Virus record (IMG/VR): IMGVR_UViG_3300030331_005446
Coordinates: 1 to 23,103 of that record
Direction: 5' to 3' (one strand)
Length of the DNA: 23,103 bases
DNA from: a virus
A program made the position numbers and the translations under genes. The notes beneath the pieces were generated by a model. That model did not search any database. It was not told the DNA's origin and saw only the letters and a program-made list of their open reading frames with translations. This document shows positions 1 through 23,103 of the stretch, piece after piece (the stretch's first letter is position 1; every line of letters starts with the position of its first letter).

Positions 1-21
1 AGAGTTATAGATTAGACTCCA

Positions 22-603
22 CTATTTGTTTGTTCTATACATTTCATTGTGAAACTGTTCTGGTATAGAAAGTTCAAAAGCATAACAATCTAAAACATCT
101 TCTGTTTTAATTTTTGTCAGTATATCTAATCTTTCAGGTCTTCTGTAAGGTTTATATAATGCTTTATACTTTGGTACATAATTATTTCTTTCTTGTTGAT
201 CTTGTATAAAAACATAATCTTTAGTCAATATATTTGTTTTTTGTAAAAGAAATAATCTGCTTACAAAAATAAATTTACTGTACAAATCAAAAACTATGTA
301 ATCAGCTTCTCCAAATATCCAACCAGGATGTCCGTCACCATTTTGATACTCTACCCATATCGTTCCTTTATCAAGAGCATCTTTTTCAGCTTTTATGTCC
401 ATTTTTCCATATTTTTTGTTTGAACTTACAACATCATACTTTTTATATATATTTTCTTTTTTTGTAGCCCATCTTACTTTTTCATCAATTAAATATTTAA
501 AAACATGAAAAAATTTTATTTCTGCCATTCTTCCAGAGTGACCTTTTGCAGGTTGATTTGATCTAGGATGTATAAAACTATCTGGTATCGGAATGTATGT
601 CAT
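22..603 (-). CDS. Putative PD-(D/E)XK-fold nuclease-like phage protein
   Basis: A 193-residue protein of unknown specific role. Residues about 55-105 hold a strand pattern suggestive of the PD-(D/E)XK nuclease fold: an Asp in KYDVV, then MDIKA (a D-x-K pair), then a hydrophobic strand WVEYQN and a Gly-rich GWIFGEADYIVF segment. There is no signal peptide or membrane segment. The ATG is preceded by AGGAG six bases upstream. It is the last gene of the leftward operon here, separated from its neighbour by the tRNA-like RNA and a 160-base leader, so it may have its own promoter. The nuclease assignment is inference from motif order. A phage DNA-binding or restriction-like protein with no catalysis is also possible. 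Confidence 0.72.
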   Translation of the reverse strand: MTYIPIPDSFIHPRSNQPAKGHSGRMAEIKFFHVFKYLIDEKVRWATKKENIYKKYDVVSSNKKYGKMDIKAEKDALDKGTIWVEYQNGDGHPGWIFGEADYIVFDLYSKFIFVSRLFLLQKTNILTKDYVFIQDQQERNNYVPKYKALYKPYRRPERLDILTKIKTEDVLDCYAFELSIPEQFHNEMYRTNK

Positions 604-764
604 AACTCTCCTTAACTTGATGGTGGGGGACTCATAATCCCCCAGTATGCTGCTTATATTTACAACTAGTCAGTTTCAAATATTGCATATCTCCCATCAA
701 TATTTAGAACAAAGTATTGCTTATACTTAATTACTACATTTAGTATTTTTTTTCTTCGTTCTAG
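604..764 (-). promoter_or_regulatory. Leader region with GC hairpin between the tRNA-like RNA and the first gene
   Basis: About 160 AT-rich bases. On the transcribed (-) strand a perfect 6-bp GC hairpin (GGGGGA/TCCCCC, 625-643, 7-base loop) lies about 20 bases upstream of the start of the 22-603 gene. It has no U-tract, so it is not a classic terminator. It could be an RNA stability or processing element. A weak promoter-like pair (TTGAAA, 15-base gap, TATAAG) is upstream of it. I see no credible start codon with a ribosome site in this stretch. Confidence 0.4.
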
Positions 765-841
765 TGGAGCTGGAGGGAGTCGAACCCTCGTAAACTTATG
801 GGAATTGGGAAATAACCATAAGTTCTAAACCTATCAGCCCC
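765..841 (-). ncRNA. tRNA-like RNA resembling the tRNA-like domain of tmRNA
   Basis: The 77-nt (-) strand RNA begins GGGGCTG and ends CAGCTCC-A, giving a 7-bp acceptor stem with a G3-U70 wobble, the alanine identity element also present in tmRNA. A perfect T-arm is present: GAGGG stem, TTCGACT loop, CCCTC. There is no normal D-stem or 7-nt anticodon loop. Instead AGGTTTAGA, like the stemless D-loop of tmRNA, leads into a 9-bp helix AACTTATGG/CCATAAGTT with a 14-nt loop, placed like tmRNA helix P2. There is no mRNA-like domain and no encoded CCA. The 5' end overlaps the last bases and stop codon of the ParB-like gene. Alternatives are a degenerate tRNA-Ala, one piece of a split tmRNA, or an attachment-site remnant. 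Confidence 0.6.
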
Positions 842-1484
842 TTAAATGTAACTGTTCTTTAATCCATTCAATAAGTTCTTGAGGCGAATTTGTTCCTAAA
901 TCTCCTAATATTTTTGTTTCCCAATCATAAAAATGTTCCGCGTCAACACCAAATTTATATCTACCAAATTTAAATCTAACTGTTGTCTCGTCCTCATCTT
1001 CTTCTATTTCTTCTTCTTCAAATATTTTTGATTCCATATCACCAAGCAAGTTTTCTAGATCATCTAAATCAAAACCAGTACCAGATAAATCTTCTGTTTT
1101 TACAGCAATATCTTCTAATAGGTTTACAAGTTCTTCTGGTTTCCAACCACCTTTTTCAACTAATCTATTTGAAGCCAATAAATAAGCATTTGCTTCATCA
1201 TCATTATCAAAACTTATACCAGTAACAACTGGAATTAACCAATTACCATCTTCATCTAAATCAATATTTTTAGGTGGTTTTGTTATATCCTCACCTTCTA
1301 ATATTTTAAGAGTTTCTAATCTACCATGACCTGCAACCAATTTACCAGTCTTTTCATTTTTAATTATTGGTTCAGTAAAACCAAATCTTTTCATAGAAAT
1401 ATATATTTCTCCAATGTCATGATCTTTGGGATTGACATCAGCAACTTTAATTTCAAATAACGGTATATAAGATATTTGAATCAT
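834..1484 (-). CDS. ParB/sulfiredoxin-fold N-terminal domain protein
   Basis: A 216-residue protein with a ParB N-terminal-like nuclease/CTPase domain: VNPKDHD near residue 17, then the signature AGHGRLETLK at 51-60, followed by the usual SNR segment (LLASNRLVEKGGW). The C-terminal half has an acidic linker (EEEEIEEDEDE) and a short domain ending in a helix. Phages often carry such proteins near replication or DNA-modification genes. Roles include DNA binding or nicking, and some are CTP-dependent switches. The start codon overlaps the stop of ssb by one base (TAATG), so translation is likely coupled. Its TGA stop lies inside the 5' end of the tRNA-like RNA. There is no HTH of plasmid-partition ParB and no adjacent ParA, so a partition role is not indicated. 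Confidence 0.85.
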   Translation of the reverse strand: MIQISYIPLFEIKVADVNPKDHDIGEIYISMKRFGFTEPIIKNEKTGKLVAGHGRLETLKILEGEDITKPPKNIDLDEDGNWLIPVVTGISFDNDDEANAYLLASNRLVEKGGWKPEELVNLLEDIAVKTEDLSGTGFDLDDLENLLGDMESKIFEEEEIEEDEDETTVRFKFGRYKFGVDAEHFYDWETKILGDLGTNSPQELIEWIKEQLHLRG

Positions 1485-1930
1485 TAAAAAGGTAAATCAG
1501 TATCTTTTGTAGAATAATCTGATTGTTCTTCTGCGTCAGGGAATGGTACTTCAACTTGTCTTTCAGGAATAGCAGGCTGTTGATCTCTCATGCCCACAGG
1601 TCCAAACACCAAAGATACAGCAACTTCATCTACAATTATTTTGTTTTGTTTTACTTTTGTGCCATCCTCTTTATCCCAAACGCTTTGCTCTAACTTTCCT
1701 CTTACAATCACTGGTAAAGAATTCACACCTGCACCAAAGCTATCAGCTATGTAATCAGCTAAATTAATTCTTTCATTGTTAAATGCAACAACATCTAACC
1801 AGGCTGGTTCTTTATCTTTGCCTTGATAAATTTTTAAACCACCAGTTGTATAAAAATTACCGCTTGCAGCTTGTTTCATTTCTACATTACAAAGTGTTCC
1901 ACTAATAGTAACTTCATTAGGAAACGCCAT
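1484..1930 (-). CDS. ssb: Single-stranded DNA-binding protein
   Basis: A 148-residue SSB. The OB-fold core starts at residue 6 (EVTISGTL), has typical strands (WLDVVAFNN, LPVIVRGKLEQSVWDKEDG, KIIVDEVAVSL), and is followed by a flexible acidic tail ending DTDLPF, the conserved tip that docks partner proteins. It coats single-stranded DNA during phage replication and recombination. It starts 14 bases inside the preceding gene and its stop overlaps the next start (TAATG), so it is co-translated with the ParB-like protein. Identification is firm. The acidic tip suggests it is a working hub rather than a truncated copy. Confidence 0.93.
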   Translation of the reverse strand: MAFPNEVTISGTLCNVEMKQAASGNFYTTGGLKIYQGKDKEPAWLDVVAFNNERINLADYIADSFGAGVNSLPVIVRGKLEQSVWDKEDGTKVKQNKIIVDEVAVSLVFGPVGMRDQQPAIPERQVEVPFPDAEEQSDYSTKDTDLPF

Positions 1931-2408
1931 CTTCTACCTCCTTATCATCGGTGAATATTTTTGTCATAAGACCTCCATATTTTTGAGAATAGTCTGCTTT
2001 TACCTCATTCCATGATTTTGTATAATCATAAGAATCAATCTCATATGGTTCTTGCGTACCATTCTCAAATCTTTTTTTACATGATTCATACATTGCATGC
2101 ACAAAACTTTCATAGCCATTTGATAATAAGTAATCTTTCAAACTACCTTTTGGACTTTGTAATTGTGCAACATGTGGATCATTCCACTCATATCTTTGTA
2201 TCTCCATAGCACTTGCATAAATATTACTTGCATTTGGTGCAAAATCTACACCTGATTTAAAAGATTGTTCTATAGCTCTTTCTACAAACCTAACATCAAT
2301 TGTTTTAAGAGAATCATAAGCAGATTTAATTTGATCATCAGACCAATGAAAATTAGGCCACTTTAATTTCATGACTCTGACAGTCTGCTGCCACTCCTTA
2401 GCTGTCAA
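1917..2408 (-). CDS. Phage replication-associated protein, possibly helicase loader/inhibitor-like
   Basis: A 163-residue soluble protein. The N-terminal half (AKEWQQTVRVMKLKWPNFHW, then a helix pattern SLKTIDVRFVERAIEQSFKSGVDFAPNASNIY) resembles the general pattern of small phage proteins that load or inhibit the replicative helicase: a short helix bundle, then an xxP-x-x-xxIY segment. No catalytic motif is visible. Its position directly between a replication initiator-like gene and ssb supports a replication role. The ATG overlaps the stop of the upstream 51-residue gene (ATGA). The helicase-loader idea is weak inference and should be read as unknown replication-operon protein. Confidence 0.75.
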   Translation of the reverse strand: MTAKEWQQTVRVMKLKWPNFHWSDDQIKSAYDSLKTIDVRFVERAIEQSFKSGVDFAPNASNIYASAMEIQRYEWNDPHVAQLQSPKGSLKDYLLSNGYESFVHAMYESCKKRFENGTQEPYEIDSYDYTKSWNEVKADYSQKYGGLMTKIFTDDKEVEDGVS

Positions 2409-2560
2409 TCTTCCACCTCATCTATTTTATTAACATTAAAATTTATATTTTGATTTTTAAATGTTTTGAGATCTTCTTGAGCAATTCTATTTGCTTCAGT
2501 CATATTTTTAGCAAAGTAATTTCTATGCCAGATACCTGATACTCTATATTTTTTTATCAT
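2405..2560 (-). CDS. Small hypothetical protein (51 aa)
   Basis: A 51-residue protein beginning MIKKYRVSGIWHRNYFAKN. I chose this ATG because GAGGAGG lies six bases upstream. The frame is open 11 codons further but that region is inside the previous gene and has no ribosome site. The fold looks like a small beta-alpha protein of the type 'YRVSG...v.AkN.tEAn.iA.edL', seen in many phage and plasmid DUFs that carry a repeated ligand- or nucleic-acid-binding half-domain. No function can be assigned. It overlaps the upstream replication gene by 17 bases and the downstream gene by four. Confidence 0.7.
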   Translation of the reverse strand: MIKKYRVSGIWHRNYFAKNMTEANRIAQEDLKTFKNQNINFNVNKIDEVED

Positions 2561-3263
2561 TATCAACCTCCTCAGCCCACTTTTGCAATTCATAATCTGT
2601 TTGCATTGATTGAGCTTTCTTTTTGTTTTGTTTTCTTGCGTCTTCTGTTACAACAACATCAAGATTTAACCAATTAAAAACCAAAGCTTTTGCAGTTGGT
2701 CTTTCTCCATATTTTATGAAGTAATTCATTGCTCTTCGTCTTATCTCTTGTTCATCAGCATTTACTTCAATTAACTGTGTTACACAGCTATTGTATCTTT
2801 GATAAGAGTCAGTTGTCATTTCATTAGATACTTCTGAGTATGATTTACCTGTAGTAACTTCTATAACAGTGTTAAAAATTTCTTTTCTATCATAATCTTG
2901 TGTATCTAAATCTTTTTTAACTCTTTCTTTTCTTTTACGCTCTGTAGCTTTTTCTCTTTTCTCCATCAAAGCACCATGATAATCATTCCAATCATGGATT
3001 TTTAAAGTTTTACCTTTTCTATCTAACCAACCACAGTCAATTAGACTTTCTACAAAAAAATCATTATCCCCTGTCCATTTTGCTGCTTTACCTACTCGTT
3101 TTTCATATCGTGTTAAATCACCACTTTGCGAATAAGATAATGCCCACCACCATAAATAGTGAAGATGACCTATTACTTCTACTGAACTAACATCAAGTGT
3201 TTCAGCGAGTTGGTCAACTTTTGGATGTTGTGATAGTGATTCATCACTCTTGATCCAAGCCAA
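2544..3263 (-). CDS. Phage replication initiator-like winged-helix protein (TTG start)
   Basis: About 239 residues. The opening (AWIKSDESLSQHPKVDQLAETLDVSSVEVIGHLHYLWWWALSY) is the winged-helix pattern common in phage replication proteins of the DnaD/lambda-O-like class, followed by W-x-G-D at about residue 80, a basic linker (KREKATERKRKERVKK) and a C-terminal helical domain. The ATG at 3314 would overlap the upstream gene by 70 bases and has no ribosome site. A TTG at 3263 is preceded by AGGAG eight bases upstream and begins exactly at the conserved motif, so I take TTG as the start. It lies immediately before the loader-like gene and ssb, which fits origin recognition and primosome assembly. 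Exact family is not certain. Confidence 0.75.
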   Translation of the reverse strand: MAWIKSDESLSQHPKVDQLAETLDVSSVEVIGHLHYLWWWALSYSQSGDLTRYEKRVGKAAKWTGDNDFFVESLIDCGWLDRKGKTLKIHDWNDYHGALMEKREKATERKRKERVKKDLDTQDYDRKEIFNTVIEVTTGKSYSEVSNEMTTDSYQRYNSCVTQLIEVNADEQEIRRRAMNYFIKYGERPTAKALVFNWLNLDVVVTEDARKQNKKKAQSMQTDYELQKWAEEVDNDKKI

Positions 3264-3624
3264 TTTTACTCTCCTTTTCCCAATTTTGTAACAGACCAGA
3301 GACGACTCTTTCAAGATCAGATAGTCTTGTGACTAAAAGTCCATCGCCTGTTCCGTTTGGCATACATATCATAGCGAATGGTTTTGAGTTTGTCATCCCT
3401 TTAGTAATTTTTATTTTGCGATCTTTTTCTTGTTCGATTCTAAAAAAATAACTTGATAATGAATCTACTTGTTTACCGCTTTTAACTTCAAATTGTACTT
3501 CACTATTCCATAACTCCTCATCTAAATTTGACGCACAGAAATCTCTGTCAGGTACTTTTAAAAGCTTCCTTGCTCTCTCTTGTTTATCAAAACCTTTTCT
3601 TCTATCTTCTTTTGCGCTGCTCAT
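3244..3624 (-). CDS. Putative ExK-type resolvase/nuclease, paralogue A
   Basis: A 126-residue protein strongly similar to the C-terminal part of the gene at 4762-5271. Shared blocks, in order: KG-KQ-ARK-L-VP (residues 10-25), FEVKSGKQV (45-53), SKPF...P-GT-DGL (80-96) and D-E-VV-G-NWE (102-116). The VPD...20 residues...FEVK arrangement fits the PD-(D/E)XK nuclease signature, so a Holliday-junction resolvase or similar structure-specific nuclease is plausible. Strand and helix order after the motif also fits. Catalysis is inference. The paralogy is seen directly. The start overlaps the stop of the preceding gene by four bases. Confidence 0.75.
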   Translation of the reverse strand: MSSAKEDRRKGFDKQERARKLLKVPDRDFCASNLDEELWNSEVQFEVKSGKQVDSLSSYFFRIEQEKDRKIKITKGMTNSKPFAMICMPNGTGDGLLVTRLSDLERVVSGLLQNWEKESKIGLDQE

Positions 3625-3854
3625 GTTATAAAAAAACCTTGAGGGTTTTGTGGTTTATCAATTAATTGAAATAAATTTTCTTTACTCATTATGATTGTTT
3701 TATCTAATTTGTTTTGCTTTACAGGTTCATCATTATCATCAACTAAAGAATCTTCATCTACCCAGGCTATAGTGCACTCACTTGCATAACACCATTCTTT
3801 ATCGCTCTGTAACAAAGCTCTATCATGAAATAGAACGATAGGTATTACAGCCAC
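3621..3854 (-). CDS. Hypothetical protein (77 aa)
   Basis: A 77-residue soluble acidic protein, unrecognised. It begins MAVIPIVLFHDRALLQSDKE and has a compact beta-rich appearance with two Cys (WCYASEC). The four-base overlap with the next gene and one-base overlap with the previous one show it is a translated member of the operon. Confidence 0.65.
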   Translation of the reverse strand: MAVIPIVLFHDRALLQSDKEWCYASECTIAWVDEDSLVDDNDEPVKQNKLDKTIIMSKENLFQLIDKPQNPQGFFIT

Positions 3855-4372
3855 TACCTTCGTTCCATTTCTTTTAACTTACTCGCCCATTTTGGTGCAT
3901 TAGGTAATTTTGTATCTATAACCTGTAATTTTGGTTCTTTATCCCACTCTTTATGTGTAAAAGTATCTCTTGCTAATTGCTTATCCATACCTTTATTATT
4001 TGCTACTGCATCTAAACCTCTTAGCTTAGGGACAAAATTTTGACCGACTAAAGAAATAAGATTATTCAAGGATTCTTCTGATAACTCTTTGTTAGTTGCC
4101 CACTGAAGTAATTTTTTAACATCTTGTGATTCTGTTTTATATCCTTTTGAAAAATTAAAAACAAATTCACCAATCTTTATAGCACCATTTTCTGATACAT
4201 CATTTGCAATTTTATTGTCCACAAATTTATTAATTTTATATGTGCTATCTTTTGCTTCTATACTTAAACCTCTAGCAATAAATAAATCTTCTGGATCTTT
4301 AAGCAGATTTAATTCTGTGTTATCCAAACTTTCATCACAACTCTTTGCGATTTCCCAAATCATATCTCTCAT
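3854..4372 (-). CDS. Hypothetical protein (172 aa)
   Basis: A 172-residue protein, unrecognised. It is mostly alpha-helical by composition, with a middle segment (AIKIGEFVFNFSKGYKTESQDVKKLLQWA) and a C-terminal basic-acidic helix ending KWASKLKEMERR. No membrane segment or cysteine motif is present. The ATG overlaps the stop of a 27-residue open frame (ATGA), suggesting coupled translation. Its position in the replication/nuclease operon is the only functional clue. Confidence 0.68.
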   Translation of the reverse strand: MRDMIWEIAKSCDESLDNTELNLLKDPEDLFIARGLSIEAKDSTYKINKFVDNKIANDVSENGAIKIGEFVFNFSKGYKTESQDVKKLLQWATNKELSEESLNNLISLVGQNFVPKLRGLDAVANNKGMDKQLARDTFTHKEWDKEPKLQVIDTKLPNAPKWASKLKEMERR

Positions 4373-4452
4373 AATTCTTCATCCAAATCATCCCAACCAT
4401 AGGTCTCATCAAAATTATCTTTTTCTTCTATTTTTTTTCCAGACATAATCAT
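4369..4452 (-). CDS. Micro-protein (27 aa), acidic
   Basis: A 27-codon frame beginning MIMSGKKIEEKDNF and ending WDDLDEEL. GAGGAG lies nine bases upstream of the first ATG. Its TGA overlaps the ATG of the next gene (ATGA), the same junction style as the surrounding genes, and it follows another micro-gene without a gap that could hold anything else. It may be a true acidic micro-protein or simply a translated spacer that couples its neighbours. Confidence 0.5.
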   Translation of the reverse strand: MIMSGKKIEEKDNFDETYGWDDLDEEL

Positions 4453-4458
4453 AATCAG

Positions 4459-4548
4459 TTACTCCTCTTCTTCCAGAATATTAAAACCATAAATATCTTC
4501 TATGATTTCTTCATTGTCCATACTATAAATTTTAAATTTATTTATCAC
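4459..4548 (-). CDS. Micro-protein (29 aa), GTG start
   Basis: A 29-codon frame read MINKFKIYSMDNEEIIEDI..., ending ILEEEE. The GTG start overlaps the stop of the upstream gene (GTGA) and is preceded by GGGAGGAAGA. Its Glu-rich end encodes GAGGAG, which serves as the ribosome site of the next micro-gene. An alternative is the ATG nine codons in, which has no ribosome site. Function unknown. Confidence 0.5.
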   Translation of the reverse strand: MINKFKIYSMDNEEIIEDIYGFNILEEEE

Positions 4549-4772
4549 TCTTCCTCCCTTACTCTCTGTAACATTTCTCTGACTTTCATAATTGCGCTTT
4601 CTAAATTAACTTTTTGTGCGCGCCAAGCAACATGTTGATCTGTATTTCCTAATTTTGAAGGCTCAATCAGTGACAAAGAAAAATGTTCTATTTCTAATTG
4701 TCTTGCTTGAGCTTCAATAATTTCTATTTTGCTTACATGATCTAGATATTCATAAGGAAAATCATTCATCAT
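4545..4772 (-). CDS. Hypothetical coiled-coil-like protein (75 aa)
   Basis: A 75-residue acidic, helical protein (KIEIIEAQARQLEIEHFSLS..., then LESAIMKVREMLQRVREEE) with heptad-like spacing at both ends, so a small coiled coil or helical hairpin. Its start overlaps the end of paralogue B by 11 bases. The C-terminal EEE codons carry the ribosome site of the following GTG-start micro-gene. Unrecognised; it could be a structural partner of the nuclease-like protein encoded just before it. Confidence 0.65.
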   Translation of the reverse strand: MMNDFPYEYLDHVSKIEIIEAQARQLEIEHFSLSLIEPSKLGNTDQHVAWRAQKVNLESAIMKVREMLQRVREEE

Positions 4773-5271
4773 ATTCCTCCCAATTTAAAACAAAACCTAG
4801 TACTACATTCTCAACATCTTTTATCCTAAACATTACAAGACCATCAGTTGTACCATCAGGTTTTAATATTCCAACAAAAGGTTTTGAATCAGAACCAAAT
4901 GTTGCTAAATTTTTACTACTTTGAGTTTCCATATCAAGAAATTTATTCCAGATACTTTGTATCTGTTTCCCTGCTTTTACCTCAAATCTTAAATTACCAC
5001 GCCAGTTTTCTTCATTACCCATGTTTGATCTAAATCTTGCATTGGGTACACGCAGCTGTTTTCTTGCTTCATTTTGTTTACGCATACCTTTGTTACGAGA
5101 TCTTTTACCGCGCTTTTGTGCTTCAGACCAAGATGAAGTATCTTTTTTATTTTTCTGCCCCATACCTTGCAAACCTTTTTCTTCTGATTTTCTTCTTTTC
5201 CAGTCAGAATAAGTTTCATCTGGTCTTATATCGAAATTATCAGGTTTTTTATTAGGTACTCGACCTGCCAT
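4762..5271 (-). CDS. Putative ExK-type resolvase/nuclease, paralogue B with basic N-terminal extension
   Basis: A 169-residue protein. Residues 1-65 are a very basic, low-complexity extension (WKRRKSEEKG, KRGKRSRNKG). Residues 66-169 match paralogue A (3244-3624) block by block: ARKQLRVP, FEVKAGKQI, SKPF, P-GTTDGL, NVVLGF-NWE. The Asp of the VPD motif in A is Asn here (VPN), while ExK is kept, so the two copies may differ in activity or one may only bind DNA. The basic arm probably contacts nucleic acid. The start overlaps the upstream gene by 20 bases. Family assignment is inference; the duplication is directly visible. Confidence 0.75.
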   Translation of the reverse strand: MAGRVPNKKPDNFDIRPDETYSDWKRRKSEEKGLQGMGQKNKKDTSSWSEAQKRGKRSRNKGMRKQNEARKQLRVPNARFRSNMGNEENWRGNLRFEVKAGKQIQSIWNKFLDMETQSSKNLATFGSDSKPFVGILKPDGTTDGLVMFRIKDVENVVLGFVLNWEEYDE

Positions 5272-5725
5272 TCTTTTCCTCCTCCTTAAAATTCAAAACT
5301 GCTTTCACAAACATATCCCAGGATTTAGTACCTTCTGTGATAGGTGTTCCACATTCAGTCCACAATAAAAATATTTGTTCTCTTTTTGTAGGATACTTAA
5401 TAAATTGAATTAAGTCATCTACATCTTTGAAAAAATTTAATCTTCGTAAAACTTCTACAAATCCTATAAATGTAGGCCAATCGCTCATTACATTTTCAAC
5501 TCGTTCAATAAGCATTCTGTCCATCCAGTCAGCTTGTTTTTTTTCATAAATCCACTCTGCTTGTTTTAAAAGTTCCATTGTTATCATTCCTCTTAAAGAT
5601 TCTGGTATGTGAGTCCCAAATTCAGCAAAATTACAAGGACAATCTATTGCACAATCTACAAATGGACTTGCTTTACAGAAGTCACAAACTTCTTCTTCTA
5701 TTCTTTCAAAACTAAAATCCGACAT
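5252..5725 (-). CDS. Cys-rich N-terminus protein (157 aa), possible metal-binding
   Basis: A 157-residue protein whose first 35 residues contain five cysteines, CDFC-x8-C-x4-C-x-C (VCDFCKASPFVDCAIDCPCNF), a likely zinc or iron-sulfur site. The rest is helical with aromatic residues (WMDRMLIERVENVMSDWPTFIGFVEVLRRLNFF). It does not match the actinobacterial WhiB pattern, which was considered because such regulators are common on actinophages. The ribosome site is weak, and it starts 14 bases after the previous gene. Function unknown, regulatory or DNA-metabolic by neighbourhood. Confidence 0.68.
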   Translation of the reverse strand: MSDFSFERIEEEVCDFCKASPFVDCAIDCPCNFAEFGTHIPESLRGMITMELLKQAEWIYEKKQADWMDRMLIERVENVMSDWPTFIGFVEVLRRLNFFKDVDDLIQFIKYPTKREQIFLLWTECGTPITEGTKSWDMFVKAVLNFKEEEKNGRSST

Positions 5726-5739
5726 AATTTCTAATAATA

Positions 5740-6273
5740 CTACAAGTCCAAAAGATCTTGAGGGTTGTCAATAAGCTCAAGTTTGTCCCTGTAGTGACCC
5801 ATAGCGTCAAGTAATTTTAAAAATTCTATTTCTGAGTGCCCTCCGTCTTCTCTCATTCTAAATTCTTCTAACCACTCTACATAGGAAGAACCATTTGGAC
5901 CTTCTGTTGCTACTTCTTGTGCAGCTTCTAGCAAAGATAGATCATCGACTTCAAGTTTGTATTTTTTTTTCTTTTTATCTATTGCTTCAATAAAATCTTT
6001 GTACCAATCAAAAGAATCATTACTTTTTACTTTTTTCTTCATATCTTCTATTATGTCCTGAATTTCAATAAATCTATCCAAATTTTTAATAAATTCTTCA
6101 GGTGAAACTTTAAAAAAATCTCTTCTTTCAAATTTTTTATATTTATATTTGTTCTTTTCTATTTTTTTTCTTATTTCATCAGCCAATTTTTCGTCAAATT
6201 CAAGATCATCCTGCATTGGCACATAATCTTCATCGTCTTCAAAAAATGATTCCCACGGATTCCAAGAGGTCAT
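5740..6273 (-). CDS. Hypothetical protein (177 aa), charged helical
   Basis: A 177-residue protein, unrecognised. It starts with an acidic aromatic stretch (WNPWESFFEDDEDYVP), continues with strongly charged helices (KKIEKNKYKYKKFERRDFF, DMKKKVKSND) and ends NPQDLLDL. Its start overlaps the previous gene's stop by one base (TAATG). The acidic, Trp-containing N-terminus could be a docking tail, for example to the replication proteins of the same operon. That is speculation. Confidence 0.67.
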   Translation of the reverse strand: MTSWNPWESFFEDDEDYVPMQDDLEFDEKLADEIRKKIEKNKYKYKKFERRDFFKVSPEEFIKNLDRFIEIQDIIEDMKKKVKSNDSFDWYKDFIEAIDKKKKKYKLEVDDLSLLEAAQEVATEGPNGSSYVEWLEEFRMREDGGHSEIEFLKLLDAMGHYRDKLELIDNPQDLLDL

Positions 6274-6422
6274 TATTCTTCTACCATTTCTGGAAATATT
6301 CTTTTAATTTCTTGAATTGAATTCATAACCCATTCCTGTTGTCTTTGTTTTTTTTCTAATAATTTTTTTTTCTTTTTTTCATTTTGTATTTCTATAATTT
6401 TATTTACAACTGGGCTAAACAT
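6273..6422 (-). CDS. Small basic helical protein (49 aa; longer frame possible)
   Basis: A frame open from 6530, but I place the start at the ATG at 6422. The 36 codons upstream overlap, in another frame, a better-looking zinc-ribbon gene (6404-6565), and in this frame they show rare AGG/CTG codons and more G/C at third positions. The resulting protein begins MFSPVVNKIIEIQNEKKKKK, a short hydrophobic start followed by a Lys/Gln-rich helix, then WVMNSIQEIKRIFPEMVEE. No ribosome site is clear at either start. Translation may be coupled to the zinc-ribbon stop 16 bases downstream of this ATG. Function unknown. Confidence 0.5.
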   Translation of the reverse strand: MFSPVVNKIIEIQNEKKKKKLLEKKQRQQEWVMNSIQEIKRIFPEMVEE

Positions 6423-6565
6423 TTTTGACAGATTTGTAATGATGAATTCAATTTTATTAGACAAAACATACAAGATCCTTGACCTGGTCTGCATTTTATT
6501 ATCCCATCTTTTATTTTCTGTTCCCACCATTCATCAGTCCCTTCTTTAAGTTTTTTATAACTCAC
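6404..6565 (-). CDS. Zinc-ribbon micro-protein (53 aa), GTG start
   Basis: A 53-residue frame starting GTG (MSYKKLKEGTDEWWEQKIKD...) with a four-cysteine core: C-x6-CMFC-x12-CQKC, typical of a small zinc ribbon or treble-clef. Codons are AT-rich at the third position, as in the rest of the window. No Shine-Dalgarno is visible before the GTG, and an in-frame TAA two codons upstream leaves no other start, so expression is the main uncertainty. It overlaps the start of the frame at 6273 and replaces part of what would otherwise be read as that gene's N-terminus. Confidence 0.55.
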   Translation of the reverse strand: MSYKKLKEGTDEWWEQKIKDGIIKCRPGQGSCMFCLIKLNSSLQICQKCLAQL

Positions 6566-6606
6566 AAATTAATTTTAGTTGTTAAAAATTAATTTTTTCT
6601 GATTTG

Positions 6607-6789
6607 TCATAAATCTATTATTTCATGACCACGAATTCTTCCGTAAGAAACTTTTTGATGTAAATAACAAAAATCTTTTGGATTGTAAGAGTTTAAAACT
6701 TGTTTACAATTTTTATTTTTGCAAACTCTATCATTCTTATACTTCTTTTGTCTTTTATTATGTCCAACACCTAATTTTCTGACTTCCAT
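6607..6789 (-). CDS. Small zinc-finger protein (60 aa)
   Basis: A 60-residue basic protein. The core is C-x4-C-x12-C-x2-H (VCKNKNCKQVLNS..KDFCYLHQ), a pattern common in tiny phage zinc-finger proteins, followed by a hydrophobic end GHEIIDL. I prefer the ATG at 6789, which has GGAG seven bases upstream; another ATG four codons earlier lacks a site. It overlaps the lysozyme gene by 19 bases. Likely nucleic-acid binding or regulatory, not determined. Confidence 0.7.
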   Translation of the reverse strand: MEVRKLGVGHNKRQKKYKNDRVCKNKNCKQVLNSYNPKDFCYLHQKVSYGRIRGHEIIDL

Positions 6790-7307
6790 TTTTTTCTCCA
6801 TTTTTCTTCATCTTCCCAACACCATTTACTTGAATTCCAGTCATCCCATCTAGTTTTACCATATATATCTTCAGCCAAATGACTTGCTGCCTTGATATTC
6901 CAATAAGGACTATATTGAACTGGCAAAAACTCAAAACCAAAATCAGTTTTGTAAACTGTGTCTGCTTCTAAATGTGGTCTACCAAATCTCATAATAACCC
7001 AAGTATCCCATTCAGGGACACCATACATTTCATAAATCCATCGCCATGTTCTTGGTATGAATTGGAAAATACCACTATCGTCAGCGCTAGATCTATAAGC
7101 TGTTGATTTTCCACGACTCTCGCACCAAGCAATTCTTAATGCAGTATATAAATTTTCTTCGTCAAAAAACTCTACGAGGTAAGGTATGTCATCGTACAGG
7201 GCTGTAGGAATTTCTTCCAGACATACCTTTACCTCTTTCATTTCAGTGGCTGTTGGTAGTTCTTGTACATAAAAACTAGCAACAAAAATTAAGCATTCAG
7301 CAATCAT
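6771..7307 (-). CDS. Secreted lysozyme-like transglycosylase (Rpf-type fold)
   Basis: A 178-residue cell-wall hydrolase. Residues 1-17 form a short hydrophobic export signal (MIAECLIFVASFYVQEL). The domain at 50-165 has the lysozyme-like order: LRIAWCESRGKS with the probable catalytic Glu at 63, DDSGIFQF at 76-83, W88-W90, then NIKAASHLAEDIYG and W-DWNSSKWCW. Cys62 and Cys163 sit where Rpf-like and actinobacterial lysozymes make a disulfide bridge. It would cleave the glycan backbone of peptidoglycan, either as endolysin or as an entry enzyme. It sits in the replication operon rather than beside the holin-like genes at 21-22.6 kb. It starts directly after the zinc-ribbon gene at 7308. Confidence 0.82.
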   Translation of the reverse strand: MIAECLIFVASFYVQELPTATEMKEVKVCLEEIPTALYDDIPYLVEFFDEENLYTALRIAWCESRGKSTAYRSSADDSGIFQFIPRTWRWIYEMYGVPEWDTWVIMRFGRPHLEADTVYKTDFGFEFLPVQYSPYWNIKAASHLAEDIYGKTRWDDWNSSKWCWEDEEKWRKKWKSEN

Positions 7308-7496
7308 TTAAATGTCACTGAATATATCAAAAATATCGAAATTTCTGTTGCAGTTTGGACAATAAAGTAAATCTTCATCTCTATCGCCAAATCTATAACC
7401 ATTTTCCATATATTCAGCTTTGTGAATACATTTACCTGATGGCATTTTTTTGATGTTTCTTTTAGCCTGTGTTGGCCACTCCCAACCAGTGTTCAT
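7308..7496 (-). CDS. Small zinc-ribbon protein (62 aa), first gene of the leftward operon
   Basis: A 62-residue protein with KCIHKAEYMENGYRFGD then LYCPNCNRNFDIFDIF: C-x2-H followed by CPNC, a zinc-ribbon arrangement. GGAGA lies seven bases before the ATG. It is the promoter-proximal gene of the long leftward operon and faces the HTH regulator gene across a 98-base control region, so it may be an early regulatory protein. Function not known. Confidence 0.7.
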   Translation of the reverse strand: MNTGWEWPTQAKRNIKKMPSGKCIHKAEYMENGYRFGDRDEDLLYCPNCNRNFDIFDIFSDI

Positions 7497-7525
7497 CTTC
7501 TCTCCTTATTTTTCTTTACAACTTG

Positions 7526-7554
7526 TTGGCTTATACCAATATGCACATTATAGT
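7526..7554 (+). promoter_or_regulatory. Rightward sigma70-like promoter for the HTH/annealing-protein operon
   Basis: TTGGCT (7526-7531), 17-base spacer, TATAGT (7549-7554). Transcription would start just before the dyad operator at 7559. On the opposite strand the same site contains a perfect TATAAT for leftward transcription (7548-7553) but without a good -35 at 17 bases. The two promoters would overlap face to face. Confidence 0.6.
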
Positions 7555-7558
7555 AGAC

Positions 7559-7580
7559 ACTTGATATGCAAATATCAAGT
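7559..7580. promoter_or_regulatory. Perfect dyad operator
   Basis: ACTTGATA-TGCAAA-TATCAAGT: 8-bp perfectly inverted arms around a 6-bp centre. It lies across the start point of the rightward promoter and the -35 area of the leftward TATAAT, ideal for one dimeric repressor to switch both operons. The adjacent HTH protein (7595-7822) or another phage repressor is the natural candidate ligand. Confidence 0.65.
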
Positions 7581-7594
7581 TATAAAGGAGAAAG

Positions 7595-7822
7595 ATGAAT
7601 AAAAGTAATCCATGGGTTGTTGAAGATCAACCTTTAGGTGTACAAGAAATAGCAAAAGAGCTTGGGTATTCAAGACAAACTGTTAGTTCTTGGCAGCAAC
7701 GCAAACAATTTCCAGAACCAGATGGCCTAGTAAGTGGTGGTCAAGTAAGGATCTGGAAAAGAAAATCTGTTATAGACTGGGCTAACGCAACTGGTCGTAA
7801 TAAGACAGGTGTTGAATTATAA
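7595..7822 (+). CDS. Excisionase/AlpA-like helix-turn-helix protein
   Basis: A 75-residue DNA-binding protein. Residues 13-35 (PLGVQEIAKELGYSRQTVSSWQQ) form a clear MerR/Xis-type HTH, followed by the short wing (FPEPDGLVSGGQVRIWKRKSVIDWAN), the standard layout of phage excisionase or AlpA regulators. AAGGAG is placed five bases before the ATG. It is the first gene of the rightward operon and sits just downstream of a perfect dyad, so autoregulation or control of the divergent leftward operon is likely. No integrase is visible in the window, so excision itself cannot be claimed. Confidence 0.82.
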   Translation: MNKSNPWVVEDQPLGVQEIAKELGYSRQTVSSWQQRKQFPEPDGLVSGGQVRIWKRKSVIDWANATGRNKTGVEL

Positions 7823-7825
7823 AAT

Positions 7826-8713
7826 ATGTCACACCCAGACTTTAATATGTCATGGCGTGACAACATGGATATTGTCTTTGGCAAATATGGTTGGAGACAA
7901 ATACCTTACTATAGAGAAGGAGAGAAAAAAATGGTAGAAGTACCAAAAGAAAGTAGAGATGAAGCCGAAGAAATTGTTACTGAAGCTGAATTAGTTTCAG
8001 TAGAAGATGACAATATTGTCCCAATAAATAACAACAATATTTTTGGAACAACAGATCCTGCTTCATTTATAGAGTATTCAAGACAATACTCAAAACAACT
8101 TGTAGATATTGTTGAAGATCAAAAACTTTATGCAATGATACAGGGTAAAAAATACATGATGTATGAGGGTTGGCAGTTTTTAGGCTCAATGCTGCCTAAT
8201 GCAATAACGCCTCAGACTGAGTGGACTCAAGAAATCAAAGATGACAACGGAGTTGTAATCGGTTTCAAAGCAAGAGTAATAGCAAAAGATGCAATAGGTA
8301 ATACAAGAGGTGCTGGAGAAGCACTTTGTATGAAATCCGAAAGAAACTGGTCAGACAAAGATAACTTTGCTTTGATGTCTATGGCTCAAACTAGAGCAGG
8401 TGGTAAAGCTTTAAGAATGGCTTTATCGTCAATAGTTAAGATTGCAGGTTACGAACCTACACCAAAAGAAGAGATGGATGGTATTCAAATTGAAAATAAT
8501 TTCAATTCGACATCTGAATCCAGTTCTTCTCAAGTAAGTGACTCTAAGGTTGAAATGATGGCAACAGAGAAACAAGTCAACTATCTTAAAGTACTTATAA
8601 ATAAAAATCTTGAGCATGAAATATGTCAAGATGTTTCTTTGCTTGCAAGTATAAATCAAGGTGAGATAAGCAAATCAAAAGCAAGTGAGCTTATAGAAAT
8701 GCTGAAAGGATAA
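7826..8713 (+). CDS. Putative single-strand annealing/recombination protein (Rad52/Erf-like)
   Basis: A 295-residue protein. Residues 85-215 carry a pattern I associate with phage annealing proteins: MIQGKKYMMYEGWQFLGSM (104-122), GFKARVIAKDAIGNTRGAGEALC (146-168), ERNW (172-175), then SMAQTRAGGKALRMAL (185-200) and AGYEPTPKEEMDG. A Ser-rich linker follows, then a C-terminal helical module (ATEKQVNYLKVLINK...SKSKASELIEMLKG) seen at the end of many phage recombinases. It would pair complementary single strands and work with SSB. No obvious ribosome site is present. It starts three bases after the HTH gene and is probably coupled. Confidence 0.72.
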   Translation: MSHPDFNMSWRDNMDIVFGKYGWRQIPYYREGEKKMVEVPKESRDEAEEIVTEAELVSVEDDNIVPINNNNIFGTTDPASFIEYSRQYSKQLVDIVEDQKLYAMIQGKKYMMYEGWQFLGSMLPNAITPQTEWTQEIKDDNGVVIGFKARVIAKDAIGNTRGAGEALCMKSERNWSDKDNFALMSMAQTRAGGKALRMALSSIVKIAGYEPTPKEEMDGIQIENNFNSTSESSSSQVSDSKVEMMATEKQVNYLKVLINKNLEHEICQDVSLLASINQGEISKSKASELIEMLKG

Positions 8714-8715
8714 TT

Positions 8716-9321
8716 ATGAAAACAAAAAATAATCTACGATTTTTAGTAGACGATAAAAACAAGGAGTTTTCTACTTGTTTAGTTTTAGGTCCAAAAGATA
8801 GATTCTATACTCCATCAAGAGGTGGAGAGAACCTTAACGGTGATAAAAGTTATATTCATGTACCAAAAGATTGCATAGTATATTATCCATTTAATTATGT
8901 AAATAGTGACATGATTCTGACTCACCCAGAGTGGATGAGAATAGAACATTCTTTTGAATTTAACGGAACTAGTTATTCCTGGAAATCATTAGGAAGAAAC
9001 AGCAACAGTGAAAATTTACATTTTTGGAGCAATCCATTAGATTTTAGATTTTTGTTAGAAGAATGGGCACAGGCTAATTTATATAAGTATTGGGCACTTA
9101 ATAATTATGGTAATTCAAACTGGAAAGATGAAATTCCTGGCTTTTATGCACAAATGAAAGACTTAGAACAAACTCATAAATATGTTCATTACACTTTTGA
9201 TAATGTGAAAGAAACAGAAACTTTCGGAAGTATTTTTCATCGTGACTTTCACTACAAAGTAAAAGATCAATTTATGGAAGCTGAATTAAGTTCTATTTAT
9301 AAAGATGGAAAAAAAGACTGA
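8716..9321 (+). CDS. Hypothetical protein (201 aa), Trp/Tyr-rich
   Basis: A 201-residue protein, unrecognised. It is rich in aromatic residues (HPEWMRIEHSFEFNGTSYSWKSLG, WSNPLDFRFLLEEWAQANLYKYWAL) and looks beta-rich first and helical later. AAAGGA lies before the ATG. It follows the annealing protein by two bases and overlaps the next gene by 17 bases, so the three are co-expressed. A nuclease partner for the annealing protein is common in this position, but no exonuclease motif is visible. Confidence 0.7.
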   Translation: MKTKNNLRFLVDDKNKEFSTCLVLGPKDRFYTPSRGGENLNGDKSYIHVPKDCIVYYPFNYVNSDMILTHPEWMRIEHSFEFNGTSYSWKSLGRNSNSENLHFWSNPLDFRFLLEEWAQANLYKYWALNNYGNSNWKDEIPGFYAQMKDLEQTHKYVHYTFDNVKETETFGSIFHRDFHYKVKDQFMEAELSSIYKDGKKD

Positions 9322-9763
9322 TTGGGTAACGAGAACCCTTAAGAAAAAAGGTAAATGTGTCGCTTGTTGGCGAGAATTTGCAGTGGGCGACACAGTTGTT
9401 ACACCAATAAAAGATGAAGTTATGTACACACACCTTATTTACTGCCCAAGAGGTGTTGAACACATTGATAATTTATCTGATTATAAAAACTATCTAAAAG
9501 ATCACAAAGGGATTACTGATGAGTCTAAATTAATTTATTTAGGTCATAAATGGGAAATGCACAGAATCCGCAAAGGTTATTTAAATATTGTTGATGTAAA
9601 AGAAGTTACTAAAGAACATAAAGAAGCATATCAACAAATGTTAGATTTTAAGATGAAAAGAGAAAATCAAAATCTAGAAAAACTTTATAAAAAATATAAA
9701 GAAGAACGCCAAAAAATACTTGATCAACTTTTTGATTTAGAAGACGAAAAAGAAAATCTATAA
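9305..9763 (+). CDS. Hypothetical protein with Cys-x2-Cys and long helix (152 aa)
   Basis: A 152-residue basic protein. The N-terminal KGKCVACWREFAVGDTVVTP looks like half of a zinc-ribbon (C-x2-C followed by a beta turn), with a possible second ligand in IYCPRGVEH. The C-terminal 55 residues are a long charged helix (KEAYQQMLDFKMKRENQNLEKLYKKYKEERQKILDQLF), probably a coiled coil. It is the last gene before a strong terminator. Unrecognised. Confidence 0.68.
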   Translation: MEKKTDWVTRTLKKKGKCVACWREFAVGDTVVTPIKDEVMYTHLIYCPRGVEHIDNLSDYKNYLKDHKGITDESKLIYLGHKWEMHRIRKGYLNIVDVKEVTKEHKEAYQQMLDFKMKRENQNLEKLYKKYKEERQKILDQLFDLEDEKENL

Positions 9764-9765
9764 CT

Positions 9766-9806
9766 CTTGTCGACAAGAAAACCCCTTTTAACAGGGGCTT
9801 TCTTTT
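9766..9806 (+). terminator. Rho-independent terminator of the rightward operon, with adjacent palindrome
   Basis: A perfect 12-bp palindrome CTTGTCGACAAG (9766-9777) abuts the hairpin GAAAaCCCC/GGGGcTTTC (9777-9802) that ends in a T-rich tract. It closes the 7.6-9.8 kb operon and marks the left edge of the repeat-bearing island. Confidence 0.75.
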
Positions 9807-9868
9807 ACCTTGGATCTATTGTTACTCATTTAAGGAGAGAGATAATAGATATCTCTACTATACCATCA

Positions 9869-9999
9869 GATTGAAAATAGCTAACAATGAGATTAAAAAT
9901 CTCTAATAATGGGATTGAAAACGCCTAATAATGGGACTGAAAACCAGCAATAATGGGATTGAAAATCACTATTAATGGGATTGAAAATGCCAGATAATG
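9869..9999 (+). repeat. Tandem array of six 22-bp repeats, GATTGAAAA-N7-TAATG
   Basis: Six copies start at 9869, 9891, 9913, 9935, 9957 and 9979, exactly 22 bases apart. Each has GATTGAAAA (copy 2 GATTAAAAA, copy 4 GACTGAAAA), a 7-base stretch that differs in every copy, then TAATG (copy 1 CAATG), with G or A between units. A period of about two helical turns puts all copies on the same DNA face, as in plasmid and phage origin iterons. It lies in a gene-free stretch between a terminator and the ArdA-like gene. A promoter-like pair (TTGTTA, 16 bases, GATAAT) and an AGAGATA/TATCTCT inverted repeat lie just upstream (9819-9858). Confidence 0.9.
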
Positions 10000-10027
10000 A
10001 GTAAATACAGCATCATTTAAGATAAAC

Positions 10028-10047
10028 CCAGCTGCTTGCGCAGCTGG
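10028..10047 (-). terminator. Hairpin terminator of the ArdA-like gene
   Basis: CCAGCTGC-TTGC-GCAGCTGG, a perfect 8-bp stem 27 bases downstream of the ArdA-like stop in the leftward direction, followed by a T-containing but weak tract. The same CCAGCTG arm is used in the terminator at 13490-13511. Confidence 0.55.
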
Positions 10048-10073
10048 ATCTACATGTATTGCGTTAGGAGCGA

Positions 10074-10400
10074 TCAAAAGCCTCTCCAGGTAACGATCCT
10101 TTCTAGTCCCTTTGAGTCCGTTACATACTCCTCGCGCCAGTCTATTTTGGCATCCCTGATCACCGCTTCTTCATCTATATACCATTCCAGGTGCTCTGGG
10201 ATCTCCGCCACATCTGACCAATAACTATAAATATAGTCATCACATTGCTTCTGAGTCCCCATGAAGACGCTGGCAGCAAAATTCTCCCAGTAAGTTTCTT
10301 TCTGATCATAGTTTTCTTTGAAAACTTCCCAGATCTCCAGAATCTCATCTTCATCGAATCTATCTTCTAGATCAGAAGCAGCCTGTTTAAAATTAACCAT
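10074..10400 (-). CDS. ArdA-like antirestriction protein, short form (108 aa)
   Basis: A DNA-mimic antirestriction protein candidate that would block type I restriction enzymes. The C-terminal half (YIYSYWSDVAEIPEHLEWYI, then DEEAVIRDAKI) follows the ArdA pattern Y-E-x-G-x-IP-L-YIDYEAYARDL. The protein is strongly acidic. Typical ArdA has about 165 residues in three domains; this one has 108, so the first domain is missing. I chose the ATG at 10400 because AGGAG precedes it; the frame is open 20 codons further without a site. Base composition is visibly richer in G/C than its neighbours, suggesting separate transfer. It has its own promoter and terminator and is bounded by repeat copies on both sides. 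Confidence 0.72.
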   Translation of the reverse strand: MVNFKQAASDLEDRFDEDEILEIWEVFKENYDQKETYWENFAASVFMGTQKQCDDYIYSYWSDVAEIPEHLEWYIDEEAVIRDAKIDWREEYVTDSKGLERIVTWRGF

Positions 10401-10427
10401 TTTGGCTCCTTTTCTGTCAATAGTATA

Positions 10428-10455
10428 AATATACCAGGTTTCATAATTAATGCAA
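10428..10455 (-). promoter_or_regulatory. Promoter of the ArdA-like gene
   Basis: On the (-) strand: TTGCAT, 16-base spacer, TATATT with an upstream TGG giving an extended -10 (CCTGGTATATT). It is located 28-55 bases upstream of the ATG. Confidence 0.6.
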
Positions 10456-10474
10456 ATCATTGGTTTGCAATTGA

Positions 10475-10543
10475 GATTGAAAATGAATAATAATGGGATT
10501 GAAAATAGATCATAATAGATCGGATTGAAAATGAGTCATAATG
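10475..10543 (+). repeat. Second cluster: three copies of GATTGAAAA-N7-TAATG
   Basis: Copies start at 10475, 10497 and 10523, i.e. 22 and 26 bases apart. The middle copy ends TAATA. The variable 7-mers differ from each other and from the tandem array. It separates the ArdA-like unit from the 17-residue peptide gene. Confidence 0.88.
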
Positions 10544-10550
10544 ACAAAAA

Positions 10551-10587
10551 ACATAGCTGCTCGGCCAAAAAAGCTTTGCAGCCATGT
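10551..10587 (-). terminator. Bidirectional hairpin terminator after peptide gene 1
   Basis: ACATaGCTGC (10551-10560) pairs with GCAGCcATGT (10578-10587), one mismatch. It is flanked by AAAAAA on the left (U-tract for leftward transcripts) and TTTT on the right. Confidence 0.65.
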
Positions 10588-10621
10588 TTTAATTAAGCAT
10601 CTAGCTTTTGCAGCTTAAGAT

Positions 10622-10675
10622 CTATTTACGCTGCTTACGCATCTCTTTTAAGATGGCGCTGATAAAATCAAACAT
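10622..10675 (-). CDS. 17-residue amphipathic peptide, copy 1
   Basis: Encodes MFDFISAILKEMRKQRK. AGGAG lies four bases before the ATG, an extended -10 promoter (TGG-TATAGT, 10706-10711) lies upstream, and a hairpin terminator follows, so this is a complete single-gene unit. The first nine residues are hydrophobic, the last eight strongly basic (net charge about +3), which predicts a membrane- or nucleic-acid-binding helix. Its length and pattern match a second peptide at 16987-17040 residue for residue in the key positions (M-F-D-x-I-x-A-I-L, then basic). Function unknown. A membrane-active peptide, leader peptide or signalling peptide are all possible. Confidence 0.65.
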   Translation of the reverse strand: MFDFISAILKEMRKQRK

Positions 10676-10705
10676 CTTTCTCCTTTCCTTTGATTGTCAT
10701 TTACA

Positions 10706-10735
10706 ACTATACCAGGACTCATAGAAAAACAAGCA
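10706..10735 (-). promoter_or_regulatory. Extended -10 promoter of peptide gene 1
   Basis: (-) strand CCTGG-TATAGT, the same CCTGGTATA block as in the ArdA-like promoter. A TTGTTT is 15 bases upstream as a weak -35. Confidence 0.5.
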
Positions 10736-10745
10736 TATCACTCGT

Positions 10746-10774
10746 TTGCAAATAATACAAATTCTGTTTATAAT
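10746..10774 (+). promoter_or_regulatory. Promoter of the rightward acidic-protein operon
   Basis: TTGCAA (10746-10751), 17-base spacer, TATAAT (10769-10774), then AGGAGG and ATG at 10800. One of the best sigma70-like promoters in the window. Its -35 is again TTGCA. Confidence 0.7.
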
Positions 10775-10799
10775 TAATTATTGACAATTAGGAGGTTCA

Positions 10800-11150
10800 A
10801 TGAAAGAACTATTATATAGAGAAGATAGTGAGTTTAGTGAGGGGTATGTATATAGTGAATACCGTTCTGATAAACCACTAAAGCATAACCAAAATATTAA
10901 TGCACCTGAAGAGATTGCATTATTAGTTGGTAAAACAATTACGAAAGCTGAATACTTGATTTCTGACTTTCGTTCAGTAACCGATCCGAGCTTCGAAGAA
11001 GAAGAGACAGGAGAAGAAACAGATTTCGTGATGCTGACTCTTTCTGATGAAATTGGACAGGAATTCAAGATATACATATCAAGAGACCCTGAAATGAACT
11101 CTAGTGGATACATTAGAGGCGATTTAGAGTTGGCTTCTGATGAGCGATAA
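10800..11150 (+). CDS. Acidic hypothetical protein (116 aa)
   Basis: The first gene of a five-gene rightward operon in the accessory island. The protein has roughly twice as many Asp/Glu as Lys/Arg and includes the run SFEEEETGEET. The C-terminal part looks like an all-beta domain (DFVMLTLSDEIGQEFKIYIS). AGGAGG precedes the ATG. Unrecognised. The acidity and position beside ArdA/ArdC homologues are compatible with a DNA-mimic or other anti-defence role, but that is only context. A 177-codon frame on the other strand is a shadow. Confidence 0.72.
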   Translation: MKELLYREDSEFSEGYVYSEYRSDKPLKHNQNINAPEEIALLVGKTITKAEYLISDFRSVTDPSFEEEETGEETDFVMLTLSDEIGQEFKIYISRDPEMNSSGYIRGDLELASDER

Positions 11151-11166
11151 CAAAGAGGGTTTCTAC

Positions 11167-11328
11167 ATGATTGTTTCTGAATCATATACGGTAGAAATAC
11201 CTGATGTAAATAATATAGATTCAGCCATCGAAGAATTCCACAACGCAGGAAGTGTAGATGTTTATTATGTAGAACATCAAGGTTGGGAGTTTGAAGAGGG
11301 CGATAACTCACATTTAGAGGAGGAATAA
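11167..11328 (+). CDS. Acidic hypothetical protein (53 aa)
   Basis: Starts MIVSESYTVEIPDVNNIDSA with AGAGGG seven bases upstream. An ATG nine codons earlier overlaps the preceding gene but has no site. The beta-alpha-beta look (YTVEIPDVNNIDSAIEEFHNAGSVDVYYVEHQGWEFEEGD) resembles small phage/plasmid accessory domains. Ends HLEEE, whose codons GAGGAGGAA form the ribosome site of the next gene, joined by TAATG. Confidence 0.65.
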   Translation: MIVSESYTVEIPDVNNIDSAIEEFHNAGSVDVYYVEHQGWEFEEGDNSHLEEE

Positions 11329-11510
11329 TGACAGATATTTTTCAAACAACAGATTTTATGGAAAATGAATACACCTTATTGCAAGAACAAGTTATTCATT
11401 TTAGAAATCTTGTTAGTGAAATTGATATAAGCAAGTACGATCAAACAGGGTATATATCCGTTGTAAACAGTATATATTATGAGATTTTTATAGCTCAAGA
11501 GGAGGAATAA
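11328..11510 (+). CDS. Hypothetical protein (60 aa)
   Basis: A 60-residue acidic helical protein (MTDIFQTTDFMENEYTLLQE...VVNSIYYEIFIAQEEE). It starts at a TAATG junction right behind GAGGAG and ends with the same EEE-stop-ATG junction. Unrecognised. It may be a small helical bundle. Confidence 0.68.
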   Translation: MTDIFQTTDFMENEYTLLQEQVIHFRNLVSEIDISKYDQTGYISVVNSIYYEIFIAQEEE

Positions 11511-11788
11511 TGACATTAAGAGAATTAATGAAAGATATAAAAGAAAGTTGTACAGAACTAGAGTTAGAAGATTATCTTGATGTAGATTTATCATTTCAAT
11601 TAATGGTTAAAAATGAAGATTTACAAGATGATGATATATGGGATATTGATTTATCAAGCCCTAATATTATATGTTCAAGTGGTAGTTTTTTTGTTGAGTT
11701 AGGTATGACTGTTGAAAATAATATACCTACTAAGGAAGAATATAAATATTACTTCGAAGATATAAACCCAATAGATGAGGAGGAATAA
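11510..11788 (+). CDS. Acidic hypothetical protein (92 aa)
   Basis: A 92-residue acidic protein (MTLRELMKDIKESCTELELEDYLDVDLSF...DDDIWDIDL). The opening 'MTLRELM..I' followed by a beta domain resembles small accessory proteins of phages and conjugative elements. It ends IDEEE and couples to the next gene. Function unknown. Confidence 0.7.
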   Translation: MTLRELMKDIKESCTELELEDYLDVDLSFQLMVKNEDLQDDDIWDIDLSSPNIICSSGSFFVELGMTVENNIPTKEEYKYYFEDINPIDEEE

Positions 11789-12193
11789 ATGATAGTTTAT
11801 TATGCACACTTATATAACAAAAAAAGACAAGATCCAATGTTTTATTATGGAGAAGAATACCCTATTGCTATCTACAAGCATAAAGGTTTGACTTGGGAAA
11901 TGTGGTGTTACGGAATTACAGAAATTACCTATAAAGAAAAGAAATTTTTTAATGCTGCGGAATTTTGTAAATCCGATCATATGTTAGATAAACTTATTGA
12001 TTCAGGAAAAGCAGTAGTTGATTACAATAGTTGGTTTGAACTTAGACCTTTAAATAGATCTTTAGATATATCTTATTGGGAACACGGCATGTATGATGAG
12101 GTTTATTACAGCCCTGAAGAGATAACTGATGAAATATTAGATGAATATATTAGATTAGAAATGGATATTAAAGATCAGCTGATCAGCAAATAA
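11789..12193 (+). CDS. Hypothetical protein (134 aa)
   Basis: The last gene of the acidic operon: 134 residues, aromatic-rich (MFYYGEEYPIAIYKHKGLTWEMWCYGITEITYKEKKFF), C-terminal acidic helix. Preceded by GAGGAGGAATAA. Unrecognised. It ends 25 bases before the next repeat copy, with GATC sites in the last codons. Confidence 0.7.
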   Translation: MIVYYAHLYNKKRQDPMFYYGEEYPIAIYKHKGLTWEMWCYGITEITYKEKKFFNAAEFCKSDHMLDKLIDSGKAVVDYNSWFELRPLNRSLDISYWEHGMYDEVYYSPEEITDEILDEYIRLEMDIKDQLISK

Positions 12194-12218
12194 GCATATA
12201 TAGATCTATTGAAAATGG

Positions 12219-12239
12219 GATTGAAAATGTGCGATAATG
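12219..12239 (+). repeat. GATTGAAAA-N7-TAATG, single copy (plus half copy upstream)
   Basis: A complete copy at 12219, with an extra ATTGAAAA half-site 12 bases upstream. It lies between convergent transcription units and precedes an A-tract and the terminator at 12262. Confidence 0.88.
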
Positions 12240-12261
12240 TCAAAAAAAATAGATGCAAAAC

Positions 12262-12283
12262 AAAAAGCCACACTAAAAGTGTG
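12262..12283 (-). terminator. Terminator of the four-gene leftward operon
   Basis: CACACT-AAA-AGTGTG hairpin (12269-12283) followed leftward by TTTTTG. Classical rho-independent form, 19 bases after the stop codon at 12302. Confidence 0.75.
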
Positions 12284-12301
12284 ACTTAATGTTTCTAATA
12301 T

Positions 12302-12523
12302 TTAAGATTCTTCCCAAAGAAACTCTATACCGATACCTAAATCGTTTAACCAACTAATACATTCACTTTGAAAAGCTTTAGTTAATTCCTGTTTAGAAAT
12401 GCTGCGGAAATTAGATGGGTTATTTTCATCTATCCAACTTTCAAAGTGTGCATCGATAAAGTCACTATCTAGACTTTCATTATCCGTGTCTACCTGGATA
12501 AGAAACTTTTTACGATAATTCAT
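12302..12523 (-). CDS. Hypothetical protein (73 aa)
   Basis: A 73-residue acidic protein beginning MNYRKKFLIQVDTDNESLDS and ending LGIGIEFLWEES. Beta-alpha type by pattern. The ATG overlaps the upstream stop (ATGA). The last gene of the leftward unit bounded by repeats at 12219 and 13368. Unrecognised. Confidence 0.67.
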   Translation of the reverse strand: MNYRKKFLIQVDTDNESLDSDFIDAHFESWIDENNPSNFRSISKQELTKAFQSECISWLNDLGIGIEFLWEES

Positions 12524-12756
12524 TTCATCACTATCCTTAATGCGAACTCAAGACCTTTGAGAAAACCTACCTCAAAGTCTATTTCGCTGTCGCCTCTTGA
12601 ACTTCCTGCGATAAAATCAATAAGTTCATCAGCATTGTGCCATTCTTTAGGAAAGTCAAACTCGTCATAGAAACGAGCTTTACCCATAACCTCTATACTT
12701 TCAATAGAAGAATTGATAGTTTCACTTAATTGCATTTGAATATCTTGAATATCCAT
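12520..12756 (-). CDS. Hypothetical protein (78 aa)
   Basis: Starts MDIQDIQMQLSETINSSIES at a TAATG junction behind the Glu-encoded GAGGAAGAG ribosome site; the frame is open seven codons further upstream inside the previous gene. The helical C-terminus DFEVGFLKGLEFALRIVM looks like a small dimerisation helix. Unrecognised. Confidence 0.67.
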   Translation of the reverse strand: MDIQDIQMQLSETINSSIESIEVMGKARFYDEFDFPKEWHNADELIDFIAGSSRGDSEIDFEVGFLKGLEFALRIVMK

Positions 12757-12980
12757 TACTCTTCCTCCAAATTCCAAAAGTAATCTTGAAGTTCAGCTTC
12801 ATCTATCTGTTCCCCAATTTCTGCATGTTGTGGGTTTCTAATTAAGTCTTTGAATATGTCGTAATGGTCTTCCACCAATTCATTTACTGCATATTCTCTT
12901 AACTCATCATTGTTCTTACCTCTACTAGCAATGCTGAAATTAAATTCAACAAAGTGGTAGATTTCTTTTTCTTTATCCAT
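12756..12980 (-). CDS. Acidic hypothetical protein (74 aa)
   Basis: A 74-residue acidic protein (DKEKEIYHFVEFNFSIASRG..., ending YFWNLEEE). TAATG junctions on both sides with the ribosome sites encoded in Glu codons. Unrecognised. Co-expression with its neighbours is certain from the overlaps. Confidence 0.67.
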   Translation of the reverse strand: MDKEKEIYHFVEFNFSIASRGKNNDELREYAVNELVEDHYDIFKDLIRNPQHAEIGEQIDEAELQDYFWNLEEE

Positions 12981-13294
12981 TACTCTTCCTCCATAAGTAT
13001 TGAGTCAACAAATGCAGCTAGATGTAAACCATATAGAGCATCTTCGGTGCGTACTTTATCGCTGCCTCTAAACTCTATTTGAAAGCCATCTTCCATTTTT
13101 GGTAATTGAATCATGATATCCAGGTAACTAGAGTCTCTTTCTATTTCTCCTTGTACCACATTTTGAATTACCTCTTTAGCTACTGGTATCATAGCTAAAG
13201 GTATTGGTGGATAACAATTGCCTCTAAAGTGTGCTTTTAAACCCTCTTCAAGGCCTAATATTTGAGCAACATTCATTGCTGTGTTATATCCCAT
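12980..13294 (-). CDS. Conserved accessory-element protein (104 aa)
   Basis: The first gene of the leftward unit, 104 residues. The central part (GLEEGLKAHFRGNCYPPIPLAMIPVAKEVIQNVVQGE) follows a pattern I recall from small proteins of plasmids and phages, L-A-H-(F/L)-N-YPP-P-IP-A-AI. The role is unknown. AAGGAG precedes the ATG and a clear promoter lies upstream. The memory of this family is not precise enough for a name. Confidence 0.72.
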   Translation of the reverse strand: MGYNTAMNVAQILGLEEGLKAHFRGNCYPPIPLAMIPVAKEVIQNVVQGEIERDSSYLDIMIQLPKMEDGFQIEFRGSDKVRTEDALYGLHLAAFVDSILMEEE

Positions 13295-13328
13295 TTCTTT
13301 CTCCTTTTTTAATACAATACATACCTAT

Positions 13329-13356
13329 ATATTAGTTGAATATAGCCGATATGCAA
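13329..13356 (-). promoter_or_regulatory. Promoter of the four-gene leftward unit
   Basis: (-) strand TTGCAT, 16-base spacer, TAATAT. The -35 sits in GATATGCAAAT (+ strand), the same sequence as in the 7559-7580 operator. The repeat at 13368 is immediately upstream of the -35. Confidence 0.6.
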
Positions 13357-13367
13357 ATCTTAAATGA

Positions 13368-13388
13368 GATTGAAAATGAGTACTAATG
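13368..13388 (+). repeat. GATTGAAAA-N7-TAATG, single copy
   Basis: A complete copy at 13368, followed by a run of nine A and AAGATCTAAGGAG. Together with the copy at 13430 it bounds a 41-base mini-interval. Confidence 0.88.
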
Positions 13389-13429
13389 ATTAAAAAAAAA
13401 GATCTAAGGAGATAGATGAATCGAAATGA

Positions 13430-13450
13430 GATTGAAAATGCGACATAATG
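13430..13450 (+). repeat. GATTGAAAA-N7-TAATG, single copy read by a 10-codon frame
   Basis: A complete copy at 13430. AAGGAG at 13406 and an ATG at 13416 open a 10-codon frame (MNRNEIENAT) that runs into the repeat and stops at its TAA. It may be chance, but the ribosome site is strong. Confidence 0.85.
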
Positions 13451-13489
13451 CTATAAAAAATAATTCATGATCAAAAAATCCAAAAAGAA

Positions 13490-13511
13490 ACCAGCTGGGC
13501 GGCCAGCTGGT
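13490..13511 (-). terminator. Terminator of the six-gene leftward operon
   Basis: ACCAGCTGG-GCGG-CCAGCTGGT, a perfect 9-bp stem, followed leftward by TTCTTTTTGG. It lies 47 bases past the stop at 13558. Confidence 0.78.
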
Positions 13512-13557
13512 CTCTTCTCGTATCGTACCTCAAAGGGAGCGTACAGATCCTTAAACG

Positions 13558-13743
13558 CTAAATTTGTATTATCTTCTGCTCTTCCATTTCCTCGATAGTG
13601 CTATCAAGGTCACAGTCAGATATATTGTAATACTTATCCCAAAAAGTATCTTCATCTAATGGTAAATCTTCTTCTAGGACCTCTAACTCAAAATATTGCA
13701 TTTGCTTAACAGCTACAAAATATTTTTTTGTTTTTTTATCCAT
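13558..13743 (-). CDS. Hypothetical protein (61 aa)
   Basis: I start it at the ATG at 13743 (MDKKTKKYFVAVKQMQYFEL), which overlaps the stop of the upstream gene. The frame is open 19 codons further but inside that gene. Acidic C-terminal half (LEEDLPLDEDTFWDKYYN...IEEMEEQ). Similar in style to the 14289 protein (short beta-alpha domains with an acidic face). Unrecognised. Confidence 0.62.
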   Translation of the reverse strand: MDKKTKKYFVAVKQMQYFELEVLEEDLPLDEDTFWDKYYNISDCDLDSTIEEMEEQKIIQI

Positions 13744-14134
13744 AAAACTCGCCCTCATCTCCCTTTGGTTCGAATACTTGGATATCTCGGTCATTACCAT
13801 CTAAATCGATATACATACCTATCTGACTACCGTTATCATCTTTTACTATTGTTACTTCATAACTACCATCACCATGAGTTGTAGAAGTGTTAAATGCAAC
13901 TCCTCCATCAATCATACCGTATGGTTTATCTCCGAAGATAGTAGCTTCACAAAATTTAGTGTATTGATTAAGTTCTCCGATACTCTCATCAGGTAAAACT
14001 TCCTCTCTGTCATCACTAAACTTAAGTTGACCATCTCCAATTGTTTCAGGGTGAGCCAAAGTGTAGCATGGGTCTCCCACAGCGAGTTGCCCACTATCTA
14101 CAGATACTCTACCCACTTTTTCATATTCGTACAT
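13736..14134 (-). CDS. Conserved phage/plasmid protein with SGQ-x4-DPCY motif (132 aa)
   Basis: A 132-residue beta-rich protein. The N-terminal VGRVSVDSGQLAVGDPCY (residues 7-24) and a later THGDGSYEV and IDLDG match a family I recognise as recurring in phages and mobile elements ('v.vDSGq..i.DPCY', then 'GDG.Y.V'), reminiscent of DUF4241-like proteins. No enzyme activity is known to me. GGAGGAAGAATAATG gives a strong start coupled to the upstream 51-residue gene. Its presence here supports the reading of this island as exchangeable accessory DNA. Confidence 0.75.
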   Translation of the reverse strand: MYEYEKVGRVSVDSGQLAVGDPCYTLAHPETIGDGQLKFSDDREEVLPDESIGELNQYTKFCEATIFGDKPYGMIDGGVAFNTSTTHGDGSYEVTIVKDDNGSQIGMYIDLDGNDRDIQVFEPKGDEGEFYG

Positions 14135-14289
14135 TATTCTTCCTCCTTAGTTTTTTCTCTTACCTCATAATAAGGTAAATTGTCTGGTCTTATATTTTGA
14201 AACCAATCCATTACATCTTCGTGTAATTCTTCTTGGTCATCAACATTAAACGGTACTTCAAAATTAAAACTAACCCATAAAGTAACCAT
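14134..14289 (-). CDS. Hypothetical protein (51 aa) in a TAATG-coupled operon
   Basis: A 51-residue protein, MVTLWVSFNFEVPFNVDD..., ending VREKTKEEE. AAGGAG sits nine bases upstream of the ATG, and both ends are TAATG junctions (with the stop of the 14289-14471 gene and the start of the 13736-14134 gene). The beta strand opening followed by an acidic helix and a proline-rich turn is like its neighbours. Unrecognised but surely a gene. Confidence 0.68.
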   Translation of the reverse strand: MVTLWVSFNFEVPFNVDDQEELHEDVMDWFQNIRPDNLPYYEVREKTKEEE

Positions 14290-14471
14290 TATTTTTTCTC
14301 CTTAACTATTTCTTCTACATGACATACGAACTTGTCCATTAAGTTTTTATTAACAATTTCTACTGCCTCTTTTTCTGTATCTGCTTCTACCCACATACTG
14401 TTTGCATAGTCTTGATAGTTTTCTCTTGGTAATACACTTATATTGTGATGTACCTCAAATAGTTTTTTCAT
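14289..14471 (-). CDS. Small beta-alpha accessory protein (60 aa)
   Basis: A 60-residue protein: MKKLFEVHHNISVLPRENYQ, then MWVEADTEKEAVEIVNKNLMDKFVCHVEEI. The order 'beta strand - V-A-dT-xxEA-xxi - beta' is the common small phage/plasmid domain in which acidic loops alternate with helices. TAATG junctions at both ends. Function unknown. Confidence 0.67.
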   Translation of the reverse strand: MKKLFEVHHNISVLPRENYQDYANSMWVEADTEKEAVEIVNKNLMDKFVCHVEEIVKEKK

Positions 14472-14746
14472 TATTCTTCCTCCTCTGTACTGTCATCATA
14501 ATATTCAAACCAAAGGTCTTCATCTTCCCACTTCTTTTCGCAAACAAAGTAAGCAAGTCTGTTAATCCTCCAATAACCAGCTTGAATAATTCCAACTCCA
14601 TCTTCTTCTGTCCAAGTCCAAATTTGTTTAGGATCCACAGTCGCTAAATATTTGTCATGGGTATCAAAAAAGATATCATTACTACTTGGATTTTGCATGG
14701 GCTGATATGTTTCAACCCATACATCCATATCTAATAAGTCAGACAT
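14471..14746 (-). CDS. Conserved accessory protein (91 aa)
   Basis: Begins MSDLLDMDVWVETYQPMQNP at the TAATG junction with the preceding gene. The sequence IWTWTEEDGVGIIQAGYWRINRLAYFVCEKKW fits a recurring accessory-element pattern ('iWT..e.dg...i..G.h.vNR.gY..te.pW'). Ends with four Glu whose codons make the next ribosome site. A soluble beta-rich protein of unknown function. Confidence 0.72.
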   Translation of the reverse strand: MSDLLDMDVWVETYQPMQNPSSNDIFFDTHDKYLATVDPKQIWTWTEEDGVGIIQAGYWRINRLAYFVCEKKWEDEDLWFEYYDDSTEEEE

Positions 14747-15795
14747 TATATATGACAATCTACGACTACTCCAACATAGTCGCCATTTTCAATATATTTT
14801 TCTAACATATTATCAATAAGTTTGTCTGTGTTTTTGATAAACGCTTCTCGTTCATCATGCTCCATACCATCAAGTGATGACAAACCAAACCAACCCATTT
14901 CGCCATAGTCTGTCCAACCCTCCTCATCAGTGAGAAAAGATTGAAACTCTAATTTCTTTCTTGATGTGATTTCGAAAAGCTCATCTTTTGTGTAGTACAC
15001 AATATTTGAGTGTTCTCTAGTTTCATAATCAAAATCACTTGACTTGATAATTGAATTATCAATCAAGTTTTCTTTTTTCCATGCTTCAAGTTCTTTTTCA
15101 TTTTCGGCTAAACATGGTTTAGGAAATTTATGAAAAGAAAGAGTTTGCCAGAACTCTACTTCCTCATATCTAAGAACTTCTTTAAGGTCGCTTATATAAC
15201 CGTTATCGCCAATACTGTTCCAACGACCACCAAAGACATACCAATCCCAACGAGCTGAGGGGTTTTGATAATATACATCACACCAACCCTCAGCAGTTTT
15301 CTCAATTTCATTTGAGTTAGCAAACTCATCAATGAGCATGCTCATATGTTTTTCGGTATTCGCCATGAACTTTTCTGAACTAAATAATTCATAAAGCTCA
15401 TCAAAGTCTTTCATTTCCTTATCAAGTTCGCTATCTGTCCATCCATTGTTTTCTTTATCAAAAGATTTTATTTGGTGATTTTTGATGAAATTAACCCTAC
15501 GGTCTCTTTCCTCAATTAATTTTTCACACAGCAAACTTGTCTCACCGTTTTGATAAAAATTAAGAACATCTGTAATCAAGTAATTTATTTCTAAATTTCT
15601 CTCAAAATATTCTTTTTGTAGCTCCTCATTATCTGTATGTTCTATGTAAGGTTCTAATAATTCATCTACCTTATTAGATATATACTGATTTGCGAATTGT
15701 GTCATGCCTCCAAACTCCTCGGCTTCACGCTCACGCAATGGATTTGCTACTACTTCATCTTTCTTTACTATTACTAGTACAGGAAAGTGTGACAT
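14746..15795 (-). CDS. Conserved phage/plasmid protein with WDWY-x2-GGRW signature (349 aa)
   Basis: The first and largest gene of the six-gene leftward unit. The opening MSHFPVLVIVKK and the block NPSARWDWYVFGGRW (residues about 182-196) are the signature of a family widespread on phages, plasmids and integrative elements ('MSHFtvlVi...LaPY.E', 'NP.akWDWY.iGGRW'). Its role is not known to me. The middle is a long helical region and the C-terminus DYVGVVVDCHI is conserved-looking. AGGAGG precedes the ATG. Upstream lies a candidate promoter (TTGTTG, 16 bases, TATTAA) and the repeat at 15899. Confidence 0.8.
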   Translation of the reverse strand: MSHFPVLVIVKKDEVVANPLREREAEEFGGMTQFANQYISNKVDELLEPYIEHTDNEELQKEYFERNLEINYLITDVLNFYQNGETSLLCEKLIEERDRRVNFIKNHQIKSFDKENNGWTDSELDKEMKDFDELYELFSSEKFMANTEKHMSMLIDEFANSNEIEKTAEGWCDVYYQNPSARWDWYVFGGRWNSIGDNGYISDLKEVLRYEEVEFWQTLSFHKFPKPCLAENEKELEAWKKENLIDNSIIKSSDFDYETREHSNIVYYTKDELFEITSRKKLEFQSFLTDEEGWTDYGEMGWFGLSSLDGMEHDEREAFIKNTDKLIDNMLEKYIENGDYVGVVVDCHI

Positions 15796-15898
15796 AATTG
15801 TCCTCCTTATATATACAATACATAATTTAATTTTAATACTTTACTTCATGTTTGCAACAAACTTCAGAGAAATTTAGCGAAGCTTGATCTAAAAACGA

Positions 15899-15919
15899 GA
15901 TTGAAAATGTGCACTAATG
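15899..15919 (+). repeat. GATTGAAAA-N7-TAATG, single copy between divergent units
   Basis: A complete copy at 15899 in the 296-base gap between the leftward six-gene unit and the rightward ArdC-like gene. The rest of the gap is very AT-rich and holds five GATC sites and a near-palindrome GATCAAAAAATTTTTAGATC (15939-15958). No -35/-10 pair for the rightward gene is convincing, although TTTGCATATC recurs at 16037. Confidence 0.88.
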
Positions 15920-16091
15920 CAATAAAAATAAAGGCCTTGATCAAAAAATTTTTAGATCATAATTTAAAAATTGCGGTGATCTCGAATTTGCAAGTATGGA
16001 TCAAGACTCAAAAAAAAATATTATATGAATTGATTTATTTGCATATCTTCGGTAAACTCTAAAGAGTATTGTATATTAAAAGGAAAAAAAA

Positions 16092-16994
16092 ATGTCAGTT
16101 AAAAATGAGCGAGTCGAAAAAATAACAGACCAGTTGCAGAAAAAATTAGCATCTTTTGAAGTTGATGCGGAAGAGTTAGACCAATATTTAGAGTTCTGCG
16201 CAAGGTTTTATCAAGGGCGCAGCCATAACAATAATTTATTAATCTTTATTCATAAAATGAATTCAGAACTAGTAGCAACATATAAACAATGGAAAACAGT
16301 CCATAATAGAATTGTTGTAGCTTGTACTATGTGCCGAGCTCTTGCAAATGCTAAATGCAAATGTTCAGATATTACAAAACCAATTAGAATTCCACAATTT
16401 AGACCCTTGGTCTATACCCACGACAAAGAAGGTAAAGAACTAGAAGAGACTAAAATTTTTTACGCTGATTTTTATGTTTATGACATAGAAGACACGGAAC
16501 CGTTAAACGATAAAGGGTTAAGAGTTCATAACCCAAATAAACCAATTCTGTTAAAAGGTTTAGAAGGTCAAGAGATTATCGATAAAGCAAAAATTTATTT
16601 AAAGAAAAAAAATTGGTCTTATGATATCGAATCTGACTTAGGGGGACCTAACGGACTTTGCAACCCAATGTCAAAAGAAATAAAAATTAAAAATGCTGAT
16701 GTAAAACAAATGGCAAAAACAACCATACATGAACTAAGCCATTTTCATCTTCACGGTTTAGAATATAACTACCAAGAATGTAGGGGAATAGCTGAAGTAC
16801 AAGCAGAGAGCGTAGCCTATACCGTTTTAAAATTCTTGGGGCTAGACTCTTCCGACTACTCTATAAGATACATCATTGGCTGGAGTCAAGGGGATTCTAA
16901 AAGGTTTAAAGAATCATTAAAAGAAATTGTTGAGACATCACAACAAATTATAAAAGACTTAGAACTCACGGAAGGAGAATTAAAAAATGTTTGA
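16092..16994 (+). CDS. ArdC-like antirestriction protein/zinc metallopeptidase with Cys-cluster insertion
   Basis: A 300-residue protein in two parts. The N-terminal domain (FYQGRSHNNNLLIFIHKMNSE...TYKQWK, residues 39-68; ADFYVYDIEDTEPL at 125-138) follows the ArdC single-strand-binding domain. The C-terminal part has the metallopeptidase motif HELSH (213-217), with third-ligand region AEVQAESVAY (234-243) and the usual YIIGWS ending. ArdC protects incoming single-stranded DNA from restriction. Unusually, the loop where ArdC has a Lys/Gly-rich segment carries four cysteines (C78, C81, C89, C91), a possible second metal site. AAGGA lies before the ATG. Its stop overlaps the start of peptide gene 2. 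Confidence 0.82.
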   Translation: MSVKNERVEKITDQLQKKLASFEVDAEELDQYLEFCARFYQGRSHNNNLLIFIHKMNSELVATYKQWKTVHNRIVVACTMCRALANAKCKCSDITKPIRIPQFRPLVYTHDKEGKELEETKIFYADFYVYDIEDTEPLNDKGLRVHNPNKPILLKGLEGQEIIDKAKIYLKKKNWSYDIESDLGGPNGLCNPMSKEIKIKNADVKQMAKTTIHELSHFHLHGLEYNYQECRGIAEVQAESVAYTVLKFLGLDSSDYSIRYIIGWSQGDSKRFKESLKEIVETSQQIIKDLELTEGELKNV

Positions 16995-17040
16995 TTTGAT
17001 AAAAGCAATATTAAGAAGACAAAACAAAAAACGAGATTGA
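16987..17040 (+). CDS. 17-residue amphipathic peptide, copy 2, coupled to ArdC-like gene
   Basis: Encodes MFDLIKAILRRQNKKRD. The ATG overlaps the stop region of the ArdC-like gene (ATGTTTGA), with AGGAG nine bases upstream inside that gene's last codons. Its own TGA lies inside the repeat copy at 17035 (GATTGA). It has the same length as copy 1 (10622-10675) with M-F-D-x-I-x-A-I-L conserved and a basic tail (net charge about +4). Two separate contexts with good ribosome sites and conserved sequence argue against chance. Function unknown. Confidence 0.65.
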   Translation: MFDLIKAILRRQNKKRD

Positions 17041-17055
17041 AAATTTCACATAATG
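17035..17055 (+). repeat. GATTGAAAA-N7-TAATG, single copy
   Basis: A complete copy at 17035 with variable core TTTCACA. Its first bases supply the stop codon of peptide gene 2. It is followed by an A-tract and terminator. Confidence 0.88.
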
Positions 17056-17096
17056 CAAAAAAAAAATGGGAGAGTTTAGGCTCTCCCAAATTTTTT
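17056..17096. terminator. Bidirectional terminator between convergent units
   Basis: GGGAGAG-TTTAG-(G)CTCTCCC hairpin (17068-17087) with ten A on the left and TTTTTT on the right. It serves both the ArdC/peptide unit and the leftward gene at 17113. Confidence 0.82.
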
Positions 17097-17112
17097 GGAT
17101 CTTAAAACGCTA

Positions 17113-17457
17113 TTAAGTTTTTTCTAATTCTTTATCTATGTCTCTAATAAGTTCTCTTAAATTACTTTTGACATATGAAACCCAGGATTTTTCAAAATCA
17201 GGGTTATCTAAGTCTTTTAAAGTTTCCTCAAGATTAGTAGCAATACGACCCATTTTTTTTCTTGATTGTTCTGTATAATTTCCATCATAATCAAATTCAA
17301 CATTATAACTATCTAATTTTTTGACCATAGTGTAATTAGTATTTGGAATATCCATTCTTAAACACAATTCAACATAGTTCATCTCGTTATTAGTCTCATC
17401 AAATTCAATTATGATTTTAACGATACGATTATCGATTTCTACATCAACAGTTTTCAT
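17113..17457 (-). CDS. Hypothetical protein (114 aa)
   Basis: A 114-residue protein, single gene in its unit. First half beta-rich (TVDVEIDNRIVKIIIEFDE), second half a charged helical domain (KKMGRIATNLEETLKDLDNPDFEKSWVSYVKSNLRELIRDIDKEL). AAGGAG precedes the ATG. A TATAAT with TG extension lies at 17491-17496 on the (-) strand. Bounded by repeats at 17035 and 17581. Unrecognised. Confidence 0.7.
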   Translation of the reverse strand: MKTVDVEIDNRIVKIIIEFDETNNEMNYVELCLRMDIPNTNYTMVKKLDSYNVEFDYDGNYTEQSRKKMGRIATNLEETLKDLDNPDFEKSWVSYVKSNLRELIRDIDKELEKT

Positions 17458-17490
17458 AATTACTCCTTTTAATTAATCAATACAATAACA

Positions 17491-17520
17491 ATTATAACAT
17501 ACCAGGGAACGCTAATTATA
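17491..17520 (-). promoter_or_regulatory. Promoter of the 17113-17457 gene
   Basis: (-) strand CCCTGGTATGTTATAAT: a consensus -10 (17491-17496) with upstream TG, sharing the CCTGGTAT block with the ArdA-like and peptide-1 promoters. No clear -35. Confidence 0.55.
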
Positions 17521-17580
17521 AGTTTTCGAGATTAGATCAAAATTATTAGCGCATTAAGATCCATTTAATTTTTAAAATGA

Positions 17581-17601
17581 GATTGAAAATTTCACAGGAT
17601 A
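17581..17601 (+). repeat. Degenerate last copy of the repeat
   Basis: GATTGAAAA at 17581 with the same variable core (TTTCACA) as the copy at 17035, but GGATA in place of TAATG. It marks the right end of the repeat-bearing island. The 164 bases from 17458 hold this copy, two GATC sites and the promoter, no gene. Confidence 0.75.
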
Positions 17602-17621
17602 AAACAAAAAATAAACAAAAA

Positions 17622-17744
17622 TTATGTATTCCAAAAATCGGCACAACGACCACGGCACCAATAAGTTTTATATTTAAACCTTTTATCTATATCTATCTCT
17701 AATTGATAACCACATTTAGAACAATGTTTTTTAAATTTATTCAT
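17622..17744 (-). CDS. Zinc-ribbon micro-protein (40 aa)
   Basis: A 40-residue protein: MNKFKKHCSKCGYQLEIDID then a basic stretch and YWCRGRCADFWNT. C-x2-C and C-x3-C pairs give a four-Cys zinc site. The ATG overlaps the stop of the upstream 34-residue gene (ATGA), so translation is coupled. Likely a nucleic-acid or protein-binding zinc module. No closer assignment. Confidence 0.62.
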   Translation of the reverse strand: MNKFKKHCSKCGYQLEIDIDKRFKYKTYWCRGRCADFWNT

Positions 17745-17845
17745 TGTTTAAACCATTTCTTTAATTTTCTAGGTTTTCTGTAATATGGAATTGTTACATC
17801 CATATACTTATATTTATATTTTCCACAGTCACATTTATATTTCAT
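17741..17845 (-). CDS. Micro-protein (34 aa) with CDC motif, basic tail
   Basis: MKYKCDCGKYKYKYMDVTIP followed by YYRKPRKLKKWFKQ. AGAGGA lies five bases before the ATG. Short, basic, with two Cys, it might pair with the next zinc-ribbon protein, whose start overlaps its stop. Function unknown. Confidence 0.55.
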   Translation of the reverse strand: MKYKCDCGKYKYKYMDVTIPYYRKPRKLKKWFKQ

Positions 17846-17905
17846 TTTTCCTCTTTTCTCTCTTACTTATTACTAGCGACAAGTTTTTTAAAAATTAGCC
17901 GAAAA

Positions 17906-17942
17906 TAAAAAAAACCCCAGATTTTTTTTCTGGGGTTTTTTT
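17906..17942. terminator. Strong bidirectional terminator
   Basis: AAACCCCAGA-(T)6-TCTGGGGTTT with A-run on the left and T-run on the right. It separates the micro-gene pair from the 17970-18991 operon and marks the right limit of the island area. Confidence 0.85.
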
Positions 17943-17969
17943 AGTGTTGTTATTGGTTAGATAACAGTT

Positions 17970-18173
17970 TTATATTACCCTCTCAAATTTATAAACATTT
18001 TCTGGGTATTGAACCTCTACATATTTGTAATTAATTTTTTTATGTAGTTCATAAAGTTTATTATTAAGCCAATCATATATTTTTTTTATTAATTCGCTTT
18101 TGTACTCTAATTCGGTTCTAGTTTTTGTTTCTACACCAATTAATATTTTATTAGTTTTATGTTTTGAATACAT
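17970..18173 (-). CDS. Hypothetical basic protein (67 aa)
   Basis: MYSKHKTNKILIGVETKTRTELEYKS..., a 67-residue basic helical protein. Its ATG forms TAATG with the stop of the membrane protein upstream, so it is the last member of a four-gene leftward operon. Unrecognised. Confidence 0.66.
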   Translation of the reverse strand: MYSKHKTNKILIGVETKTRTELEYKSELIKKIYDWLNNKLYELHKKINYKYVEVQYPENVYKFERVI

Positions 18174-18349
18174 TATTTTACCTTCCTTTTACTCTTTACA
18201 GTTCTTATAAAAATATAAACCATGAGACCATAAGACCAATATAGAATAAAATCTAAAGTGTTCAAACAGCCTTCCCCTGTAAAGTCTAGAATGTTATAAA
18301 TTTTTGTACCATACAAAAACCCTTCTTGACAAATTGCTAAAGGGTTCAT
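18173..18349 (-). CDS. Small membrane protein (58 aa)
   Basis: A 58-residue protein, MNPLAICQEGFLYGTKIYNI..., with one membrane helix near its end (DFILYWSYGLMVYIFI) and a basic tail RTVKSKRKVK, so the C-terminus would face the cytoplasm. Its ATG overlaps the previous stop (ATGA) and its TAA overlaps the next ATG. Function unknown. Holin-like or superinfection-exclusion roles are possible for such proteins. Confidence 0.65.
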   Translation of the reverse strand: MNPLAICQEGFLYGTKIYNILDFTGEGCLNTLDFILYWSYGLMVYIFIRTVKSKRKVK

Positions 18350-18570
18350 TTCGAACCCCTTAACAATAATTCTGTATCTAATGACCTAAGAACAGATTGA
18401 CCACTCCTTAAGCACTCCAAATCGAACAAGTGCATTAAGTTTTGTATTTCTGTTTGTGACAAATCAATATTTTCACTTTTGGTTAAAATATCGGTTAGTC
18501 TGTTTATAATTTCTTGTGAAAAGTTTTGAATAACTTTTACAACATCATCTTTATAAATTGGAGTATCCAT
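18346..18570 (-). CDS. Hypothetical helical protein (74 aa)
   Basis: I start it at 18570 (MDTPIYKDDVVKVIQNFSQE) because AAGGGGG lies nine bases upstream; the frame is open 21 codons further inside the preceding gene. Helical pattern throughout (LTDILTKSENIDLSQTEIQNLMHLFDLECLRSGQSVLRSLD). Unrecognised. Confidence 0.65.
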   Translation of the reverse strand: MDTPIYKDDVVKVIQNFSQEIINRLTDILTKSENIDLSQTEIQNLMHLFDLECLRSGQSVLRSLDTELLLRGSK

Positions 18571-18571
18571 T

Positions 18572-18991
18572 TTAGAAAACCCCCTTATATATTTCATGTT
18601 CTGTTCCTTCATCATCAATATAGTTATAGACACCCTTTAGAACTTTATCAATAGCTTTACCTATTGAATTTCCTCTTAGTGCCTGTTCTCTAATATATTT
18701 ATAATCATCTATATCAACATTTAAGTAGATATATTCTTTGTTATATTTTCTAACTATATTTGGGTTATCGGCTTTACCTAAATTAAAACCACCCTTATAT
18801 AATACAATCACATCAACTAGGGAATAATCTTCTCTATTTCTAACCATTCCAACACTCTCAATGTGAGTTGAATCAATATTGTAAATGACCTCCTTAGCCC
18901 CACAATCTACAAAAGAAGTTTTTTCATCTTTTATATTCTGTACAGACATTAATTTAGCCTTTACTTTATTTTTTGTATTTCCTGAACCCAT
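18572..18991 (-). CDS. Hypothetical protein (139 aa)
   Basis: A 139-residue protein, first gene of the leftward operon next to the 19.0-19.5 kb control region. Begins MGSGNTKNKVKAKLMSVQNI. A middle segment with beta strands (YSLVDVIVLYKGGFNLGKADNP) precedes a helix (YKYIREQALRGNSIGKAIDKVLKGVYNYI). AGGAGG precedes the ATG. Unrecognised; being first beside an operator-like region, it could be regulatory. Confidence 0.7.
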   Translation of the reverse strand: MGSGNTKNKVKAKLMSVQNIKDEKTSFVDCGAKEVIYNIDSTHIESVGMVRNREDYSLVDVIVLYKGGFNLGKADNPNIVRKYNKEYIYLNVDIDDYKYIREQALRGNSIGKAIDKVLKGVYNYIDDEGTEHEIYKGVF

Positions 18992-19211
18992 TTTTTACCT
19001 CCTTTGGATTTTTTCAATACCCTCTAAGACTAACAGCATATGAACCGTATGCAACACAATTTTAATTTTTTATTTGTGAACTTGTGAAGGGTATAGAGGG
19101 AGTTAGGACCTTGAATTTTCACAATCTTATGGCCTTGTGAAAAGGGGGGAGGGTACTAAAAAAAATCGCTAGAATATGAAAGTATTTTGTAATATATCCC
19201 CTCGCGAATCA

Positions 19212-19528
19212 ATAATGAAAATAGACTGTAACCACACATATGCACATAGATCCAATCCCAGATCCTCTCCTCTCCCCTAGTACAATAAGGGTATCTTGCG
19301 ACCAATATTGGCTGGATCTAGGGGTTTATCGCCTCCTTTACCCTAGATCTGGCCATTTTTTCACAAAGTCCTGATATTGTGAAGTATATTGCCCCCACCT
19401 TTACCAGCCCAGACATAGGGGTATGTCCCAAAATATTAGAGTTTCGTACATTTGTTCTATTTGGGGTGCAGCGCGTGATTTTTATAATGAAAATGGATAT
19501 AACCAGTGGTATGCACCAATTATCCAAA
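19212..19528 (+). repeat. Diverged 45-bp direct repeat (two copies)
   Basis: Copy A 19212-19256 and copy B 19484-19528 share, in order, ATAATGAAAAT, TAACCA, TATGCAC and ATCCAA with differing bases between. Copy B contains the TATAAT (19483-19488) of a promoter with TTGGGG 16 bases upstream. Copy A has AATAAT at the same place. Possibly a duplicated promoter/operator segment. Confidence 0.55.
19461..19488 (+). promoter_or_regulatory. Candidate promoter of the acidic-protein gene
   Basis: TTGGGG (19461-19466), 16-base spacer, TATAAT (19483-19488), giving a leader of about 50 bases before the ATG at 19544. Confidence 0.45.
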
Positions 19529-19543
19529 TGGTAAGTTATACTT

Positions 19544-19774
19544 ATGTCTATGGATATTTCAAGTTATGGTTACATGAATCATTTAGGAAAAAATGACAAT
19601 CAAATAGACCAAGAAGCAGATATAGATCAAGATCTCGAAAATGATGATGACGGGTCCATAGAAGAAGAGGCAGCGGAGGAGTTAATAGAGGATATGGATA
19701 CAGAGTTTGAGGAAGTATTAGATAGTGAAGAGATACTTGTTGACGAGAGTTTGGAAGTAAGAGAAGAGGAATAA
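19544..19774 (+). CDS. Highly acidic protein (76 aa)
   Basis: A 76-residue protein, MSMDISSYGYMNHLGKNDNQ followed by an almost entirely acidic region (DIDQDLENDDDG, EEEAAEELIEDMDTEFEE). More than a third of residues are Asp/Glu. Such proteins can be DNA mimics, disordered docking tails or scaffold-like proteins. No clear ribosome site precedes the ATG (alternative ATG two codons in). It follows a promoter in the control region and ends at a shared terminator. Function unknown. Confidence 0.62.
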   Translation: MSMDISSYGYMNHLGKNDNQIDQEADIDQDLENDDDGSIEEEAAEELIEDMDTEFEEVLDSEEILVDESLEVREEE

Positions 19775-19775
19775 A

Positions 19776-19793
19776 GGGGACTTTTCAGCCCCC
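19776..19793. terminator. Bidirectional terminator between acidic gene and AIPR gene
   Basis: Read leftward it is GGGGGCT-GAAA-AGTCCCC, a hairpin with a GAAA tetraloop followed by TTTATT. It lies between convergent stops at 19774 and 19808. Confidence 0.65.
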
Positions 19794-19807
19794 TAATATC
19801 CGTATAT

Positions 19808-20992
19808 TTATAAATTTCTTAAAGAATAATCTTTAAAAGCATCATATGTTGAATGCCACAGCATAGGGTTATATACAATACCTCTAATTTGTGTTTCATC
19901 ATTTTTAGCCAAAGACCAAAAGTTACCTATGATAGATTCAGCTTTATGATCCCAAGCTAATTTAGAGTGTTTCAACTTAAATTTACCATCAGTAGCATTG
20001 CTTATTGCTCTAGATCCTGCAATGATTGGCATAATCAAGCCATTCAGCAGCTTATGAGTAGGCTCATCTGTAGCAAATAAATGATTTGTACCTCTATTTA
20101 CTTGAAATAGTTTTGAATATTTCTTAAGTGATACTTTGCCTTCAAATATACCAGTAGCGATCTCAAATGCTGTAGATTGCACATAGTCTCTAAATTTAAG
20201 AATATCTACAATGCTATTTGCATACCTTAGAAAGTCTTGTTTGCTAACAGTTGTATCACTAGATATTTTATTATCAAAGTGTTTGATAATATTTACTTTG
20301 TTTGAGTAAGACTCTCTAGGCCAATATCTATCAATAGCTTCATCATCATCTTTATTAGGCATAACAGCATAAATCATACTTAATATGTCTAAAACATTTA
20401 CACAACCAGTATCGTTTTGAAAGTATTGAACATTACCCTCATAAGGTGTATTGACTAAAGATTCTTTAATCCAATCAAATTGACCAGTTAAATTAAGTAT
20501 TGAATATCTAGATACTGCAATAGAAGTACTAGCACCCTCAACTACTTTTACTTTAGATTCAGGATCAAGCCCAACAATGATTCGAGAAAACACTTTTTTG
20601 TTTCCAGGGATCATTCCAAGCTTATCAGCTTTTTGTATTGCTTGATATATATGTCCACCATTAGCAAGTCCGTCACCTTTACTACCATTGAATTTAAGAA
20701 CAAGTTCTTTTTTATCATTGTCGTAAAAGCCCTCAGAAGCAAACATCAACATTCCATTAGCTGCATATTCAAATATATCGTTATCAGCTGTTAGATTGTT
20801 ACGCATACCTTCATATGCTGCTGCATCTGAGTTTTGTGCTCTTGGATTTGGATCCATTGGAATATCTGTTTTTGCAACAGATTGAGCGTATAAGGGACCT
20901 ACTAATTCGTAGATGTTTCTGTTTGTAGGGTTATCGATCCTACGGATTGCATCCGTTTTTATACGGACAGTTTTTGGTAATGGCATAGCCAT
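19808..20992 (-). CDS. AIPR-family (abortive infection) protein
   Basis: A 394-residue protein matching the AIPR pattern: NPR at 49-51, YEGMRNNLTADNDIFEYAANGMLMFAS (60-86, the 'L...F.y.NNGi...a' block) and GLANGGHIYQAIQKA (108-122, the invariant NGGH/NGGQ-T block). AIPR proteins are named from abortive phage resistance systems and are also carried by phages and plasmids, where they may act against competitors or host defence. The mechanism is not established to my knowledge. TAGGAGGTGA precedes the ATG. It is a single-gene unit with its own promoter and terminator, as expected for an accessory gene. No partner toxin or nuclease is adjacent. Confidence 0.78.
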   Translation of the reverse strand: MAMPLPKTVRIKTDAIRRIDNPTNRNIYELVGPLYAQSVAKTDIPMDPNPRAQNSDAAAYEGMRNNLTADNDIFEYAANGMLMFASEGFYDNDKKELVLKFNGSKGDGLANGGHIYQAIQKADKLGMIPGNKKVFSRIIVGLDPESKVKVVEGASTSIAVSRYSILNLTGQFDWIKESLVNTPYEGNVQYFQNDTGCVNVLDILSMIYAVMPNKDDDEAIDRYWPRESYSNKVNIIKHFDNKISSDTTVSKQDFLRYANSIVDILKFRDYVQSTAFEIATGIFEGKVSLKKYSKLFQVNRGTNHLFATDEPTHKLLNGLIMPIIAGSRAISNATDGKFKLKHSKLAWDHKAESIIGNFWSLAKNDETQIRGIVYNPMLWHSTYDAFKDYSLRNL

Positions 20993-21065
20993 TCACCTCC
21001 TATATTTACGGCAAGTCTTTTACTTAGCCTCTTAGTATGAGGTATTTAACCTACATATAATATTT

Positions 21066-21093
21066 ATTATAAGGTTTCTAAGATATATTGAAA
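21066..21093 (-). promoter_or_regulatory. Promoter of the AIPR gene
   Basis: (-) strand TTTCAA, 16-base spacer, TATAAT. A CCTC/GAGG stem-loop (21030-21045) lies in the 70-base leader before the ribosome site. Confidence 0.45.
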
Positions 21094-21132
21094 CAAAAAT
21101 TTAATTAAATAAACCAGAAGATCATAATCTAT

Positions 21133-21297
21133 ATGATAATATTTTCAGCTATGGATTATATTATCGGTTTTCTTGTTGGATACTTTTGTAAGTATTTTAT
21201 TACCACGCTAAAAGATATTGCTGAAGGTAAGTATTTCGAACATACACTTGATTATTTAGATTTTAAAGAACCTCTTACAGAAGACGATTTACCTTAA
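21133..21297 (+). CDS. Small membrane protein (54 aa)
   Basis: MIIFSAMDYIIGFLVGYFCK with one N-terminal membrane helix, then ITTLKDIAEGKYFEHTLDYL and an acidic end. It is the only rightward gene in the 20-23 kb region and overlaps the end of the convergent zinc-ribbon gene by four bases. No good ribosome site, so it is less certain, but the membrane-helix/charged-tail composition is protein-like. Confidence 0.48.
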   Translation: MIIFSAMDYIIGFLVGYFCKYFITTLKDIAEGKYFEHTLDYLDFKEPLTEDDLP

Positions 21298-21422
21298 ATA
21301 GGTCCACCCTCACAACAAGCAATCACCTTTTGTCCAAATGCAGGGCATTTGTCATTATAACAATATAACCCTGCACTCTTTTCAAATAATGAGTGTCTAC
21401 ATACTGGACACTCACAAATCAT
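21294..21422 (-). CDS. Zinc-ribbon micro-protein (42 aa)
   Basis: MICECPVCRHSLFEKSAGLY then CYNDKCPAFGQKVIACCEGGPI. Pairs C-x2-C (CPVC) and C-x4-C (CYNDKC) make a canonical zinc ribbon, with an extra CC near the end. GAGG precedes the ATG by a few bases and the start overlaps the upstream stop (ATGA). Likely DNA, RNA or protein binding. Specific role unknown. Confidence 0.68.
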   Translation of the reverse strand: MICECPVCRHSLFEKSAGLYCYNDKCPAFGQKVIACCEGGPI

Positions 21423-21577
21423 TCCTCTTCATCCTCTTTCTCTGCTGGGTTATTTAAAAATTTAATTTTTGCTGATAACTTACAATTACTTGGTGATTGA
21501 TCACACATCCATTTATTAGTCATTACATGTTTAAGCGGTTCATTACACTCAACACATCTATTTATTTTTTTTCTCAA
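21419..21577 (-). CDS. Zinc-ribbon micro-protein (52 aa), TTG start
   Basis: Reads M(TTG)RKKINRCVECNEPLKHVM..., WMCDQSPSNCKLSAKI and ends PAEKEDEEE. CVEC plus C-x7-C gives a four-Cys site. The TTG directly abuts the stop of the upstream membrane gene. The first ATG in frame would lose the CVEC pair, so I keep TTG. The Glu-rich end encodes GAAGAGGA, the ribosome site of the next gene. Confidence 0.6.
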   Translation of the reverse strand: MRKKINRCVECNEPLKHVMTNKWMCDQSPSNCKLSAKIKFLNNPAEKEDEEE

Positions 21578-21724
21578 TTAAAACTTATCTTTCTTATTTT
21601 CCTCATTGATATCTTTAACCACCTCTAGAAAATATTTAAAAAACTTTGTATAAAATACAGCTAACAATACAAATCCACCTATAGAAGTTATTGCTACTGT
21701 AAGGATTAATAATATTTCGCCCAT
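21578..21724 (-). CDS. Small membrane protein (48 aa)
   Basis: MGEILLILTVAITSIGGFVL then LAVFYTKFFKYFLEVVKDIN and a charged tail. One strong N-terminal membrane helix with a short outside end. AGAGGAG lies four bases before the ATG. Together with the next three genes it forms a row of small membrane proteins, typical of phage lysis modules (holin, antiholin, spanin), but the order and function cannot be proven here. Confidence 0.65.
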   Translation of the reverse strand: MGEILLILTVAITSIGGFVLLAVFYTKFFKYFLEVVKDINEENKKDKF

Positions 21725-21744
21725 AAGACTCCTCTCTGGGTTGA

Positions 21745-21939
21745 TTACATTAGTGAGTTAATTATCACCACTAACGCTGATACGGCTACAAACCAGCCGC
21801 TGAATTCTTGTCTTGAAATTTTAGTATTTACTTTTTCGTGTAGTAAATCTATTCTATTGTCTAATTTGTCTTGACCTTCAAGAAGAAGTAATAACATCTC
21901 CTTTTGTGTCATACCATTATTTGTTGAATCTTTACTCAT
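21745..21939 (-). CDS. Helix plus C-terminal membrane anchor protein (64 aa), holin-associated-like
   Basis: MSKDSTNNGMTQKEMLLLLL, then a heptad helix (LDNRIDLLHEKVNTKISRQE) and a C-terminal membrane helix WFVAVSALVVIINSLM. The layout resembles XhlA-type lysis proteins that sit beside holins. The ATG overlaps the stop of the two-helix membrane protein upstream, supporting a joint role. The family is not certain. Confidence 0.7.
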   Translation of the reverse strand: MSKDSTNNGMTQKEMLLLLLEGQDKLDNRIDLLHEKVNTKISRQEFSGWFVAVSALVVIINSLM

Positions 21940-22196
21940 GATTTCTTTTTACTCATACTACCAAAAGCATCGTTGATTTCATCGATTGTTAATTTACCGT
22001 CATTGAGATAACCTCTAGCAAGTGCCTCTGTAACTTTAGCTACGCCAAGTGATCCAGCTAAAAGTATTGAAGATAGAGTATCTATACCTATGATACTTCC
22101 AGCCCCAATTATAGCTAGACCGTTTGCAATGAATACAGCTAGCATTCTTGCTAGGATCATCTTTAATTTATCTCTTTTTGTAAGAGTTTTAGCCAT
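21936..22196 (-). CDS. Holin-like membrane protein (86 aa)
   Basis: Basic N-terminus (MAKTLTKRDKLK), two hydrophobic segments (MILARMLAVFIANGLAIIGAGSII and TLSSILLAGSLGVAKVTEALARG) and a charged end with an EF-like acidic stretch (LNDGKLTIDEINDAF). Size, two helices and basic end fit a class II-type holin. GGAGG lies ten bases before the ATG, within the last codons of a 13-codon frame. No endolysin gene is adjacent in this window; the lysozyme-like gene is at 6.8-7.3 kb. Confidence 0.7.
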   Translation of the reverse strand: MAKTLTKRDKLKMILARMLAVFIANGLAIIGAGSIIGIDTLSSILLAGSLGVAKVTEALARGYLNDGKLTIDEINDAFGSMSKKKS

Positions 22197-22199
22197 TAG

Positions 22200-22241
22200 T
22201 TAGTTGCCTCCGCAACAACCTTGTCCGCAACATCCGTCCAT
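22200..22241 (-). CDS. 13-residue Cys-rich peptide frame (MDGCCGQGCCGGN)
   Basis: A 13-codon frame with four Cys in two adjacent pairs and five Gly. It lies exactly in the 46-base gap between two coupled membrane genes and its Gly codons (GGAGGC) carry the ribosome site of the holin-like gene. No convincing ribosome site of its own. It could be translated by read-on from the gene ending at 22243. It may only be the DNA of a Shine-Dalgarno spacer. Confidence 0.3.
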   Translation of the reverse strand: MDGCCGQGCCGGN

Positions 22242-22242
22242 A

Positions 22243-22599
22243 CTAATCTCGCAATCTGATAGTCACTAACCAAATTATCACAGATACGACTATCGCTATA
22301 CCTACGATATCTTGAGCGGTTCCTGTAAGAGTGAACCAAGCTATGAAAAAACCTAGTAATGTAAATATTTGTGCAATTGATTCTTTGATTGCATCTAAGA
22401 ACCATTTGGCTAATATAACTAACATACCTGGTATTGATTTGATAAACTTTATAATTTGTTTTGCTGTAAATTTTGCAGATATCAAGAAACCTTTTCCTGT
22501 TTTCTTTGTAGCAAAAATCATCCCTTTGAATAAATTTATTACGAAATAATAAGGCATACCTAATACTTCATATAAAAAATTAAAAACTTTTTTGATCAT
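22243..22599 (-). CDS. Multi-helix membrane protein (118 aa)
   Basis: 118 residues with hydrophobic segments VLGMPYYFVINLFKGMIFA, IPGMLVILAKWFL, IFTLLGFFIAWFTL and DIVGIAIVVSVIIWLVTI separated by basic stretches (TKKTGKGFLISAKFTAKQ). About three to four membrane passes. GGAG lies before the ATG, which forms TAATG with the stop of the upstream gene. Probably part of the lysis/envelope module. Unrecognised. Confidence 0.72.
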   Translation of the reverse strand: MIKKVFNFLYEVLGMPYYFVINLFKGMIFATKKTGKGFLISAKFTAKQIIKFIKSIPGMLVILAKWFLDAIKESIAQIFTLLGFFIAWFTLTGTAQDIVGIAIVVSVIIWLVTIRLRD

Positions 22600-23103
22600 T
22601 AAAATCTCCTCATAAATGCACCAGCTTGAGCGACAATTTGGGAAGCGATGATTACTGGAACCACGACTTCTTGTGCCTTTTCTTTCTGGTCACTAGTCAT
22701 ATCGTCACCAATCGACTCCAGATCCATCTCTACTATATTAACATTTATTAACTCACCTATTGGGTTTTCAATGAATGCTTCTACTTGAACCTCTGTGACA
22801 GTATCCGCAAGTGTATAGTTTTCTACATCAGCATTTTCTACAGCTCTTTCTACATATTCAGACACAGCCTCTGCTACTGTTTCGTCTTTTGCTGCGACCT
22901 CTGCAATTATTTCGACATCTTCTACCTCTTCAAAACCTAATACATCTGCAACGGCCTCTTGCTCTTCATCTGATAATTCCTCTACTTTTTCTGTATCTAC
23001 GACTTCAGCTACCACAGCCTGTACAACTTTCACTGTTTGCGTGTCGGCTGTTGCCAAGTTTTCTACACCAACTTCAGCTATTTGCTCGACTACTACTACT
23101 AAC
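22599..23103 (-). CDS. Acidic Val/Ala/Glu-rich phage protein, 5' end outside the window
   Basis: The frame remains open to the right edge. A TTG at 23057 is a possible start but the codons upstream (reading LVVVVEQIAEVGVEN) continue the same Val/Glu-rich pattern, so I treat it as truncated. At least 167 residues are in view. The segments VEELSDEEQEAVADVLGFEEVEDVEIIAEVAAKDETVAEAVSEYV and a basic end AGAFMRRF are low-complexity and helical. Such acidic repeats are seen in phage structural or scaffold-like proteins. Function cannot be assigned. Confidence 0.65.
   Translation of the reverse strand, partial: LVVVVEQIAEVGVENLATADTQTVKVVQAVVAEVVDTEKVEELSDEEQEAVADVLGFEEVEDVEIIAEVAAKDETVAEAVSEYVERAVENADVENYTLADTVTEVQVEAFIENPIGELINVNIVEMDLESIGDDMTSDQKEKAQEVVVPVIIASQIVAQAGAFMRRF

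Follow-up and report, generated by a model that had tools for sequence, protein, structure and literature searches.

The window analysed here, 23,103 nucleotides of a viral sequence (IMG/VR record IMGVR_UViG_3300030331_005446, 31,650 bases in full), contains an island of small genes punctuated by a short asymmetric DNA element. The island is a row of six transcription units, preceded on the left by genes for a small helix-turn-helix (HTH) protein and a putative annealing protein, and copies of the element lie between the units and at both island ends (Table 1).

Table 1. Coordinates of the element copies, genes and signals in and beside the island (window positions)
Feature	Position	Strand	Remarks
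75-aa HTH protein, candidate element binder	7595..7822	+	phrog_597 and excisionase-type matches; in six related records besides the window
Conserved left-flank gene, putative single-strand annealing protein	7826..8713	+	weak fold matches
Left-edge cluster, six tandem copies	9869..9999	+	starts 9869, 9891, 9913, 9935, 9957, 9979; 22-bp period
Unit 1: ArdA-like gene	10074..10400	-	longest frame to 10460; Pfam ArdA E 5e-5 to 7e-5, under curated cut-off
Three element copies	10475..10543	+	starts 10475, 10497, 10523
Unit 2, minus side: 17-aa peptide 1	10622..10675	-	MFDFISAILKEMRKQRK
Example of a gene-oriented promoter	10746..10774	+	TTGCAA-17-TATAAT
Unit 2, plus side: five-frame operon	10800..12193	+	116, 53-62, 60, 92 and 134 aa
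Single element copy	12219..12239	+	25 bp past the + operon
Example of a terminator hairpin	12265..12287	-	right of the element
Unit 3: four-gene operon	12302..13294	-	
Two element copies	13368..13450	+	starts 13368, 13430; separation 62 bp
Unit 4: six-gene operon	13558..15795	-	includes a 349-aa protein (phrog_10079)
Single element copy	15899..15919	+	divergent units either side
Unit 5: ArdC-like protein	16092..16994	+	HExxH motif; phrog_7245 anti-restriction E 7.5e-4; relatives in G018 and G023
Unit 5: 17-aa peptide 2	16987..17040	+	MFDLIKAILRRQNKKRD; the element's TGA serves as its stop codon
Single element copy	17035..17055	+	convergent units either side; peptide 2 terminates in it
Terminator-like hairpin	17067..17088		readable from both strands
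Unit 6: 114-aa gene	17113..17457	-	
Degenerate element copy, right edge	17581..17601	+	3 mismatches

Allowing up to one mismatch, the pattern GATTGAAAA-N7-TAATG occurs 14 times in the window, always on the + strand, where dinucleotide-preserving shuffles give 0.06 +/- 0.24 copies and a maximum of one. The block GATTGAAAA by itself occurs 13 times on the + strand and never on the - strand. Together with the degenerate copy, these matches bear out all fifteen starts listed in the initial annotation. What lends the copy at 17581 credibility is an almost identical sequence, GATTGAAAATTTCACAGAATA, at a junction close to the right end of the island in the relative G001. The annotation had also seen no copies outside 9.8-17.6 kb, and this holds for the rest of the 31.6-kb record apart from chance matches with three mismatches: all ten exact matches in its 31,650 bases fall within the island, the reversed pattern used as a control has none in the record, and the last 8.6 kb contain only three-mismatch matches, at chance level.

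Ninety-two copies define the consensus AAAA(C/T)GRGATTGARAATNNSNNNTAATG, followed five bases later by an AAAAA block in five of the seven islands known from this phage family. The middle, first described as a variable 7-mer, does differ between most copies (72 distinct sequences among 86) but is not free, since across the family about 95% of copies have T at position 10 and about 94% have G or C at position 13. Such separated conserved positions around a variable middle are most simply explained by protein binding. Additionally, A/T-rich tracts lie near positions -4, 7, 18 and 29, about one helical turn apart, a spacing that suggests a bent, protein-bound site. Copy spacing differs by lineage: 22 bp in the window, an arrangement (a tandem pair with one-base spacing) for which a search of IMG/VR gave no match, and 38 bp as the preferred distance in other lineages. 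G005 and G025 carry a variant element with a conserved downstream block, ATNAGTY..TTTGAT..CG, usually as two copies 54 bp apart.

Several other identities were considered and dropped. The sequence logo rules out a sigma-70 promoter inside the element; at 16-18 bp from TTGAAA there is no conserved -10 box, only a conserved A-run in one group and other sequence in G005 and G025. As a CRISPR-like repeat, GATTGAAA shows no longer repeat, no structure and no Rfam support, and a scan of window positions 9700-17800 gives no Rfam family at gathering score. Nor does the element generally end translated frames: among those examined, peptide 2 and its counterpart in G001 are the only ones that extend into it.

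Each unit carries its own signals. Promoters are separate from the element and oriented with their genes; they contain a TTGCAW box, often together with the dyad GCATATC..GATATGC, and divergent promoter pairs within one unit have no element between them. For most minus units the terminator is a hairpin with a T-run, located immediately right of an element. The hairpin that the initial annotation placed next to the copies usually belongs to the right-hand unit as its terminator, and is absent at some junctions. In several relatives, plus units already have a hairpin before the element.

Six further IMG/VR records (G001, G005, G018, G023, G024 and G025) contain equivalent islands, with 11-14 copies each at no more than one mismatch. 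All records are metagenomic and possibly incomplete, and the copies and islands share descent, which means that counts across islands are not independent. The island set excludes the viral contigs L056, L128 and G028-G031, which have one or two copies. Two near-complete genomes of 85 and 78 kb confine the element to the island, bar one two-mismatch site. Among the related records searched, the island is present in all that contain the conserved left-flank gene and continue past it; the fragment G025 has the island without that gene, and the record of a close relative, G032, stops short of the region. Genome-wide or evenly two-stranded copies, and relatives with identical gene order but lacking the element, which the initial annotation regarded as fatal to a cassette reading, were not encountered: nearly all copies lie in the islands and point one way, and every searched relative covering the region has them. 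A cellular host origin of the element was rejected, a stricter motif giving six isolated matches in unrelated organisms across 257 Gb of cellular genomes.

Relatives were not found through the 349-aa island protein. A 412-aa protein encoded in the right-hand portion of the record has 41 related loci in IMG/VR and is about 30% identical to phage proteins of Mycobacterium, Streptomyces and Propionibacterium, several of them annotated as MRE11-type exonucleases. This resemblance makes an actinobacterial host likely for the record, and the hosts of the phage family are probably actinobacteria as well. Marine Actinomarinales, whose phages have already been described (PMC7771536), would fit the low GC content.

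Position and polarity of the element are constant features of the family. With the seven islands turned so that the element reads forward, 54 junctions can be counted: 32 have minus units on both sides, 15 separate converging units, six separate diverging units and one has plus units on both sides, and all 54 have a forward element. A unit boundary, the two island ends included, holds one to six copies. Strand-locking is thus absolute in the window and not quite so in the family, where about 93 forward copies stand against three or four in reverse; the four reverse matches at no more than one mismatch fall in G018 (one or two) and G023 (two), one of them probably inside a gene. One gene family, at 10800-11150 in the window, takes either orientation relative to the element depending on the island. 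In each of the seven islands no junction is denser than the left edge, which carries 2-6 copies; the total of 24 was reached in none of 20,000 random junction draws, and the gene to the left of this edge points into the island in every case. A polarity that stays the same whichever way the genes run speaks against a simple promoter, operator or stoperator. It agrees either with a polar insulator turned towards the left-hand operon, which runs rightward, or with inheritance by direct-repeat recombination.

The seven islands hold about 117 genes, predicted with a simple ORF script, and for roughly 60% of them a relative is detectable elsewhere among the islands. Standing cassette duplication within an island was rejected, as an all-against-all comparison showed no paralogous pair. 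Their proteins are small and very acidic, with a median pI of 4.2-4.8 versus 5.3-7.7 for flanking genes. Named matches comprise the ArdA-like protein (below the Pfam curated cut-off), ArdC-like proteins and M78-type peptidases, and a PADLOC-DB search gave no match. The initial label of an anti-defence island accordingly draws on the acidity and on two weakly scoring gene types, ArdA-like and ArdC-like, and most genes do not back it. An anti-defence role is plausible for the island, with individual functions at the level of prediction; more broadly, the islands can be read as host-takeover modules, probably serving anti-defence.

Beside the islands, the HTH gene occurs in all island-bearing records that include its locus and is most divergent in G005, one of the records with the variant element. 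Its neighbourhood makes the 75-aa protein the most likely candidate to bind the element. The adjoining gene encodes a 260-aa protein whose weak fold matches to Sak, Mgm101 and RAD52 are tied with matches to ribosomal proteins.

The element is conserved throughout the family, restricted to the island and placed at unit boundaries in a fixed polarity, and the genes between its copies turn over. The reading that best accommodates these observations, held tentatively and at a little under an even chance, is that of a polar protein-binding boundary element in a modular host-takeover island, whose junction blocks double as homology linkers. The island would be a row of self-contained transcription units with elements, nearly all one-way, at the boundaries and both ends. 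A phage protein, most likely the neighbouring HTH protein, would bind the element, and the bound element would act as an insulator or roadblock to rightward transcription from the left-side operon, where copies are densest. The junction blocks of about 100-150 bp, each comprising element and terminator, would supply homology for unit exchange by ordinary homologous or annealing recombination, which would preserve polarity. Three findings speak against the boundary function: converging inner junctions have, by eye, no more copies than others, four copies are reversed, and where a hairpin already precedes the element, as in plus units of several relatives, a roadblock would be redundant. The initial annotation had offered a replication, recombination, packaging or regulatory site; of these, a protein-binding site with a regulatory or insulating role is the most parsimonious, site-specific recombination is unsupported, and a replication or packaging role has no positive evidence.

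Among the alternatives, the one that best survives gives homology the leading part: short shared sequences would let cassettes be gained, lost and swapped in fixed orientation, in the manner of PeSL elements, with protein binding secondary. Its support comes from the copies on either side of each unit and at the two island ends, and from gene turnover. The seven islands differ in genes and keep the element at unit boundaries in one orientation, which upholds the earlier suggestion of a cassette island. Gene order is conserved only locally. In the three islands that contain it, the ArdC-like unit sits among different neighbours, always with elements on both sides; the ArdA-like first unit of the window is replaced by two other genes in G001 between matching neighbours, and G005 and G025 match in the units adjoining unit D but not in unit D itself. 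When junction blocks about 100 bp long are compared, within either of these two records or between them, they are 70-84% similar. Gene adjacency is kept in another island for 13 of 22 pairs within units versus 1 of 8 across elements, in a small, non-independent test confounded by operon structure. Against this account, DNA-level homology at the C|D junction of G005 and G025 spans element and terminator as far as the following gene, which places this exchange point outside the element. Genes have also been exchanged within units, at sites without an element. Homology by itself leaves the fixed conserved positions around a weak middle unexplained, and the neighbour is a putative annealing protein. 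Linkage as the primary function is therefore unlikely, if well short of negligible. Similarly doubtful is the bolder proposal that the element is a specialised polar insulator, recognised by a small phage-encoded DNA-binding protein, which would keep plug-in counter-defence units transcriptionally separate yet exchangeable in a fixed orientation without a recombinase or shared promoter.

A dispersed asymmetric operator or stoperator, at which a phage repressor or activator would control the island units, accounts for an asymmetric, intergenic, multi-copy site confined to one phage family, as in stoperators (PMC6550527) and in SPBRE with its binder MrpR (PMC10516654). However, orientation is constant along the genome and independent of transcription, the element lies anywhere between 41 and 246 bp from the start codon of the unit on its left, and the promoters have their own dyad-like element, leaving this explanation rather improbable. 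A polar replication, packaging or partition signal, for example a fork barrier or an array of the iteron or centromere type, could explain the constant polarity and direct tandem arrays, and the phage does encode replication-initiator-like and ParB-like proteins. Yet the copies are dispersed at unit boundaries across 7-10 kb rather than clustered at an origin, and in G018 the initiator-gene block is inverted with no change in element polarity; the role is quite improbable. GC skew flips sign around the island yet tracks gene direction, and is for that reason uninformative on replication. A search for a single-subunit RNA polymerase gave no match, its positive control being silent as well.

Least probable is an integron-like or dif-module-like system of site-specific recombination: one-way sites flank every cassette and are densest at one end, but neither Phage_integrase (PF00589) nor Resolvase (PF00239) matches in nine possibly incomplete records, with positive controls that did match (14 of 14 genomes for PF00589), inverted arms are not seen by inspection, the N7 centres are mismatched, and the one resolved swap does not break inside the element, although a recombinase from the host or of an undescribed type may be conceivable.

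These findings make the element a sequence beacon for a reservoir of accessory genes, nearly all without an assigned function, and screening the genes between copies offers a direct route to new anti-defence proteins from marine phages, probably of actinobacteria. The islands also provide a natural test of how accessory units can be kept separate yet exchangeable with no detectable site-specific recombinase. In this family of ocean viruses, fast-changing genes that probably counter the host are organised in blocks set apart by a nearly unidirectional DNA sign, which may represent a phage boundary element of a new kind.

Comparison with known systems shows partial likenesses. PeSL (promoter early stem-loop) elements, as cited in PMC4503421, belong to T4-type phages and are likewise conserved intergenic elements adjoining a hairpin and repeated in a region of gene shuffling. 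The present element shares the stem-loop terminator and high gene turnover, but has no internal promoter, a polarity independent of gene direction and a single island. The stoperators of Cluster A mycobacteriophages (PMC6550527, PMC9283540) are also short, asymmetric, intergenic, multi-copy sites in actinobacteriophages; they mostly keep one orientation relative to transcription, whereas the present element keeps it relative to the genome, remaining forward at the 22 of 54 junctions with at least one plus unit. SPBRE of Bacillus phage SPbeta, bound by the phage protein MrpR (PMC10516654), is another dispersed intergenic repeat within one phage group, yet it sits in promoter regions, while here the promoter is separate and the element marks the boundaries of every arrangement. 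Acinetobacter dif modules, in which short asymmetric sites separate small gene modules, require inversely oriented sites, alternate their orientation and recombine when the 6-bp spacers match (PMC13141974); here, all junctions are forward and the centres are unlike. Integrons rely on a tyrosine-recombinase integrase, the family covered by the PF00589 search. Finally, the intergenic repeats of halovirus HF2 (PMC8707807) are conserved between viral genes in a similar way but carry promoters, unlike the element described here.

Among the promoters of island units there is a recurrent dyad-like element, TTGCATATC-N3-GATATGC, which precedes TATAAT and takes the orientation of the gene. A few occurrences are also present outside the island. 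This dyad may act as an operator common to the island units.

Small basic peptides are encoded at two positions in the window, and the stop codon of peptide 2 is a TGA lying within the repeated element that separates the units. The related virus record G001, turned so that the motif reads forward, retains at 11954 a stretch resembling peptide 2 together with the element, while the ArdC-like gene is absent. The few reverse motif copies, found in the related records G023 and G018, stand opposite forward copies of their own junction, producing local inverted pairs.

In G018, the replication block on the left flank, with its ParB-like and initiator-like genes, is inverted relative to the island when set against the window and G001; motif polarity is the same. 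In G025, the left neighbour of the island differs from that in the window and G001. Immediately to the right of the island is an AIPR-match protein with relatives in G001 and G024. The phage genome G018 also encodes several DNA methyltransferases (three of the N6_N4 type, one C5 type and one MT-A70) and an S-adenosylmethionine synthetase.

Locations of peptides, example promoter dyads, the right-flank gene and reverse-copy junctions
Feature	Location	Strand
Peptide 1, 17 aa, basic, MFDFISAILKEMRKQRK	window 10622-10675	-
Peptide 2, 17 aa, basic, MFDLIKAILRRQNKKRD	window 16987-17040	+
Promoter dyad	window, upstream of 13294	
Promoter dyad	window, upstream of 16092	
Promoter dyad	G005, upstream of 6079	
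Promoter dyad	G025, upstream of 4463	
394-aa protein, Pfam AIPR match (abortive infection type)	window 19808-20992	-
Junction with reverse motif copies	G023 (turned) 9047-9196	
Junction with reverse motif copies	G018 (turned) 11673-11721
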